A stretch of 64,000 nt of DNA from Pseudoruegeria sp. SK021 (GTDB lineage Bacteria; Pseudomonadota; Alphaproteobacteria; Rhodobacterales; Rhodobacteraceae): contig NZ_MTBG01000002.1 in assembly GCF_002119405.1 (NCBI RefSeq), positions 1-64,000 on the forward strand. The letters are read 5' to 3'. Shown here one piece after another: positions 1 to 64,000 of the stretch (positions are counted from its first letter, which is position 1; every line of letters begins with the position of its first letter). The notes below the pieces were generated by a model that had not been told where the DNA came from, made no database searches, and saw only the letters and a list, made by a program, of their open reading frames with translations. The translations under genes were made by a program, and so were the position numbers.

Positions 1-145
1 GGGCGTCGAGCTGTCCCTCTTTCATCCCGTCGACCCGCCCGAGATTGGCGACAACCCGCAGCCGGGGCTTGCCGGCTTCGTTTCGGAACGACTCGACTAT
101 CTGAAGATAGCGGCGACCGCCGCTCTCGGTGATGCGCGTAAACAT
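1..145 (-). CDS. Transposase, IS1634/IS4-like, N-terminal fragment cut by window edge
   Basis: Reading leftward from an ATG at 145, an open frame of 48 codons runs off the window edge. It begins MFTRITESGGRRYLQIVESF and continues with a basic stretch and a VVANLGRVDG segment. This N-terminus (an S-G-G-R-R-Y-L-Q-V-E block, then an N-L-G-R block about 20 residues later) is typical of IS1634/IS4-superfamily DDE transposases. Only the start is visible, so catalytic residues cannot be checked and it is unknown whether the element is intact. No terminal inverted repeat could be identified in the 260 bases upstream. Confidence 0.6.
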   Translation of the reverse strand, partial: MFTRITESGGRRYLQIVESFRNEAGKPRLRVVANLGRVDGMKEGQLDA

Positions 146-409
146 GGAATGCAAAGTATTCGATCTTTAGCTATATTCCAAGTAACATAAGTTATAGCAC
201 GTGTAACTACACGACTTTCACCGAAATCAGTCTTACACAGACTCCAACCCATTGAAACTATATGCTGGGGCTCGAAGATCCTGCCCAAAATCGAGCCGAT
301 TTTGTCGAACTTGGGAGACACGATTTCTCGGTTTGGCGGGGCGATGCAAGGTCGTCTTGGCTCACTCGTGTATCCACCGAGCGACAGCGACGCGTTTGAT
401 GGGAAGGTT
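146..409. other. Non-coding stretch between transposase start and LysR gene
   Basis: AT-richer DNA (about 150-250) with no convincing gene. It probably includes the outer end of the transposon whose transposase starts at 145. A 64-codon open frame on the plus strand (252-446) has no ribosome site and no recognisable product, and it overlaps the end of the LysR gene. Nothing else was recognised. Confidence 0.4.
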
Positions 410-1303
410 TCACAACATCAAATCTGAACGATGCGCTATGAAATGATCAATCAGGCGGCGGGTCAGCGCTTTTTGCGGTCCGATGTCTGGCCAAACAGCG
501 TAAATGCCCAGTGTAGGTAGGTTCCAGTCCGGTAGAACGCGAACCAATTTCCCCTGGATGACTTCCTGCTCGATCACGCTCCGCGGCAGGTGCCAGATCC
601 CCAGCCCGGCCAGCACTGCAGCCTTGGCGGCATTTACCGTGTTCACCTCAATGCGCAGGTTTTCTGGGGAAATGTTCTCCGATTGGCCTTTGCGTTCCAG
701 CGCCATCATCGATGGAATTTGCGTCACCGCGATGAAGTCATGCGCTTTAAGGTCGTGCGGGGTCACAATCGGCGGGCGCGCCGACAGGTAATCCGGTGAG
801 GCGACCAGCAAACGCTCAAAGTCGGCAATACGACGGTTTTTCAAGCTGCTGCTACGTAATGTGCCCAACCGGATCGCCAGATCAAATCCGTCCTTTACCA
901 GATCGGTCGGCATGTCGCTGCACTGCAGGGATATCGCGACCATTGGGTGCATCTGTGCAAATCCCCATAGTGTTTGGTGCAGTTTGCTCTGCTCGCCGAA
1001 GGCCGGCATCGCCACATGAAGCGCGCCGACAGGTTCTTCATTTCCTGCATGAATCGCGTCCAAAGCCTCTTCTCCTGCGGCGACCATTCGGCGGGCTGGA
1101 TCAAGCGCGATTTGACCTTCGGGCGTCAAAGACATGGACCGCGTTGAACGGAAAAACAGCGTCACGCCTTGGCGTTCTTCCAATCGCGAAAGGTGGTGGC
1201 TGATGACGGATGTAGAAAGCTTGAGCCGACGACCCGCGGCACTGAGACTGCCTGTGTCGGCGATGGCGACAAAGACAGCGAGGCTGCGATAGTCTTCGAT
1301 CAT
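410..1303 (-). CDS. LysR-family transcriptional regulator
   Basis: A 297-residue DNA-binding regulator of the usual LysR length. Residues 1-65 form the winged helix-turn-helix (FVAIADTGSLSAAGRRLKLS followed by VISHHLSRLEERQGVTLFFR). Residues 90-290 form the periplasmic-binding-like effector domain. It is transcribed away from the DUF2218-GST-reductase gene group, the classic arrangement in which a LysR protein controls the divergent operon from the shared 95-base intergenic region. The subgroup resembles regulators placed next to small oxidoreductase or GST clusters, with the form IEDYRSLAVFVAIADTGSLS. The effector is unknown; control of the genes to its right is inference from position. Confidence 0.9.
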   Translation of the reverse strand: MIEDYRSLAVFVAIADTGSLSAAGRRLKLSTSVISHHLSRLEERQGVTLFFRSTRSMSLTPEGQIALDPARRMVAAGEEALDAIHAGNEEPVGALHVAMPAFGEQSKLHQTLWGFAQMHPMVAISLQCSDMPTDLVKDGFDLAIRLGTLRSSSLKNRRIADFERLLVASPDYLSARPPIVTPHDLKAHDFIAVTQIPSMMALERKGQSENISPENLRIEVNTVNAAKAAVLAGLGIWHLPRSVIEQEVIQGKLVRVLPDWNLPTLGIYAVWPDIGPQKALTRRLIDHFIAHRSDLML

Positions 1304-1397
1304 CTTTCTAATTCCTGTAAAAATGATTTCTCAACATGTCGGATAATCATAAAGGCCGGTTCTGTCTATTTCTGTGTTCAGCACACAGGAGACAGCA

Positions 1398-1706
1398 ATG
1401 TTCACAAGCAACGCAAAATTCACAACCGAACGGGCCAGCAGCTATTTGCAACAACTGTGCAAGCATTTCGGACACAAGATCGAAGTTCAGTTTGACCCGC
1501 AGGCTGGGCTGATCAAATTCCCGTTTGGCCAATGCGCTTTGTCAGCAGATCAAGGCGTTTTGGACCTGACAGTCAACGCTGAAACCCAAGCCGACCTGAC
1601 CAAAGCATGTCGCGTGATCGGCAGCCATCTGGAACGGTTCGCGTTCCGCGAAAGCCCGAAGATCGAGTGGCAGGCCGTCACCGCAGTGAACTCTGCCGAC
1701 ACGTAA
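1398..1706 (+). CDS. DUF2218 family small protein
   Basis: A 102-residue soluble protein matching the DUF2218 pattern: an N-terminal TERASSYLQQLCKHFGHK helix, a middle F-P-F-G beta region, and a C-terminal HLERFAFRE motif. The ATG at 1398 is chosen because an AGGAGA ribosome site lies just upstream; an in-frame start at 1374 is possible. DUF2218 proteins are often found beside siderophore/iron or redox genes but have no proven activity. Here it is the first gene to the right of the divergent LysR regulator and is followed after 36 bases by a GST, so co-transcription is likely. Confidence 0.8.
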   Translation: MFTSNAKFTTERASSYLQQLCKHFGHKIEVQFDPQAGLIKFPFGQCALSADQGVLDLTVNAETQADLTKACRVIGSHLERFAFRESPKIEWQAVTAVNSADT

Positions 1707-1742
1707 CGTCGAGCCGAAAACTGTCTATTGAGGAGCAAAATT

Positions 1743-2579
1743 ATGCCAATCCTGTCAACCAATGATCCCGCAATCACTTCGCTTAAAGGGATCCACGTGT
1801 ATCATGCGGGCATATCGAATTGCTCGATGCGTGTGCGCCTCGCGCTTGAAGAGAAGGGCCTGAAGTGGGTTTCCCATGAAATAAATTTGGGCAAGCAGGA
1901 AAATATCCAGCCGTGGTATCTTGCGATCAACCCAAAAGGTCTGGTGCCCGCGATTGTGCATGATGGCGTTACGGTCACGGAATCGGATGATATCCTCGCA
2001 TATCTGGAAGAACAATTTCCTCAGCCGGCGCTTGTCCCTGCGGACCCGATCCTCGCCGCTCAGGCCGATATGTGGTTCGATTTGGCTGTGTCTATGCACA
2101 TCAGGGCGATCAAGACTTGGGTCTATGGCAGCATGCATGGCGCAACCAAAAAGAAATCTGACATGGAGCATTATGCTGACGTTCAGCCCGACAAAGAGCT
2201 TGTCGCATTCCACCGCAAATCGCTGGAAGGGTTCAGCAATGCAGACGTCGAAGCGGCGCGCAAAATGATCGCAGAGGCCTTTGACAAGATGGAACTGCGT
2301 CTCGCAAATCACGACTACCTCGTCGGTGACGCGCAAAGCATAGCTGATATCGCGTGGCTTCCTCAGTACATCGTTCTGGGTACCATTGGCTTCGATTTTA
2401 CACCCTATCCGGCTGTTAGGGCATGGGCCAAGCGTCAGGAACAACGCCCCTCATATAAGCCCGCGATCACAAATTGGATGCCACGTGTACCCGGATGGGC
2501 GCTTCGCATCGCGATCAAACTCAAGCGGGCCTTCGCTGGGCTGAAATCTGTGGGGCAACATGCGCAAACCAAGACTTGA
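1743..2579 (+). CDS. Glutathione S-transferase family protein
   Basis: A 278-residue cytosolic GST. The thioredoxin-like half (about residues 16-95) has the catalytic region SNCSMRVR near residue 25-32, the cis-proline segment NPKGLVPAI (63-71) and the glutathione-binding TESDDILAYLEE (79-90). The helical C-terminal half follows. Cys27/Ser28 are candidate active-site residues. The ATG at 1743 is preceded by AGGAG at a good distance; a TTG at 1728 is the alternative. The length exceeds the usual 200-230 residues because of inserts in the alpha-helical half and a basic C-terminal tail. It sits between DUF2218 and a NmrA-type reductase under the probable control of the LysR protein. The substrate is unknown. 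Confidence 0.85.
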   Translation: MPILSTNDPAITSLKGIHVYHAGISNCSMRVRLALEEKGLKWVSHEINLGKQENIQPWYLAINPKGLVPAIVHDGVTVTESDDILAYLEEQFPQPALVPADPILAAQADMWFDLAVSMHIRAIKTWVYGSMHGATKKKSDMEHYADVQPDKELVAFHRKSLEGFSNADVEAARKMIAEAFDKMELRLANHDYLVGDAQSIADIAWLPQYIVLGTIGFDFTPYPAVRAWAKRQEQRPSYKPAITNWMPRVPGWALRIAIKLKRAFAGLKSVGQHAQTKT

Positions 2580-2604
2580 CCGAATTTGACACTAGGAACA
2601 TCCC

Positions 2605-3450
2605 ATGACAATCGCGATTACTGCCGTATCCGGCCAACTTGGCGGAGCAATTGCACGCAATTTGATTAAGACCTCAGGCGGTGAGACTATCATCGGCCTG
2701 GCCCGCACCCCGGCGAACGCAAAAGGGTTTGGAATTGAAATCCGCCCCGGCGATTACGGACAACCGGACCAGTTGCGGGCGTCTCTCAACGGCGTTGATA
2801 CCTTGTTGCTGGTGTCCGGCATGGATGCCCCCGATGCCCGTATTCAGCAACACCGAAATGTTATTGAGGCCGCTAAAAGCGCAGGCGTGCAAAAGATCGT
2901 TTATACCAGCATTCAAGGCGCTGAGGACGGCACAGCCTTCTCCCCCTTTGTTCAAAGCAACCGTCAAACCGAAGCCGACGTGCGTGCCAGCGGGCTTGCT
3001 TATGCTATCGGGCGCAATGGCATTTATATCGAGCCGGACGTGGAATACATCGCCAGCTACAAAGCAAAAGGTGAAATCGCCAACAGCGCCGGTGCGGGCA
3101 AATGCGGCTACACAACCCGGTCTGAGTTGGCCCATGCCTATGCCTGCCTGTTAAGCAACGACACCTTAAACGGCCAGACGTTTAACCTATGGGGCACCCC
3201 AATTACACAAGGCGAGCTTGCGGGTCACTTGAACGGCGCATTCGGCACGTCGTTGACCTATCGCGAGATGACACCAAAAGAGTACGTCGCGGATCGCACA
3301 GCCGAACTGGGCGATTTCATCGGACCGATCATCGTCGGCATATATGAGGGTATTCGCCTTGGCGTTTACGATGTGCCCAGCGACTTTACGGCAGTCGCAG
3401 GCAGACCTCATCAAAGCTGGGCCGACTATTTCGGATCACTCGCGGACTAA
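2605..3450 (+). CDS. NmrA/QorB-type NAD(P)-dependent reductase
   Basis: A 281-residue atypical short-chain dehydrogenase. The Rossmann nucleotide-binding loop SGQLGGAIARNL lies at residues 9-20. It is followed by the GDYGQPDQLRASLNGVDTLLLVSG pattern typical of QorB (NADPH:quinone reductase 2) and NmrA-like sensors, and by the KIVYTSIQGAE strand near residue 97. The Tyr-x-x-x-Lys pair of classical SDRs is not evident, as expected for this atypical group. It starts 25 bases after the GST stop with an AGGA site, so it is probably in the same operon. Either quinone reduction or redox sensing is plausible; the sequence does not decide between them. Confidence 0.85.
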   Translation: MTIAITAVSGQLGGAIARNLIKTSGGETIIGLARTPANAKGFGIEIRPGDYGQPDQLRASLNGVDTLLLVSGMDAPDARIQQHRNVIEAAKSAGVQKIVYTSIQGAEDGTAFSPFVQSNRQTEADVRASGLAYAIGRNGIYIEPDVEYIASYKAKGEIANSAGAGKCGYTTRSELAHAYACLLSNDTLNGQTFNLWGTPITQGELAGHLNGAFGTSLTYREMTPKEYVADRTAELGDFIGPIIVGIYEGIRLGVYDVPSDFTAVAGRPHQSWADYFGSLAD

Positions 3451-3547
3451 ATGCGCGTCTTCCTGTTGATCCCGACATCCCGATCCTTGGTCTTAGACGC
3501 TGCAAACGGACTGCACTGTTTTGCAAAAGGTAACGAAAGTAACTTCA

Positions 3548-4153
3548 ATGGCCCTTATTAAAGCGTTTTTCAATTCACCCTACACTTTTTGGGGCATCCT
3601 GACGTTGCCTGCCATACCAATGGTGATCGGCCTTACCTCTGGCGATCCCGAGGCGGTCAATCAACTTCTGCATCCGACAGGTGAGTTTGCAGCACGCTTT
3701 ATGATTATCACGATGATGATCACGCCGTTGGTGATGTTGTTCAAAAGTTGGCGTGGACCGCGATGGTTGATGAAGCGGCGGCGCTATCTTGGGGTTGCGG
3801 CATTTGGCTATGCTTTGGCCCATACGATCCTGTACCTTGTTGACGAGGGCGCGAGCGCCTTTACGGGTGGCGAAATCTCCAAACTCTACATCTGGACGGG
3901 TTGGCTTGCTTTTCTAATCTTCGTGCCCTTGGCCGTGACTTCGACAGACGCGTGGGTTCGCAAACTGGGCCCTCGCTGGAAAACCCTTCAGCGCTTCGTA
4001 TACGGTGCAGCGGTGCTGACCCTTTTGCATTGGGCAACGCTGCATGATTGGGGTGGGCTGGGTGCTGCGATGGTGCATTTCGGTCCACTGATTGGGCTGG
4101 AGGCCTATCGGCTTGGTTCCAATTTGCACCGCCAGCGGATGCGGTTGGCTTGA
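3548..4153 (+). CDS. Ferric-reductase-like transmembrane protein (MsrQ/YedZ-like)
   Basis: A 201-residue integral membrane protein with about six hydrophobic segments and the fold of the ferric-reductase-like/MsrQ haem-binding family. Histidines lie in HTILYLV, LLHWATLHDW and VHFGPLIG, where such proteins bind b-type haem. The ATG at 3548 is chosen; an in-frame TTG at 3521 would add nine residues with no clear ribosome site at either. The last part of the oxidoreductase cluster, it could pass electrons in the inner membrane. There is no MsrP gene next to it, so the specific name msrQ is not assigned. Confidence 0.7.
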   Translation: MALIKAFFNSPYTFWGILTLPAIPMVIGLTSGDPEAVNQLLHPTGEFAARFMIITMMITPLVMLFKSWRGPRWLMKRRRYLGVAAFGYALAHTILYLVDEGASAFTGGEISKLYIWTGWLAFLIFVPLAVTSTDAWVRKLGPRWKTLQRFVYGAAVLTLLHWATLHDWGGLGAAMVHFGPLIGLEAYRLGSNLHRQRMRLA

Positions 4154-4492
4154 CCAGAAAGGCCAACTCGCTCAACGCGATTTGCGAGGCGCGAGATTAG
4201 TAGCGCCGTGCTTTAGTTTTTTTACTATATTTGGTCAGGTTCCCTTCTGAAGCAGCCATTCGTGGAGCAAGCAGCATCGAGCGAAGTGGGCTCACTGCCG
4301 ACCTGCGATGCACCGCAGCATCTGGCTCGCTCGACACCTGAGAATCGGTAAGGTCGGCCCTCGGACTAAGCCGCTCGCGCGGCATCGGCGCACGTGACTG
4401 ATGGTGTGAGACGGCCATAACGGCGCGCATTTTGCAATCCCGCTGACCTGACTGACGATTGAGGTTTCTCAATCTGATGACAGGAGGTTCTC
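4154..4492. other. Intergenic stretch at the left border of the mobile-element region
   Basis: No supported gene. It contains a T-rich run (4214-4230) and, just before the recombinase, a perfect hairpin GATTGAG-gttt-CTCAATC at 4457-4474. The hairpin lies 18 bases ahead of the AGGAGG ribosome site and ATG of the recombinase. IS91-type elements move by a rolling-circle-like mechanism and use hairpins at their ends, so this may lie at or near an element border. The border itself could not be fixed. Confidence 0.35.
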
Positions 4493-5408
4493 ATGACAGA
4501 GGAGAAGATGAGCCCGCTTCGCGCGCGGATGATGGAAGATATGCGCATTCGCGGGATGGGCGACAAAGCGCAGAAGTCGCACTTCCGAGCGATCAAGAAT
4601 TTCACTACGTTTCTCGGTCATTCACCGGATACTGCCACACCAGAGGAACTGCGCGCCTATCAATTGCACATGACAGATAGCGGGGTGACACCTTCGACAT
4701 TCAATACCCGGATTGTCGCGCTGCGTTTATTTTTTCGGCATCACCTGCGGGCGCGAGGACATGAAGCGCTTCATGCAATTCAAGACCCAGCCCAAGAAGC
4801 TGCCAGTCGTGTTCAGTGTGTAGGAGGTGTCAGATCTGCTCATGGCGTCTCCTGGACCTGGTCAGAAGTACCGGGCGGCACTCAGCATTTCTTACGGTGC
4901 GGGTCTGCGCGCATCCGAGGTGTGCAATCTCAAGATCAGCGACATTGATAGCGACCGAATGCTGATCCATGTGGATCAGGGCAAGGGTGGCAAGGATCGC
5001 AAGGTGATGTTGTCACCGGGTCTGCTCAGCCTGTTGCAGGAGTATTGGAAGGAAGCGCGCCCGGAAGGCTGGCTGTTCCCCGGAAAGCCCAACATCAACC
5101 CGATCTCGTCGCGCCAATTGAACCGGGCCTTTACCTCGGCCAAACATATGGCGGGCATTTCCAAACCGGCAACCCTGCACACGTCGTGTCGTAGACGCGC
5201 CTTCGGCACGCTGCGCCATAGTTTCGCGACGCATCTGCTGGAGGCAAACACCGACGTGCGCGTCATCTAGGTCTTGCTGGGTCATGCAAAACTAACGACG
5301 ACAGCGCAATACACCCACGTCGCTACCAAAACGATCAAGGACACCGTCAGCCCCTTTGAGATGCTGGCTGGCCTGCAAAATCAAACCCTCAAGCGAAGTC
5401 TGGAGTAA
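4493..5408 (+). pseudogene. Tyrosine recombinase (phage-integrase family), multiply broken
   Basis: Three pieces together give a XerC/D-like recombinase of about 300 residues. The N-terminal SAM-like core-binding domain (to about 4730) is followed by a +1 shift in a T-run near 4725-4735. A TAG replaces a Glu codon at 4821-4823 just before EVSDLLMA. The catalytic domain has an Arg in GAGLRASEVCNL and LRHSFATHLLE for the HxxR box. It is interrupted by a 27-bp insert at 5184-5210 and ended by TAG at 5268-5270 in place of Gln before VLLGHAKLTTTAQYTHV, which carries the HxxH/W and nucleophile Tyr. The frame resumes to TAA at 5406-5408. It lies 12 bases ahead of an IS91-type transposase and was probably part of the same element. 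Confidence 0.85.
5184..5210. repeat. Palindromic mini-insert, type A copy 1
   Basis: Inside the recombinase frame, the expected Leu-His-Thr-Leu-Arg-His becomes Leu-His-Thr, then nine extra residues SCRRRAFGT, then Leu-Arg-His. The extra 27 bases start TCGTGTCG and end CGGCACG and are flanked by ACG on both sides, like a 3-bp target duplication. The insert is in frame and nearly self-complementary. Its reverse complement matches copy 2 at 5874-5900 in all but about two positions. Confidence 0.8.
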
Positions 5409-5420
5409 TCGGCGCGGGCC

Positions 5421-6647
5421 TTGTCCCGCCCAAAACTGGAGATTGCAGACATCTTTCGACGATATGGCCCCGCGTGGCGGCGGGCCAGTGCGGGACATGT
5501 CAGTCTGAACCAGCTCAAAGTCATGTCAGCGATTGAGGCTTGCCGAACCGAGGCGCTCGGTGGGCATGTGGCAGCGTGCCCAAAGTGCGATCACCACCAC
5601 ATCGCCTACAACAGTTGTAAGAACCGGCATTGCCCAAAATGTCAGGGACCGGCTGCACACGACTGGATGCAAGCCCGCGCCGTGGACCTGCTACCCGTCG
5701 AGTATTTCCACAAGGTCTTCACGCTACCGGCAAAGATCGCGCAGATCGCCTATTGGAACAAGAAGGCCGTCTACGGCCTCCTATTCAAGGCGTCGGCGGG
5801 AACGGTGATGACCATCGCTGCCGATCCCAAGCGTATGGGTGCGAAGGTCGGCATGACCAGCGTCTTGCATACGTCGTGCCAAAGGCGCGTCTTCGACACG
5901 ACGGGTTCAGCGATGACCCACCATCCGCACATCCACATGATCGTGCCTGGTGGCGGCCTGTCGCCGAAAGGCGCAAGGTGGGTCGCCTGTAAGCCCGGGT
6001 TCTTTCTGCATTTGCGCGTACTGTCGCGCCTATTCCGCCGCCTGTTTCTGGACGGGCTGATGGCACTGCATCGTGCCGGGGAGCTCGCCTTCTTCGGCGA
6101 TTTGGAACACCTGGCGGGGATGGATGCCTTCGCAGCATGGCTCGCCCCCTTCCACAAATCTGAATGGTTGGTGTATGCCAAGCCACCCTTCGGCAGCCCC
6201 GAGGCTGTACTCACCTATCTGAGCCGTTACACCCACCGGGTGGCGATCTCAAACCATCGCCTCGTCAGCGCCGATGCCAACACTGTCACGTTCCGCTGGA
6301 AGGATTACCGCGTCAAGAACGACAATCGTCAAAAGGTCATGCACCTCCCCACGCACGATTTCATCCGCCGCTTTCTGATCCACGTCCTGCCTGATGGCTT
6401 CCATCGCATCCGGCACTAGGGCCTTCTGGCCAGTGGCATGCGCAAGACCAACCTCGCCAAAATCCGTGCGTTTCTCTGTGTCCAGCCGCCAGATCAGGCA
6501 GATGTCGAAGATACTGAGCCAGACGACACCCCTCTCACGCTGCGCGAACCATGCCCGTGCTGTGGCAGCCCCATGCGCATCATTGAGATATTCCGACGCG
6601 GCCAGAAACCGATGTCCCGCGCGCCACCAAGGGAGCAAGCCGCATGA
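5421..6647 (+). pseudogene. IS91-family transposase, broken by stop codon and insert
   Basis: From a TTG at 5421 the frame reads LSRPKLEIADIFRRYGPAWR, then a zinc-finger region (CPKCDHHHIAYNSCKNRHCPKC). Next comes the HUH-type core (MTHHPHIHMIVPGGGLS), a C-terminal region with YAKPPFGSPEAVLTYLSRYTHRVAISN, and a final CPCCGSPMRIIE zinc motif. This is the full Y1-type IS91 layout. TAG at 6418-6420 stands where Tyr would be expected (RIRH-stop-GLLASGMRKTN). A 27-bp insert at 5874-5900 adds SCQRRVFDT between Leu-His-Thr and Gly-Ser-Ala-Met right beside the HUH motif, and a Trp codon appears altered to Thr. The element is therefore very probably inactive. Confidence 0.9.
5874..5900. repeat. Palindromic mini-insert, type A copy 2 (inverted)
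   Basis: A 27-base in-frame insert in the IS91 transposase that begins TCGTGCCAAAG and ends TTCGACACG, again with ACG at the left junction and ACG at the end. It is the reverse complement of copy 1 with about two differences. With one more base each side, the outer arms GTCGTG and CACGAC pair perfectly. The insert lies a few residues before the His-x-His catalytic motif. Confidence 0.8.
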
Positions 6648-7051
6648 CAGAACCCATGTCACCCATCCAACGCTCACACTGGCTGCATCGCGCAGATCCG
6701 GTCCGGTCACGGTGTGCAGCGCGAGCGCCCATGTGCCATGCAGGTCCAGTCCCATCTCACCTTGTTGTTCTAACGGCGTCACCGTGTAGGGATACGCCAC
6801 CGGCTAGCATCTTGAAAAACGCCAGACGATCCGCGATAATCACCGCTGAACCGACCGACAGCGCACTTTCCCCATAGACATTGCCAAGCCCACGCGGCTT
6901 CCACCTTGGGAGATTTTCCAATGCGGGCCGACCAAGCAACAAGTCCAACCCTCACACTCCGGCCCGCATCAAAAAATCTTCACCAAAGCCGCCCTTGACC
7001 AAGCGTGTGAATCCCGGAGGCAAACTGGTCCACAGAAACGGTCGGATTACC
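6648..7051. other. Non-coding remnant between IS91 transposase and IS21 left end
   Basis: About 400 bases with no convincing gene. The first part is probably the untranslated right portion of the IS91-type element. Short open frames on both strands (for example 6644-6877 plus and 6757-6948 minus) have no ribosome site or recognisable product. The right IS91 terminus could not be placed. Confidence 0.4.
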
Positions 7052-7581
7052 TGACCGTCGCGGAGTAAAAGTCCGCCATTCTGATGCCCGGGGCGGAAGC
7101 TGAGGGCCGGGAGATGTATTCTGTGGAACTTTATAACTGGGTGCGCAAAGCGTGCCCTGTCGAGGGTATGAGTGCGCGCGAGGCAGCGCGTCTGTTCGGG
7201 ATTGACCGCAAGACGGTGTCGAAGATCCTGCAGCATTCGGTGCCTCCGGGGTATCAACGCAAAGAGCCACCGCTCCGCCCGAAGCTTGATCCCTTTGTGG
7301 CGGTGATCGACCAGATCCTCGAAAAGGATAAGAGCAAACTCAAGAAACAGCGGCACACTGCCAAGCGCATTCATGCGCGGCTGCGCGACGAGCATGGCTT
7401 CACGGGCGGGATTACCATCGTCACCGATTACGTGCGCGGATCGAAGCGCCGGACGCGGGAAGTGTTCGTGCCGCTCTCACATGCGCCGGGGCATGCTCAG
7501 GTTGATTTCGGCGAGACGCTGGGGGTGATTGCCGGGGTCGAGTGCAAGCTGCACTCCTTCGCGATGGTCGACATTGGGAGC

Positions 7582-7603
7582 GCCATCGGTCCGAGGCCCA
7601 TGG
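7582..7603. repeat. Palindromic mini-insert, type B copy 1
   Basis: A core of the form GCCAT-C-GGTCC-GA-GG with a closing CCCATGG sits in istA in place of about 24 expected residues between FAMV and AFAFFGGVP. Here the insert coincides with a deletion of host sequence. The CCAT/ATGG arms and the GGTCCGAGG centre match copies 2 and 3. Confidence 0.7.
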
Positions 7604-7659
7604 CGGACGCTGCATTTGCCTTCTTCGGCGGCGTTCCGTTGCAGGTCCTCTACGACAAC

Positions 7660-7698
7660 GAGACCTTGTCCGCCATTGGTCCGAGGACAATGGTCGAG
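7660..7698. repeat. Palindromic mini-insert, type B copy 2
   Basis: About 39 bases between the codons for Tyr-Asp-Asn and Thr-Ile-Ala-Val-Ala of istA. The core has perfect arms CCATTG (7673-7678) and CAATGG (7688-7693), with a nested GTCC-GA-GGAC centre. The insert shifts the frame and creates the TGA at 7699-7701. Confidence 0.8.
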
Positions 7699-7910
7699 TG
7701 ACGATCGCGGTGGCGAAGATTCTGGGCGATGGGGTCCGGTTGCGTACCCGTGTCTTTTCGGAATTGCAGTCGCATTACCTGTTCGACGACAAGTTTGGCC
7801 GACCGGGCAAGGGCAACGATAAAGGCAACGTCGAGGGTGTGATCGGCTATGGGCGGCGGAATTTCCTCGTTCCCGCGCCGCGGTTCGACAGCTTCGATGC
7901 GTTGAACGAT

Positions 7911-7950
7911 GTGATCTTGTCTGCCATCGGTCCGAGGACCATGGTCGCAT
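7911..7950. repeat. Palindromic mini-insert, type B copy 3
   Basis: About 40 bases between the istA codons for Leu-Asn-Asp and the sequence tgctggaagg. The core at 7923-7944 pairs CCAT with ATGG and GGTCC with GGACC. It shares the leader CTTGTC and the tail ATGGTCG with copy 2. The codon after the insert falls in another frame and reaches TGA at 7968-7970. Confidence 0.8.
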
Positions 7951-8180
7951 GCTGGAAGGACAGTGCCTGAAACGGCAAGACGACAGTCTTCGCGGACATT
8001 CCGAGACCGTCGGTGAGCGTCTGATGCGGGACCTGGATGCGCTGATGGGGTTACCCCATGCCTTATAATGCCTGCGATAAGGTCAGCACGCGGGCGACAT
8101 CGATCTCAATGGTCCGATATCGCAACAACGATTACTCGGTGCCGGTCGCTTATGCCCATCACGAGGTTCAGGTTCGGGGT

Positions 8181-8210
8181 ATCATGCTGAAAGCATGCCT
8201 CCGGCATGAC
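8181..8210. repeat. Palindromic mini-insert, type C
   Basis: Thirty bases within the istA segment expected to read Arg-Gly-Tyr-Val-His-Glu-Val-Val-Val-Gly. Instead the residues IMLKACLRHD are added in frame. The insert contains the hairpin CATGCC-tcc-GGCATG (8194-8208). Only one copy was found in the window. Confidence 0.7.
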
Positions 8211-8805
8211 GTCCATGAGGTTGTGGTTGGCTGCGGGACCGAGGTGATTGCCCGCCACCGCCGGTCTTACGCACGCGCCGACATGGTGTTCGACCCGATG
8301 CATTACCTGCCGTTGCTGGAGCAGAAGGTCGGTGCGCTCGATCAGGCATTCGTCGGGCGGACCTTCCACTGGAAGGTCCACGGGTCCTCCTCATCTCTGC
8401 AAGGCTGGGACCTGCCCGACGAATTCGCCACGCTGCGCCGGCTATTGGAGGCGCGGATGGGGAAGAAGGGCAAGCGTGAGTATGGTCAGGTTCTGCGTCT
8501 GCTGGAAACGTTTGACCTGATCCATCTGCACGCTGCGATCCGTCAGGCATTGGATCTTGGGGCCATCGGCTATGATGCCGTGAAGCATCTTGTCCTGTGC
8601 CGGATCGAGCGGCGTCCGCCCCGCCTTGATCTCGACATCTATCCCTATCTGCCCAGAGCACAGGTCGGGACGACGAACCCGGCCAGCTACATGAGCCTGA
8701 TGTCGGGAGAACCGGCATGAGCGACACCCCGCAGGTTCTATTGCAGCATCACCTCAAGGCGCTGCGATTGCCGACGTTCAAGAGCGAATATGACAAGCTG
8801 GCCCG

Positions 8806-8853
8806 TCCGGCGGCGTGCGCCGCCAATTTGGTGAGTTGCCTGCGGACGTACGC
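8806..8853. repeat. Palindromic mini-insert, type D copy 1
   Basis: About 48 bases inside istB after the codons for Leu-Ala-Arg. It contains the perfect hairpin GGCGGC-GTGC-GCCGCC (8809-8824), followed by a tail that includes TTGCCTGCGGACG. The expected host sequence (Cys-Ala-Ala-Glu-Gly-Lys-Asp-Pro-Val) resumes directly afterwards. Confidence 0.75.
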
Positions 8854-8915
8854 GGGGCGCAGCAGAGGGCAAAGATCCTGTGCAGTATCTGCAGCGGCTT
8901 TGCGAGTTGGAGTTG

Positions 8916-8963
8916 CCCGGCGGCGTGCGCCGCCAAATCATGACTTGCGGGCGGACGCCCGCT
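8916..8963. repeat. Palindromic mini-insert, type D copy 2
   Basis: A second copy about 110 bases downstream in the same orientation, after the codons for Cys-Glu-Leu-Glu-Leu. The same 16-base hairpin occurs at 8919-8934, with a tail containing CTTGCGGGCGGACG. The host frame resumes near Arg-Glu-Arg-Arg-Met-Val-Glu-Arg-Arg. Confidence 0.75.
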
Positions 8964-9226
8964 GGCGCGAACGCCGGATGGTCGAACGGCGGATCAAAGC
9001 GGCAAAGTTTCCGGCCACGAAAAGTCTCGACAGCTTCGACTTCAAGGCCATCCCGTCGCTCAACAAGGTCCTGACCATGGAACTTGCCCGTTGCGAACAC
9101 GCGGATCGCCGCGAAAACATTATTGCTCTGGGTCCTTCAGGAACCGGCAAGTCCCACATCGCTTTGGGCCTTGGCCTCGCGGCTTGCCAGAAGGGCCTGA
9201 AGGTCCGATTCACGACAGCCGCCGCG

Positions 9227-9269
9227 TTCGCCATTGTGCTCGAACCGATGGCGCATCAATGGCTCACTG
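9227..9269. repeat. Palindromic mini-insert, type E
   Basis: About 43 bases replace roughly two codons between Thr-Ala-Ala-Ala and His-Glu-Leu-Ile-Glu-Ala-Ala of istB. The arms GCCATTG (9230-9236) and CAATGGC (9257-9263) pair perfectly over seven bases. The insert shifts the frame and leads to TGA at 9272-9274. Confidence 0.7.
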
Positions 9270-9749
9270 CATGAGTTGATCGAAGCGGCTGATGACCGGC
9301 GGTTGCAACGGCTACAAAAGCTGATGGCAAGTCAGGACCTGTTGATCATCGATGAACTCGGCTTCGTTCCCCTGAGCAAAACCGACGCAGAGTTGCTGTT
9401 CGAAGTCATCTCGCAGCGCTATGAGCGCGGCTCGATCGTCATCACGTCTAACTTGCATTTGATGAATGGACCGAAGTCTTCGGCTCCAAACGCCTTACCG
9501 GTGCCATCTTGGATCGCTTGACCCACCATGTGCATATTTTGGAAATGAACGGCGACAGCTACCGGCTGAGACAGAGCCGAAAACTCCAGGACTGAACTCC
9601 CCAAAACAGCATTAGTGCTGGCCTACGGCCAGCGCGCTCTGGCACGCGTTAGCTATGTGGGGCGCACACGCGCCAGAGCGCCGCCGGCATCCCGAGCGTG
9701 GCCCCTTTTTTGCGCCGGTAAATGGCCCCTTTTGCCGCCGTGATTGACA

Positions 9750-10298
9750 CTGCACCAGAATAGTGGCAGCTTCCATCGCTGCTCACATCGAGTGTCCAAC
9801 GACGAGTTTGGGCGCCACATTTTTTGGGGAACCTACAGGTTAGATCGGCAACGACAAGAAGTGGCCCGTAGTTTCGAAGCTCGGAGTTCGGTGAGTTAGC
9901 ATGGCTGAACGTCTGAAAATTCAATAAGAAAAATTTTTCTTGCACTCCCAGCGAGCTTCTGCTTGCCGCCCACTGTCGATGACATCAAAGGGTAGGTCTT
10001 ACCTTAATTGGCACTTAGGTTGTAAGGTGCCAATTCTCTTTTAGGGGACCAACAGCTTTCCACTCATCTCCAACATGCGCCAGTTTGGTGAGGATGCGGC
10101 GTGACCGGACTGCGAAGGGCGGCATTTGCCTGACGCCGACCAAGATTCCCAGTCGACCCGAGCTATATGGATGCGCCGCATGCTCTGTGTTACGTATCAA
10201 ATACAATCGGCCCGACCAAACTCGGTCAGCAGAACTGTACCCCCGAACCAATGGAGCATCGTTTCCATGTTTGATCCCAAGGTTTTCGCCGGAATCTA
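9750..10298. other. Intergenic stretch between IS21 and tRNA-Ser
   Basis: About 550 bases without a supported gene. Open frames on both strands lack ribosome sites, and the plus-strand ones run into the tRNA. There is a small inverted repeat around TTGGCACTTAGG/AAGGTGCCAA at 10009-10033. A short run at 10239-10256 resembles part of the type E insert but is too short to call. The stretch is probably further decayed element or island DNA. Confidence 0.4.
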
Positions 10299-10388
10299 TG
10301 GCGGAGAGACAGGGATTCGAACCCTGGAGACGGTCTCCCGCCTACACACTTTCCAGGCGTGCGCCTTCGACCACTCGGCCACCTCTCC
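10299..10388 (-). tRNA. tRNA-Ser(GGA)
   Basis: On the minus strand a complete class II tRNA of 90 nucleotides including an encoded CCA. The acceptor GGAGAGG pairs with TCTCTCC, the discriminator base is G, and the anticodon stem CACGC/GTGTG encloses the loop CTGGAAA with anticodon GGA. A long variable arm (GCGGGAGACCGTC region) and the T-arm GGTTCGAATCC follow. It reads UCC/UCU serine codons. It lies at the right border of the mobile-element region, a common position for island integration at tRNA-Ser genes. No second copy of its 3' end was seen to mark an attachment site. Confidence 0.95.
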
Positions 10389-10722
10389 GTGCGGTGCGGT
10401 ATACTGCGGTTTTCAGCCGGTTCAAGTCGAATCCTGCCTAAATTTGAAAACAATGTGATTGGGGTGATGGTTGCGGCCATTTCAACCGGGGCGGGAAGGG
10501 CGGTCTGACCCGTTTTCATCCCGTTGGCGGCCGGCGCCGGGTCGGCACGCCGGTCAGACGTCATCCCGAACTCGGAATACCGACACGATAGGTCAGCCAC
10601 GTCCCCGTTCTACAGAGGCGATCATACAACTTGCGGCGTTGCGCGTGTTTCCATTTCCCAAAAGCCCGGCTATACACAGCCACCCGATCCAATAGGCGGA
10701 TCAGTCCCAAGCGGAGGAAGCT

Positions 10723-12093
10723 ATGACACGGGCCTGGAACAAAGCGGACTGGAGACAAAAACCTCGGGTTCAAATGCCGGATTATACCGACGCGGTTGCA
10801 CTTGCCGATGTCGAGGCGAAACTCGCGAAGTATCCTCCGTTGGTGTTTGCGGGCGAGGTGCGGACCCTGAAAAGCCAATTGGCACAGGTCTCACGCGGCG
10901 AGGCATTTCTGCTGCAGGGCGGCGATTGCGCCGAAAGCTTCTCAGAATTCGACGCGGTCGGTATTCGCGACACATTCAAAGTCATGTTGCAAATGGCGAT
11001 GGTCCTGACCTATGCCGCGAAAGTCCCGGTGGTGAAAGTCGGGCGCATGGCCGGGCAGTTCGCCAAGCCGCGGTCGGCGGCAACCGAAACCGTCGGTGGG
11101 ATCGAACTTCCATCGTATCGCGGTGACATCGTCAACGACATCGCATTCACAGCCGAGTCGCGCATCCCAGATCCGCAGCGGATGCTGCAGGCCTATACGC
11201 AATCGGCAGCGTCGTTGAACCTGCTGCGCGCGTTCAGCCATGGCGGGTATGCCGACGTCCATCAGGTGCACGCTTGGACCTTGGGCTTCACTGACCGGGA
11301 TGAGGCAGAACTCTACCGCGATATGGCCAACCGAATTTCGGACGCGCTGGACTTCATGAAGGCAGCGGGCGTGTCGGCTGACACAGCGCATACCCTGCGG
11401 TCGGTGGATTTCTACACCAGCCACGAGGCGCTGCTTCTGGAATACGAAGAAGCGCTGTGCCGGATCGATTCCACCACTGGCCTGCCTGTCGCCGGCTCTG
11501 GTCACCTGATCTGGATCGGCGATCGCACCCGGCAGCCTGACGGCGCGCATGTGGATTTCTGTCGCGGCGTCCAAAACCCGATCGGTCTGAAATGCGGCCC
11601 GTCCATGACTGTCGAGGACCTGAAGCTGTTGATGGAACGGCTCAACCCCGAGAACGAGGCCGGTCGCTTGACCCTGATTGCGCGGTTTGGCGCCGGGTCC
11701 GTCGGGGATCACTTGCCGCGTCTGGTCGAATGCGTGCGCCAAGAAGGGGCGAACGTGGTCTGGTCCTGTGATCCGATGCACGGAAACACGATCAAGTCGG
11801 CGTCGGGCTATAAGACCCGTCCGTTTGAAAGTGTCTTGCGCGAAGTGCGGGAGTTCTTCGAAATTCACAAAGCCGAAGGCACGCATCCGGGCGGCGTTCA
11901 TTTTGAAATGACCGGCCGCGATGTGACGGAATGCACCGGCGGCGTGCGTGATGTGACCGATGACGATTTGTCCTCCCGCTATCACACCGCGTGCGACCCG
12001 CGTCTGAATGCCAGCCAATCGCTGGAACTGGCGTTTCTGGTGGCCGAGGAAATTCGGGCGACCCAAGAACAGACCGCCGTCGCGGCAGTCTGA
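10723..12093 (+). CDS. aroG: 3-deoxy-7-phosphoheptulonate synthase, class II
   Basis: A 456-residue class II (plant/AroA-II type) DAHP synthase. It condenses phosphoenolpyruvate with erythrose 4-phosphate in the first step of the shikimate pathway. Visible family motifs are QGGDCAESF with the metal-binding Cys69, [31 protein letters not shown] and [15 protein letters not shown], which supply the remaining metal and substrate contacts. The length is normal. The ATG at 10723 follows GGAGGAAG. It is a single gene: it ends at a strong bidirectional hairpin and the next gene is convergent. The 334 bases upstream, to the tRNA, contain no other gene. Symbols aroF and aroA-II are also used for this type. 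Confidence 0.95.
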
Positions 12094-12118
12094 TCTCAGG
12101 CATTAGCTTAACGAATAT

Positions 12119-12154
12119 AAAAAGGGGCGGTGTCGGTGACACCGCCCTTTTTTT
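12119..12154. terminator. Bidirectional intrinsic terminator
   Basis: A ten-base-pair stem GGGCGGTGTC/GACACCGCCC (12125-12134 and 12138-12147) with a three-base loop, followed by seven T on the plus strand and preceded by an A-run. It can therefore stop both aroG and the convergent PAS gene. Confidence 0.9.
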
Positions 12155-12170
12155 GTCCACCAGGTCACGC

Positions 12171-12932
12171 CTATTCGGTGTCGTCGTTGGACGAGACCAA
12201 CCGCAAATAGGGCGGCGCGGTCTTGCATGTCAGTTTGGATGCGGCAGTTCTTTTCTCAAGGGCCGCGAACGGCTTTTGGTCCTCGGCAAAGCCAACGGTT
12301 TCGGCCGGGACATCCGAGGCAGGAATACCGCGCGCTGGAACCGCCGGAGCGCTGTCGGGGAACACCGCGACCCCAGCCACCGGCAGAACCTCGACGGCCT
12401 CCAGATCGAACCGACGGGGCGTCCGACCAATTTGTCCCTCGGTCACGAGGCATCCAAGCGCCCGGCTGACATCGCCCAAATCGCTTTTCAGCGGCAATAG
12501 CAGCACATCCGCTGTCAGGGCTGGTTTGCCAAACCCGGTTTCCGCGACGAGATGAAAGCGGACCGTGGCAGGCTGTTCAAACAGGTGTTCCATGGCATCG
12601 CTGATCTGGCGGCGGGCGTCGGGGGTGAACAAGGTGGTGACTGGCATGCCCCGGACCTCCATCCCCATCAGGTCGTTCAGATGGCTGCCCGCAAGCCGAA
12701 AGCGGGCGACGCCGGGGGCAATCCGTTCAAGAATGAAGGCATGTTCCAGCGCCCGATCAATGCCACGCGGGTCTATCTCAGACCGGAAGGGGATCGGACG
12801 ACCGCCCCTCAGACCTTCCCAATACGCTTCTACCTGGGCCATAGCGGGATGTTTCATTGCAACTCTGATGTTGACCATCGACACGATATTGCCGGAAGAA
12901 TTGACGACAGACGCGCCATCTTGAACACACAT
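12171..12932 (-). CDS. PAS_5-domain protein
   Basis: A 253-residue (or 235 if it starts at 12878) soluble protein with one PAS_5-type domain. The sequence from MKHPAMAQVEAYWEGLRGGR through GSHLNDLMGMEVRGMPVTTLF and the DA...ISDAMEHLF helix is the hallmark of this alphaproteobacterial family. The C-terminal 90 residues are low in conservation and proline/alanine rich. No output domain is present, so a role as an adaptor or small sensor is inference. It converges with aroG at a shared terminator. An ATG at 12878 (MVNIRVAMKHPAM) is an equally possible start. Confidence 0.7.
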   Translation of the reverse strand: MCVQDGASVVNSSGNIVSMVNIRVAMKHPAMAQVEAYWEGLRGGRPIPFRSEIDPRGIDRALEHAFILERIAPGVARFRLAGSHLNDLMGMEVRGMPVTTLFTPDARRQISDAMEHLFEQPATVRFHLVAETGFGKPALTADVLLLPLKSDLGDVSRALGCLVTEGQIGRTPRRFDLEAVEVLPVAGVAVFPDSAPAVPARGIPASDVPAETVGFAEDQKPFAALEKRTAASKLTCKTAPPYLRLVSSNDDTE

Positions 12933-13246
12933 ATAACAGACTCCACACCGAGTTTTAACACTTTTTCACAAAGGCGCTCGTCGATCAGGTTGAAAAGACC
13001 GGCCTGAGCAGCTTGAAATGAGTTTGAACATAAATTGCGTCAAAAGCGATGCGCATTAGATAGGGCTGGTTAATCGCTGATACGACCAACAGAGCCGAAT
13101 GAGATGTCTTTTAGACATGACTTCTGCCAAAGCGTAGAAGGTGACGCCCTGCACGCCTCGGGTTTGTTTGACGTTTTTCACCAGTTCGATCTTGACGTTT
13201 GCGGGCCAGCACGCGCATCTGCGCCCACTCATTTTGCAGGAAAGCG
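12933..13246. other. Intergenic stretch upstream of gmk
   Basis: About 310 bases without a supported gene, between the divergent starts of the PAS_5 gene and gmk. It should hold both promoters. A run of direct TTTTAACA and TTTTTCACA tracts lies at 12953-12970 and a small inverted repeat GTCTTTTAGAC is at 13105-13115. No further structure was recognised. Confidence 0.4.
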
Positions 13247-13894
13247 ATGATCATGGTAAATCGACGCGGCCTTCTGGTCATACTTTCATCGCCCTCCGGT
13301 GCCGGAAAATCGACGCTGGCGCGCAAATTGCGCGACTGGGATCCCTCGATCCGCTTTTCGGTCTCAGCGACCACGCGCACCCCGCGCACCGGTGAAGAGC
13401 ACGGGCGCGAATACTTCTTTCACGACCGGGAGACGTTTCAAGCCATGGTCGAACGCGAAGAAATGCTCGAACATGCAGAGGTGTTTGAGAACCTCTATGG
13501 CTCGCCCAAAGCGCCGGTTCTTGCAGCGCTGGCCGAGGGGCATGACGTTCTCTTCGACATTGACTGGCAGGGCGGCCAACAAGTGCGCAACTCAGTACGG
13601 GCCGAGGACGTGGTCTCAATCTTCGTGTTGCCACCCTCGATCGCCGAACTGGAACGGCGATTAAACTCCCGCGGGCAGGATCCGCAGGATGTCATTGCCG
13701 GACGGATGATGCGCAGTCGTGATGAAATCAGTCACTGGGCAGAATATGACTATGTGCTTGTGAATAACGATCTGGCACAGGCCGAAGCCGACGTGCAGGC
13801 GATTGTCACCGCCGAGCGCCTAAAGCGCAGTCGCCAGCCGGGCTTGATGGACCGGGTGCGGAGCTTGAACACCGAATTTGAGGAGCGGGCATGA
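13247..13894 (+). CDS. gmk: Guanylate kinase
   Basis: A 215-residue enzyme that phosphorylates GMP to GDP with ATP. The P-loop [10 protein letters not shown] is at residues 14-23, the GMP-binding segment [19 protein letters not shown] follows, and [11 protein letters not shown] is the Walker B-like strand. The C-terminal lid and core have normal length. The ATG at 13247 follows CAGGAAAG; upstream in-frame codons lack a site. The stop overlaps the start of the gamma-carbonic-anhydrase-like gene as ATGA, so the two are translationally coupled. Confidence 0.97.
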
Positions 13895-14418
13895 CCTTGT
13901 ACAGTTTGGACGGCATAGCGCCGGAATTCCCTGAAGACGGTGACGTCTGGGTGGCCCCGGATGCCAACCTGATCGGGCGGATCATTCTGATGACCGGCAG
14001 TTCAGTTTGGTTCGGCGCAACTTTGCGCGGCGACAACGAAGCCATCACCGTTGGCAACGGCAGCAATATTCAGGAAAACTGCGTTCTGCATACCGATATG
14101 GGGTTCCCACTGACCATTGGCGCCAATTGCACCATCGGCCACAAGGCCATGCTGCATGGCTGCACCATCGGGGATGGCACCTTGATCGGGATGGGGGCAA
14201 CCGTACTGAATGGGGCGCGGATCGGGCAGGGATGCTTGATCGGGGCAGGTGCCTTGATCACCGAAGGCAAAGAGATCCCGGATGGATCGTTGGTGATGGG
14301 CGCACCGGGCAAAGTTGTGCGGGTGCTGGACGCCGACGCACAGGCGGCATTGCTAAAATCCGCCGCATCCTATCAGACCAACATGCGCCGGTTCCGCGAC
14401 GGGTTGCGCGCACTATAA
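13891..14418 (+). CDS. Gamma-carbonic-anhydrase-like hexapeptide-repeat protein
   Basis: A 175-residue left-handed beta-helix protein of the gamma-CA/YrdA family. Hexapeptide repeats run from about residue 30 to 150. Three metal-binding His positions are present, in VLHTD, IGHKAM and LHGC, together with the conserved Gln-Glu-Asn in SNIQENC. It is therefore probably a metal-binding trimer, but carbonic anhydrase activity is unproven for most bacterial members. It overlaps gmk by four bases and is followed by the phoR upstream region. Confidence 0.85.
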
Positions 14419-14435
14419 CACGGTTGCCCGGCTCG

Positions 14436-14453
14436 TTGACACAGAACTGTCAT
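14436..14453 (+). promoter_or_regulatory. Candidate PHO box upstream of phoR
   Basis: TTGACAC-AGAA-CTGTCAT, two seven-base half-sites at the 11-base spacing bound by PhoB dimers. The right half-site is a perfect consensus and the left is weak. It lies about 200 bases before phoR and fits autoregulation of the Pho genes. Confidence 0.5.
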
Positions 14454-14666
14454 GATCTGCCTGCTAAAGAGCACGGATCGGGTCTCGTCCCGAACCGGCT
14501 TGCGCTCCGATGCCGCCGAACACAGCCGCTTCCCCCCTCGTGATGCCGTCACTGCAGGAGGTCGCGTGTCACAATTGAACTAAGGATGTCCGACGAATGA
14601 CCTGCAAGACTGCAGTAAAGCAGCGCCTTTCGAGTGATATCCCGTCGACGGACAGGGTGCGCGATC

Positions 14667-15719
14667 GTGAACTCTGAACTTCTGAACGCTGTTCTGTCCG
14701 GAGTGCCGATGCCGTTGGTGCTGATCGGTGCGGATCAAAGCCTTAAATTGCTGAATGCACCCGCCACCGAAATGTTCGGCTCCGGCATGGAGGGGCGGCA
14801 TTACTTCAGCGTCCTGCGCCAACCGGCGATCCTTGACGCAATCTCGCGTGTTTACAGCAGCAAGGAACGCCAAGAAGCCCGATACAGTGCCAAGGATCAT
14901 GCGCAGGAAACCCTGTACCGTGTCATCTGTGCGCCGGTCCAGAACGGGTCGGGGCTTGGGGTATTGGTCAGCCTCGAAGATGTCACTTCCTTCGAAACCG
15001 CCGGGCAGATGCGGCGCGATTTCGTCGCGAATGTCAGTCATGAATTGCGCACCCCATTAACCGCGATCCTTGGGTTCATCGAAACCTTGCGCGGACCAGC
15101 CCGCAACGATGTCGAGGCCCGGGACCGGTTTCTAGAGACGATGGAACGCGAGGCCGAGCGGATGAATCGGCTGGTGGATGACCTGCTGTCCCTATCCCGG
15201 GTCGAAACCGAAGAGCGGGTCAGGCCCACCCAATTACAAGACCTGCAAGACCTTGTCCAAGCTGTCTGCCACAGCCTGCGGCCGCTGGCCGAAAGCGCAG
15301 GCGTCGAGGTGGTGATCAATGCGCCGTTGCCCGAGGCCCAGAAACGGGTGCAAGGCGATGCCGACCAATTGATGCAGGTTTTTACCAACCTGATCGAGAA
15401 CGCGATCAAATATGGCAGTTCCGGTGGCCGGATCGAGATCGACATCGTGCTCGTGCCTCGTGATCCGATCATGCGGGCTCCGGGCCTGCAAGTGGACGTG
15501 CGCGATTTTGGTGCCGGCATCGATTCCATCCATCTGCACCGGCTGACCGAGCGATTCTACCGCGCCGACAATCACCGTTCCCGGGACCTTGGGGGCACCG
15601 GATTGGGCCTAGCGATCGTAAAGCACATTGCCAACCGGCATCGCGGACGCTTGAAAATCGCCAGTGATCTGGGCAAGGGCAGTTGTTTCTCAATTGTTTT
15701 GCCAATTTCAGGCCCTTGA
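14667..15719 (+). CDS. phoR: Phosphate regulon sensor histidine kinase PhoR
   Basis: A 350-residue (361 if it starts at the GTG at 14634) histidine kinase. A PAS-like N-terminal region (VPMPLVLIGADQSLKLLNAP, about 10-110) leads into the HisKA dimerisation helix FVANVSHELRTPLTAILGF, whose His is phosphorylated. The HATPase domain follows with NLIENAIKYG and GGTGLGLAIVKHI. No hydrophobic segment long enough to cross the membrane is visible, so this PhoR is probably cytoplasmic and must sense phosphate through partners such as PhoU/PstB. Its position before pstB-phoU-phoB supports the name. Both candidate starts are GTG; neither has a strong ribosome site. Confidence 0.88.
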   Translation: MNSELLNAVLSGVPMPLVLIGADQSLKLLNAPATEMFGSGMEGRHYFSVLRQPAILDAISRVYSSKERQEARYSAKDHAQETLYRVICAPVQNGSGLGVLVSLEDVTSFETAGQMRRDFVANVSHELRTPLTAILGFIETLRGPARNDVEARDRFLETMEREAERMNRLVDDLLSLSRVETEERVRPTQLQDLQDLVQAVCHSLRPLAESAGVEVVINAPLPEAQKRVQGDADQLMQVFTNLIENAIKYGSSGGRIEIDIVLVPRDPIMRAPGLQVDVRDFGAGIDSIHLHRLTERFYRADNHRSRDLGGTGLGLAIVKHIANRHRGRLKIASDLGKGSCFSIVLPISGP

Positions 15720-15749
15720 ATTCAAACAGTAAATTATACACAGCCTTGA

Positions 15750-15778
15750 CTGTTACAAAACTGTCATGAAAGTGTTAT
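15750..15778 (+). promoter_or_regulatory. PHO box, three direct repeats
   Basis: CTGTTAC-AAAA-CTGTCAT-GAAA-GTGTTAT: three seven-base repeats at exact 11-base spacing, with the first two close to the PhoB consensus. It stands about 360 bases ahead of pstB, at the place where a pst operon promoter is expected. It strongly indicates phosphate-starvation control of the genes to the right. Confidence 0.85.
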
Positions 15779-16136
15779 AAAAGCGACTTTGTGGAGGCCT
15801 AACTCGCTGGACGAGAAGGCCCTACCTGGGCGTATCGTCGCCACAGTCAGGAGCGTGAGATGCAGTTTGCCAAACCGATCACCGCACCTCTGGTGTGGGA
15901 TGCCGCAGCTAGGCCAAATGTGACCCCGTTGCCGAACACGATGCGTTCGCCGTCGGTCTGGCTCTGATCGGAATGACCCAGATCGCAATCATCACGTCGG
16001 CCCCCAAAGGCATTACAGGCTTGCCTCCCGCAGCCTGCTGCACCTCTAGGTTCGGGACGCCCGGCCATCACAACCATACCTACAGCTATTATTTTGCGCC
16101 GTCGCCTCGTACGACGCTGGTGAGAGGAATACTCAG
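15779..16136. other. Scar where pstS-pstC-pstA would lie
   Basis: About 360 bases with no intact gene. A leader with CAGGAG and ATG at 15860 opens a 35-codon frame (MQFAKPITAPLVW and on) that closes at 15965-15967. Just before pstB, the frame ending TGA at 16121-16123 reads [19 protein letters not shown]-like residues and ends in the basic R-R-W tail seen in many PstA proteins. This may be the last 15-20 codons of a deleted pstA. The rest is not recognisable. A deletion of pstSCA is inference. Confidence 0.45.
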
Positions 16137-16934
16137 ATGAACGATATGCGCATGACAGAGCGTAAGGTCGGGACCCGCGATACTAAGATTTCGGGTGAAA
16201 ACGTGGATGTTTACTACGGCAGCACCCATGCGATCAAAGGCGTCAACGTCAATATCGAAGACAAGGCTGTGACCGCATTCATCGGTCCATCGGGCTGCGG
16301 CAAGTCGACGTTCTTGCGCTGTCTGAACCGCATGAACGACACCATCGATAGCTGCCGCGTCGAAGGCAAGATCACCATCGACGGCAACGATATTTACGAC
16401 AAGCGGGTCGATCCGGTGCAATTGCGTGCCATGGTCGGAATGGTGTTTCAAAAGCCAAACCCCTTTCCCAAATCGATCTACGACAACGTGGCCTACGGCC
16501 CGCGGATTCACGGGCTGGCGCAATCCAAGGATGACCTGGACGAGATCGTCGAGAAATCCCTGCGTCGCGGCGCGATCTGGAACGAAGTTAAGGATCGCCT
16601 GCATTCACCGGGAACCGGCCTGTCCGGCGGGCAGCAGCAGCGGCTTTGCATCGCCCGTGCCGTCGCCACCGAACCTGAGGTCCTGTTGATGGACGAACCT
16701 TGCTCCGCGCTCGACCCGATCGCGACGGCACAGGTTGAGGAACTGATCGACGAATTGCGCGAAAGCTTTTCGGTCGTGATCGTCACGCACTCGATGCAGC
16801 AGGCGGCGCGTGTCAGCCAAAAGACCGCGTTTTTCCATCTTGGCGAAATGGTGGAATTCGGCGAAACCGGCGAAATTTTCAACAACCCAAGAGACCCGCG
16901 CACGGAAAGCTACATCACCGGACGCATCGGCTAA
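16137..16934 (+). CDS. pstB: Phosphate ABC transporter ATP-binding protein PstB
   Basis: A 265-residue ABC ATPase with Walker [19 protein letters not shown] near residue 45, the Q-loop in [15 protein letters not shown], the signature [16 protein letters not shown], Walker [14 protein letters not shown] and the switch His in VIVTHSMQQ. The N-R-M-N-D motif after Walker A and the [13 protein letters not shown] stretch mark it as PstB. Normally it powers phosphate uptake with PstS, PstC and PstA, but none of these is adjacent here. A PHO box lies upstream. It is followed by phoU after 13 bases. Confidence 0.96.
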
Positions 16935-16947
16935 AAGAGGCATTATC

Positions 16948-17664
16948 GTGGCAAACGGACATATATCTTCGGTCTTCGACCGGGAACTTGAGGCTGTTCA
17001 GGCGCATATCATGCGGATGGGTGGATTGGTTGAAACGTCGATTTTAGATGCGGCAAAATCGCTGGAAACCCGCGACGAAGAACTGGCAGAGGAAGTGCGT
17101 CGTCGCGACCTTCTGATCGATGAACTTGAAATCCAGATCAACGAAGAAGCTGCGCGCCTGATCGCGTTGCGTGCGCCGGTGGCTGTCGATCTGCGAACCG
17201 CCTTGTCGGTCATGAAAATCAGCGGCAATCTGGAACGGATCGGCGACTTTTCCAAGAATATGGCGAAGCGGACTTTCGTTTTGGCCCAGATGAACCACAT
17301 CCCAGACGCCTATGCTGACATTCGGCGGATGGCGCAAATGGTTGAATTGATGCTGAAAGATGCGCTGGATGCCTATATCCGCCGCGATCTGGCATTGGCG
17401 CATGATGTTCGGGTTCGCGATGCCGAAGTCGATCAGATGTACAACGCGATGTTCCGGCAATTTCTGACCTTTATGATGGAAGATCCGCGCAACATCACCG
17501 GTTGTATGCATCTGCACTTCATCGCAAAAAACACCGAACGGATGGGTGATCACGTGACCTCGATTGCGGATCAGGTGATTTACCTCATCACCGGCGAGAT
17601 GCCGGCCGATGACCGTCCCAAAGGCGACCGCACCGCCTTCATGACCTCCGAGAAGGAGGGCTGA
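16948..17664 (+). CDS. phoU: Phosphate signalling protein PhoU
   Basis: A 238-residue all-helical protein made of two repeated PhoU three-helix bundles. Each carries the acidic metal-binding pattern, seen as ERIGDFSKNMAKR (about residue 93) and NTERMGDHVTSIADQ (about residue 194). PhoU links the PstB transporter state to PhoR and keeps the Pho regulon off in phosphate excess. The GTG start at 16948 follows AAGAGG. The spacing to pstB and to phoB (4 bases) indicates one operon. Confidence 0.95.
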   Translation: MANGHISSVFDRELEAVQAHIMRMGGLVETSILDAAKSLETRDEELAEEVRRRDLLIDELEIQINEEAARLIALRAPVAVDLRTALSVMKISGNLERIGDFSKNMAKRTFVLAQMNHIPDAYADIRRMAQMVELMLKDALDAYIRRDLALAHDVRVRDAEVDQMYNAMFRQFLTFMMEDPRNITGCMHLHFIAKNTERMGDHVTSIADQVIYLITGEMPADDRPKGDRTAFMTSEKEG

Positions 17665-17668
17665 CCCC

Positions 17669-18361
17669 TTGGCCACCGCATCCCAACCCCTTGTTCTGGT
17701 GGTAGAAGACGAACCGGCGCAGCGCGAGATGCTTGCCTATAACCTTTCGGCAGAAGGGTTCGGCGTGGCCAAGGCCGAGAACGGCGAAGAGGCCTTGATT
17801 CTGGTCAAGGAACAGACCCCGGACCTGATTGTTCTGGACTGGATGCTGCCGAACGTGTCGGGCATCGAGATATGCCGGCAACTAAAGTCGCGGGTGGAAA
17901 CTCGCGCCGTTCCGATCATCATGCTGTCCGCCCGTTCCGAAGAGGTCGACCGGGTTCGCGGCTTGGAAACCGGCGCCGACGACTACGTGGTCAAGCCGTA
18001 TTCGGTGTCCGAGCTGATCGCCCGGGTGCGGTCGCAATTGCGCCGGACCCGTCCTGCGACGGTCGGGGAGGTTCTGGAATATGAGGACATCCGCCTCGAC
18101 GCCGAAAGCCACAAAGTGTTCCGCGATGGTAACTCGTTGAAACTTGGGCCGACGGAATTTCGCCTGCTGTCCACCTTTATGGAAAAGCCGGGCCGGGTCT
18201 GGAGCCGGGAACAGTTGCTAGACCGGGTCTGGGGCCGCGACATTTATGTCGACACCCGGACCGTCGATGTCCATATTGGCCGCTTGCGCAAGGCGCTGTG
18301 CCTGCATGGCGGGGGTGATCCGTTACGGACCGTGCGCGGCGCGGGATATGCCTTGGGCTAA
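17669..18361 (+). CDS. phoB: Phosphate regulon response regulator PhoB
   Basis: A 230-residue OmpR/PhoB-type regulator. The receiver domain (about 8-125) has the acidic pair in VVEDE, the phosphoacceptor Asp in LIVLDWMLPNVSG, and Lys in DYVVKPYS. The C-terminal winged helix (about 135-230) includes GPTEFRLLSTFMEKPGRVWS and VDVHIGRLRKAL. It starts with TTG at 17669, four bases after phoU with GGAGG overlapping the end of phoU. The gene ends the operon at a hairpin terminator. It should bind the two PHO boxes upstream of phoR and pstB. Confidence 0.96.
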   Translation: MATASQPLVLVVEDEPAQREMLAYNLSAEGFGVAKAENGEEALILVKEQTPDLIVLDWMLPNVSGIEICRQLKSRVETRAVPIIMLSARSEEVDRVRGLETGADDYVVKPYSVSELIARVRSQLRRTRPATVGEVLEYEDIRLDAESHKVFRDGNSLKLGPTEFRLLSTFMEKPGRVWSREQLLDRVWGRDIYVDTRTVDVHIGRLRKALCLHGGGDPLRTVRGAGYALG

Positions 18362-18395
18362 GACACCGACGCACCGCACAGTGTTGTGAGTAATC

Positions 18396-18426
18396 AAAGG
18401 GGGGGGGCAAATCTGCTCCCCTTTTT
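18396..18426 (+). terminator. Intrinsic terminator after phoB
   Basis: AAAGGGG and GCA pair with TGC and CCCCTTT around a short loop, followed by a T-run. The G-run contains eight to nine G. It lies 35 bases after the phoB stop. Confidence 0.8.
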
Positions 18427-18558
18427 CGTTGTCTCCAGTGCCCAACGGTTAGGGACGCGTTAACGCGGCTATTGCGATCTGGCACCATCATAACCCCGCC
18501 CCGGCATCAGCGCGATACCGGGGCGGGGTGACCATGTCAGGGCTTGCGCCCGGTCAGA

Positions 18559-21500
18559 TCAATAATCCGTCTCATAGGACAGGCCGATGCTGGTATTGCC
18601 ATCGTTGTCGAACCCGCCCCGCGCTGTGAAATTCTTGCGGATTTCATAGTTCAGTTGGATCTCGCTGGTGCCGTCTGATCCCACGGTCACATCCGTATAC
18701 ACTCGCTCCGAAATGTATTTCCCGGCCGTGACCGAAGTGGTGCCATCATCATCCTTTGCCACGTTCAACTGATCGACGCCCAGCGTATCGCGGATTGCGC
18801 CAAACACGCCACCACCACCGCCCGACAACGTATTGATCGCCGATGCCAGCTGGATCAACTCGACCGGGGACAAACTGGCAATCGGTTTGGCGAAGAACAA
18901 TTGCGCCAAGACTTCGTCCTGCGGCAGTTCAGGGTCCGACGACAGCGAGATTTCCGGATCGGTCACCGGTCCCTCAATGACGATATTGGCATTGATCGTC
19001 CCGTTATCGGATGACGCAACCATCCGCAGATACGGCACCAGTGACCCTTGGAACGAAATCGTGGCCTCGGTGAACTCCAAATTTTGCGACAATAGGCTCA
19101 TGCGGCCACGGATCAGTTGCAGATCACCACTTGGGACTGGCGTCACCGAGGTGCCGCGGACGGTAATCGCGCCGCCAAGTTCAGCATCCAGTCCACGTCC
19201 GCGAATGAAGATCTGGTTCGGTGCCGAGATCAGCAGGTCAAGATTGTAAACCGGCCCGCCGCCCTGCGCGCCGCCGCCGTCATCCTCTGTGACCAGCCCG
19301 GCACGCATGCGTGTCACCAAGCTGGACTTGGGTTCCCCCTTATGCTCGATATCCGGCACTGCCGATGGGCCACCGAAACTGGATGGAATCTGCACTTCGG
19401 TCCGGCCAATATCAATCCGTCCGGCAATGTCGGCACCGCCGGTCAACGGCCCATTCACCGAAATTTGCCCATTCACGGTCGTGTCATACAAGCTAGGATC
19501 CACCAGATGCAGTTGATCTAGCTTGACGTCGATTTGCGCCGGAATATCGCCGGTCAAGGTAATTGGACCGCTGACGGTAATTGTCCCGCCGGTGTTCAGA
19601 TTTGCACGAACGTCCAGATCGGCCCGAGCATTGGCGATCGCCACGCGCACGCCAAGGTTTTCCAGTGCCAATCGGGTCTCGGGGTCTGCCAATCGCCCCC
19701 CAGCCACGTTCACAGTACCCGATACGGCATCCAAGCCGGGCCGGCCATTGACCCGAAGATCAAACGTGGCGTCCCCTTGGATGGAGCGCGGCGCAAGTGC
19801 CCGGTTTGCCAGCCAAAGCGGCAAGCTCCCGGTTGCGCTTACGTCCATGGTGCCATCTGGGCGCAGAACGTCGCCCGTCGCCGCCACACGCGCGCCGCCG
19901 GGGCCATCCAAAGTCGACCGGATCGACCAGACCTGATTGCGTTCGCTGGCTGTGGCCTGCAACACCAACGGTCCCGAAATGCCCGGAACGAACAGGCCAA
20001 GATTGCGCAGGCGGCCGTTCATCACAACATCCGTCTGGCCGTTCACCAATCCGCCGGTTGTGGTCAGGGTCAGCTCGGTGCCGGTGATATCGCCGCGGTC
20101 GATGCGCAGTCCGTTTTCGTCTTTCGAGGCATCGACCACGATCCTCGTCTGGCCAGCCAATAGTTGGTCGACATCTGGCACACCGGTCGAGATGTTTTGT
20201 CCCAAGGCATCCAATTCGACATCGAAGAACCCGGTTTGCGCCGCGAAGCTTGCGGTTGCACCCGCGGTCAGCGCGCCGCCCAATTGCTGCCCGGTCAGGC
20301 CGGAAAACCGGGCCAGAGGGCCGGTGGCCAGATCAACCCGCGCCGACATTTCCATGTCTGCCGCCCCCAGTTTGGCCAGCCGCCCGTTGCCGGTCACCGA
20401 CGCATCGCCAGAGGTCAACGTCAAGCCTGTCACGTTCAGGTTGTTGGTTTCGGCGGTCCAGTCGAGGGTCGCCCCCAGATCCGCCCCATCCCGCAAGGCC
20501 CGGTTCATCGCCGCATCGGTGGCGGATGCGTTCGCAACCTGTCCGGTGATCTTCGCGGTCACATCAGAGACGCCACTTTCGCCTTCGGTTTTGCGGATTG
20601 CTCCGTCCGCGATCAGGTTGACCGTGCCGACGCGGACGCCGTCGCGGTCAAAATCCCGGGCCGAAATCACCGCTTTGAAACCGTCCGCTTGGGCGGCGTC
20701 ATAACTGAGGGTCAGGTCGGCAGCTTGCAGCCGGGCAGGTGGCCCCCCAATCGGCAAGACCACCGGCGCCCCTGTCGGGGTGCCGACGCGGCCGGTAATA
20801 TCGACCTTGCTGGGCCAAAGTTCTGGGTCCAGCATCGCCGTACCGGCCAGATTGATCGACCGCCCGTCAATGGACAGGTTGCTCAACGTCATCCCGGTCT
20901 CGTCTCGCGCGGCGGTGATGGCCATTGACACATCTCCGGCCAGCAGATCGTCGGCGCTTTCGGTGCCCACCGACAGATCGCGGGTTTGGCCGGTGAAATC
21001 GACGTCGAAATGCCCAGTATCGACGGTGTAATCTGCGGTCACATCTGCCGAGATACTGCCCCCAAGCTGTTGCCCGCTAATGGCCGAGAACCGGCCCAGA
21101 TCGCCCGCGACAGCCGCGATTTGCGCCTTGACCGCCATGGTGTCGTCGCCCTGAAGCCCGTCCACCGTCGCGTCGCCGGTCAGGGTCACATTACCCGATT
21201 TTGCCGACAGGTCAGAAATCGTCAGCTGACCGCCATTGATCCAGTTCGCCGTGGTCTTGAAACCAAGATCATCGCCGACCGCCTGATAGATTGCGGGATC
21301 GGGATGGCGAAACCCGGTCAAATCGGCGTTCAGCACTGCCGAGGCCGATGCAACCCCAAGACCCGAGGCCATCCGGGCAATGTCACCGTTCGCCGTTACA
21401 CGGGCCGCGCCCACCTCCATACCATCGCGGCTGAACCCATCCGCGGCCAGTACGGCTGTAAATGTGTCGCCGGAGGCGGCATCATAGGACAGATCAATCT

Positions 21501-24222
21501 GGCCTTGTTGCAACAGCATGACCGGTCCCGGAACAGGCAGGGAAACGGGGTCGGTGCCGCCCGAGCCAATCCGCCCGGCAAGGTCGATTTTCTCGGGCCA
21601 GTTGTCCGCTGCCAATTGGGCAGTCCCGGCGATGTCAATCGCTTGGCCTTTGAGGGAAAATTGGCTGAGGTCGGTCCCGGTGTCGGTCCGGGCGGCGGTC
21701 ACCGCCAGATCGACAGTGCCGGCCAACAGATTGGTGTCTGCCGGTTCGCCAACGGTCAGGTCGGTGGTTTTACCGGCCAGATCAATGGCGAAATGTCCGG
21801 TGGGGACATCATATTTCGCGGTCACATCTGCCGTGATTGCCCCGGCCAAGTTTTGGCCGCTGATGGCCGAGAACCGGGCAAGATCGCCTGCCGTTGCCGC
21901 CAGCTTGGCGTCGACCGCAATGGCATCGGCCTGCAAGCCGGTCACCGTCGCGCCGCCCGTCAGGGCCACATCGCCGGTCCGCGCGTCGAGATCGCTCAGC
22001 GTCAGCGCCCCATTATTGACCCAGTCCAGATCGGCACTAAGGTCTGCCGCATCGCCAACAGCCTGCGCGATCGCCGCATCGGGATGGGTGAAGTCCTGCA
22101 CCGTCGCCGTCAGGGCCGCAGTCGCGCCCGACAAGGCACCGTTCGCGCCGCTGCGGCCCAACGTGCCGTCGGCTTGAATGCGCGCGCTGGAGAACCCAAG
22201 ACCGGCGCGGCTAAAGTCTGCCGCATCGATCAGGGCGGTGAAACTGTCCCCTTTGGCCGCATCATAGGCGATGTCGATATTGGCTTGGCGGATCAAGGCC
22301 TCGGGTCCGGGGATCGGCAAGGCAAGCCGGTCATTGCCCGCGCGCCCAACCGTACCGGTCACGTTCAGTTTGCTGGGCAAACCGTCTGGCGCAATCGCCG
22401 CAACGCCTGTCAAATCCAGCGCATAGCCCTTGACGCTGAGGCTCGGAACCTCAATCCCGGTTGCGGTTCGCGCCGCCTGAAGCTTCAGGTCCAGCGCGCC
22501 TGCCAACAGGTCATTGGACGGGTCATCGCCGATGGCCAGATCCTGCGCCTGTCCGGCCAGATCCACGTCGAACGCGCCTGAGGTCACGGCATACGTCGCG
22601 GTCACATCCGCCGTGACCTGACCGCCAAGGGTCTGGCCGCTGATGGCTGAAAACCGGTCCAGATCACCGGTTTCGGCGGACACGGTCGCGGCAACCGCGA
22701 TGTCACTGTCTTGCAAGCCGGTGACCGTCGCATTGCCGCGCAGCTTCACATCGTCCGATTGCGCGATCAGATCACTGAGCTGAAGCGCGCCGCCATTGGT
22801 CCAGTCAATCTGGCTGGTCAGCTCAAAGCCGTCGCCGACCGCATCCCACAGCGCCACATCCGTATGGGAAAACCCGGTGACAGCAACCGTCAGATCACCG
22901 GTTAGGGCGTCGATCTTGCCCGGCGTCGGACGCGCCAGCGTCCCGCTAGAGGTGATCGCGGCACGGTCCAACACCAGACCATCTTCACGCATCACGCCAT
23001 CACTAATGAGCGACAGGGTGAAATCGTCGCCCGAGGCTTCGTCATAAGCCACCACCAGATCGGCCATCTGGACCGTCAGCGCCGGGCCGGGCAGGGGCAG
23101 GGTGACCGGCAAGCCGGTTTTCACCTGTCCCAAATGGGCACGAATATCGATAACGCGGGGCAGATAATCTGCGGACAGTGAAATCTGACCGTCCAGCGTC
23201 ATGCCGTTCGTGGTCAGATCCAGTTGCGAGATATCGATGCCCTCAACCGGGTCTTGAATGGCCCGCACCACAAGTTCCACCTCGTTGCCGAAGAAGTTGC
23301 GGTAATCGGGCAAGAACAGATTGGCGACATCGCCAGACAAATCCGCCGCGATGGCCCGTTGCGGGGTATTGGCGACGCTTTGGGTCTCGCTTAAGGACAC
23401 CGTGCCGGTCAACCGATCGACATTGTCCGTCGCCAGTCGAATATCGGCGGTAAAATCACTAATGGGTGCGTCGCCCGACACCGTCAGTTTCAGCGCCGGT
23501 TCATCCGGCATGCCTGACATACTGGCGATCAGGCCGCCTTGGGATTCGTCCACATCCAAAGTGACATAGAGACGGCGGCTGTCATTTTCGAACCCGGCAT
23601 TCAGGTTGATGGCTCCGGCTTTGCCATCGATCCGCAACACGGCCAGATTGATCGCGCCTTCACCGCCCGCCAAACTGGCCGAGCCATTGATCGACGCGAC
23701 CAGCGCCTGACCAACCACCGGTTCAGCCAAAGACAGCGCGCCGACCGACAGTTGTTGAACATTGACCGAAACCGGCAAACTGGGCAGGGCAAAGAGGGTG
23801 GGTTCAGCATCGGGATCGGCGGCAAGCGCCGGGGCTTCGCCGGGGGCGGGCAGTGGCTTACGTTCTACCTGCACCGAGCCGACGGTCAGGGCATCCACTT
23901 CCAAGCGACCGCGCAACAGCGCCAGGCGACGCCAATTCAGCACCACATCCCGAATCCGCAACCAAGTGCCATCGTCATCGGACACTTCGATTTCCGCGAT
24001 GCTGGCTTCGGAACTCAGCACACCGCTCAGACCAGAAATCCGCACGGTCCTGCCGGGGCCGCCCAGAGCATTCTGGATCATCCGTTCCAGAAAGCCGGCA
24101 TCGTCGTCGGCAGCCGCTTCGGTCGGTGTCGGGGTGGTCTGGGCAACGGCCTGCGGCGCGGACTGAACCATCACCCCAAAGGCCGCGATCAGGGCCAGCA
24201 AAAGAACTGAGCGGCGGGTCAA
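18559..24222 (-). CDS. tamB: Translocation and assembly module protein TamB
   Basis: A very large protein (1887 residues) of the TamB family. The N-terminal hydrophobic segment RSVLLLALIAAFGVMVQSA anchors it in the inner membrane or is a signal sequence. The middle is a long series of repeats of beta-rich segments (recurring RFSAISGQ-LGG-ADVTA and similar blocks spaced about 200 residues). The C-terminal TamB/DUF490 domain ends NIVIEGPVTDPEISLSSDPE through GLSYETDY. TamB forms a hydrophobic groove across the periplasm and works with TamA in moving lipids or inserting outer-membrane proteins. It starts with TTG at 24222 overlapping the tamA stop (TTGA), so the two are coupled. It is longer than the E. 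coli protein (1259 residues) because of extra internal repeats. Confidence 0.93.
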   Translation of the reverse strand: MTRRSVLLLALIAAFGVMVQSAPQAVAQTTPTPTEAAADDDAGFLERMIQNALGGPGRTVRISGLSGVLSSEASIAEIEVSDDDGTWLRIRDVVLNWRRLALLRGRLEVDALTVGSVQVERKPLPAPGEAPALAADPDAEPTLFALPSLPVSVNVQQLSVGALSLAEPVVGQALVASINGSASLAGGEGAINLAVLRIDGKAGAINLNAGFENDSRRLYVTLDVDESQGGLIASMSGMPDEPALKLTVSGDAPISDFTADIRLATDNVDRLTGTVSLSETQSVANTPQRAIAADLSGDVANLFLPDYRNFFGNEVELVVRAIQDPVEGIDISQLDLTTNGMTLDGQISLSADYLPRVIDIRAHLGQVKTGLPVTLPLPGPALTVQMADLVVAYDEASGDDFTLSLISDGVMREDGLVLDRAAITSSGTLARPTPGKIDALTGDLTVAVTGFSHTDVALWDAVGDGFELTSQIDWTNGGALQLSDLIAQSDDVKLRGNATVTGLQDSDIAVAATVSAETGDLDRFSAISGQTLGGQVTADVTATYAVTSGAFDVDLAGQAQDLAIGDDPSNDLLAGALDLKLQAARTATGIEVPSLSVKGYALDLTGVAAIAPDGLPSKLNVTGTVGRAGNDRLALPIPGPEALIRQANIDIAYDAAKGDSFTALIDAADFSRAGLGFSSARIQADGTLGRSGANGALSGATAALTATVQDFTHPDAAIAQAVGDAADLSADLDWVNNGALTLSDLDARTGDVALTGGATVTGLQADAIAVDAKLAATAGDLARFSAISGQNLAGAITADVTAKYDVPTGHFAIDLAGKTTDLTVGEPADTNLLAGTVDLAVTAARTDTGTDLSQFSLKGQAIDIAGTAQLAADNWPEKIDLAGRIGSGGTDPVSLPVPGPVMLLQQGQIDLSYDAASGDTFTAVLAADGFSRDGMEVGAARVTANGDIARMASGLGVASASAVLNADLTGFRHPDPAIYQAVGDDLGFKTTANWINGGQLTISDLSAKSGNVTLTGDATVDGLQGDDTMAVKAQIAAVAGDLGRFSAISGQQLGGSISADVTADYTVDTGHFDVDFTGQTRDLSVGTESADDLLAGDVSMAITAARDETGMTLSNLSIDGRSINLAGTAMLDPELWPSKVDITGRVGTPTGAPVVLPIGGPPARLQAADLTLSYDAAQADGFKAVISARDFDRDGVRVGTVNLIADGAIRKTEGESGVSDVTAKITGQVANASATDAAMNRALRDGADLGATLDWTAETNNLNVTGLTLTSGDASVTGNGRLAKLGAADMEMSARVDLATGPLARFSGLTGQQLGGALTAGATASFAAQTGFFDVELDALGQNISTGVPDVDQLLAGQTRIVVDASKDENGLRIDRGDITGTELTLTTTGGLVNGQTDVVMNGRLRNLGLFVPGISGPLVLQATASERNQVWSIRSTLDGPGGARVAATGDVLRPDGTMDVSATGSLPLWLANRALAPRSIQGDATFDLRVNGRPGLDAVSGTVNVAGGRLADPETRLALENLGVRVAIANARADLDVRANLNTGGTITVSGPITLTGDIPAQIDVKLDQLHLVDPSLYDTTVNGQISVNGPLTGGADIAGRIDIGRTEVQIPSSFGGPSAVPDIEHKGEPKSSLVTRMRAGLVTEDDGGGAQGGGPVYNLDLLISAPNQIFIRGRGLDAELGGAITVRGTSVTPVPSGDLQLIRGRMSLLSQNLEFTEATISFQGSLVPYLRMVASSDNGTINANIVIEGPVTDPEISLSSDPELPQDEVLAQLFFAKPIASLSPVELIQLASAINTLSGGGGGVFGAIRDTLGVDQLNVAKDDDGTTSVTAGKYISERVYTDVTVGSDGTSEIQLNYEIRKNFTARGGFDNDGNTSIGLSYETDY

Positions 24223-26063
24223 AATGCTTGTCCTACTCCAATGTAAATCTCAACCCGAGAGAACTCTTTAAGCTCCCCGGTATACGGCGTCGCCAAATCA
24301 AGGCGGATCGGTCCGATCGGTGTCCCATAGCGGATACCAAGGCCGAGGCCAGATTGTGAATTTCCGGCGTCTGAATAGTAACTGTCCGGGCCGACGAACC
24401 CCCAATCCATGAAGGCAACGGCACCAATGCTTTCGGTGACGGCAGTGCGCACTTCGGCGGACAGCCCAACAAAGCTGCGGCCACCCGACAGTTGGCTAGA
24501 GCCCACATCGACCCCGAGGCTTTGATACGGTTGTCCGCGGACGGTATCAGCGCCGCCTGAGAAGAACAGATATTCGGGCGAGGTTTCACTCAGGCTAGAG
24601 CCGACCACGCTGCCCAGTTGCACCCGGCCTGCCAGCACCACCTTTTTCTTCGACCCAAGCCCCTGATAGCCGCGCAGATCCAGATCCATCATCGCGCCAC
24701 TTTCCGACCCGGCGACCCCGGCATAGGGCGTCAGATAAAGGTTGGCATAAGAGCCTTTCTTGGCATCCCCCGGCGTATCGCGATTTTCCCATTCCAGACG
24801 GGATGGAAACACGATCAGATTGAATTCGCGGTGTCCAAAGGCGTCGTTCACGTCGGAATACCGGTAACCGATGGACGTTTCGCCATAATATTTGTCGTCG
24901 AAATGACGGCTTAAACCGACGCCGACCAAGGCCGCAGTTTCTTCATATTCGGGATCGTCGGTATATGAGAAGCTGCCATAAGCGAACCCGTCATTGTCGG
25001 TTCCGAACATGGCCGGATTGGTCAGGCGCGCCCCGATCCCGTAATCCATGCCATCGCTGCGTTCGCTGCCAAAGCCACCGGCGGTGCCGCCGATATTGGC
25101 GATCTCAGCGTCGATGCGCAGCCGCTCGGCGCCGCCCCACAGGTTCCGATGCAGCCAGAACGCACTTAACGTGATGCCATCTTGGGTCGACACATCGCCG
25201 CTGAACCCGATGCGCCGGGGCTTTTCGTCAATGACAGACAAGGTGTAATCCAAATTGCCGTTCGCACTGGGCGCATCGGCTTCGGTCACGGCGGCCACGC
25301 TGAACGCGCCGGTGCGGCGCAACCGGCTCAGCACATCGCGCAATTCTGACGGAGAATAGATTTCGCCCTCGGGATAGCCCATGATTTCACGGATACGGTC
25401 TTCGCGAACGGCGGTCTTGCCGGTGATCGTGATCGGGCCGAACCGCAACCGGGGACCCGGCTCTAGGTCGATCTTGACATCGAGGCGCCGTCGTTCGTGA
25501 TTGGCGACGATGGATTGCCCGGCAACGTCAGCCTTGGCGTGACCCTTTTCGCGCCATTCATTGACGCCGGCATTGGCGGCTGTGGCAACAAGGGTCGAAT
25601 CCGCCGGTTGGTTCTTCTCAAACCCGGGCACAATCGGGGTCGGTTCGGCCTTATCCGGACGAGGCCCGATCTGGGCGGTGCCAAACCGAAAACTGGGCCC
25701 TGTATTTACGGCGACATCAACTGTGGTGACGGCGTTCGGCGGATTGAACGGATCAATATCTGCCACTTCCTTGCCGTCGATTTTGATTGAAATCGACGGT
25801 CCGAAATATCCGTTCTGATACAGGACGCTGATAAACCGGGCATAGTCAGATCGTGCCGCGCCCAAGACATCTTGTGCATTGCTATCGTCTTGTTCAAGCG
25901 CGGTATTTGTCAAAGATGCTGCGCGCAGGCTGTCCTCCAACGCGCCGGTGTCCTCATCTGCCGCAACGCCGACGACGGTGAAATTCACGCTCTCCAGCGC
26001 CATGGCCGCAATCGACGACCCTGTGAGAAGAAGAATGGCCAGAACGCCGGTTTTGAGGGTCAT
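24219..26063 (-). CDS. tamA: Autotransporter assembly factor TamA
   Basis: A 614-residue Omp85-family protein. A signal peptide (MTLKTGVLAILLLTGSSIAA then MALES) is followed by three POTRA-like domains (about 25-300, including GPRLRFGPITITGKTAVRED and REIMGYPEGEIYSPSELRDVLSRLRRTGAF). A C-terminal 16-strand barrel comes next, with YLFFSGGADTVRGQPYQSLG and GLGLGIRYGTPIGPIRLDLA, ending in Phe as outer-membrane barrels do. The ATG at 26063 is chosen because it starts the signal peptide; the open frame extends 58 codons further upstream. It overlaps tamB by the stop/TTG. It probably forms the outer-membrane partner of TamB. Confidence 0.93.
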   Translation of the reverse strand: MTLKTGVLAILLLTGSSIAAMALESVNFTVVGVAADEDTGALEDSLRAASLTNTALEQDDSNAQDVLGAARSDYARFISVLYQNGYFGPSISIKIDGKEVADIDPFNPPNAVTTVDVAVNTGPSFRFGTAQIGPRPDKAEPTPIVPGFEKNQPADSTLVATAANAGVNEWREKGHAKADVAGQSIVANHERRRLDVKIDLEPGPRLRFGPITITGKTAVREDRIREIMGYPEGEIYSPSELRDVLSRLRRTGAFSVAAVTEADAPSANGNLDYTLSVIDEKPRRIGFSGDVSTQDGITLSAFWLHRNLWGGAERLRIDAEIANIGGTAGGFGSERSDGMDYGIGARLTNPAMFGTDNDGFAYGSFSYTDDPEYEETAALVGVGLSRHFDDKYYGETSIGYRYSDVNDAFGHREFNLIVFPSRLEWENRDTPGDAKKGSYANLYLTPYAGVAGSESGAMMDLDLRGYQGLGSKKKVVLAGRVQLGSVVGSSLSETSPEYLFFSGGADTVRGQPYQSLGVDVGSSQLSGGRSFVGLSAEVRTAVTESIGAVAFMDWGFVGPDSYYSDAGNSQSGLGLGIRYGTPIGPIRLDLATPYTGELKEFSRVEIYIGVGQAF

Positions 26064-26221
26064 CTGCCTTCGCCGATCCGTATTTGTTACTTTTGTTTCG
26101 TGATGTTGACCGCATGTAACGCAGATTTGCGCCTCGGCTACAACAGGTTGAAATGGTCTTTCAGCCAGTGTGGGATCCTCGTAACATACCTGAAATTCTG
26201 CGGGCAGGTTAGGAGAGTTCG

Positions 26222-27106
26222 ATGGCAAAAGTGGCATTTATTGGATTGGGCGTGATGGGCTATCCCATGGCGGGCCATCTCGTGCAGGCGGGCCACACGG
26301 TCACCGTATATAACCGCACCGCCACAAAAGCCGCCGCATGGGTGGCCGAACATGGCGGCGCGTCCGCCGAGACGCCCCGACAGGCCGCGCAGGACTGTGA
26401 TCTGGTGTTCGCATGCGTCGGCAACGATGCGGATCTGCGCTCGGTTGTCCTTGGGGACGACGGCGCACTGGCCGGGATGGGCGACGGCACGATTTTTGTC
26501 GATCACACGACAGCCTCAGCCACGGTCGCGCGTGAATTGGCGGCCGTCGCTGCCGAACACGGCATCGGCTTTGTCGATGCGCCGGTATCGGGCGGACAAG
26601 CCGGGGCGCAAAATGGCCAGTTGGCGGTGATGTGTGGCGGCTCAGAGGCCGATTTCAACCGGGCTGCGCCGATCATGGACTGCTATGCAAAGGCGACCGA
26701 ACTGTTTGGCCCGGTGGGCTCTGGCCAACTGACCAAAATGGTCAATCAAGTGTGCATCGCGGGCATCGTTCAGGGCATTTCCGAGGGGCTGTTCTTCGCC
26801 ACCGAGGCCGGTCTGGACGCCAAGAAAGTCGCCGCACTGGTGGCCCAAGGCGCTGGCGGATCGTGGCAATTGGCCAACCGCGCTGACACCATGGTCGATG
26901 GTGCGTTCGAGCACGGCTTTGCCGTGGACTGGATGCGCAAGGATTTGGGGATCGCGCTGGATCAGGCCCGCGAGGTTGGCGTGTCGTTGCCAGTGGCGGC
27001 CTTGGTGGATCAATTCTACGGCGATGTCCAAAGCTTGGGCGGCGGTCGTTGGGACACATCCAGCCTGATACAGCGGCTGCGGGCGTTGAAAAAACAGCCG
27101 GTCTGA
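26222..27106 (+). CDS. NAD-dependent beta-hydroxyacid dehydrogenase
   Basis: A 294-residue member of the 3-hydroxyisobutyrate/tartronate-semialdehyde reductase family. The cofactor loop FIGLGVMGYPMAGHL is at residues 6-20. The substrate-binding signature FVDAPVSGGQAGAQNGQLAVM lies near 118-138, and the catalytic Lys in GSGQLTKMVNQ near residue 170. The C-terminal helical domain is complete. The exact substrate (3-hydroxyisobutyrate, 2-hydroxy-3-oxopropionate or another) is not decided, because no valine or glyoxylate genes are adjacent. An AGGAG ribosome site precedes the ATG. It is divergent from tamA with 158 bases between them. Confidence 0.88.
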   Translation: MAKVAFIGLGVMGYPMAGHLVQAGHTVTVYNRTATKAAAWVAEHGGASAETPRQAAQDCDLVFACVGNDADLRSVVLGDDGALAGMGDGTIFVDHTTASATVARELAAVAAEHGIGFVDAPVSGGQAGAQNGQLAVMCGGSEADFNRAAPIMDCYAKATELFGPVGSGQLTKMVNQVCIAGIVQGISEGLFFATEAGLDAKKVAALVAQGAGGSWQLANRADTMVDGAFEHGFAVDWMRKDLGIALDQAREVGVSLPVAALVDQFYGDVQSLGGGRWDTSSLIQRLRALKKQPV

Positions 27107-27197
27107 CGTGCGGGATCACCAAATCCGTAAGTTGAATAATCGTAATTATGTAAAATATCGACCGAACAGGTTCCCATAACCCAGCAGGATTTCCCCC

Positions 27198-28790
27198 GTG
27201 CAACGGTTTGCGCAGCTCTTTCACGATCTGGATCAGACCAACAGCGTCAACATTAAGGTTGCGGCCCTCGCGCAATATTTCCGCGAGGCCGCGCCCGACG
27301 CCGCCTTATGGGCGATCGCGCTGCTATCCGGGCGGCGACCACGGCGCGCGATGACCGCGACCCAATTGCGGATGCTGGCCGCCGAAGCCGCAGGTTTGCC
27401 AGACTGGCTGATCGAGGAAACCTATTTCGTCGTTGGCGATCTGGCCGAGACCATTGCGCTGGTGTTGCCGCCACCATCCCAGCAAGACGACCGCAGTCTG
27501 CCAGCCTGGATGCAGCTGCTGGCGACGCTGCCGACGTTAGACGATGCCGCCCGGGCGCAGCACATTCGGGATGCATGGGCCAGCTTGCCCGCAGATGCGC
27601 GGCTGGTGTTCAACAAACTCATCACTGGCGGCTTCCGGGTTGGCGTCAGTCAAAAGCTGGTGACCCGGGCGCTGGCGGCGGCCACCGGCGTGACCCAATC
27701 TGATCTGGCCGTGCGCCTCATGGGCAACTGGACGCCAGACACCACCACGTTCGACCGACTGATCCTGACCGATGATCCTACTGCAAACCTGTCACGGCCA
27801 TATCCGTTCTATCTGGCATATCAACTGGAAGACCCGCCCGAGACATTGGGCGATCTTGACGAGTGGCAGGTCGAATACAAATGGGACGGCATTCGCGCCC
27901 AATTGATCCGCCGCGCTGGCCAGCACCATGTCTGGAGTCGCGGCGAAGATCTGATGACCGACCGCTTTCCCGAACTGGCCAGTGCCCTGAATACCATTCC
28001 CGACGGCACCGTGCTCGATGGTGAGCTTCTGGCGTGGAAAGGGTCAGCACCCCTGCCCTTTGCCGATCTGCAAAAGCGCCTTGGCCGCAAAACCGTGCCG
28101 CGCAAGCTGCTCACCGAGGCGCCGGTGATCCTGCGCTGCTACGATCTGCTGGAATGGCAAGGTCGCGATCTGCGGTCAGCCCCGCTCAGCCAGCGACGCG
28201 CGCTGTTGGAGGTCGCGTTATCAGAGCTTCAGTTTGACGCAAATATTGATATATCACCGCTAGTTACAGCACGACGTTGGAGTGATTTATCCGCGCTGCT
28301 CAATGACGCCCGTAGTCAGCGCGCCGAAGGCTTGATGCTCAAACGCCGGGCCTCACCTTATCGCGCGGGCCGCAAAAAAGGCGATTGGTGGAAGTGGAAA
28401 GTTGATCCCTTGGTCATCGATGGCGTGATGCTTTATGCGCAGGCCGGACATGGACGCCGCGCCAATCTTTTTACCGATTACACCTTCGCCGTCTGGGATG
28501 GACCGTCCTTGGTTCCGTTCACCAAGGCCTATTCCGGTCTGACCGATGCCGAATTTCGCAGCCTGACCGCATGGGTGCGCAAAAACACCCTTGAACGCTT
28601 TGGCCCCGTACGCCGGGTCGAGCCGCAGCAAGTGTTCGAAATCGCCTTTGAGGGCATCCAGAACAGCCCCCGTCATAAATCCGGCATCGCGCTGCGATTT
28701 CCGCGCATGGCGCGGTGGCGACAGGACAAACCCGCGTCCGAAGCCAACACATTGGCCGATCTTCAGGCGCTTCTCGCCGCATATGGCTGA
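27198..28790 (+). CDS. ATP-dependent DNA ligase (bacterial LigB/C-like repair type)
   Basis: A 530-residue ligase with an N-terminal DNA-binding domain (1-200), the adenylation domain with catalytic Lys228 in EYKWDGIRAQLI, and motif IV/V blocks (EGLMLKRR, DWWKWKVDP). The C-terminal OB domain ends near FPRMARWRQDKPASEANTL. This is the form usually encoded next to an Lhr-like helicase, an exonuclease and the phosphoesterase PdeM in a DNA-damage cluster. Here none of these partners is a neighbour. The GTG start at 27198 has no strong ribosome site. It would seal nicks with ATP, in addition to the essential NAD-dependent LigA presumably encoded elsewhere. Confidence 0.92.
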   Translation: MQRFAQLFHDLDQTNSVNIKVAALAQYFREAAPDAALWAIALLSGRRPRRAMTATQLRMLAAEAAGLPDWLIEETYFVVGDLAETIALVLPPPSQQDDRSLPAWMQLLATLPTLDDAARAQHIRDAWASLPADARLVFNKLITGGFRVGVSQKLVTRALAAATGVTQSDLAVRLMGNWTPDTTTFDRLILTDDPTANLSRPYPFYLAYQLEDPPETLGDLDEWQVEYKWDGIRAQLIRRAGQHHVWSRGEDLMTDRFPELASALNTIPDGTVLDGELLAWKGSAPLPFADLQKRLGRKTVPRKLLTEAPVILRCYDLLEWQGRDLRSAPLSQRRALLEVALSELQFDANIDISPLVTARRWSDLSALLNDARSQRAEGLMLKRRASPYRAGRKKGDWWKWKVDPLVIDGVMLYAQAGHGRRANLFTDYTFAVWDGPSLVPFTKAYSGLTDAEFRSLTAWVRKNTLERFGPVRRVEPQQVFEIAFEGIQNSPRHKSGIALRFPRMARWRQDKPASEANTLADLQALLAAYG

Positions 28791-28864
28791 AGATCAAGGC
28801 ATTGCCGCTTGAACCTACGGTGCGGCACTGCCTATCTTCCATGGACACATCACAAGAGGTGACC

Positions 28865-30685
28865 ATGACTAAGCCGATCATTCCCGCCCGCGACGCGCCC
28901 TCTGACACCGGGGCCAGTGCTCTGGGCAGCTTGCCGGAATGGGACCTCAGCGATCTCTATCCCGCACAGGACGCCCCCAGCTTGATCGCGGATCTGGACT
29001 GGCTAGAGCAAGCCTGCACTGATTTCGCAGCCGATTACGAAGGCAAGCTCGACACGCTCGACGCTGCCGGTCTGTTGGCCTGCGTGCAGCGCGACGAGAA
29101 CATCAGCACCATTGGCGGCCGGATCATGTCGTTTGCCGGACTGCAATATTATCAGAACACGCTGGATCCCGACCGCGCCAAGTTCATGGCCGACATGCAG
29201 GACCGGATCACCGACATGACCAGTCAGTTGGTATTCTATTCGCTGGAACTGAACCGGCTCGACGACACGAAATTGGCCGCCATGCTGGCCGAGAACCCGG
29301 AACTGGGCCGCTATAAACCGATCTTCGACCGGCTGCGCGCCATGAAACCGCACCAGCTGTCCGACGAGTTGGAAAAGTTCCTGCACGATCAGTCTATGGT
29401 GGGCGCCGCCGCATGGAACCGTCTGTTCGACGAAACCATTGCCGGGCTCAGCTTCACCGTCAACGGCGAAGAGATGGGCATTGAGGCGACACTGAATCTG
29501 TTGACCGAACAGGACCGCAGCACCCGCGAGGCGGCGTCGCGCGAACTGGCCCGGGTGTTTGGCGACAACGTCAAACTGTTCGCCCGCGTCCACAACACGC
29601 TGGCCAAGGAAAAGGAAATCGAAGACCGCTGGCGCAAGATGCCCAGCCCGCAATTCGGTCGCCACCTGTCCAATCAGGTCGAACCCGAGGTGGTCGAGGC
29701 CCTGCGCAACGCCGTCGTTGCCGCCTACCCCAAGCTGTCGCACCGCTATTACGAGCTGAAGCGCAAATGGCTCGGCCTTGATGTGATGCAGGTCTGGGAC
29801 CGCAATGCGCCGCTGCCGATGGAAGACACTCGCATCGTCGATTGGCCCCGCGCCGAGACGATGGTGATGGATGCCTACCGTGATTTCGACCCGCGCATGG
29901 CCGAGCTTGCCAAACCGTTCTTCACCAAGGGCTGGATCGACGCAGGGGTGAAACCCGGCAAGGCCCCCGGTGCCTTTGCCCATCCCACCGTCACCACGGT
30001 GCACCCCTATGTCATGCTGAACTACTTGGGCAAACCGCGCGATGTGATGACCCTCGCCCATGAGCTGGGCCATGGCGTGCACCAAATTCTGGCGGCCGAG
30101 CAAGGCGAGCTGCTGTCGTCAACCCCGCTGACCTTGGCCGAAACCGCCAGTGTGTTCGGCGAGATGCTGACCTTCCGCAAGCTGCTTGAAGGCGCCAAGA
30201 CCCCTGAACAGCGCAAGACCCTGCTGGCCAGCAAGGTTGAGGACATGATCAATACCGTGGTGCGCCAGATCGCGTTCTATGATTTCGAATGCAAACTGCA
30301 CGCCGCTCGGGCCGAGGGCGAACTGACCCCCGATGCCATCAACGCCCTCTGGATGAGCGTCCAGGGCGAAAGCCTAGGGCCGGCATTTGAGTTCATGGAC
30401 GGCTATGACACGTTCTGGGCCTATATCCCGCATTTCGTGCACTCGCCGTTCTACGTCTATGCCTATGCCTTCGGGGATGGCTTGGTGAACGCGCTCTATG
30501 CGGTGTACCAAGATGGCACGCCCGGCTTTGAGGACAAGTATTTCGAGATGCTGAAGGCTGGCGGCTCCATGCATCATTCCGAACTGCTGGCGCCCTTCGG
30601 CCTCGACGCCGCCGATCCGGCGTTCTGGGATAAGGGGCTGAGCATGATTTCAGACATGATCGACGAACTGGAAGCGATGGAGTAA
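28865..30685 (+). CDS. pepF: Oligoendopeptidase F (M3 family)
   Basis: A 606-residue cytoplasmic zinc peptidase. The M3 catalytic motif MTLAHELGHGVHQI carries zinc-binding His399 and His403 with catalytic Glu400, and the third ligand Glu lies in LAETASVFGEM downstream. The N-terminal PepF domain begins near LPEWDLSDLYP. The ATG at 28865 is chosen because AAGAGGTGACC is directly upstream and the family's N-terminus fits; the open frame extends 50 codons further left. It probably cuts peptides of about 7-17 residues. It is followed by a tRNA-His on the other strand. Confidence 0.94.
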   Translation: MTKPIIPARDAPSDTGASALGSLPEWDLSDLYPAQDAPSLIADLDWLEQACTDFAADYEGKLDTLDAAGLLACVQRDENISTIGGRIMSFAGLQYYQNTLDPDRAKFMADMQDRITDMTSQLVFYSLELNRLDDTKLAAMLAENPELGRYKPIFDRLRAMKPHQLSDELEKFLHDQSMVGAAAWNRLFDETIAGLSFTVNGEEMGIEATLNLLTEQDRSTREAASRELARVFGDNVKLFARVHNTLAKEKEIEDRWRKMPSPQFGRHLSNQVEPEVVEALRNAVVAAYPKLSHRYYELKRKWLGLDVMQVWDRNAPLPMEDTRIVDWPRAETMVMDAYRDFDPRMAELAKPFFTKGWIDAGVKPGKAPGAFAHPTVTTVHPYVMLNYLGKPRDVMTLAHELGHGVHQILAAEQGELLSSTPLTLAETASVFGEMLTFRKLLEGAKTPEQRKTLLASKVEDMINTVVRQIAFYDFECKLHAARAEGELTPDAINALWMSVQGESLGPAFEFMDGYDTFWAYIPHFVHSPFYVYAYAFGDGLVNALYAVYQDGTPGFEDKYFEMLKAGGSMHHSELLAPFGLDAADPAFWDKGLSMISDMIDELEAME

Positions 30686-30828
30686 TCCATCGCGCCATCA
30701 CAATCGGCCTTCGGCGGTTCAAAGATGGATCGCCGACTGCGCCCTGCCCGACCGGATACGCCGGGTCGAACTGCGCAACGCTGACAACACCGGTTCGGCT
30801 TGGCGATGTCTGGAAACTAATAGGGGGA

Positions 30829-30905
30829 TGGTACCGCCTCCCCGGCTTGAACGGGGGACCTCTGGATCCACAATCCAGCGCTCTAACCAACTGAGCTAAG
30901 GCGGC
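30829..30905 (-). tRNA. tRNA-His(GTG), without encoded G-1
   Basis: On the minus strand 77 nucleotides including CCA. The acceptor GCCGCCT pairs with AGGCGGT, the D-arm is TTAGCTCAGTTGGTTAGAGC, and the anticodon loop TTGTGGA has anticodon GTG. The T-loop is GTTCAAG. The discriminator is A73 and the base before position 1 is T rather than G. This matches the known subgroup of alphaproteobacteria whose tRNA-His lacks the otherwise universal G-1 identity element. Confidence 0.93.
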
Positions 30906-31057
30906 ACGTTGGGGCGGTTTAGCTTCGCAATTTACTGAATGCAAGTGGCTCTGGGCCAAGTTTTTCGCTTTTTCTGAAATCTCTTCTCTTGCGGCCTATC
31001 CTTGGCTCTTGCCTGCTGCCACATCAGAAGCTACCCCGACTGAAAAAGGAGATGACC

Positions 31058-31255
31058 ATGGGCATCAACAGCGAAAGTGACCTCAGCGCCAACATGCAGA
31101 TCGGCCCGACTGATCAGGGGATGGTCCGCATTTTCATCGAAGCCGACGGCGGCGTCGAGGTGCCGATGGATTTTGAACCGGACGAGGCGCTTGAGATCGC
31201 TGAGGAACTGCGCGCCGCTGCCGAACAGGCCAGCGCCCTCAAGAAAAAGCGCTAA
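31058..31255 (+). CDS. Small conserved protein (DUF6324-like)
   Basis: A 65-residue acidic protein beginning MGINSESDLSANMQIGPTDQ, with a central IFIEADGGVEVPMDFEPDEA segment and an alanine-rich helical end. The pattern recalls a short family conserved in Rhodobacterales (DUF6324). The ATG at 31058 follows a strong AAAAGGAG site, which supports real translation. Function is unknown. Its end overlaps the end of the convergent mmcB gene by 17 bases. Confidence 0.7.
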   Translation: MGINSESDLSANMQIGPTDQGMVRIFIEADGGVEVPMDFEPDEALEIAEELRAAAEQASALKKKR

Positions 31256-31712
31256 ATCCCGGGTCGCGCAGGGCCTGCAACCGCTGCAGCCCCTGCCGCG
31301 CCACTTGCAGGGTCAGGGCCTTGCGCCGCGCCCCGGCCAGCCGTGTTTCTGGCCCCATGCGCAGCAATTCCGCGTCGTAGCCATCAGCAATGATCAGACC
31401 GGTGCCCTCGGGCAGCAGGTCCACCGGAAACCGGTCATCCACCGCCCAGAAATACCGGTCGCAATAGCCAAGGTAATCAGTCCATTTCGCATCAGTGATA
31501 AAATCGGCGCGGCTGGATTTGCATTCCACCACCCAAATCTCGCCCTTTGGCCCCAAAGCCATCACATCGACGCGGCGGCCTGTGGCCAAGGTGAATTCTT
31601 CGATACAGGTGAAATTATGGCTGCGCAGATGCCGACATGTGCCGCGTGCCAGAACCTGCCCTGATGTCAGGGTCCGAAGGGCGATCTCAGGCAGTGCTGC
31701 GGTGTCCGGCAT
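31239..31712 (-). CDS. mmcB: MmcB family DNA repair protein
   Basis: A 157-residue nuclease-like protein. The core GRRVDVMALGPKGEIWVVEC plus KSS contains the PD-(D/E)xK pattern (Asp, Glu-x-Lys variant Glu-Cys-Lys) of the MmcB family described in Caulobacter as needed for survival of mitomycin damage. The ATG at 31712 is chosen because it lies close to the family start and to an SOS box; the frame is open to 31817. GAAC-N7-GAAC, the alphaproteobacterial LexA site, lies 11-26 bases upstream of the start, so DNA-damage induction is likely. The 3' end overlaps the preceding gene on the other strand. Confidence 0.85.
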   Translation of the reverse strand: MPDTAALPEIALRTLTSGQVLARGTCRHLRSHNFTCIEEFTLATGRRVDVMALGPKGEIWVVECKSSRADFITDAKWTDYLGYCDRYFWAVDDRFPVDLLPEGTGLIIADGYDAELLRMGPETRLAGARRKALTLQVARQGLQRLQALRDPGFSAFS

Positions 31713-31723
31713 AAATAGAATAT

Positions 31724-31738
31724 GAACAAATAGCGAAC
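31724..31738 (-). promoter_or_regulatory. LexA (SOS) box of mmcB
   Basis: GAAC at 31724-31727 and GAAC at 31735-31738 separated by exactly seven bases, the LexA recognition form of alphaproteobacteria. It is 11 bases from the mmcB start codon, close enough to overlap its promoter. Confidence 0.8.
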
Positions 31739-31780
31739 ATTGGTCAAGCCGCTTTGCGCCCCGCCGCCGGGGCGAAAGGC

Positions 31781-31810
31781 GAAGGTGCCCGTTCAAGAAC
31801 GGACACCTTC
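31781..31810. repeat. Near-perfect palindrome between mmcB and luxR genes
   Basis: Arms GAAGGTGCCCGTTC (31781-31794) and GAACGGACACCTTC (31797-31810) pair over 14 bases with one mismatch and a two-base centre. It stands between two divergent genes, where a terminator is not expected, and has no T-run. It may be an operator, a solitary palindromic element, or the terminator of an unseen small transcript. Confidence 0.6.
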
Positions 31811-32078
31811 TATACAAATTAAACGTGCTGAAAAATCTTTGGTAAAATTCGTCAAGGGAGCGACGAATGATACGCTCACCAAAGGCGGGCTAGAGCAAAC
31901 CGCGATCTAAAAACATGACCGCGCTTCTAAATGTCTGCTTTTGCGTTAGTACAAACAATTCACCATACTCCCTCATCCAGAACAAGCTATCGAATGAGAT
32001 AGGTGCGATCCGTTTCTTGAGGTTATCCCGTTAGAAGGATACGCTGATTAATGGGTAAAGGTTTATTTGGAAAATGTT

Positions 32079-32819
32079 ATGAGCCAAAGTTTTGAAACCA
32101 TTTTACTCGACATCACCGACACGCTGTCGTCGACTTCAGGTATTGAGGACAGTTGGGCGGCAATTGTCAGAGCATCGGAAAAAATTGGCGCGGTGGCGTT
32201 AAATGCCGGGGCCTTTACCCGTGACACGCGCGAGATGATCTGGGCGCGGAGTACGATGGAAGACGCTTGGATCAAAGAATATGACGCCAATCGCTTTCAT
32301 GAAATCGATCCGATGCTGTTTGCCATCAGACGCGGCGATATCCCGGAATTATCACTTGCGGGGCTTCCCGTGCCCGGCATGGCACCCGATCCGCGGTTTC
32401 CGCTGCTGCGGCAGCGCCTGCTGTCCTATGGCTACGCATGGCTGTGGGCGCATCAATGGCGCAAACCGGCTTATGACAATGTGGTGGTCATGGCGATGCA
32501 GGATGACCCCCAAGAGATGTTTGGCCCCAACACCGCCGATCTGATCCGAACCGTCTCGGCACTGATGGCCGCACGGCTATCGCCGCCGACCGAGGTTGAC
32601 GCTCTCTACGGCGGCATGACCGAATACCGGTCCTTGACCGTCCGGGAAAAGGACGTGATGCATTGTCTGGCCCAAGGCATGAACAACAGCCGCATAGCCG
32701 AGACGCTGGGCGTTGCAGAAATCACCGTTCGCATGCATCTGCGCAACGTCCGACAGAAGATGGGCGCCACCACACGGGAACATGCCTTGGCGCTGGCCTT
32801 GCTGCGCGGCGCCTTCTAG
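32079..32819 (+). CDS. LuxR-family regulator with autoinducer-binding domain (solo)
   Basis: A 246-residue quorum-sensing-type regulator. The N-terminal autoinducer-binding domain (about 15-165) retains the W-x-x-x-Y pattern (AWIKEY) and the Asp-Pro pair (FHEIDPML) that contact acyl-homoserine lactones. The C-terminal GerE helix-turn-helix reads LTVREKDVMHCLAQGMNNSR then IAETLGVAEITVRMHLRNVR. The ATG at 32079 is chosen; a TTG at 32067 would add four residues. No luxI-type synthase lies in the window, so it is either a solo that reads signals made elsewhere or one with lost ligand binding. Its upstream region (31811-32066) is AT-rich and should hold the promoter. Confidence 0.88.
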   Translation: MSQSFETILLDITDTLSSTSGIEDSWAAIVRASEKIGAVALNAGAFTRDTREMIWARSTMEDAWIKEYDANRFHEIDPMLFAIRRGDIPELSLAGLPVPGMAPDPRFPLLRQRLLSYGYAWLWAHQWRKPAYDNVVVMAMQDDPQEMFGPNTADLIRTVSALMAARLSPPTEVDALYGGMTEYRSLTVREKDVMHCLAQGMNNSRIAETLGVAEITVRMHLRNVRQKMGATTREHALALALLRGAF

Positions 32820-32874
32820 GGCTGCCCCCACTGTCTGATCTGAACTTTATTTGCGCGCCAGTGTCGATCGCCGC

Positions 32875-32903
32875 TTGTTGTGCCGGGCAATGATGCCTAA
32901 CTA
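32875..32903 (+). promoter_or_regulatory. Sigma-70-type promoter for the RNA gene at 32911
   Basis: TTGTTG (32875-32880) and TAACTA (32898-32903) are separated by 17 bases, the ideal spacing. A start about seven bases later falls at the first base of the closing stem of the candidate 6S RNA. Confidence 0.5.
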
Positions 32904-32910
32904 AGGCCTC

Positions 32911-33069
32911 GGCGGGTTCTGCTCTTCGCGTGCTGTGGCTTAATTCCGGTGGCCTTAAGCAATTCCGAGGGAGCTGGCTCTGTTATGACCCTGGTTATGA
33001 TACCTGGTGCCCACCTGTAAACACAGGTCCTCGGGAATTTCACGCCTCCACGGTTGCTGCGGGCCCGCC
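32911..33069 (+). ncRNA. ssrS: Probable 6S RNA
   Basis: About 159 bases that can fold as one long rod. The 5' end GGCGGGTTCTGC pairs with the 3' end GCGGGCCCGCC, and inner segments give a large central bubble with GTGGCCTTAAGC on one side. A terminal-side hairpin ACCTGTAAACACAGGT is followed by CACGCCTCCACGG. Size, closing stem and the CCTTAAGC and hairpin elements resemble 6S RNA, which binds RNA polymerase. A 17-base-spaced promoter sits just upstream. A 92-codon open frame over it lacks a ribosome site. The usual neighbour ygfA is not present. Confidence 0.6.
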
Positions 33070-33210
33070 ACTTTTCCCTTCCCTCTATGATCGCGTTTAC
33101 CCCGGCCCGAGGCCGATGGCGGCGTCGCCGTGCCCATCGGCCCGAGGCATGGTTCGACGAAAGTCCGATAAAAGTCCGACAGAAATCCGAAGCTTAAAAT
33201 TCGTTTAATT

Positions 33211-33534
33211 TCAGTGTGTCATGCGGTGATTTCGGGGCGTCACCTTTACAGGAATAGCCATCGGATCCGAATGTGCCACCGGCGTTCTGGGCCGACGTCC
33301 GCCTCCGCCTTCCGGCCGGGATGCCCGTGGCAACGCCAGCGCGAATTGCACTCCTGCAAACACGATCCCGTTGAAAAACCACAACATAAACACTGCCAGC
33401 CACCCAATCGGCGACGACCCGATCAGATGCGCCAGATTGCCGACATTGCTGAGCACCAACAGCGCCACGAACCCTGCCGAAAGGGCAAATCCGATACAGA
33501 CCTGCGTGATATACAGTCGAACGAGCTTAGGCAT
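33211..33534 (-). CDS. Small membrane protein of unknown function
   Basis: A 107-residue protein with two hydrophobic segments (about 7-30 and 40-65: YITQVCIGFALSAGFVALLV and GWLAVFMLWFFNGIVFAGVQ) and a basic, proline/glycine-rich cytoplasmic tail. AAAGGA precedes the ATG. It lies next to the nusB-rib genes, separated from them by about 130 bases. No family was recognised with certainty. Confidence 0.6.
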   Translation of the reverse strand: MPKLVRLYITQVCIGFALSAGFVALLVLSNVGNLAHLIGSSPIGWLAVFMLWFFNGIVFAGVQFALALPRASRPEGGGGRRPRTPVAHSDPMAIPVKVTPRNHRMTH

Positions 33535-33665
33535 GGGCTATCCTTTGGTGTTGACCCCAAAATCATACCCCAACCGCACCTGTCTTTCCAGCGCCACCCA
33601 AATGGCGACGTCAGAACCCCCCCTAACCTACTAAAACACTTGCAAAAATCTTTGCAGCGGGTCGA

Positions 33666-34184
33666 TCAGAATCCGTCGGGGCTGGCCTCATGCGCCATAT
33701 GATCCAGCACGGCGTTGACGAATTTCGCTTCTTTTCCGTCAGGAAAAAACGCGTCCGACACCGCCATATATTCCGTGATCACAACCCGCGGCGGCGTATT
33801 TTCGCGAACCAACTCCGCCCCGGCGGCGCGGAACAGCGCCCGCAGCGTCGGATCGATCCGCGCGATTGGCCATTTGGCAACCAGCGCCCGATGGGTGATC
33901 TGGTCAATCTGGGCCTGCCAGTTGACGGCACCATCAATCAGCGACCGAAAGAATTCCTTATCCGCTTCCACCATCTCGTGGTCGTCAAAGCGTTCGCCGA
34001 AGCGGTGGTCGGAAAATTCCTGCACCACGGTTTCCGCGGTTTGTTGCGTTGTTTCCATCTGGAACAAGGCCTGCACCGCAAAAAAGCGCGCCGCCGATTT
34101 CAGCTTGCGTTTTTGGTTGCCTGACAGCGGTAGGGGCTGGTCATCGTCAGGGTTTGAATCAGAGTTTGTAGGTGTGTCAGTCAT
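33666..34184 (-). CDS. nusB: Transcription antitermination factor NusB
   Basis: A 172-residue all-helical RNA-binding protein. After a polar N-terminal extension (about 25 residues) the core starts RKLKSAARFFAVQALFQMET and includes DQITHRALVAKWPIARIDPT and ITEYMAVSDAFF, the conserved NusB segments. It works with NusE at boxA in ribosomal RNA antitermination. Its ATG overlaps the ribH stop (ATGA), as is usual for ribH-nusB pairs. Confidence 0.95.
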   Translation of the reverse strand: MTDTPTNSDSNPDDDQPLPLSGNQKRKLKSAARFFAVQALFQMETTQQTAETVVQEFSDHRFGERFDDHEMVEADKEFFRSLIDGAVNWQAQIDQITHRALVAKWPIARIDPTLRALFRAAGAELVRENTPPRVVITEYMAVSDAFFPDGKEAKFVNAVLDHMAHEASPDGF

Positions 34185-34723
34185 GCCGTTGCTGGCCCCT
34201 CGATGTCACCGGCAAGCGTCAACCCGCCGGGGCGAAAGCCAACGCTTTTGCCTTTGTTGAGAAAACGCCGGGTCAGCGCGATCAGATGCAGGGCCGCGGC
34301 GGCTGCCCCGCCCCCTTTGTTCTGGCCAAGGACATCGGCCCGAACCTCCGCCTGCGCGACTGTCTCGACCGTTAGGATGCCGTTGCCAATACAGGCGCCA
34401 TCCAGCCCCAAAAGGGTCAGCGCCCGCGAACTGTCATTGCAGACGGTGTCGTAATGGGTGGTCTCACCGCGGATGACGCAGCCCAAGGCGACGTAGCCGT
34501 CGAAGTCGTTGCTGCGCTGTGCGATCCGAATGGCGGTCGGAATTTCCAATGCACCCGGTACTTCGATCACTTCGTATTTCGCCCCAACTGCATCCAGTTC
34601 GGCTTTCGCACCGGCAATCAGATTCTGCGCAATCTCGTGGTAATAGGGCGCCACAACGATGGCGACCCGTACCGGTTCTGCGAACTCTGGCCGAGCGAGG
34701 GTATGGTGGCTTTGTCCGGCCAT
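34181..34723 (-). CDS. ribH: 6,7-dimethyl-8-ribityllumazine synthase
   Basis: A 180-residue lumazine synthase. It joins 5-amino-6-ribitylamino-uracil with 3,4-dihydroxy-2-butanone 4-phosphate. Family motifs are VVAPYYHEIAQNLIAGAKAE, VPGALEIPTAI, and the catalytic region YVALGCVIRGETTHYDTVCN with the active-site His. Length is slightly above the usual 150-160 because of an N-terminal extension. It overlaps nusB and follows ribB after three bases. Confidence 0.95.
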   Translation of the reverse strand: MAGQSHHTLARPEFAEPVRVAIVVAPYYHEIAQNLIAGAKAELDAVGAKYEVIEVPGALEIPTAIRIAQRSNDFDGYVALGCVIRGETTHYDTVCNDSSRALTLLGLDGACIGNGILTVETVAQAEVRADVLGQNKGGGAAAAALHLIALTRRFLNKGKSVGFRPGGLTLAGDIEGPATA

Positions 34724-34726
34724 GGG

Positions 34727-35836
34727 TTACTCCGTAGGAATGGGGCGGGTGTCGACGATCGAAAGCCCATAGGCCTCCAGTCCGACGACTTTTGGTTTGA
34801 CCGAATTGGTCAATAAAATCAGGTCCGACAGCCCGAGCGAGCTGAGGATCTGCGCTCCAAGGCCATATTGCCGCAAAGTCACGGGCGATCCGGCATCTTC
34901 GGGATGAAGTTTCATGGTGGTGTCGCGCAGCAAAACCAACGCGCCACGCCCCTCGGCGGCAATCAATTCCATGGAGCGGCTGAATTCAGAGGCGCGTCCC
35001 GCTTCCCCCAAGCCAATCACATCCAGCATGGGGTCAAGCGCGTGCATCCGCACCAGAACCGGCGCATCGCCTTTCAAATCACCTTTAATCAGGGCGATAT
35101 GTTCGTCCCCATGGGCGGTGTCCGAATAAATCCGCATGGTCCATTCGCCCCCAAATTCAGACTGAACCTGTCGTTCAGCCGAGACGCGGACAAGATTATC
35201 GTGGCGGCGGCGATAGGCGATCAGGTCGCTGATCGTGCCAATCTTCAGATTATGCTTCTGCGCAAACGCCACAAGGTCGGGCAAACGGGCCATATGGCCG
35301 TCTTCGTTCATGATTTCGCAGATGACGCCCGCCGGGATCAGCCCCGCGAGGCGCGCAACATCGACGGCGGCTTCGGTATGGCCGGCGCGAACCAAAACGC
35401 CACCTTCCCGTGCGCGCAACGGAAAGATATGCCCCGGCGTCGCAATATCACTGCCAGTTTTGGATGGATCAATCGCCACCGCAACCGAGCGCGCCCGGTC
35501 ATGGGCCGAAATCCCAGTCGTCACGCCTTCGCGTGCTTCGATTGACACTGTAAACGCCGTTTCATGACGCGAGGAATTGTCCGATGCCATCAGCGGCAGG
35601 CCAAGCGCGTCGATCCGTTCTCCGGTCAAGGTCAGGCAGATCAGCCCGCGACCATGGGTGGCCATGAAATTGATCGAGTCCGGGGTCGCCATCTGCGCCG
35701 GAATAACCAGATCGCCTTCATTCTCGCGGTCTTCATGATCCACAAGAATGAACATCCGGCCATTGCGCGCGTCTTCCACGATCTCTTCGACAGAAGAAAT
35801 CGCGTCAGTGTAATCGGTCTTTTCGTACTCGGTCAT
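34727..35836 (-). CDS. ribB: 3,4-dihydroxy-2-butanone 4-phosphate synthase with degenerate GTP cyclohydrolase II domain
   Basis: A 369-residue RibBA-like fusion. Residues 15-210 are the RibB domain, with [15 protein letters not shown] and [12 protein letters not shown]-type residues ([17 protein letters not shown]) for metal and substrate. Residues 215-369 keep the GTP cyclohydrolase II outline ([18 protein letters not shown] to [16 protein letters not shown]) but lack the zinc-binding Cys triad: the usual Cys-x-x-Gly-Asp...Cys-Asp-Cys stretch is replaced by [20 protein letters not shown]. RibA activity is therefore unlikely. The ATG at 35836 follows AAGGTGG; a GTG at 35845 is possible. It is co-transcribed with ribH and nusB. 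Confidence 0.92.
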
Positions 35837-35905
35837 TGCATCCACCTTGTCAGAACCCGTCTGTTATCCCGACCGATGACAATTTGCCAGCGCCTGATTG
35901 CGGCC

Positions 35906-36514
35906 TCACCGAACCGCCCAATCGTTCAATCGTGCGACATAGCGCGCCAAAGTGTCGATCTCGAGGTTGATCCGGTCGCCGATCGCGACCTGCCCCCAAG
36001 TCGTCACTTGTTTGGTATGCGGGATGAAATTAATGCCAAAGCTAGGGCCGTCGACATCGTTGACCGTCAGCGAGGTGCCGTTCAGGGCGACCGATCCCTT
36101 CGGCGCAATAAACCGGGCCAGCGCGTCCGGCGCCCGAAGGATCACCCGAGTGCTGTCCCCGTCCGCTTCGATTGCGGTCACTTCGGCCACGCCATCGACA
36201 TGGCCCGAGACGATGTGACCTCCCAATTCATCTCCGACCTTCAAGGGGCGTTCTAGGTTGATTTTCTTGCTGGAAATCCAGCTTCCTAGATTGGTCTTCG
36301 AAATGGTTTCGGCTGAAATCTCGACGTCGAACCAAGACCCCGCATCGGCATCCTGACCTTTGGCAATAACCGTCAAGCAGGCCCCGTCGCAGGCGATAGA
36401 TGCGCCAAGATCGATGCCGTCAGCGTCATATCTGGTGCCAATCCGCGCCTTCAAATCGCCGCGTTGTTCAAGCGCACGTATCGTGCCGATATCGGTGACT
36501 ATCCCGGTGAACAT
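35906..36514 (-). CDS. ribE: Riboflavin synthase, alpha subunit
   Basis: A 202-residue enzyme made of two homologous lumazine-binding barrels. MFTGIVTDIGTI is the classic N-terminus, with CDGACLTV in the first repeat and the second-repeat equivalent NGTSLTVNDV. The C-terminus carries HTKQVTTW. It dismutates two lumazine molecules to riboflavin. It lies 69 bases ahead of ribB. In most relatives ribD stands just before it, but here the next gene upstream is a divergent polysaccharide-export gene. Confidence 0.95.
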   Translation of the reverse strand: MFTGIVTDIGTIRALEQRGDLKARIGTRYDADGIDLGASIACDGACLTVIAKGQDADAGSWFDVEISAETISKTNLGSWISSKKINLERPLKVGDELGGHIVSGHVDGVAEVTAIEADGDSTRVILRAPDALARFIAPKGSVALNGTSLTVNDVDGPSFGINFIPHTKQVTTWGQVAIGDRINLEIDTLARYVARLNDWAVR

Positions 36515-36655
36515 GTCTGGTTCCCCTCCTGCGCGGTGTCGATGCGCGGACCTAGCGCCTTGCCGGGCGCCGGGTCAAGCCAGACACAGTTGCCGCAGGG
36601 GATTTCTCTGGGGTCTGGCCTATCTGGCATGGCGCTGAATAATGTGTCAGAAGGC

Positions 36656-37825
36656 ATGGACATCCGAAAGAGATGGAAAAGGGGCAGACAGTTGATCGGA
36701 TCACGAGAATGGCACAAGAAATTGGCCGTCGTCATCACCATTCTCAGTCTTGCAGGCTGTTCCGGCGCCATCCCTCGGCCCGGCCCGACAAAGGGCGAAT
36801 TGTATGAAACCTCCGTTCTGAAAGGCGGGGACGCATATATCGTCAGCGTCAATCAAGGGGTTGCCAAAGCTGCGGAATACACGCCGCCTCTGGGCTTTCC
36901 CAGCAGTTTCAAAAGTGCGTCGATGATTGAGGCTGATGTGATTCAGCCGGGCGACACACTGTCCTTGGCGATCTGGGAGAACGTGCAGGAAGGCCTGTTG
37001 TCGGTTGCTGGGGTCCCTGCCCCGCTTGATGCGATTCAGGTTGATGGTGATGGCATGATTTTCGTGCCCTATGCGGGACGGATTTCCGCCGCCGGAAAAA
37101 CCCCGGACAATTTGCGGGCCGAACTGAGCCAACTTCTGGGGGCGCAAACGCCCGATCCACAGATCACCGTCATGCGCCGCGCGGGCGATGGCAATACGGT
37201 CTCCATTTCCGGCAAGGTCACGGCGCAAGGCGTCTATCCGATCGAACGCCCGACCCGACGCCTGTCGTCGATGCTGTCACGGGCGGGCGGGGTGACCATT
37301 GAACCCGAGATCGCGCAAGTCACGGTTCTGCGCGGCCGCACCAGCGGCAAGGTATGGTTCAATTCGCTCTATGCAGATCCAGAAAACGACATTGCCTTGC
37401 GCACCGGGGACCGGATCCTCGTTGAGGCAGATGAGCGGTATTATACGGCAATGGGGGCCGCCGGACGCCAAAGCCGCGTCCGCTTTGAAAGTCAGGAACT
37501 ATCGGCAATGGAGGCCTTGGCACAGGTTGGCGGTCTGTCCAGCGTATCAGCGGATCCGACCGGGATTTTCCTGTTGCGCGAGGAACCGCAAGAGATCGCA
37601 CGCAAGGTGTTGGGACAACCTGACCTCACCGGCACGCAAAAAATCGCCTATATTTTTGACCTGACCAAGGGCGAGGGTCTGTTTGTCGCCCGGAATTTCA
37701 CGGTGCGCGACGAAGACACCATCTTCATCACCGAGGCGCCGGTCAGCCAGTTCAACAAGGCGATCTCTGCTGTGTTCGGGTCGCTAACGACGGTCGCATC
37801 GATCAATACGCTCGCCAGTCAGTAA
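36656..37825 (+). CDS. Outer-membrane polysaccharide export lipoprotein (OPX/Wza-like)
   Basis: A 389-residue lipoprotein. A basic N-terminus and hydrophobic run lead to the lipobox LSLAGC with Cys35 as the acylation site. The polysaccharide export domain (VIQPGDTLSLAIWENV, about 100-190) is followed by SLBB-like beta-grasp repeats (SISGKVTAQGVYPIERPTRR and onwards). Such proteins form the outer-membrane channel for capsule or exopolysaccharide. No tyrosine kinase, polymerase or glycosyltransferase is adjacent, so it is a solitary OPX gene here. The start is uncertain: ATG at 36629 or 36656. Confidence 0.85.
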   Translation: MDIRKRWKRGRQLIGSREWHKKLAVVITILSLAGCSGAIPRPGPTKGELYETSVLKGGDAYIVSVNQGVAKAAEYTPPLGFPSSFKSASMIEADVIQPGDTLSLAIWENVQEGLLSVAGVPAPLDAIQVDGDGMIFVPYAGRISAAGKTPDNLRAELSQLLGAQTPDPQITVMRRAGDGNTVSISGKVTAQGVYPIERPTRRLSSMLSRAGGVTIEPEIAQVTVLRGRTSGKVWFNSLYADPENDIALRTGDRILVEADERYYTAMGAAGRQSRVRFESQELSAMEALAQVGGLSSVSADPTGIFLLREEPQEIARKVLGQPDLTGTQKIAYIFDLTKGEGLFVARNFTVRDEDTIFITEAPVSQFNKAISAVFGSLTTVASINTLASQ

Positions 37826-37863
37826 CACGGCGGAAGGATCCTGCCTTACGGCAGCGGATACAA

Positions 37864-37899
37864 GGGATGTTGTGTTCATGGCGCAACATCCCGCATTTT
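37864..37899 (+). terminator. Intrinsic terminator after the OPX gene
   Basis: A perfect nine-base stem GGGATGTTG/CAACATCCC (37864-37872 and 37884-37892) with an 11-base loop, followed by GCATTTTC. It lies about 40 bases after the stop. Confidence 0.75.
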
Positions 37900-37939
37900 C
37901 CCCCATTAAAATGTGACGATCTGCAATTGAAAGTCTAAA

Positions 37940-37968
37940 CGGAATTTATCGAATACGATCAAATTCCG
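37940..37968. promoter_or_regulatory. Inverted repeat directly upstream of the porin start
   Basis: CGGAATTT-ATCG then aata then CGAT-c-AAATTCCG: eight- and four-base arms that pair with a single bulged C. It ends 17 bases before the porin ATG and covers the expected leader. It could be an operator or a leader hairpin that controls translation or mRNA life. Confidence 0.55.
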
Positions 37969-37985
37969 AATAAGGACCTTCGTAG

Positions 37986-39137
37986 ATGCCCCTTTCGCGA
38001 CAAAAAGCCTGTCAATTCGTCGTCGCTCATGGCGCGGGCATTGCGATCCTGTCCATGGTCACCGTTGCAGCCCATGCAGAATCGCCGCTGTCCTATACTT
38101 TCGCAAATGGCGGGTCCGTGACGGCTTATGGCCAGATCAACCCGTCCTATTTGGGTTATGACGACGGCGAAAAAAGCCAAGGCTATGCGCCGGTTGGCAA
38201 CGCCAACAGCACCCCGCGGTTCGGTGCCGTCTATGAATCCTCGCTCGACACCGGCTGGGACATCATGGGGATCGCGGAAGCCGGGTACATGCCGCGCGCC
38301 TCCAACGCGATCAGTCAGTTGGACAGCGACGGAACCGATTGGGGGTTTTCCCGGTCCAATCTGCGGAAGTTGGAAGTCTCGTTCGGCAATGAAACCTACG
38401 GGAACTTTTCGTTCGGCCAGGGCTCCATGGCATCTGACGGTATCGCCGAGATCGACGTCTCGGGCACCGACGTTATCGGCTATTCCCACGTTTCAGATAT
38501 TGCTGGTGACTTTTTCTATCGACAAAATAACGGGACGCTGTCGGACATCACGGTTCAAAGCACCTCGACCAACCTAGATGGTAGCCGCCGTTTGCGTGTG
38601 CGCTATGACACTCCGACCTTTTCGGGAATTACCGTGTCCGGTGCCTATGGCAACGATTGGGTCGGCGAAAACCCGGACGATTTGTATGGCGACCTTGCGG
38701 CGCGCTACATGTCAGATGCGGGCGGCTTTCAGACCCAAGCAGGCGTCGGCTACAATTGGACGATGCCCGACGGCGGGGACAATTTCGAATTCTGGTCAGG
38801 CTCACTCTCGACCCTGCACAAGGCGACAGGGCTGAACTTCACCGTTGCTGGCGGGTCAGAAATCGACAGTGACGGCGATTATATCTACACGAAACTGGGC
38901 TGGAAGGCTGATTTCTGGGACATCGGCAGCACCAACTTTGCGGTGGACTATTACGATGGACAGAACTTCGCCGAGAATGACAGTGACAGCATTACCTATT
39001 CGGTCATGGCCGTTCAAAACATTCAGGAATATGCCGTGGACGTCTACGCAATCTACCGCGTGTTCACCTATGATGACACTGCGGCCAACTACCAAGACGG
39101 TCAAGCGGTTATGGCTGGCGTCCGCTGGCAGTTCTAA
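37986..39137 (+). CDS. Porin (Gram-negative, Rhodobacter type)
   Basis: A 383-residue outer-membrane porin. A signal peptide (about 1-31, ending AAHA) precedes the mature start ESPLSYTFANGGSVTAYGQI. The rest is a run of alternating amphipathic strands with many Gly, Asp and aromatic residues, and it ends in GVRWQF with the C-terminal Phe needed for barrel assembly. It resembles the general diffusion porins of Rhodobacterales. It is transcribed alone, between a terminator and a long intergenic gap, behind a palindromic leader. Confidence 0.9.
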   Translation: MPLSRQKACQFVVAHGAGIAILSMVTVAAHAESPLSYTFANGGSVTAYGQINPSYLGYDDGEKSQGYAPVGNANSTPRFGAVYESSLDTGWDIMGIAEAGYMPRASNAISQLDSDGTDWGFSRSNLRKLEVSFGNETYGNFSFGQGSMASDGIAEIDVSGTDVIGYSHVSDIAGDFFYRQNNGTLSDITVQSTSTNLDGSRRLRVRYDTPTFSGITVSGAYGNDWVGENPDDLYGDLAARYMSDAGGFQTQAGVGYNWTMPDGGDNFEFWSGSLSTLHKATGLNFTVAGGSEIDSDGDYIYTKLGWKADFWDIGSTNFAVDYYDGQNFAENDSDSITYSVMAVQNIQEYAVDVYAIYRVFTYDDTAANYQDGQAVMAGVRWQF

Positions 39138-39424
39138 GCCGGGACGCGGCATTCATCCGCACCTTGAAGGCGGACCGGAAATCGAAGAATAACGCAAACC
39201 GGCGTTAGGGCACTGACATTCTGGGGTCCGTTCCGGTGGCATTAAGGCTGGCAACAGCAACCCGCTACGGCCATGGTCCGGCGGGCACGTCGGGCGCAAC
39301 GCACCTATAATCGGGTGGTGAGTCAACGAAGAGGATATCAGTTCTGGACGGAAGTCGAAAATTCAAGGCGTCGGTTTCACCGCAGACATCCCGCCTTGTA
39401 GATACCAAAGAGCAATGTGGTGCG
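39138..39424. other. Intergenic stretch before the NUDIX gene
   Basis: About 290 bases without an intact gene. The final 110 bases are open in the NUDIX frame and encode a NUDIX-like first strand (KEQCGAMCFRV), but contain no ATG, GTG or TTG in frame after the stop at 39308-39310. No other structure was recognised. Confidence 0.4.
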
Positions 39425-39820
39425 ATGTGTTTTCGGGTTAAGGCCGGCAAAACCCAGATCTTGCTAGTAACCAGCCGCGAAACTAAGCGGTGGGTGATCC
39501 CGAAAGGGTGGCTGATTCCGGGCAAAACCGCGGCCGATTCCGCCGTGATCGAGGCCTTTGAAGAGGCCGGGGTGCAGGGCCGACTGTTTTCCAAATCAGT
39601 GGGCGGCTACACTTATTCCAAGTCCGTGCATCGCGCCAAAAGCTTGACCTGTCTTGTTCGGGTCTACCCGTTAGAGGTGAAAACGCTGTTGGCCAAGTTC
39701 CCCGAACGCCATCAGCGCAAACGCAAGTGGTTTGCCGCCAAGCGCGCCGCCGCGATGGTCAAAGCCCCCGGATTGGCGAAGCTCATCCTTCGATTTGACC
39801 CGCAGGGCCTGAACGATTGA
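39425..39820 (+). CDS. NUDIX hydrolase, start uncertain
   Basis: A 131-residue NUDIX protein of the diphosphoinositol-polyphosphate-phosphohydrolase-like group common in alphaproteobacteria. The strand ILLVTSRETKRWVIPKGW is followed by the NUDIX helix GKTAADSAVIEAFEEAGV, in which the catalytic Glu-x-x-Glu-Glu (EAFEEAG) is kept and the usual Arg is Ile. The ATG at 39425 lies inside the conserved first beta strand, so the annotated N-terminus appears short by 10-20 residues. The upstream frame is open to 39311 but has only non-standard start codons. The substrate is unknown. Confidence 0.75.
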   Translation: MCFRVKAGKTQILLVTSRETKRWVIPKGWLIPGKTAADSAVIEAFEEAGVQGRLFSKSVGGYTYSKSVHRAKSLTCLVRVYPLEVKTLLAKFPERHQRKRKWFAAKRAAAMVKAPGLAKLILRFDPQGLND

Positions 39821-39901
39821 TGGATGCCTCAGTGTTCGCGATTGACTATTCCCTGAAAAAGCCAATTTAAGACCCAGTTGGTAGAGTAAAGTGAGGCCGA
39901 G

Positions 39902-40357
39902 ATGATCTGCTTTGCGCTGAAATGTGCAGATGGGCATGCGTTTGAAAGCTGGTTCAAATCTGGGCCGGCCTTTGACAGTCTGGCAAAAAGCGGCCTGTTG
40001 GAATGTCCGGCCTGTGGTTCGGCCTCGGTGACCAAGGCGGTGATGGCACCGCGCGTCGCAAAGGCCGAGCAATCGGCAGGTGCCCGCCCGGCGGGCCACG
40101 ACACCGTGCAGACCTCGGCGTTGAAACCCCCAAAAACCGAACTGGAACAGACAATCGCCCGCATCCGAAAGGCGGTTGAGGCCAATTCCGACTATGTGGG
40201 CGACAAATTTGCCAGCGAAGCTCGTGACATCCATGCCGGCCATGCCCCCGAGCGACCGATCCACGGCGAGGCCAATCTGGACGATGCCCGAAAATTGATC
40301 GACGACGGCATTCCCGTGCTGCCCTTGCCATTTCGAAATCCCAACAAGCTGAGCTGA
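39902..40357 (+). CDS. DUF1178 family protein
   Basis: A 151-residue protein beginning MICFALKCADGHAFESWFKS, with a zinc-ribbon-like pair (CADGHAF and ECPACGSASVTKAVMAPRVA). A basic helical region follows, then the C-terminal VGDKFASEARDIHAGHAPER with the RPIHGEA motif that defines DUF1178. Function is unknown. It is often encoded near NUDIX genes in Rhodobacterales, as here, and may share a transcript with the NUDIX gene. Confidence 0.88.
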   Translation: MICFALKCADGHAFESWFKSGPAFDSLAKSGLLECPACGSASVTKAVMAPRVAKAEQSAGARPAGHDTVQTSALKPPKTELEQTIARIRKAVEANSDYVGDKFASEARDIHAGHAPERPIHGEANLDDARKLIDDGIPVLPLPFRNPNKLS

Positions 40358-40464
40358 CGATCTGGCCGTTGGACAGCCTGCCGCGCAGGCGTCCTCTTGC
40401 AGTGCCCCTGCCCCTTGCTTATGAGAACGCTCAACGGCTCTGACCATTGGAGGGAACGGCGCCC

Positions 40465-41703
40465 ATGCCAATTTTGGTGATGAAATTCGGCGGCACTTCG
40501 GTGGCCGATCCGGACCGCATTCGCAACGCGGCCAAGAAGGTGCACGCCGAAGTGGCGCGCGGCTATGACGTCATCGTGATCGTGTCGGCCATGTCGGGAA
40601 AAACCAACGAGTTGGTGTCCTGGGTCAACGAGACGTCGCCAATGTTTGACGCACGCGAATATGATGCCGTGGTCAGCTCGGGTGAAAACGTCACCGCAGG
40701 ATTGATGGCGCTGACCCTGCAGGAAATGGATGTCCCGGCCCGAAGCTGGCAGGGATGGCAGGTTCCGCTGCAAACGACCTCGGCCCATTCGACCGCCCGG
40801 ATCACCGGTATTCCGCGCAAGAATATTGACCAGAAATTCGCTGAAGGCATGAAGGTTGCGGTGGTTGCTGGCTTTCAGGGGATCAGCCCGGAAGGCCGCG
40901 TGACGACATTGGGACGGGGCGGCTCGGATACCACTGCGGTGGCGTTTGCTGCGGCCTTCGACGCGGAACGCTGCGATATTTATACCGATGTGGACGGAAT
41001 TTATACCACCGACCCGCGCATCACCAACAAAGCCCGCAAACTGGACCGCATTTCGTTCGAAGAGATGCTTGAACTGGCCTCGCTGGGGGCGAAGGTCTTG
41101 CAGACCCGCTCTGTCGAACTGGCGATGCAATACAAGGTGCGCCTGCGAGTGCTATCATCTTTTGAAGAGACCAATTCAACTTCAGGCACGCTTGTCTGCG
41201 ACGAGGAGGAGCTGATGGAAAATAATGTGATCTCAGGCGTGGCCTATTCCCGCGACGAGGCCAAGATGACGCTAGTCTCGGTCGAAGACCGGCCCGGCAT
41301 TGCCGCTGCGATCTTTGGGCCGCTGGCCGAAGCTGGCGTCAATGTCGATATGATCGTCCAGAACATTTCCGACGATGGCGTGACCGACATGACGTTTTCC
41401 TGTCCGGTGGATCAGGTAAAACGCGCAGATCAGGCTTTGGCAGATGCCCGCAGCAAGGGCGACATCCTGTTCGAAGAACTTCTGGCCGATACCGGCGTTG
41501 CTAAAGTGTCCGTAGTGGGAATCGGGATGCGCAGTCATGCTGGCGTCGCAGCCAAGATGTTCCGGGCGTTGCGCGATGAAAATATCAACATCAAGATCAT
41601 CACGACGTCCGAAATCAAGATTTCGGTGCTGATTGATCGGAAATATATGGAACTTGCAGTCCAAGCCCTGCATGATGCCTTCGAGTTGGAGAAAGCCTCC
41701 TGA
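40465..41703 (+). CDS. lysC: Aspartate kinase
   Basis: A 412-residue enzyme that phosphorylates aspartate at the head of the lysine, threonine and methionine pathways. The N-terminal amino-acid-kinase domain carries VMKFGGTSVADPDRIRN, SGENVTAGLM, and LGRGGSDTTAVAFAAAF with the nucleotide-binding DVDGIYTTDPR. Two ACT domains (about residues 265-335 and 345-412, VEDRPGIAAAIFGPLAEAGV and IGMRSHAGVAAKMFRALRDE) should bind lysine/threonine for feedback control. The ATG at 40465 follows GGAGGG; a TTG at 40447 is the alternative. It is followed by ptsP after nine bases, a conserved pair. Confidence 0.95.
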   Translation: MPILVMKFGGTSVADPDRIRNAAKKVHAEVARGYDVIVIVSAMSGKTNELVSWVNETSPMFDAREYDAVVSSGENVTAGLMALTLQEMDVPARSWQGWQVPLQTTSAHSTARITGIPRKNIDQKFAEGMKVAVVAGFQGISPEGRVTTLGRGGSDTTAVAFAAAFDAERCDIYTDVDGIYTTDPRITNKARKLDRISFEEMLELASLGAKVLQTRSVELAMQYKVRLRVLSSFEETNSTSGTLVCDEEELMENNVISGVAYSRDEAKMTLVSVEDRPGIAAAIFGPLAEAGVNVDMIVQNISDDGVTDMTFSCPVDQVKRADQALADARSKGDILFEELLADTGVAKVSVVGIGMRSHAGVAAKMFRALRDENINIKIITTSEIKISVLIDRKYMELAVQALHDAFELEKAS

Positions 41704-41712
41704 TCGAGAGAC

Positions 41713-43956
41713 ATGGCACCTAGTACCGAAAGCGAAAGCCGGAAACTGCTCAATCGGCTTCGCGATGCGATGGCCGATGGCGGTGCTGGTCAGGAACGTC
41801 TGGATCGGATCACCCATCTGATCGCAGATTCCATGGGCACCGAAGTCTGTTCGATTTATCTGTTTCGGGACAACGAAACCCTAGAGTTGTGCGCGACCGA
41901 AGGCTTGAATGCCGAGGCCGTTCACAAGACCCGCATGCGGCTTGGCGAAGGTCTGGTTGGCCGCGTCGCCCGCAACAGCCGGGCGATCAACACCGCGAAT
42001 GCCCCGCAGGAACCGGGGTTTCGGTTTATGCCCGAAACCGGCGAGGAAATATTCTCAAGCTTTCTAGGCGTGCCGATCCAGCGCCTAGGTCAGCGCATGG
42101 GGGTGTTGGTCGTCCAGTCCAAGGCAGCGCGCAGCTTTTCCGAGGATGAGATTTACGCGTTGGAAGTCGTGGCTATGGTGCTGGCCGAAATGACCGAACT
42201 CGGGGCGATCATCGGGGATTCTGATGTGCTGACCCCGCTCCACCGGCGGTCACAAACCTTTCGGGGGGGGATCGGACAAGAAGGCAACGCCGAGGGCCGG
42301 GTGTTCCTGCACGATCCGCGCGTCGTGGTGACCAACCCGATCGGAGACGATCCCGACGCCGAAATGGCCCGCCTTCGCGATGCGATCAAACAGTTGCGCA
42401 AGTCTGTCGACCAGATGCTTGCTGGCGAAGACGACGACGACAGCGACCATCTTCAGGTGCTGGAAACGTATCGGATGTTCGCCAATTCCAAAGGCTGGAT
42501 GCGCCGGATGGAGGCCGACATCGCCCGTGGCCTGTCAGCCGAAGCCGCCGTCGAGAAAGAACAATCCGAAGCCCAAGCCCGCCTGCGCAGCGTGCCCGAC
42601 GCCTATATCCGTGACCGGCTCGAAGACCTGAACGACCTGTCCAACCGCCTGTTGCGGATCCTGACCGGTCAAGGCAGCGAAACCGGCGCCGAACGTCCAC
42701 TGGACGCGATTCTGATTGCCCGCAATATCGGTCCCGGTGAGTTGCTGGAATACGGCCGCTCCCTCAAAGGAATTGTGCTGGAGCAAGGCTCCGTCGGCTC
42801 CCATGCTGCGATCATTGCTCGCGCTTGGGCCATTCCGTTGATCATTCACGCCGAAGGCATCACCACCGAAGCTTTGAACGGCGATCAAATATTGCTCGAT
42901 GGCGATGAGGGGGTGGTTCATCTGCGCCCCAGCGACTCGGTCACAACCGCCTTTCGCGATAAGCTGGCGATGCAAGCCAAGGCGCAAGAGCGGTACACCT
43001 GCATTCGGGATTTGCCCGCCGAAACCCTGTGCGGCACAACGATCCGGCTGGATATGAATGCCGGCTTGATGGCGGATTTGCCCAGTCTGATCGGATCGGG
43101 GGCTGCGGGGGTCGGTCTGTTTCGGACCGAGTTGCAGTTTTTGATCCGCAGCAAGGTGCCGCGCCGGGGCGATCTGGCCCGTCTTTATGCGCGCGTGATG
43201 GATGCCGCACAGGACCGCAGGGTGGTGTTTCGGACGCTGGATATCGGCTCGGACAAGGTTCTGCCGTATATGAAACGCCCGGACGAGCCCAATCCCGCCT
43301 TGGGGTGGCGGGCCATCCGAGTTGGCTTGGACAAGAAGGGCATCATGCGGATGCAACTTCAGGCGCTGATCCGCGCCGCGAACGGCCGCCCCCTGACCGT
43401 CATGTTCCCCTTCGTGGCACAATTCGAAGAATTCAGCCAAGCCCGGCAGATGTTGCTGGATGAAATGGAACGCGAAAAGCATCTCGGCCACGCCTTGCCG
43501 GCGAAGCTTGAAATCGGGGCAATGCTGGAGACCCCGTCTTTGGCCTTTGCCCCGCGCCAGTTTTTCGAACTGACCGATTTCATTTCCATCGGCGGCAACG
43601 ATCTGAAACAGTTTTTCTTCGCCGCCGACCGCGAAAACGAACAGGTTCGACGGCGCTACGACACCCTCAATGTCAGCTTCCTCAGCTTGATTGAAATGAT
43701 CGTAAAGCGCTGTGACGAGGTCGGAACGCCGCTGTCGTTCTGTGGCGAAGATGCCGGACGGCCCATCGAAGCCCTGTGTTTCGCCGCGATGGGACTGCGA
43801 TCTTTGTCGATGCGCCCGGCATCGGTCGGCCCGGTCAAGCATCTGTTGCGCAAATCGGATCTGACTCAAGTGCGGGAGGTGATTGAAACCGCCCGCGAAG
43901 AAGGCCAACAGACGGTACGCAAAGCGGTGCTGGAATGGCTGAAGGCGCAGTCCTGA
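41713..43956 (+). CDS. ptsP: Phosphoenolpyruvate-protein phosphotransferase PtsP (EI-Ntr)
   Basis: A 747-residue enzyme of the nitrogen-related phosphotransferase system. It transfers phosphate from phosphoenolpyruvate to NPr. Domains in order: GAF (about 15-160, SMGTEVCSIYLFRDNETLEL), the helical HPr-binding PEP-utilising N-domain (about 190-330), the phospho-His domain with GSVGSHAAIIARAWAIP (active His near residue 365), and the PEP-binding barrel (FRTLDIGSDKVLPYMKRPDE to SFCGEDAGRPIE). The GAF domain marks it as EI-Ntr rather than sugar EI. It follows lysC closely and converges with a GNAT gene. Confidence 0.95.
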   Translation: MAPSTESESRKLLNRLRDAMADGGAGQERLDRITHLIADSMGTEVCSIYLFRDNETLELCATEGLNAEAVHKTRMRLGEGLVGRVARNSRAINTANAPQEPGFRFMPETGEEIFSSFLGVPIQRLGQRMGVLVVQSKAARSFSEDEIYALEVVAMVLAEMTELGAIIGDSDVLTPLHRRSQTFRGGIGQEGNAEGRVFLHDPRVVVTNPIGDDPDAEMARLRDAIKQLRKSVDQMLAGEDDDDSDHLQVLETYRMFANSKGWMRRMEADIARGLSAEAAVEKEQSEAQARLRSVPDAYIRDRLEDLNDLSNRLLRILTGQGSETGAERPLDAILIARNIGPGELLEYGRSLKGIVLEQGSVGSHAAIIARAWAIPLIIHAEGITTEALNGDQILLDGDEGVVHLRPSDSVTTAFRDKLAMQAKAQERYTCIRDLPAETLCGTTIRLDMNAGLMADLPSLIGSGAAGVGLFRTELQFLIRSKVPRRGDLARLYARVMDAAQDRRVVFRTLDIGSDKVLPYMKRPDEPNPALGWRAIRVGLDKKGIMRMQLQALIRAANGRPLTVMFPFVAQFEEFSQARQMLLDEMEREKHLGHALPAKLEIGAMLETPSLAFAPRQFFELTDFISIGGNDLKQFFFAADRENEQVRRRYDTLNVSFLSLIEMIVKRCDEVGTPLSFCGEDAGRPIEALCFAAMGLRSLSMRPASVGPVKHLLRKSDLTQVREVIETAREEGQQTVRKAVLEWLKAQS

Positions 43957-43960
43957 CCGC

Positions 43961-44491
43961 TCAGCCCACCTGCGAATTGCACGGGGCGGCATAGGGCTGG
44001 GGTGGATCAATCGCCCGGGTCACATCGCCCTGTACCCCGTCCCACGCGCCGGGCACAAGCGCTTGGCCCAGCACCCGGTCCGGATTGGTCGGCGGCGGCA
44101 TCTCCACCCCGGCCAGCGGCATAAAGCCAAATCTTGAATAATAGGGCGGATCGCCGACCAACAAGATCCGGCTCCAGCCCAGATCGGTGGCCAAGCGCAG
44201 GCTTTCGCGGATCAAAAGGCCGCCAAGTCCCTCGCCTTGCCGGGTTGGGTGAACCGCGACAGGCCCAAGCAACAATGCCAAATCATGACCGATCCGAACC
44301 GGCCAATAGCGGATTGCGCCCGCCAAGATGCCGGCCTGATCGCGTGCGACCAGGGAAAGTTCAGGCACAGGTGCGACCCCATCCCGAAGCCGGTACGACG
44401 ACAGCGCCTCGCGCCCGGGGGCAAAGCACAGGTCATAAAGGGCCTCGACTTCCCAGAAGTCGTCCTGTGATTCACTCGAAAACCGATCCAA
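43961..44491 (-). CDS. GNAT family N-acetyltransferase
   Basis: A 176-residue acetyltransferase of the YhbS-like group. The acetyl-CoA pyrophosphate loop HPTRQGEGLGGLLIRESLRL (about residue 82-101) and the strand RILLVGDPPYYSRFGFMPLA are typical. The start is TTG at 44491 with no clear ribosome site; other starts are possible. The substrate is unknown. It is convergent with ptsP with a four-base gap. Confidence 0.85.
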   Translation of the reverse strand: MDRFSSESQDDFWEVEALYDLCFAPGREALSSYRLRDGVAPVPELSLVARDQAGILAGAIRYWPVRIGHDLALLLGPVAVHPTRQGEGLGGLLIRESLRLATDLGWSRILLVGDPPYYSRFGFMPLAGVEMPPPTNPDRVLGQALVPGAWDGVQGDVTRAIDPPQPYAAPCNSQVG

Positions 44492-44562
44492 CCGTCGCCG
44501 CCCCCAAACTTAGCACCGGATGCGGGGGCAAACGGCCTGCCCCTATGTGCTGCGGGCGTGTC

Positions 44563-45138
44563 CTATGCGGCTTTGCGCAAAGAGTCCACGACTGTACGAT
44601 ACCCGCCATCGTCTAGAAACGCGACTTCAGCGGCTGTCGACTTGCGACCGAGATCGATATTGCGATGCGGGAACCGCCCGAACCGCCGGATCACTTCCCG
44701 ATGGGCCCGGGCATGGATCAGCAGACCCTCTGTATTGGACATCCGCGCCTTATAAAGGCGCACCGACCGCTCCTGATCTTCAAGGCACTCGGAATGCATC
44801 AGCGGCGTGTACAAGAACTGCCGCGCCGGTTCGGCAATCCGCAGATCCCAGCCGCGGGCGATGGCCTTCTTGGCTTTGGCGCGGGCCTCAGGATCGGTTG
44901 CAAACGACTTTGCCGAGCCACGGAACATGTTGCGTGGAAATTGGTCCAACAGGATCAAAAGCGCCAAGACGCTGTCGGGCGTCGGCGTCCAGCCCGTGGG
45001 CACCCCGCCATGAACCGAGGTCCACAACGGTTCAAACCGCTCGCGAATGATTGCATCTACGGCATCGTCTGCACGATACCAGCCCTCTGGTCCGATCTCG
45101 TCGATCCAGAACGTCAGTAGGTCATTGGGGTCAGGCAT
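44563..45138 (-). CDS. DUF924 family protein
   Basis: A 191-residue helical protein of the DUF924 family. The typical segments are LLTFWIDEIGPEGWYRADDA, LALLILLDQFPRNMFRGSAK with AFATDPEA-like residues, and LYTPLMHSECLEDQERSVRL. The fold is TPR-like; function is unknown. The ATG at 45138 follows GGGAGG and is preferred over the more upstream in-frame start at 45297. It lies downstream of an MFS gene in the same direction, with an 88-base gap. Confidence 0.88.
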   Translation of the reverse strand: MPDPNDLLTFWIDEIGPEGWYRADDAVDAIIRERFEPLWTSVHGGVPTGWTPTPDSVLALLILLDQFPRNMFRGSAKSFATDPEARAKAKKAIARGWDLRIAEPARQFLYTPLMHSECLEDQERSVRLYKARMSNTEGLLIHARAHREVIRRFGRFPHRNIDLGRKSTAAEVAFLDDGGYRTVVDSLRKAA

Positions 45139-45226
45139 CGGTCCTCCCTTACCTGTTTCGGTCAGCGTTACATCGTCCCCAGACCCACAGTCGCAGACTG
45201 ATCTGGATCCGACAAGCGTCTGAAAT

Positions 45227-46492
45227 TTAACTCTGCTCTGGTGTTGCCCCGCTACCAGCCTCGGGGCCTTCCTGATAATAGTCCTGTGCCACCTCAAGCG
45301 TCACACGCGATGCGGTTGGCGGGATCGCAGCATAGTTGCCGGTACTTTCGACGCTGAGCGATGGCCGCTTGGTGGACCGGTACAGACCATAACCCGCCAA
45401 GACCGCCAGAACTGCGGCAGAGAAGGCAAAAAAGCCCGATGGACCAAAGGCCTCCAGCAGCCATCCGGTCGCCAACGGGCCGCCGATCGACCCCATCCCG
45501 GTGATGAACATCAAGCGACCCGACGCGGCCGACATGTCCTCAGGGTCGAGGTAGTCATTGGTATGCGCCAACAACAAAGAATAGAGCGGGCTGGACATGC
45601 CACCGATCAAAAAGGCGGCCAGCAGCAGAACGGGAAAAGAGCCTGCCAATATCCCGATACCGGCGCCGAGAGCACCGATTGCCGCTGCGGTAACAATCAG
45701 CTGGCGGCGCTCCATTCGGTCCGACAAAAAGCCGAACGGATATTGCAGCACCATGCCCCCGATATAAATCATCGCCACGAACAACGAAATCTCGCCAACA
45801 TCGAACCCGGCTTGGGTCCCATAGACCGCCGCCATGCCGAACATCGACGAATAGACCCCACCGACCAGAAAAATGCCGACGCATCCCAGCGGCGAGATCT
45901 GGAACAGATGTGCAAAGCTCATGGATTTCGACGTGCCGAAAATCGGCGTCGGGGCCACGGACAGCAGGATTGGTGCGAAGGCGATCGACACCAGCACCGA
46001 TGGAATGACGAACAGCACAAAGCCGGACGGATCAGCCGTCAATAGCAGCCCTTGGGCAAGAACGATGCCGGTGCTTTGCACGATCATATAAAGCGACAGT
46101 GCTTTGCCACGGTGTTCGTTACTGGCGGCGTTGTTCAACCAGCTTTCTGCGGTGACATAGACGCCAGAAAAGCAAAACCCGATCAGGAACCGCAGCACCA
46201 CCCACGCCCACGGATTTGCGGCGACCGGGAACAGGATCAGGATGGCCGAGATGAACGAGGCCAGCGCGGCAAACACCCGGACATGACCCACCCGGGCAAT
46301 CAGGTCCGGTGCAAAGCGCGAGCCGCCAAGGAATCCGGCGAAATAGGCCGACATTACCAACGACATTTCGAAGGTCGAAAAGGCCTCGATGGCGCCGCGG
46401 ATGCCCAGAAGACTGGCTTGTACGCCATTGCCGACCATCAACAACAGCACGCCCAAAAGCAGCGCCCAAGAGCGGGACAAGGTATCGAGCAT
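45227..46492 (-). CDS. MFS transporter (YcaD-like)
   Basis: A 421-residue protein with 12 hydrophobic segments in two six-helix halves. LLLGVLLLMVGNGVQASLLG begins helix 1. A loop between helices 2 and 3 has APDLIARVGHVRVFA, and the second-half equivalent is FLSDRMERRQLIVTAAAI, both fitting the MFS A-motif region. Overall similarity is to YcaD-type transporters of unknown substrate. The C-terminal 60 residues are hydrophilic. It is probably a small-molecule exporter or importer of the inner membrane. Confidence 0.88.
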   Translation of the reverse strand: MLDTLSRSWALLLGVLLLMVGNGVQASLLGIRGAIEAFSTFEMSLVMSAYFAGFLGGSRFAPDLIARVGHVRVFAALASFISAILILFPVAANPWAWVVLRFLIGFCFSGVYVTAESWLNNAASNEHRGKALSLYMIVQSTGIVLAQGLLLTADPSGFVLFVIPSVLVSIAFAPILLSVAPTPIFGTSKSMSFAHLFQISPLGCVGIFLVGGVYSSMFGMAAVYGTQAGFDVGEISLFVAMIYIGGMVLQYPFGFLSDRMERRQLIVTAAAIGALGAGIGILAGSFPVLLLAAFLIGGMSSPLYSLLLAHTNDYLDPEDMSAASGRLMFITGMGSIGGPLATGWLLEAFGPSGFFAFSAAVLAVLAGYGLYRSTKRPSLSVESTGNYAAIPPTASRVTLEVAQDYYQEGPEAGSGATPEQS

Positions 46493-46603
46493 GGCAAAGT
46501 TCCAGAATCGCGGCGAGGGTCGCGGGCTCCCTACGCCGTTCGATCCGGTCTGAAAACGTCAAATTCGGCTATTTGCCTAAAATTTCACCGCTTTGTGAAA
46601 ATG

Positions 46604-47680
46604 TCACAGGGCCGCGGTTGGTGGGTCCTTCGGAAACAGGATCGAGGCGTCTCCGTAGGAAAAAAACCGGTACTGCCGCTCTAGGGCATGGGCATAGATT
46701 TGCCGCACCCGATCCGTGCCCATCAGCGCGCTGACCAGCATCATCAGTGTTGATTTTGGCAAGTGAAAGTTGGTCATCAGGGCATCGCTGGCCCGAAAGG
46801 AAAACCCGGGATAAATGAAGATATCTGTCGGCCCGGACCACGGGGCCACCTGCCCGGTCTCGCGCGCAGCGGTTTCAATCAGGCGCAACGCCGTGGTCCC
46901 GACCGGAATGATCCGCCCACCAGCAGCCCGGGTTGCTGCGATCTCGGCTGCGGCCTGCGCGCTGACCTCGCCCCATTCCGAATGCATCTTGTGATTTCGG
47001 GGATCCTCGACCTTGACCGGCAAGAAGGTGCCAGCGCCCACATGCAACGTGACGTGGCTGAAGGTGACGCCGCGACGGGCCAATGCATCAAGCAAGTCCT
47101 GATCAAAATGCAGCGATGCGGTCGGCGCGGCCACGGCCCCGATATGGCGGGCAAACACGGTTTGATAATCGTCTTTATCCTGCGCATCGGCTGCACGTTT
47201 AGACGCGATATAAGGCGGCAACGGCATGGATCCCGTCGCATCCAGCAATTCGGTCAGCGCGTCACCTTCGGCAGACAGGGCCAAGTGCACCAACCCGCCG
47301 TCGCCCCGTCCGACGATTTTGGCCGAGAATTGATCATTAAAGACAATGTCTTCGCCATCGCGGATCTTACGCAACGGTTTGACCAGCGCCTGCCATGTGC
47401 CATCGCCCTGCGGATCAAGCAGGGTCACTTCGATCCGGGCCACCCCGGTGCCGTCCGCGCCAATCCGGTGGCGGGTTCCGCTCAACCGCGCGGGCAGAAC
47501 CTTGGTGTCATTCAGAACCAGCCGATCTCCCGGGCGCAGCACTTCGGGCAGATCAAACACATGGCGATCCTCGATCCCTGTGTCCGTGGCCACCAATAAG
47601 CGCGCGGAACTGCGCGGTTTGACGGGCCGGGTCGCGATCAATGCGTCCGGCAGATCGAAGTCGAAGTCATCCAAAGTCAT
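46604..47680 (-). CDS. queA: tRNA preQ1(34) S-adenosylmethionine ribosyltransferase-isomerase
   Basis: A 358-residue enzyme of queuosine formation that transfers ribose from S-adenosylmethionine to preQ1 in tRNA. Family motifs are [92 protein letters not shown] and SYGDASIL. Length is normal. It follows the large AsmA-like gene after four bases and probably shares its transcript. Confidence 0.96.
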
Positions 47681-47684
47681 GCCG

Positions 47685-50600
47685 TCAGTTCCCGCTTTCC
47701 GTTGCGCTACTTGAGATCGGCCTGCGGAAAATCTCGCGCAGGAACCCGGGCGTTAACATTGACAGCGGGTTGACCGCAACTTTGGGTTTCGCCATCGGCC
47801 CACGAAGAGTGTAGCTGACGCCTAGAAGCCCCTCGCCGCGGCGGGTCATAAACGACCCAAGCTGGTTCAGGAAATAGATCGGCGACACCACCCCTTGCAG
47901 ATCCACGGTCTTTCCCACCAGATCAACGGCGCCATCCATCGACAGTCCCAATGACGGCCCCTCCGCGCTGGCCGATTGGATTTTGATGCGCCCGGGTGCC
48001 ATATCGAAGTTTGACCTCACATCGGAAAAGGTGATGCCTTCCCCCGACATTTGCTCAATGGCGCCGACAACGCTGATCGCAGACAACAGCTCGGTGATGG
48101 TGGGCGATTCCCGCAGCGACGTGTGCTGAACCCGCAACGTGCCGTGATACATCCCCGCGCCCGGTTGCGGGTCCAAACGCAGATTTAAAGTGCCGCCTCT
48201 GGCATTGGCAAAGATACCCGCAGCTGCGAAAACTGCACCGGCATCGGCCGAGGTGATCTGGATCGCCCCGCCGGTTGCCGCCCCATCCACCCGCACGGCA
48301 ACCTGTGCCTTGCCATTGACCGCGGCGGTCAGATCACCGGCCCCACCAGCCGTCAACGCCCCGCGAACCCCGGTCAGTGCGATATCGTCACTAATGACCA
48401 GCCGATCCAGATCAAGCGTCACCGGCGGCCGCGCACCGGCCGCGCCCTTCGACTTTCCGAACGGCGCATAACGTAGGTCAACGGTGCCTGAGGTCAGGAC
48501 CACCGGCCCCGCTGAACCGCCAGTACCGGCCCCAACCCGTCCCGGCGCATCCAACCAGCGGCCGATCTGAAGGCGTTGAAAGCTTAGCGCCCCACCGCCC
48601 CCTGCCGTCCCGCCCTGGTCCTGCCCCGGCAGTTCCGCCGAGGCGGCCAACGTCAGGCCCGGCGTCCGCAGATCGATCTTGGAAAGGGAGGTCCGCGCTC
48701 CAAGCTGTCCTTCGACCCGCAAACTGCCACCCGATGTCCGCGAGGTTGCAATGCCCAATGACGGGATCGACAGGGCATTTCCGGTCAGATCGCCGGTCAA
48801 CTCCAGCATCGGGCGCGTGTTTGGTTGGCTGGTGATGACAGCCGTAATCCGCCCCGCACCGGACACGGCACCTTGCGGCAACGGCACCCGGAATTCCTTG
48901 ACCAGAGCCGCCGTCAACGGAGTCTTGACCGTGACCACCGATCCGGGTTGATCCGCCGCCGCAGGCCCGATTGCGCGGGCAAAATCAATGCTCAACGGAA
49001 GGTCGTTGAGGGTCACCGGCCCGGTCACCTGCACCCGTGTGGACGTGGCATCGATGGCAAGGACACCCGCCACCAAATCTTTGCCCGGAACAATCGTATC
49101 GTTAGTGAATCCGACAAGAGTTCCGGTGGCCGCGACGCCGATATCCTCGCCCTTGGTTCCGCGCTCTAGCGGGACGCGCAAGCGTGTGGTTAGCGCGATC
49201 GTGCCGGTGGCATCAGCGGGCGAAAATTGCCCGGTCGAGGTCTGTGGCGGCGCGCTTGGGTCGGCGAAAGTCGCGCCGCTGAGAAACCCCAGAACCGTGG
49301 CGCTTTCCCCCACCGCATCAAAGGAAATCTGCGCCTCTGTGTCCGGCACTCGAAGGTCTTCTATTTGCATCAATCCGTTGGTCAATTGGATGTCGCCGCC
49401 CTCGTCTGGGCCAAGGTTGGCGCTGTCCACCGCGATACTGAGCCGGTTATTGGTGATCTCTCCAAATCCCTGCCCGTTGCGCAGCGGTGGCATCCGGGTG
49501 ACGGGCTGAACCTCGGCGTCCTTGAAGCGGAAGGTCGCCCCCACGGTCGGATTACCGCTGTCGCGCGACCGCAACGCCACGTGCACATCGGTCAGCGTGC
49601 CGCGATGGATATTCTTGGTCAGCCAGCCGCGGGTGCCGGGCTTCAGCGCCGGCGGCCACAAGGCAAGCAGCGCCGCGCGGTCTGCCTCTTGCACCGACAG
49701 ATCAAGGGCATAGTGCTGCGGCGCCGTTGCAGTCTCCGGTGCAAGGCGCCCCATTGCCTCGATCCGCATGTCGCCCTGCAACAGCGACAAGGAACCCAGC
49801 GAAACCCGGCTGGAGGATCGGTCATATTGCGCATCGGCCCAAAGCCCGTCAAATCGCACTGGGTCTGGAAAAAGCGCAGGCTCGTGCAACTCTAGCCGCG
49901 ACAGCGCTACTTGTGCCAAGATCGGCCCGGACACCGGATCGTCGGGCGATGCAATCAATGTCAGATCGCCGCCAAAGGCAATCTTTTGACTGGCCAGATC
50001 GAGGTCGGTCAGATCAAGCCGGTCACGCGCCATATTCAGCGCAACATTGCCGCGCATCCAATCCACCGGCATCGGCTCAGCCATGCCCGGCAGGGCAATG
50101 GTCCCCTCGCCCACAGATACGGAGCCAGTCAATTCGTCCAAATTTCCGCCCGCTGTCATGGCTGCCCGAAGCGTCAGAGACACCGGGGCTGCAAGGCGCG
50201 ATAGCAGATCACTTAATGGTGACGGCCCGGCCAGCCCCGCCACTGAGGCAGGGACGATGCCGCGCATTGCCATCTCGGCGCGCGCCGCCCCGTCTGGCGC
50301 GTCACTGGTCAACGCCGCTGAAATCCGGCCGATGGTGGTCCCGTCTGACAGGCCCGCGATCTCGCCCATATCCAGATCAACCGTCAGTTCCGTCCCGGAC
50401 CGGCTGAGCCGCAAGGTGCCGCCGGTGGTCGAGACCGCAGTCTTGCGCCGCACGTCTTCGAAGCGAAAAGCCAAGTCATCGACGCCGATGGTGGCAATAC
50501 GCGCCATTGGCTCGTGGTCCAGCATCCGGCGCATTTGGCCGATCAAGTCAGACGCGGACACGGCCCCCCGTGCGACCGTCCGCTCCCCAAGGCGCACATT

Positions 50601-51020
50601 CAGACGGCCTTCGGCATCGCTTTGAACCGTCAGCGCCAGCCCCTCCAGCCGCAACGCCCGAATCATGGGCTCGCCCCGGATCAGCCTGCCCGCCGAGAGC
50701 ACCGCATCCAATCGGTCCAGCGCGACCGTCGGCTCCGTCCCGGGTTCGCCAAGCGTCACCCCAGACAAGGTCACCGCCGGTCGGAATCCGTCCCGCAAGC
50801 CGATACTAAGTTCCGCAATCTGGGCGGTCATGCCGGTGGGCAGCAGCATTTGGTCAAGGCGCGTTTCAAACTGTGTAATCACCACGCGCGGCATCCCCAA
50901 CGGCGCTCGATCCAGCCAAAAGACACCGGCACCGACCAGACCAAACCCGGCCACCAAAAGCCAGGCAGTCCACTGGAAAAGTCGCGCGCCACGGCCACGA
51001 TATTTGGAAGGTCGATCCAT
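47685..51020 (-). CDS. AsmA/YhdP-like envelope protein (DUF3971)
   Basis: A 1111-residue protein with one N-terminal membrane segment ([20 protein letters not shown] then FW) and a long periplasmic beta-rich region. The DUF3971 part (about 200-700) and the AsmA-like C-terminal region (about 880-1090, [20 protein letters not shown] to [20 protein letters not shown]) match YhdP, a bridge-like protein thought to carry phospholipids between membranes. Together with TamAB in this window it adds a second member of the same functional group. It is translated just ahead of queA. Confidence 0.85.
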
Positions 51021-51137
51021 GAGCTGACCCTATGCGCATCCCCAGCTGCCGACCAGTGCGGCCAGTGCGGCCAGTGCTGGACATTGGCCCAATCGCGCGA
51101 GACACAAGACTGCGACCCACCCATGAGGAGACAGCGC

Positions 51138-51599
51138 ATGATCGACATCGGCCAGACCGCCCCGGACTTCACCCTACCGCAGGATGAGGGCGACGACATC
51201 ACCTTGTCCGCTCTCCGACCCAAGCCGGTGGTTTTGTATTTTTACCCTCGGGACGACACCAGTGGATGCACAACAGAGGCCAAGGATTTTTCTGCATTGA
51301 GCGATAAATTTGCCGCCGCCGGTGCCGTTGTACTTGGCGTGTCGAAAGACAGCGTCGCAAAACATGGCAAGTTTCGCGCGAAGCACGACTTGCAGGTCAA
51401 ACTTTTGTCGGACGAACAGACAGAGATCTGCGAAGCCTATGGGGTCTGGGCCGAGAAGAAGATGTATGGAAAAACCTTCGACGGCATTGTGCGCACAACT
51501 GTCCTGATCGATGCCGTCGGCACCATCCGTCAGGTTTGGCGCAAAGTGAAAGTTCCGGGTCACGCTGAAGCAGTGCTAAAAGCGGTTCAGGCCCTGTAA
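51138..51599 (+). CDS. bcp: Thiol peroxidase, Bcp-type peroxiredoxin
   Basis: A 153-residue AhpC/TSA-family peroxiredoxin. The active site reads YFYPRDDTSGCTTEAKDF with the peroxidatic Cys in SGCTTEA. Most Bcp proteins have SGCTxEx-x-x-F, as here; no second Cys five residues on is present, so it is a 1-Cys or atypical member. It reduces hydroperoxides with thioredoxin. GGAGACAG precedes the ATG at 51138. It is divergent from the AsmA-like gene and ends at a terminator. Confidence 0.93.
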   Translation: MIDIGQTAPDFTLPQDEGDDITLSALRPKPVVLYFYPRDDTSGCTTEAKDFSALSDKFAAAGAVVLGVSKDSVAKHGKFRAKHDLQVKLLSDEQTEICEAYGVWAEKKMYGKTFDGIVRTTVLIDAVGTIRQVWRKVKVPGHAEAVLKAVQAL

Positions 51600-51636
51600 C
51601 CGCGCCGTCCGCGTCTCAAGTATCCGGATGCCATTT

Positions 51637-51659
51637 TCGGCGGAATTTCGCCGATTTTT
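51637..51659 (+). terminator. Intrinsic terminator after bcp
   Basis: A six-base stem TCGGCG/CGCCGA (51637-51642 and 51649-51654) with a six-base loop, followed by five T. It lies 38 bases after the bcp stop. Confidence 0.65.
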
Positions 51660-51801
51660 CGCCACTTTTACCCACGTTTTCCCCCTGCCCCGTCACATTC
51701 TTGCCTCGGGTTCGGTCCCGCGTTACTGATGTCGGAGGGATCAAATCCTTCCAAAGCAAGGCCGCAATAAACCGGCATTTCCGAGACAAGGACGGGGCAA
51801 C

Positions 51802-53136
51802 GTGACGATTTCAAACAGCGCTGACACGCCATCGTTGCTGAGCAGGATTTTTCCAGAGAAACGTATTTTTGTAAAATCCGATAACGGCACACGCTTTGTC
51901 CGCATCAGGCCGCGCCACCACGTCATTGCTGTCATCGGCGGGGCCGTGGTTGTCGGATGGTGCATCGTTGCGACATCCTTTCTTGTGATCGGGCTCGTGG
52001 GCAAAAACGGCATTCAATCCGGCGCAGCCGGTGAAAAGCGCATGTACGAAGTGCGTCTGAACGCATTGGCGGCGGACCGAGATCGCCAGCGGATGGCGGC
52101 CTTTGATGCGCAGGGCAATTTTGCGGAAGCCCTCGACGGGGCGGCCAGCATCCAGACCAACCTGTTTGAAACCGAAATCGCCCGGCGCGAGATGATTGAG
52201 GCAAACGAAGCGATGCGCGGGTTGCTGCGCCAAGCCCTGAGTGACCGGGACGACGCCCTTGCACGGCTTGGCAGCGTCACCCAGTCCGGCGCAGAGGATC
52301 AGGATGCAGCCCTAGAAAGCCGTCTGAACGAAGCCCGCCAAACCCTGTCCTATCTCACCGAGGCGCTGGAACGCACCGCCACCGACCGGGACGCCATGCA
52401 AGATCAAGTGGCTCAGGTCAAAGCCGATTTGTCGTCGCTTGAACTGGACATACGGTTGAAAGACGAAACGACGGCGCGGATCTTCACGCAACTGGAAGAG
52501 GCGATGACCCTGGCGATCGAGCCCCTGAACAAGATGTTCAAGGATGTCGGTTTGCCGCCGGACCAAATCCTGAAACAGATGCGCCGGCAATATTCCGGAC
52601 AGGGCGGGCCGTTGACCCCGATCAGCATGTCGACAAAATCCGTACCGTTGACCCCGGACGAACTGCGCGCCAATTCGGTTCTGTCCGATATGGACGAGTT
52701 GAATCTCTATCGTTTGGCGATCGATAAGGTGCCATTTTCCATTCCGGTCGAAGCCAATGTGCGCTCGACGTCAAACTTTGGCTATCGCAGCGACCCGATC
52801 AACGGTGGCCGGCGGCTTCATGCCGGGCAGGATTGGGCCGGATCCTACGGCACGCCGATCTATGCCAGTGCCGATGGCGTTGTGATCCATGCCGGGTGGC
52901 AATCCGGTTATGGGCGATTGATCAAGATCCAGCATGAATTTGGCATAGAGACCCGGTTTGCGCATCTGTCCAAAATCAACATCAAAGCAGGTCAAAGGGT
53001 CTCGCGCGGGGATCGCATCGGTGCTATGGGGAATTCTGGCCGCTCGACTGGCACGCATCTTCACTATGAAGTTCGGGTGGGAGACACCCCCGTAAACCCA
53101 TTGAAATATATCAAGGCTGCACGCGATGTTTTCTAA
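51802..53136 (+). CDS. M23 (LytM) family metallopeptidase, membrane-anchored
   Basis: A 444-residue envelope protein. A cytoplasmic N-terminus and one membrane segment (about 40-62, HVIAVIGGAVVVGWCIVATS) lead to a coiled-coil region (about 100-240). The LytM domain follows (about 315-440). Zinc and catalytic residues are visible in RRLHAGQDWAG (His, Asp) and THLHYEVR (His-x-His). It is therefore probably an active cell-wall endopeptidase. The GTG start at 51802 has GGGGCAACGTG upstream. Its 3' end overlaps the bactofilin gene by 11 bases, a conserved pair in which the peptidase and the scaffold work together. Confidence 0.92.
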   Translation: MTISNSADTPSLLSRIFPEKRIFVKSDNGTRFVRIRPRHHVIAVIGGAVVVGWCIVATSFLVIGLVGKNGIQSGAAGEKRMYEVRLNALAADRDRQRMAAFDAQGNFAEALDGAASIQTNLFETEIARREMIEANEAMRGLLRQALSDRDDALARLGSVTQSGAEDQDAALESRLNEARQTLSYLTEALERTATDRDAMQDQVAQVKADLSSLELDIRLKDETTARIFTQLEEAMTLAIEPLNKMFKDVGLPPDQILKQMRRQYSGQGGPLTPISMSTKSVPLTPDELRANSVLSDMDELNLYRLAIDKVPFSIPVEANVRSTSNFGYRSDPINGGRRLHAGQDWAGSYGTPIYASADGVVIHAGWQSGYGRLIKIQHEFGIETRFAHLSKINIKAGQRVSRGDRIGAMGNSGRSTGTHLHYEVRVGDTPVNPLKYIKAARDVF

Positions 53137-53641
53137 GAACCGAGTGAACGAAACCCCGCCTAAGACTGTAGAGACCGATCCGCAACCGGCGCAGGTTGCC
53201 GCGTCGGCTGGGCAGTCCAGCGCGACAAAGCCAGCGATGAAGCCAAAACCGGCCGCGTCGGTGCTGTCCAGTGATCTGACCATCACTGGTAATATCCGCA
53301 CTTCAGGCGACATTCAGGTCGAAGGGCAGATCGAAGGCGATATTTATGCTCATCTGCTGACCGTCGGAGAGACAGCGACGGTTCGGGGCGAAGTGGTCGC
53401 GGATGATATCGTGGTCAATGGCCATGTCATCGGACGTGTCCGCGGATTGAAAGTTCGCCTGACCTCGACCGCCAAGGTCGAAGGCGACATCATCCACAAG
53501 ACCATCGCGATTGAAAGCGGGGCGCATTTCGAAGGCTCGGTTCAGCGCCAAGAAGACCCGCTGAAGACCTCTGGTGGCGACGCACGCAAGCCCGCCGCCC
53601 TGCCCGAGCCCACGGCGACTGAACTGTCCAAAGACAGCTGA
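53126..53641 (+). CDS. Bactofilin
   Basis: A 171-residue polymer-forming scaffold protein. Its beta-helical bactofilin domain (about 50-150) has the repeated pattern ITGNIRTSGDIQVEGQIEGD, then YAHLLTVGETATVRGEVVAD, then VNGHVIGRVRGLKVRLTSTA. The N- and C-terminal tails are disordered and proline/alanine rich. It self-assembles without nucleotide and often positions wall enzymes; the overlapping M23 gene supports this. A hairpin terminator follows. Confidence 0.95.
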   Translation: MFSKNRVNETPPKTVETDPQPAQVAASAGQSSATKPAMKPKPAASVLSSDLTITGNIRTSGDIQVEGQIEGDIYAHLLTVGETATVRGEVVADDIVVNGHVIGRVRGLKVRLTSTAKVEGDIIHKTIAIESGAHFEGSVQRQEDPLKTSGGDARKPAALPEPTATELSKDS

Positions 53642-53647
53642 TCTTAG

Positions 53648-53680
53648 CGCGCAACTGTACCAGCGGTTGCGCGTCTGCCT
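53648..53680. terminator. Intrinsic terminator between bactofilin and DUF2189 genes
   Basis: An eight-base stem CGCGCAAC/GTTGCGCG (53648-53655 and 53666-53673) in the 51-base gap between convergent genes. The T-run is weak (TCTGCCTTT), so efficiency is uncertain. Confidence 0.5.
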
Positions 53681-53692
53681 TTGCGCAGGCGG

Positions 53693-54472
53693 TCAAACCA
53701 TGGCGTTGCGGTACAAGTGCCACGTGGCATGACCCAGCACCGGCAGAACGACAAGTAATCCAAAGAAATACGGAAACATCCCGACGCTTAAGGCGACGGT
53801 GACAAACGCACCCCAGACCAACATCGGTCGAGGGTTGCGCAACACAAGACTGAAACTTGCGATCATGGCGGTCACGAAATCCACGTCCCGATCGACCAGC
53901 ATCGGCATTCCGACAACCGTGATGGCGTAAAGGATAAACGCCACCAATCCACCGATGACAACCTCGGCACCAATCATCATCAGACCATTTGCGGTCAGGA
54001 AGACGGCAACCGAGGTTGAGACATTGGTCATGACGGACAGGCCCATGAACAGGGCAAAAATCACGTGGCCGATGAAGACCCAGACAATGAACAGAAAAAT
54101 GATGATGGCTGCCAAAGACGGGATTTGACGATCTTTTTCCTGCCAAACACCGGTTAGCACCTTGGACCAACTCAGCGCTTCGCCACGTTGCAAAAGGCGG
54201 CTAACCTCATAAAGGCCGACGGCGGCAAAAGGCCCGATCAGCGGGAATCCGAATGCGGCCAACAGCAACCAATAGCTCTGCCCCGTAATCACCGTCAGTT
54301 GCCAAAGGGCCAGACCGCAGACAACGTAGAACCCGCCAAAGAACAATCCGTATTGCGGGGCGGTACGAAAATCCCGCCACCCTTGCAGCACGGAGTTTCG
54401 GATCATTTCCCCGGTAACTGGGCGAAATTCTGGAACACCATGCTTTGGTGCAGCAGCCAATGGTTGATCCAT
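53693..54472 (-). CDS. DUF2189 membrane protein
   Basis: A 259-residue inner-membrane protein with six hydrophobic segments. The start FRPVTGEMIRNSVLQGWRDF followed by TAPQYGLFFGGFYVVCGLAL is characteristic of DUF2189, as is GLYEVSRLLQRGEALSW. Function is unknown; homologues are often near cytochrome c oxidase or stress genes, but nothing here supports a specific role. It converges with the bactofilin gene. Confidence 0.85.
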   Translation of the reverse strand: MDQPLAAAPKHGVPEFRPVTGEMIRNSVLQGWRDFRTAPQYGLFFGGFYVVCGLALWQLTVITGQSYWLLLAAFGFPLIGPFAAVGLYEVSRLLQRGEALSWSKVLTGVWQEKDRQIPSLAAIIIFLFIVWVFIGHVIFALFMGLSVMTNVSTSVAVFLTANGLMMIGAEVVIGGLVAFILYAITVVGMPMLVDRDVDFVTAMIASFSLVLRNPRPMLVWGAFVTVALSVGMFPYFFGLLVVLPVLGHATWHLYRNAMV

Positions 54473-54584
54473 GACAATCCCTCTGTGTCGCGGGATCAGT
54501 GCCGCCGCGATCCTTGGCTCAAAATGGGCCCGACGACGAAGTTCGAGTCAAATCGCACAATACAAACACCTCATCCGGCGTTGA

Positions 54585-55712
54585 TCAGCCGTTGCCCTGT
54601 GCCTCGCCTCGGCTTTTTCCAGCCACATCCTGCGCCAGCGTCGCAGCCATGAACTTATCCAGATCGCCATCCAGAACCCCTTGGCTGTCCGACGTCTCAA
54701 CATTGGTCCGCAGGTCTTTGACCATCTGATAGGGTTGCAAAACGTACGAGCGGATCTGATTGCCCCAACCGGCATCGCCCTTGTTTTCATGGGCCTCGTT
54801 GATCGCAGCATTGCGGCGGTCAAGTTCCATCTGGTACAGGCGTGATTTCAACGCCTTCATGGCGATGTCCCGGTTTTGGTGTTGGGATTTTTCGGAAGAA
54901 GTGACCACGATCCCTGTGGGATGGTGGGTGATCCGTACCGCAGAATCGGTGGTGTTGACGTGCTGGCCACCCGCCCCCGACGAGCGATAGGTATCGATGC
55001 GAATGTCGTTCGGGCTGACCTCAATCTCAATATTGTCGTCGACCACCGGATAAACCCAGACCGAGCTGAACGACGTATGGCGCCGGGCCGCACTGTCATA
55101 GGGCGAGATGCGGACCAGACGATGCACGCCGCTTTCAGATTTCAGCCAGCCATATGCATTCGGACCGCTGATCTTATATGCGGCCGATTTGATGCCGGCC
55201 TCTTCGCCCGCGCTTTCCGATTGCAGTTCAACCGTGTAGCCGTGCTTTTCGGCCCACCGAACGTACATCCGTGCCAGCATTGAGGCCCAATCGCAAGATT
55301 CGGTGCCGCCCGCGCCGGAATTGATCTCAAGAAACGTGTCGTTGCCGTCGGCTTCGCCGTCCAGCAGTGCCTCAAGTTCTTTTTGCGCCGCCCGTTCGGT
55401 CAGGGCCTTGATTGCGGCTTCGGCTTCGGTGACGACTTCGGCATCGCCCTCCATCTCGCCCAACTCGATCAATTCGATATTGTCGGCCAGATCCTGCTTG
55501 ATCGTCCGGTAGGTCTCCATGGCATCGACCAGCATCTGACGTTCACGCATCAGCTTTTGCGCCCGTGCGGGATCGTTCCACAGACCCGGATCCTCGGCCA
55601 TGGCATCGAATTCTTCCAGCCGGTGCGCCGCCGTGGTCCAATCCATCCGTTGAGCCAACAGTTCCAGCGACTTTTCGATGCTGGCGATTGAATTCTGAAT
55701 TTCTGCGCGCAT
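54585..55712 (-). CDS. prfB: Peptide chain release factor 2
   Basis: A 375-residue release factor that reads UGA and UAA. The GGQ loop [17 protein letters not shown] (about residue 247-262) triggers peptide release. The codon-recognition loop reads [14 protein letters not shown] (about residue 200), so the usual Ser-Pro-Phe tripeptide is Ser-Pro-Tyr. The gene is one continuous frame; the programmed +1 shift of E. coli prfB is absent. It is followed downstream by no gene on the same strand for about 100 bases. Confidence 0.95.
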
Positions 55713-55825
55713 CAGGCACCTTCCAAGATCGACATCAGCGCCGGCCGGCGCGAACCATGTCTATAAATGCCTCGTGACCCACAGGCAAGCGTGGCCGGGA
55801 CAGCGACCTGCGCGCCCCGGTCCTG

Positions 55826-58351
55826 TCAGTACAACCCACCAGAACTGATGGTCCCGAAACCAGCCTTTTTCGGAATGCTTTTAACTTCACCGGTCGAGGT
55901 CGTGATCTCACTGCCGCCGCTAAGGGCTTCGTCGCGGCTATATAGCGGCAGACCTGCGCCCATCGCGAAGCCACCATCGACCAACGAGCCGAACAAAATT
56001 TCCTGACCGTTGCGGAAATATTCGGACACCACATTCGGGCCACTGGCATCGTCCGACAACCGCGCCCCGGTGATCCGGTCGATGCTGACAAAGCGGCCGC
56101 CCGGCGGCACGGCAAACGGCCCGCCCCCATATACCTTGATTGCCTCGGCCATAAACTCGTTGAAGACCGGGCCACACATGCCCCCGCCGGATGCGCCCCG
56201 TCCCATCGGCCTCGGCTGATCGTGCCCGATATAGCACCCGGCGACGATGTTAGACGAAAACCCGACGAACCAGACATCCTTTTCATCATTGGTGGTGCCA
56301 GTCTTGCCCGCGATTGGCACGGGCAGATTAACGGTGCCCGAGGCCGTGCCGCGATCCACAACCCCCTTCATCATCGAGGTGATCTGATAGGCGGTGATTG
56401 GGTCGATGACCTGCTCACGGTCAGATACGATTCGCGGCGGCACACCGGGTGGCACCATGAAGGTGTCGCAATCCAAGCATTGGCGGTCGTCATGGCGGAA
56501 AATGGTCTTGCCCCAACGATCTTGCACGCGGTCGACCAGCGTCGGCTCCACCCGTTGGCCGCCGTTGGCAAACATCGCATAGGCCGACACCATCCGGTAC
56601 AGGGTGGTTTCTTCGGAACCCAGCGAGTTGGCCAGATAGGGTTGCATATGGTCATAGACACCAAAGCGATCCGCGTAGCCCGCCACGACGTCCATCCCCA
56701 CCGCTTGCGCCAAGCGGACGGTCATCAGGTTGCGCGATTGCTCAATCCCGGTTCGCAGCGGCGTTGGACCATAGAACTTGTTGGAATAGTTTTTCGGCCG
56801 CCAGATTTCGCCGCCGATATTCACTTCAATGGGGGCGTCGACCACGATGGTTGCCGGGGTATAGCCGCTGTCCAATGCCGCCGCATAAACGAACGGCTTG
56901 AAGGATGACCCGGGCTGACGCGTGGCTTGGGTGGCCCGGTTAAAGACCGAATCCTGATACGAAAACCCGCCCTGCATGGCGATCACGCGACCGGTATTCA
57001 CGTCCATCGCCACAAAAGCGCCCTGCACTTCGGGAATCTGTCGCAACGACCAACCGGTGATTGCATCCTCGCCATCCCGCAGCGGTTTGACCAAAATCAC
57101 TTCACCGACGCCCAGCAAATCGGCGGGTACCGAAGCTTTGAGTTGGCCACGTTTTGCCGCCCATTTGACGTCACCAGCCAAGATGACCTGAGTGTCGGGA
57201 TCGCGGTCCAGACCTTCGATACCGATCTGAGCCACGCCACCATCCAAGGACAGGACGACGGCGGCTTCCCAGCCAGTGACATCCCGTGACACGTTGGCCG
57301 AGGCGAGCGATTCCCGCCACAGCGTCTCGTCCGACAAGCGCTCAATCGGCACAAATTCTCCGGTGCCGCGCCAGAGGCCCCGGCTGCGGTCATAGTTTTC
57401 CAAACCTCGGCGCAAGGCTACGGCTGCGGTTTCCTGCATGGCAGGGACAAGCGTGGAGCGGATGCTAAGCCCACCGGTGAAAAACTCGGTCTCGCCGAAA
57501 TCCCGGCTCAACTGGCGGCGAATCTCATCGGTGAAATAATCCCGGGGCGGCAAAGATTGCCGGAAGCCTTCGAAATCGCCGTTCTGAACCGAGCGCAAAG
57601 GCTGTGCGCGGGCGGTGGTGTACTCGGCCTGATCCAGAACGCCGTTTTCGAACATTTCACGCAGAACGAAATTGCGGCGATCCAGCGACCGCTCCATATC
57701 ACGCACCGGGTGATAGGTTGACGGCGCCTTGGGCAAGGCCGCCAGATAGGCGGCTTCCTCGGGGGTCAGATCCGACAATTTCTTATTGAAATAGGTCTGT
57801 GCGGCAGCAGCCACGCCGTAGCTGTTTTGACCTAAGTAAATCTCATTCAGGTACAGTTCGAGGATCTTGTCTTTGCTCAAGGTCTGCTCAAGCCGGGTCG
57901 CGAGGATCAGTTCCTTGATCTTACGCTCGGCCGACCGGTCACTGGACAGCAGGAAGTTCTTCATGACCTGCTGGGTAATGGTCGACGCCCCGCGCAGCGA
58001 TCCGCCTTGGGCCATCGCCACGACCGCCGCCGCCATCCCCATGGGATCATACCCCTTATGGGAATAGAAGTTTTTGTCCTCGGCGGAAATGAACGCCATT
58101 TTGACCAGATCAGGAATTTCCGATGAGGGCGCAAACAGCCGACGTTCTTGCGCGAACTCGTCGATCAGCGCCCCTTCGCCGGAATAGACCCGGCTGATGG
58201 TCGGCGGTGCATATTGGGAAAGCTGTTCGTAATTAGGTAGATCACGCCCATACATCCAGAAAATTGCCCCGACCAGAAGGGCCGCGATCACCAGTCCAAT
58301 GGTGACGAAACTAAAGATGGCACCGAAGATACCGAGGATGAAACGCAACAA
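55826..58351 (-). CDS. mrcA: Penicillin-binding protein 1A
   Basis: An 841-residue bifunctional peptidoglycan synthase. It has an N-terminal anchor (residues 1-33). The glycosyltransferase domain (about 50-230) has catalytic Glu in FISAEDKNFYSHKG and GASTITQQVMKN. An OB-like insert follows. The transpeptidase domain (about 430-780) has Ser-x-x-Lys in QPGSSFKPFVYA, Ser-x-Asn-type residues in EQSRNLMTVRLAQ, and KTGTTND. The TTG start at 58351 follows GGAG. Length and order are normal. It builds glycan strands and crosslinks during growth. Confidence 0.96.
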   Translation of the reverse strand: MLRFILGIFGAIFSFVTIGLVIAALLVGAIFWMYGRDLPNYEQLSQYAPPTISRVYSGEGALIDEFAQERRLFAPSSEIPDLVKMAFISAEDKNFYSHKGYDPMGMAAAVVAMAQGGSLRGASTITQQVMKNFLLSSDRSAERKIKELILATRLEQTLSKDKILELYLNEIYLGQNSYGVAAAAQTYFNKKLSDLTPEEAAYLAALPKAPSTYHPVRDMERSLDRRNFVLREMFENGVLDQAEYTTARAQPLRSVQNGDFEGFRQSLPPRDYFTDEIRRQLSRDFGETEFFTGGLSIRSTLVPAMQETAAVALRRGLENYDRSRGLWRGTGEFVPIERLSDETLWRESLASANVSRDVTGWEAAVVLSLDGGVAQIGIEGLDRDPDTQVILAGDVKWAAKRGQLKASVPADLLGVGEVILVKPLRDGEDAITGWSLRQIPEVQGAFVAMDVNTGRVIAMQGGFSYQDSVFNRATQATRQPGSSFKPFVYAAALDSGYTPATIVVDAPIEVNIGGEIWRPKNYSNKFYGPTPLRTGIEQSRNLMTVRLAQAVGMDVVAGYADRFGVYDHMQPYLANSLGSEETTLYRMVSAYAMFANGGQRVEPTLVDRVQDRWGKTIFRHDDRQCLDCDTFMVPPGVPPRIVSDREQVIDPITAYQITSMMKGVVDRGTASGTVNLPVPIAGKTGTTNDEKDVWFVGFSSNIVAGCYIGHDQPRPMGRGASGGGMCGPVFNEFMAEAIKVYGGGPFAVPPGGRFVSIDRITGARLSDDASGPNVVSEYFRNGQEILFGSLVDGGFAMGAGLPLYSRDEALSGGSEITTSTGEVKSIPKKAGFGTISSGGLY

Positions 58352-58527
58352 ATGGGGACTCCGTTCGTGCAGGCTGTCGTGCGGACGTTCGCGCAGGCGT
58401 GAAGCGCACTATATAGCGCCTGCAGCGACGGGTCAAAATCACAAAAGCGCATGCGTAGGCGCCTTTTTGCCCCATGACGACCCATCACCCTAGCGCCGAG
58501 GCGCATCGGTCGGGTCGCCTGAACCTT

Positions 58528-59676
58528 TTAGCCTACGGTACTGGCTGCCATGAAGGCCGTCAGGCGGCGCAAACCTTCCCGAATGTCGTCGGTGGATCGG
58601 GCATAGGAAAAGCGCAAGCTGTGCCGCCCCCGGACCGGATCGAAATCAAGCCCCGGGGTGACCGCCACATCCGCATCCGCAAGGATTTCGGCCGCGAAGG
58701 CCTGACTGTCGTCGCAGATGTCGGACACGTCGGCGTAGATGTAGAAGGCACCGTCCGGTGGTGACAGACGTGTGAACCCCGCTTTCGGCAACTCCGCCAT
58801 CATCAAGCGCCGGTTCTCGGCATATACTGTTCGTAAGGCCTCGCACTCTGCGGTTCCGTCCAACGCCCCCAATGCGGCCACCTGCGCGGCATGGGGCGCA
58901 CAGATGAACATGTTCTGCGCCAATCGCTCGATGGTCCGCACATGATCGGGCGGCACAACCATCCAGCCAATGCGCCAGCCGGTCATGGAGAAATATTTCG
59001 AGAAAGAATTGATGACATAGACATCGTCGGTGATTTCCAGCGCCGAGGTCGCCCGCGGGCCATAATGCAAGCCGTGGTAAATCTCGTCCGAGATGAACGC
59101 CACATTCTTGGCCGCAGTGGTGGCGATCAGGGCCGCCAATTCATCTTTAGACAGGATCACACCGGTTGGATTTGCGGGCGAGGCGACAATCACACCGTCC
59201 AGACCATCAGGAATATCCTCGGGCCGAAGGTGGTGACCGTTATCGGGCTGCGTCGGCAATCCGACCGGCGACAGGGCCAACGCTTTTAGGATTTGCCGGT
59301 AGGACGGATAGCCCGGTTCCGTTACCCCCACCCGCGCCCCGGTATCGAACAGCGCCGTAAAGCCAAGCAGAAACGCAGCCGATGAGCCTGAGGTGACGAT
59401 GACCCGGGCCGGGTCCAAGGTCACCCCGTACCAGTCGTGGTACAGACGGGCGATGCCAGTGCGCAAGGCCGGCAGCCCAAGCGCCACGGTATATCCCATA
59501 GCGTCCCCGTCCAGCGCGGTCGCCAGCGCCGCCCGGGCTGTGCCCGGTGCCGCCGTTCCGGGTTGCCCCACCTCCATATGGATGATGTGCCGTCCCGCAG
59601 CCTCAGCTTCGGCTGCGGCCTGTATGACGTCCATCACGATAAAGGGATCGACATCGCTTCGTCTTGATGTTTGCAT
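58528..59676 (-). CDS. Pyridoxal-phosphate aminotransferase, class I/II
   Basis: A 382-residue fold-type I aminotransferase. Pyridoxal-phosphate contacts are seen in VTSGSSAAFLLGF, ASPANPTGVIL and NSFSKYFSMTGWRIGW; the Lys in SFSKYFSMTGWR forms the internal aldimine. Arg in FSYARSTDDI binds the substrate carboxylate. The ATG at 59676 follows GGGAGAG and is preferred over the long upstream open frame. The exact amino-acid substrate is not known. It is divergent from the BepA-like gene. Confidence 0.9.
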   Translation of the reverse strand: MQTSRRSDVDPFIVMDVIQAAAEAEAAGRHIIHMEVGQPGTAAPGTARAALATALDGDAMGYTVALGLPALRTGIARLYHDWYGVTLDPARVIVTSGSSAAFLLGFTALFDTGARVGVTEPGYPSYRQILKALALSPVGLPTQPDNGHHLRPEDIPDGLDGVIVASPANPTGVILSKDELAALIATTAAKNVAFISDEIYHGLHYGPRATSALEITDDVYVINSFSKYFSMTGWRIGWMVVPPDHVRTIERLAQNMFICAPHAAQVAALGALDGTAECEALRTVYAENRRLMMAELPKAGFTRLSPPDGAFYIYADVSDICDDSQAFAAEILADADVAVTPGLDFDPVRGRHSLRFSYARSTDDIREGLRRLTAFMAASTVG

Positions 59677-59728
59677 CGAACTCTCCCAAACCTGCACCTG
59701 TCCGTCGCATCCGGCAGAAACGAGGTCA

Positions 59729-61111
59729 ATGCCCCGCACTCCCCGAACCCGTCGCGTCATAGGGTCAACCCGCGTACGTTTGCGCCGGTGTGCTGGTCTT
59801 GTGGTTCTGGCCTTGGCTTGGCTGCCGCAAAGCGGATCGGCCCAAGGGCTGTTGCGGGATTCCGGTATTGAGCATGGCCTCGACATTCTGGCACAACCGT
59901 TATTGGTGGCGGCGGGACTGCCGGCCAACCGGACCCGTGTGCTTGTGGTCAATGATCTGTCGCTGAATGCATTCGTGGCCGGTTATGACACTGTTTTCAT
60001 CAATGCCGGTCTGATCCTGAAAGTCGACAACGCCGCCGAGTTGCAGGCAGTGATCTCGCACGAGCTGGCCCATATCGCCAATGGCCACATCATTCAGCGC
60101 GGCGTTAATTTTCAAAACTCGCGCACTGCGGCAGGGGTTGGCATCCTGTTGGGGATCGCGACCGGCCTTGCAGCAGGCAACCCCAGCCTCGGGATCGGAT
60201 TGGCCGCAGGCGGCGTCTCGACAGCGCAACGTGCCTTCTTGACCCATACCCGGGCCGAGGAAGCATCGGCCGATAAATCCGGCATGCGCTTTCTGGCACG
60301 GGCCGGGATTGACCCCAAAGCGATGGCCGGCGTGCTGAACCATTTCGCCGGACAAGAAGCCCTGATGCCCGCGTTGCAGGATCCCTATGCCGTCAGCCAT
60401 CCATTGACGCGCGATCGGTTGCGCGCGGTTGAGAGCACCGCCGCGGCCTTGTCCCCGCGCGACGGCGAAACAGCCGAAGTTGAATATTGGTTCGACCGCT
60501 TGCAGGCCAAACTATCCGCCTATCTGCGCAGTCCGGCCTATACGCTGCAACGATTGTCGCCCGAGGATATGTCGGATGCGGCCCAAATCGAACGGGTGCT
60601 GGCCTATTTCAAAACCCCCGACATGGCAGCGGCGCGCAAGCCAATGGACGCCCTGCTCGAGGCCCATCCCAACGATCCGTATCTGCATGAGCTTAGCGGC
60701 TGGATCGAAATCGAATCCGGCAATGTCGCCCCGGCCATAGCGGCCTATCGCCGTGCGGTTGAGCTTGCGCCGAATGATTCCCTCATCCTGGCCGGGTTTG
60801 GCCGGGCCTTGTTGGCCAATGGCCAACCCGGCACCGATGCCGAGGCGTTAACGGTGTTGAAACGCGCCCGGAACCGTGAAGCGTTTTCAGCCGGGTTGTT
60901 GCGGGATCTGGCGATCGCCTATGCAAAGGCCGACCAGCCGGGTATGGCATCGCTTGCGACGGCAGAACGCTATGCGCTTTCGGGAAAGTTGGCGGATGCC
61001 GGGTTGCACGCACGGCGCGCGATCGGACAATTGCCGGTGGGATCGCCCGGATGGGCCCAGGCCGAGGATTTAATCAGGGCTGCCAATGCGGCCACTACCA
61101 AACGGAGATAA
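59729..61111 (+). CDS. M48 metalloprotease with TPR region (BepA-like)
   Basis: A 460-residue periplasmic protease. A signal peptide (about 1-36: LVVLALAWLPQSGSAQG) is followed by the M48 domain with zinc motif ISHELAHIANGH (His111, Glu112, His115) and the third ligand Glu in THTRAEEASADKSGMRFL. A TPR-like C-terminal half (about 260-460) contains NDPYLHELSGWIEIESGNVA and similar repeats. This is the layout of BepA (YfgC), which helps assemble or degrade outer-membrane proteins. The ATG at 59729 follows CGAGG. The next gene (DsbA-like) starts two bases after its stop, so the two form an operon. Confidence 0.9.
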   Translation: MPRTPRTRRVIGSTRVRLRRCAGLVVLALAWLPQSGSAQGLLRDSGIEHGLDILAQPLLVAAGLPANRTRVLVVNDLSLNAFVAGYDTVFINAGLILKVDNAAELQAVISHELAHIANGHIIQRGVNFQNSRTAAGVGILLGIATGLAAGNPSLGIGLAAGGVSTAQRAFLTHTRAEEASADKSGMRFLARAGIDPKAMAGVLNHFAGQEALMPALQDPYAVSHPLTRDRLRAVESTAAALSPRDGETAEVEYWFDRLQAKLSAYLRSPAYTLQRLSPEDMSDAAQIERVLAYFKTPDMAAARKPMDALLEAHPNDPYLHELSGWIEIESGNVAPAIAAYRRAVELAPNDSLILAGFGRALLANGQPGTDAEALTVLKRARNREAFSAGLLRDLAIAYAKADQPGMASLATAERYALSGKLADAGLHARRAIGQLPVGSPGWAQAEDLIRAANAATTKRR

Positions 61112-61113
61112 CC

Positions 61114-61881
61114 TTGTTTTTGAATTTGAAACCAGTGATCAAAGCGGCCCTTGGGGTCGCATTGGCCGCAACCGTGACGACCACGGCCCATGCGTTTGAG
61201 ATGGACAGCTTGTCGGATTCGGAACGACAGGCCTTCCGCGACGAAGTTCGTGCCTATCTTCTCGACAACCCCGAAGTCCTGATGGAGGCAATCGCCGTCC
61301 TTGAAGGCCGTCAGGTCACCGCCAAAGAGCAAGCCGACAAAACCATGGTGGCCGAGTTGTCCGGTGAATTGTTCAATGATGGGCGGTCCTATGTCGGCGG
61401 CAATCCTGACGGCGATATCACGCTGGTGGAATTCCTCGACTACCGTTGCGGATATTGCCGTCGGGCCCATGACGACGTCAACGCTTTGGTTTATGGCGAC
61501 GGAAATATCCGCTTCATCGTGAAAGAGTTCCCAATCCTCGGCGAGGATTCAGTGACCTCCTCGCGCTTTGCCATCGCCACCCGGATCGTCGCCGGACCAG
61601 AGGCCTATAAACGGGCCAATGACGCGCTGATGAAATTGTCCGGCTCGGTGAATGCAGCGGCGCTAAGCCGTTTGGCCCGCGACCTTGACCTTGATGGCGA
61701 CGCGATCATGGCCGAAATGGACAGCGCAGCGGTCAGCGAGGAATTGAACGCCAACCACGCGCTGGCGCAAAAGCTGGCGATCAATGGGACGCCGACCTTC
61801 GTCTTGGGCGACGAAGTGGTGCGTGGATATGTGCCGCTTGATGCGATGCAGGCCCTTGTCGCCGAAGCCCGCGACCAATAA
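61114..61881 (+). CDS. DsbA-family thiol:disulfide protein
   Basis: A 255-residue periplasmic thioredoxin-fold protein. A signal peptide (1-27, ending TTTAHA) is followed by a short helical segment (LLDNPEVLMEAIAVLEGRQV) and the DsbA domain. The active site is DYRCGYCRRAHDD (Cys112-x-x-Cys115), and the cis-Pro loop is NGTPTFVLGD. It resembles DsbA/DsbG-like proteins with an N-terminal extension (BdbD/ScsC type). It starts with TTG at 61114 behind CGGAGA. Co-transcription with the BepA-like protease suggests joint work in outer-membrane protein folding. Confidence 0.9.
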   Translation: MFLNLKPVIKAALGVALAATVTTTAHAFEMDSLSDSERQAFRDEVRAYLLDNPEVLMEAIAVLEGRQVTAKEQADKTMVAELSGELFNDGRSYVGGNPDGDITLVEFLDYRCGYCRRAHDDVNALVYGDGNIRFIVKEFPILGEDSVTSSRFAIATRIVAGPEAYKRANDALMKLSGSVNAAALSRLARDLDLDGDAIMAEMDSAAVSEELNANHALAQKLAINGTPTFVLGDEVVRGYVPLDAMQALVAEARDQ

Positions 61882-61904
61882 TCGCGATTAAGGTCGGGCG
61901 GCGC

Positions 61905-63038
61905 TTATTGCGCCGCCTGCCCCTCTGCCGCCGCCACAGCATCCAGTTCTTCGGCTTTCTTTTCGACCTGCGCCACGATGTGATCCACCATCTCGGCATT
62001 GGACAGTTTGTGCGACTGCTTGCCAGCCAAATAGACCATGCCCGATCCGGCACCGCCGCCGGTAAACCCGACATCGGTCATCAATGCCTCGCCCGGGCCA
62101 TTCACAACACAGCCGATAATACTAAGGCTCATCGGGGTTTTGATGTGCTCCAGCCGCTCTTCCAAGGCTTCGACCGTCTTAATCACATCAAAGCCCTGAC
62201 GCGCACAGGACGGGCACGAGATGATGTTCACACCGCGATGGCGCAGACCAAGAGATTTCAGAATCTCATAGCCAACCTTGACCTCTTCCACCGGATCGGC
62301 GGACAAAGACACCCGGATGGTGTCACCGATCCCCATCCAAAGCAGATTGCCAAGCCCAATGGCCGATTTGATCGTGCCCGACGTCAGGCCGCCCGCTTCG
62401 GTGATGCCCAAATGGATCGGCGCATCGGTGGCTTCGGCCAAGCTTTGATAGGCGGCAGCTGCAAGGAATACGTCGCTGGCCTTCACGCTGATTTTGAAGT
62501 CGTGGAAGTCGTTGTCTTGCAGAATCCGAATATGTTCTAAGCCGCTTTCGACCATCGCCTCGGGGCATGGCTCGCCGTATTTTTCCAGCAGATGCCGTTC
62601 AAGACTTCCGGCATTCACGCCGATGCGGATCGAACAGCCGTGATCTTTGGCGGCCTTGATCACCTCGCGTACCCGGGATTCTTCCCCGATATTGCCGGGG
62701 TTGATCCGCAAGCAGGCAGCCCCGGCTTCGGCGGCTTCGATCGCGCGTTTGTAGTGAAAATGAATATCGGCGACGATCGGCACCGGGCTTTCGGCAACGA
62801 TCTGTTTCAGCGCCCGAGTCGACGATTGATCCGGCGTGGAAATGCGGACGATATCTGCACCAGCATCGGCACAGGCCTGCACCTGAGCGACCGTTGCGGC
62901 CACATCTGACGTGTCTGTATTGGTCATGGTTTGTACGGTGATCGGCGCATCCCCGCCAACGGGCACCGATCCGACCATAATTTGCCGGGATTTCCGGCGA
63001 TAGATATTCCGCCACGGACGGATGTGGTTGAGCGACAT
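61905..63038 (-). CDS. ispG: 4-hydroxy-3-methylbut-2-en-1-yl diphosphate synthase
   Basis: A 377-residue iron-sulfur enzyme of the MEP isoprenoid pathway. [20 protein letters not shown] begins the TIM-barrel domain, with [11 protein letters not shown] and the substrate loop. The C-terminal domain has the [4Fe-4S] ligands in [12 protein letters not shown] and CVVNGPGEA. It needs flavodoxin or ferredoxin electrons. It starts at ATG 63038 and is preceded on the same strand by the RodZ-like gene, a conserved arrangement in Rhodobacterales. Confidence 0.96.
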
Positions 63039-63129
63039 GACATGAGTCCCGGATCTGACGAGGTTGCCCCCTAGATAGTCCGGCTGTCCCCGCGCCGCAA
63101 CGCCTGACCAGAGGCAATGCTGCGCGGTG

Positions 63130-64000
63130 CTATTCCGGTGCCGGAAGATCGATGGGTTCGATCACCAGTTCGGCCAAGCGTGCCAATTCGGTATCTTGCG
63201 CCAAGTCCGCCACCTGATAGGCGTCCGACAGCGCCGCTGCCGACAAGACCACGTTCTTCGCCACCGACGTTCCCGGCCCGGCAGGCCCAAGGGTTTCGCC
63301 GTTCACAGCAAAAAACACCGATCCAGAATTGCCCGCGCGGAGCGTCGGCGCCTGATCGGTATCGGGCAAAATAAACCGTTCGCCCTGTTCCAGAATTTTC
63401 TCCAGCAACACCGTGCCATCAGCAGCCTTCACGCGGACCCAAGCCGGGCGACGTGCAAATAGAACAACCTTTGGCGGCGTTGCTTCGACCACCTGAATCT
63501 CGGGCTCGGCAATCGGCGTCTCAGGTTGCTGAGGCGCGGCATCCGGTGTTTGCGGCGGCACATATTGCGCGAAAACGCCCTGCGCGCCGGGGTCCAGAAC
63601 CGCGATCGGTCCATCGCGAGGCACCATGATCGGGGCATCCAACGCCTGCGGACGATAGAGACGTTCCAGCGCAGCGGTGGTCGGGGCCGCATTTTCGGCA
63701 ACCAGACCGCCAAGTTCAAGCGGGTCGCTTCGGCTTGCCGTTGCCAGACCGGTTTCAACCGGGGTCAGGGTAACCTTTTGAATCTGCTGTAGGATGGACC
63801 AGCCGCCATAGCCCAAGCCGCCAATCAGCGCGACCAGCACCATCATTGAGCCGATTGCACCGACCCGGATATTGCTGAACGCCCCCGGCGCCTGCGCCAC
63901 ATAGATCGGGCTACGCGCCAACATGGCATCGCCAACATCACTGTGGGCTTTGACCGGCGCTGCCCGGCGCGTGGTTTTTTTGGCATAGACCTGCGCGTCA
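63130..64000 (-). CDS. RodZ-like protein, C-terminal part (5' end beyond window)
   Basis: The open frame continues past the right edge ([20 protein letters not shown] and upstream), so the true start and any helix-turn-helix domain are outside. Visible are a basic segment, one membrane helix ([20 protein letters not shown]), a proline/alanine-rich linker, and a DUF4115-type periplasmic domain ([20 protein letters not shown] to [10 protein letters not shown]). This is the C-terminal layout of RodZ-family proteins, which link MreB to the wall machinery. The position next to ispG is usual for the group. Confidence 0.8.

Follow-up and report, generated by a model that had tools for sequence, protein, structure and literature searches.

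Type A, a 30-nt element with the sequence GTCRYGYYRRARRCRYGCCTYYRRCRYGAC, is probably (at roughly 70%) a mobile repeat with predicted hairpins that inserts by target replacement and is related, in compact form, to the CGTC-tagged REPs. It was absent from homologues, occurred at many unrelated sites with nearly constant ends and was not accompanied by a 3-base duplication. The target-replacement footprint, the covariation of a double hairpin and the landing in transposases are new here; since transposase genes have many intact relatives, views before and after insertion were available.

Window copies and empty sites in homologues

Three copies of type A were found in the window, the whole 64,000-nt stretch of DNA that was analysed (Table 1). 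A preliminary description had taken the first two for one element in opposite orientations, following the codons Leu-His-Thr and with ACG at both junctions. This was borne out: positions 5184-5210 and the reverse complement of 5875-5901 differed at 2 of 27 positions, the sequence and coordinates were confirmed, and ACG was present at 5181-5183 and 5208-5210 (copy 1) and at 5871-5873 and 5898-5900 (copy 2). Leu-His-Thr is common to these copies only through their sites, and ACG appears at both junctions mostly because the element ends (GTCGTG...CACGAC) meet a target ending in AC. In copy 1 the terminal bases GCT look like host sequence; the final bases at 5208-5210 are also native, so this copy also allows the reading of a plain 27-bp gain. 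When up to three mismatches were allowed, a 30-nt degenerate pattern gave five matches in the window, corresponding to three places, two of them matched on both strands, and none in 100 shuffles of the window; the window copies match by construction, as the pattern was written from the copies known by then.

Table 1. Copies of type A and their host genes (window positions unless a locus is named).
Feature	Position	Strand	Remarks
Type A copy 1	5183..5212	+	in tyrosine recombinase gene; gain of 27 bp over homologues
Type A copy 2	5873..5902	-	in IS91 transposase gene; gain of 27 bp over homologues, with 3 bases of the target replaced
Type A copy 3	8181..8210	+	in istA of IS21 element; gain of 27 bp over homologues
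Tyrosine recombinase gene of IS91 module, pseudogene	4493..5408	+	Phage_integrase (Pfam)
IS91 family transposase gene	5421..6647	+	Y2_Tnp, Zn_Tnp_IS91 (Pfam)
istA of IS21 element	7084..8720	+	Mu-transpos_C_2 (Pfam); other inserts also break istA
istB, same IS21 element as istA	8717..9595	+	holds other palindromic inserts
Same-site istB copies	L041:1501-1530, L034:3851-3880, L115, L228, L094, L030, L031		
Hyphomicrobium MAG composite copies	L121:1302-1331, L144:527-556, L144:2863-2892, L145:213-242		

Alignment with nine homologous IS91 modules revealed that both inserts were absent from all of them, the window being 27 bp longer at each site. These homologues were eight plasmid modules, from Dinoroseobacter (2), Roseivivax, Paracoccus (2), Leisingera, Qingshengfaniella and Sulfitobacter, and one module of the same genus (L036, genome G003); the IS91 gene of the latter had its own type A copy, about 240 bp farther upstream, at a position that was empty in the window and in the eight plasmid modules. 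The same site was filled by the insert in another IS91 copy from the window's genome, on contig C46 (85% over 155 bp). The istA copy was absent from three IS21 homologues. In Alloyangia pacifica, an annotated and open 527-aa IS66 transposase contains type A, and a stretch of 701 bp around it was 27 bp longer than in four relatives (86.6-87.0% identity).

The hosts of copies 1 and 2 are pseudogenes: the recombinase gene is disrupted by an additional base near 4727 and by TAG codons at 4821-4823 and 5268-5270, and the IS91 transposase gene is shortened by TAG at 6417-6419. The length of nine codons, previously described as leaving the frame open, follows from 30 nt in and 3 nt out. The frame does stay open at copies 1 and 2, which is no sign of selection, since both hosts carry other stops and the recombinase gene also a frameshift.

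Other repeats were seen in the same IS21 element. A second one, about TTGTCYGCCATYGGTCCGAGGACMATGGTCG, lies in istA at 7666-7696 and 7917-7947, the latter copy accompanying a 38-bp gain over homologues; it gave 10 matches among the collected loci, some of which are one place collected twice. A third is formed by istB inserts of 46 bp (8807-8852) and 44 bp (8922-8965), which have CCGGCGGCGTGCGCCGCCAA in common and are absent from three homologues. Further inserts of 42 bp (8347-8388) and 37 bp (9233-9269) were detected, and therefore this element carries several kinds of insert. Another transposase-like gene of the window's genome (locus L030) has short palindromes at 1344-1368, 1607-1629 and 2209-2229 that look like inserts. 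Elsewhere in the window, a tRNA-Ser (gga) gene is located at 10299-10388 on the minus strand, where the listed ORFs are probably spurious, and four direct repeats spaced by 780-783 bp at 20252-22668 perhaps belong to a large gene for a repetitive protein.

Covariation of two overlapping hairpins

Covariation was analysed in an alignment of 105 copies, with three further eligible rows (one from L106, two from L176) left out on no test-based ground. In the left hairpin, columns 3-8 pair with columns 12-17 (98.3% paired), with 130 doubly changed cells compared to a shuffled mean of 51; in the right hairpin, columns 14-19 pair with 23-28 (95.9% paired), with 81 such cells compared to 37. None of 500 shuffles reached these counts, nor the covariation scores of either hairpin, and a mutual-information scan of 110 sequences ranked the same pairs at the top. 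Two of the five covariation measures, the pairs with a double change and the further pair types, were not above the shuffles (of the 500 shuffles, 160 and 241 reached the left-hairpin values, and 436 and all 500 the right-hairpin values), because the columns permit few pair types. A single long hairpin, the first model considered, was rejected, as it had 6 doubly changed cells compared to 43 in the shuffles, all 500 of which had at least as many.

Kinship among the copies inflates the covariation counts, but the slid and long-hairpin controls were run on the same set of copies. Covariation thus speaks for two overlapping hairpins, each with a 3-nt loop, and against one long hairpin, and from the two pairings it follows that the middle strand is able to pair with either side. 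The triloops are columns 9-11, mostly G-purine-A, and columns 20-22, T-pyrimidine-pyrimidine. Folding of single copies gave mixed results, some favouring the long hairpin and one the two-hairpin form. The ends are GTC on one side and GAC on the other, each column being at least 90% conserved in the 105 copies; C precedes G1 T2 C3 in 131 of 179 copies, although comparison with empty relatives, where these exist, often assigns this C to the host sequence; C3 and G17 are able to pair.

Distribution, hosts and insertion footprint

Three of seven genomes of the window's genus matched the type A pattern, at 12 (the window's own genome), 5 and 1 places, and two more degenerate copies were present in the collected stretches of contigs C46 and C17. 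All 18 pattern matches in the genus were placed in transposase or recombinase genes (IS91, recombinase, istA, istB, IS110) by homology, empty-site alignment or Pfam, the weakest assignment being C17:8665 (35 aa, 40% to istA). Family-wide, 65 of 394 genomes matched, with no matches for a reversed control pattern. In a phylum-wide draw the 10 matching genomes of 369 all belonged to the same family, of which 24 had been drawn, and none was found among the other 345. A scan of named genomes gave at least 118 type A loci, and viral contigs gave 5. Among the matches listed, 80 titles presumably represent mostly Rhodobacterales, with Roseomonas and relatives, Hyphomicrobium-type bacteria, Devosia and one Enemella.

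The collected set consisted of 192 copies in 161 loci, reduced to 179 with different flanks after repeated or short flanks were dropped. Several intergenic copies ride in larger repeats, some of which occur several times per genome, so copy counts overstate independent insertions. Outside the window's genus most copies seem to be intergenic. A list of 51 in-gene copies was compiled manually, using homology, codon score and alignments to empty sites, with Pfam checked for part of it; the codon score alone called 24 of the 179 in-gene. Hosts were genes of IS91, IS21, IS110, IS66 and other DDE transposases, and copies also lay outside genes. Of 30 stretches searched with Pfam, 25 matched a family and 5 had no match; 21 of the 25 were transposase or recombinase families, two of them below the curated cut-off, and the other four were UvrC, a sub-cut-off HHH_6, hydantoinase and a helix-turn-helix on an istA piece. 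In a Hyphomicrobium MAG, composite palindromes holding type A were read in frame within uvrC (UvrC_RNaseH_dom) and other genes, among them a polymerase-like gene (two sites; identified by eye and a sub-cut-off HHH_6) and a hydantoinase-like gene.

To define the footprint, the flanks of each copy were joined and aligned to relatives. An empty relative was available for 43 of the 51 in-gene copies; among these, the target loss was 3 nt in 18, 5 in 14, 6 in 6, 4 in 2, 2 in 2 and 7 in 1, sizes that rest on best relatives of 66-89% identity. The 50 of 128 copies outside genes with an empty relative, for which the alignment was poorer, spread from -4 to 7: 5 (10 copies), 3 (9), 4 (8), 2 (7), -1 (5), 6 (5), 0 (2), 7 (2), 1 (1) and -4 (1). 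These counts exclude the 86 of 179 copies (8 in-gene, 78 other) that lack a usable empty relative.

The target preference proposed for the window copies was recovered in a weak form. In-gene copies had C at -1 in 39 of 51, G at +1 in 41 and both in 35 (background 0.33), and the other 128 had upstream C in 92, downstream G in 89 and both in 71 (background 0.40 and 0.41). Complementary flanking arms with a stem score of at least 6 were found in 20% of the copies outside genes, compared to 8.5% of shuffled flanks and 1.3% of random positions; they were not enriched at in-gene copies (2%, compared to 1.1% and 0.9%).

One site was shared by several elements. Just past the motif GGPGTGKSHVA of the IS21 istB, type A was present at the identical base, with the identical 5 bases gone, in 7 of 34 copies, the other 27 being empty. 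The istB tree requires three changes and a single origin was not rejected (AU p 0.10); this site may therefore reflect one old insertion or recurrent ones. The 5-base loss shifts the frame, and the downstream differences among insert-bearing copies are mainly at third positions: between L115 and L228, differences at positions 1, 2 and 3 were 3, 2 and 18 downstream, compared to 7, 7 and 6 upstream. The istA genes of two of the insert-bearing elements are broken into pieces. This leaves two readings, a recurrent and recent insertion or a downstream part that is still produced.

Possible routes of insertion and comparison with known repeats

Type A would consist of two small triloop hairpins placed face to face with the central strand in common and, being gene-free, would have to be copied in trans. 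In genes, it was seen to replace 3 or 5 target bases (range 2-7), usually between C and G. We infer that a single strand in its folded form, or a copy synthesised on such a strand, could be joined in at two cuts separated by a few bases, and that these bases would be lost, as if the new hairpin replaced a tiny loop. In the dead IS91, recombinase and IS21 genes of the window such an insertion would be neutral, and the frame would have been kept by chance, with 30 nt in and 3 out. It is a tentative extension that palindromes of this class spread by such a loop-for-hairpin exchange, in which a folded strand replaces 3 or 5 bases between nicks, without duplication and at recurrent sites. If true, this would be an insertion reaction unlike that of IS, RAYT or retroelements, and would explain how CGTC-type repeats, which lack their own transposase, are mobilised.

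Two candidate helpers were set aside as associates by genome co-occurrence. Y1_Tnp was present in 38 of the 394 genomes and in 9 of the 65 with type A (expected 6.3), without association (Fisher p 0.25); Ku, considered for end joining, was not associated either (Fisher p 1.0). The window's own genome has no match to a Y1 transposase and no Ku. Rfam gave only 5 matches, all below the gathering scores, and six 15-base core words of type A had no match in the literature searched.

A route without an enzyme of its own is possible, if doubtful: replication would stall at a short hairpin, and the growing strand would switch template to an existing palindrome copy and return, swapping a loop for a hairpin. 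The absence of a 3-base duplication, the small and variable loss, the arm-loop-arm-loop-arm layout, the copies within other palindromes and the lack of an associated Y1 or Ku gene are all consistent with it. Such switching could itself yield covariation, with one arm corrected from another, and arm-by-arm correction of this mutational kind would look the same as selection in the covariation data. Against it, the 30-nt length and the ends are nearly constant across genera, a constancy that the search pattern favours, and no stem was found at the targets of in-gene copies (mean 2.33 compared to 2.38 in shuffled flanks). A conventional tiny transposon of 24-27 bp that duplicates ACG, the reading first offered for the window, is very improbable. 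ACG does stand at both junctions of copies 1 and 2, and copy 1 alone can be taken for a plain gain, but flanking 3-mer direct repeats were at chance level (4 of 179 copies compared to a shuffled mean of 5.5), and copy 2, copy 3 and other sites have lost bases, commonly 3 or 5, relative to homologues. Repeats of 4 bases were slightly above the shuffles (7 compared to 3.6) and those of 5 bases were not in excess (0 compared to 0.8) in the same 179 copies.

Retention of the insert for some benefit of its peptide or hairpin to a transposase appears improbable. The open IS66 frame with its 27 extra bp and the mostly third-position differences downstream in the insert-bearing istB copies would fit; nevertheless, the window hosts are pseudogenes, both orientations occur in genes (29 and 22, by codon score), and the expected length in multiples of three failed as a rule: net length modulo 3 was 0 in 24 of 43 in-gene copies, 1 in 16 and 2 in 3, so that the frame was kept in 24 and shifted in 19. 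That type A is an old sequence shared by transposases and lost from the homologues is the least probable of these explanations, as nine of nine homologues were empty at each of two window sites and the element occurs in so many transposase families and outside genes, even though the C46 IS91 copy has the same site and the istB site is common to seven copies.

With insertion by target replacement as the preferred reading, the footprint (replacement of 3 or 5 bases between C and G borders, without a 3-base duplication) becomes a testable rule and a clue to repeat movement, and the double-hairpin model can be used as a search query in other genomes. For annotators, net gains of 25 or 27 bp in transposases can be repeats and not domains.

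Among known repeats, the SDR elements of cyanobacteria, reportedly described by Elhai in 2008, are said to be dispersed hairpins of 21-27 nt with compensatory changes, nested in other repeats and regarded as mobile, in sequence families of Nostoc and relatives. They belong to another phylum than type A. Elhai's paper is cited in PMC3116915. Rickettsia palindromic elements also lie within protein genes, often in frame (PMC10969869, PMC3733652), although they are about 150 bp long (PMC10969869), whereas type A has 30 bp and its in-gene copies are mostly in transposases. REPINs and the GTAG REPs moved by RAYT are likewise short palindromes, often paired and dispersed in the genome, as described in PMC3116915 and PMC3733652; type A has neither the GTAG tag nor an association with Y1 transposases.

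The closest published class found was that of the CGTC-tagged REPs, small palindromes mainly of Alphaproteobacteria that spread without a dedicated transposase, in a way left open by the available portion of their description (Di Nocera et al. 2013, PMC3733652). Alike are the GTC end, often preceded by a C that in type A may be host sequence, the alphaproteobacterial host range, the head-to-head layout, the copies in genes, including repair genes, and in palindromes, and the lack of a known transposase, which for type A refers to Y1_Tnp only. The same portion of that paper gives no transposase-gene targets, target base loss or paired covariation, and reports no CGTC-tagged REPs in Acetobacteraceae, where type A is present (L095). 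According to it, their stems have 8-9 bp and their loops 4-5 nt, with A and T at the first two stem positions, a 3-nt tail that is mostly CCA, and a predominance of head-to-head dimers (PMC3733652). In type A, by covariation, the stems have 6 bp and the loops 3 nt; AT occupies columns 4-5 in 26 of 110 distinct copies, counted over the combinations listed, with GT, AC or GC in the others; columns 18-20 are CC and mostly T and form part of the other hairpin; and the two units overlap, fused through one common strand. Because stem length, loop length, the AT rule and the tail differ, type A was not filed as a CGTC-tagged REP; it is regarded as a related variant of this class rather than a proven member.
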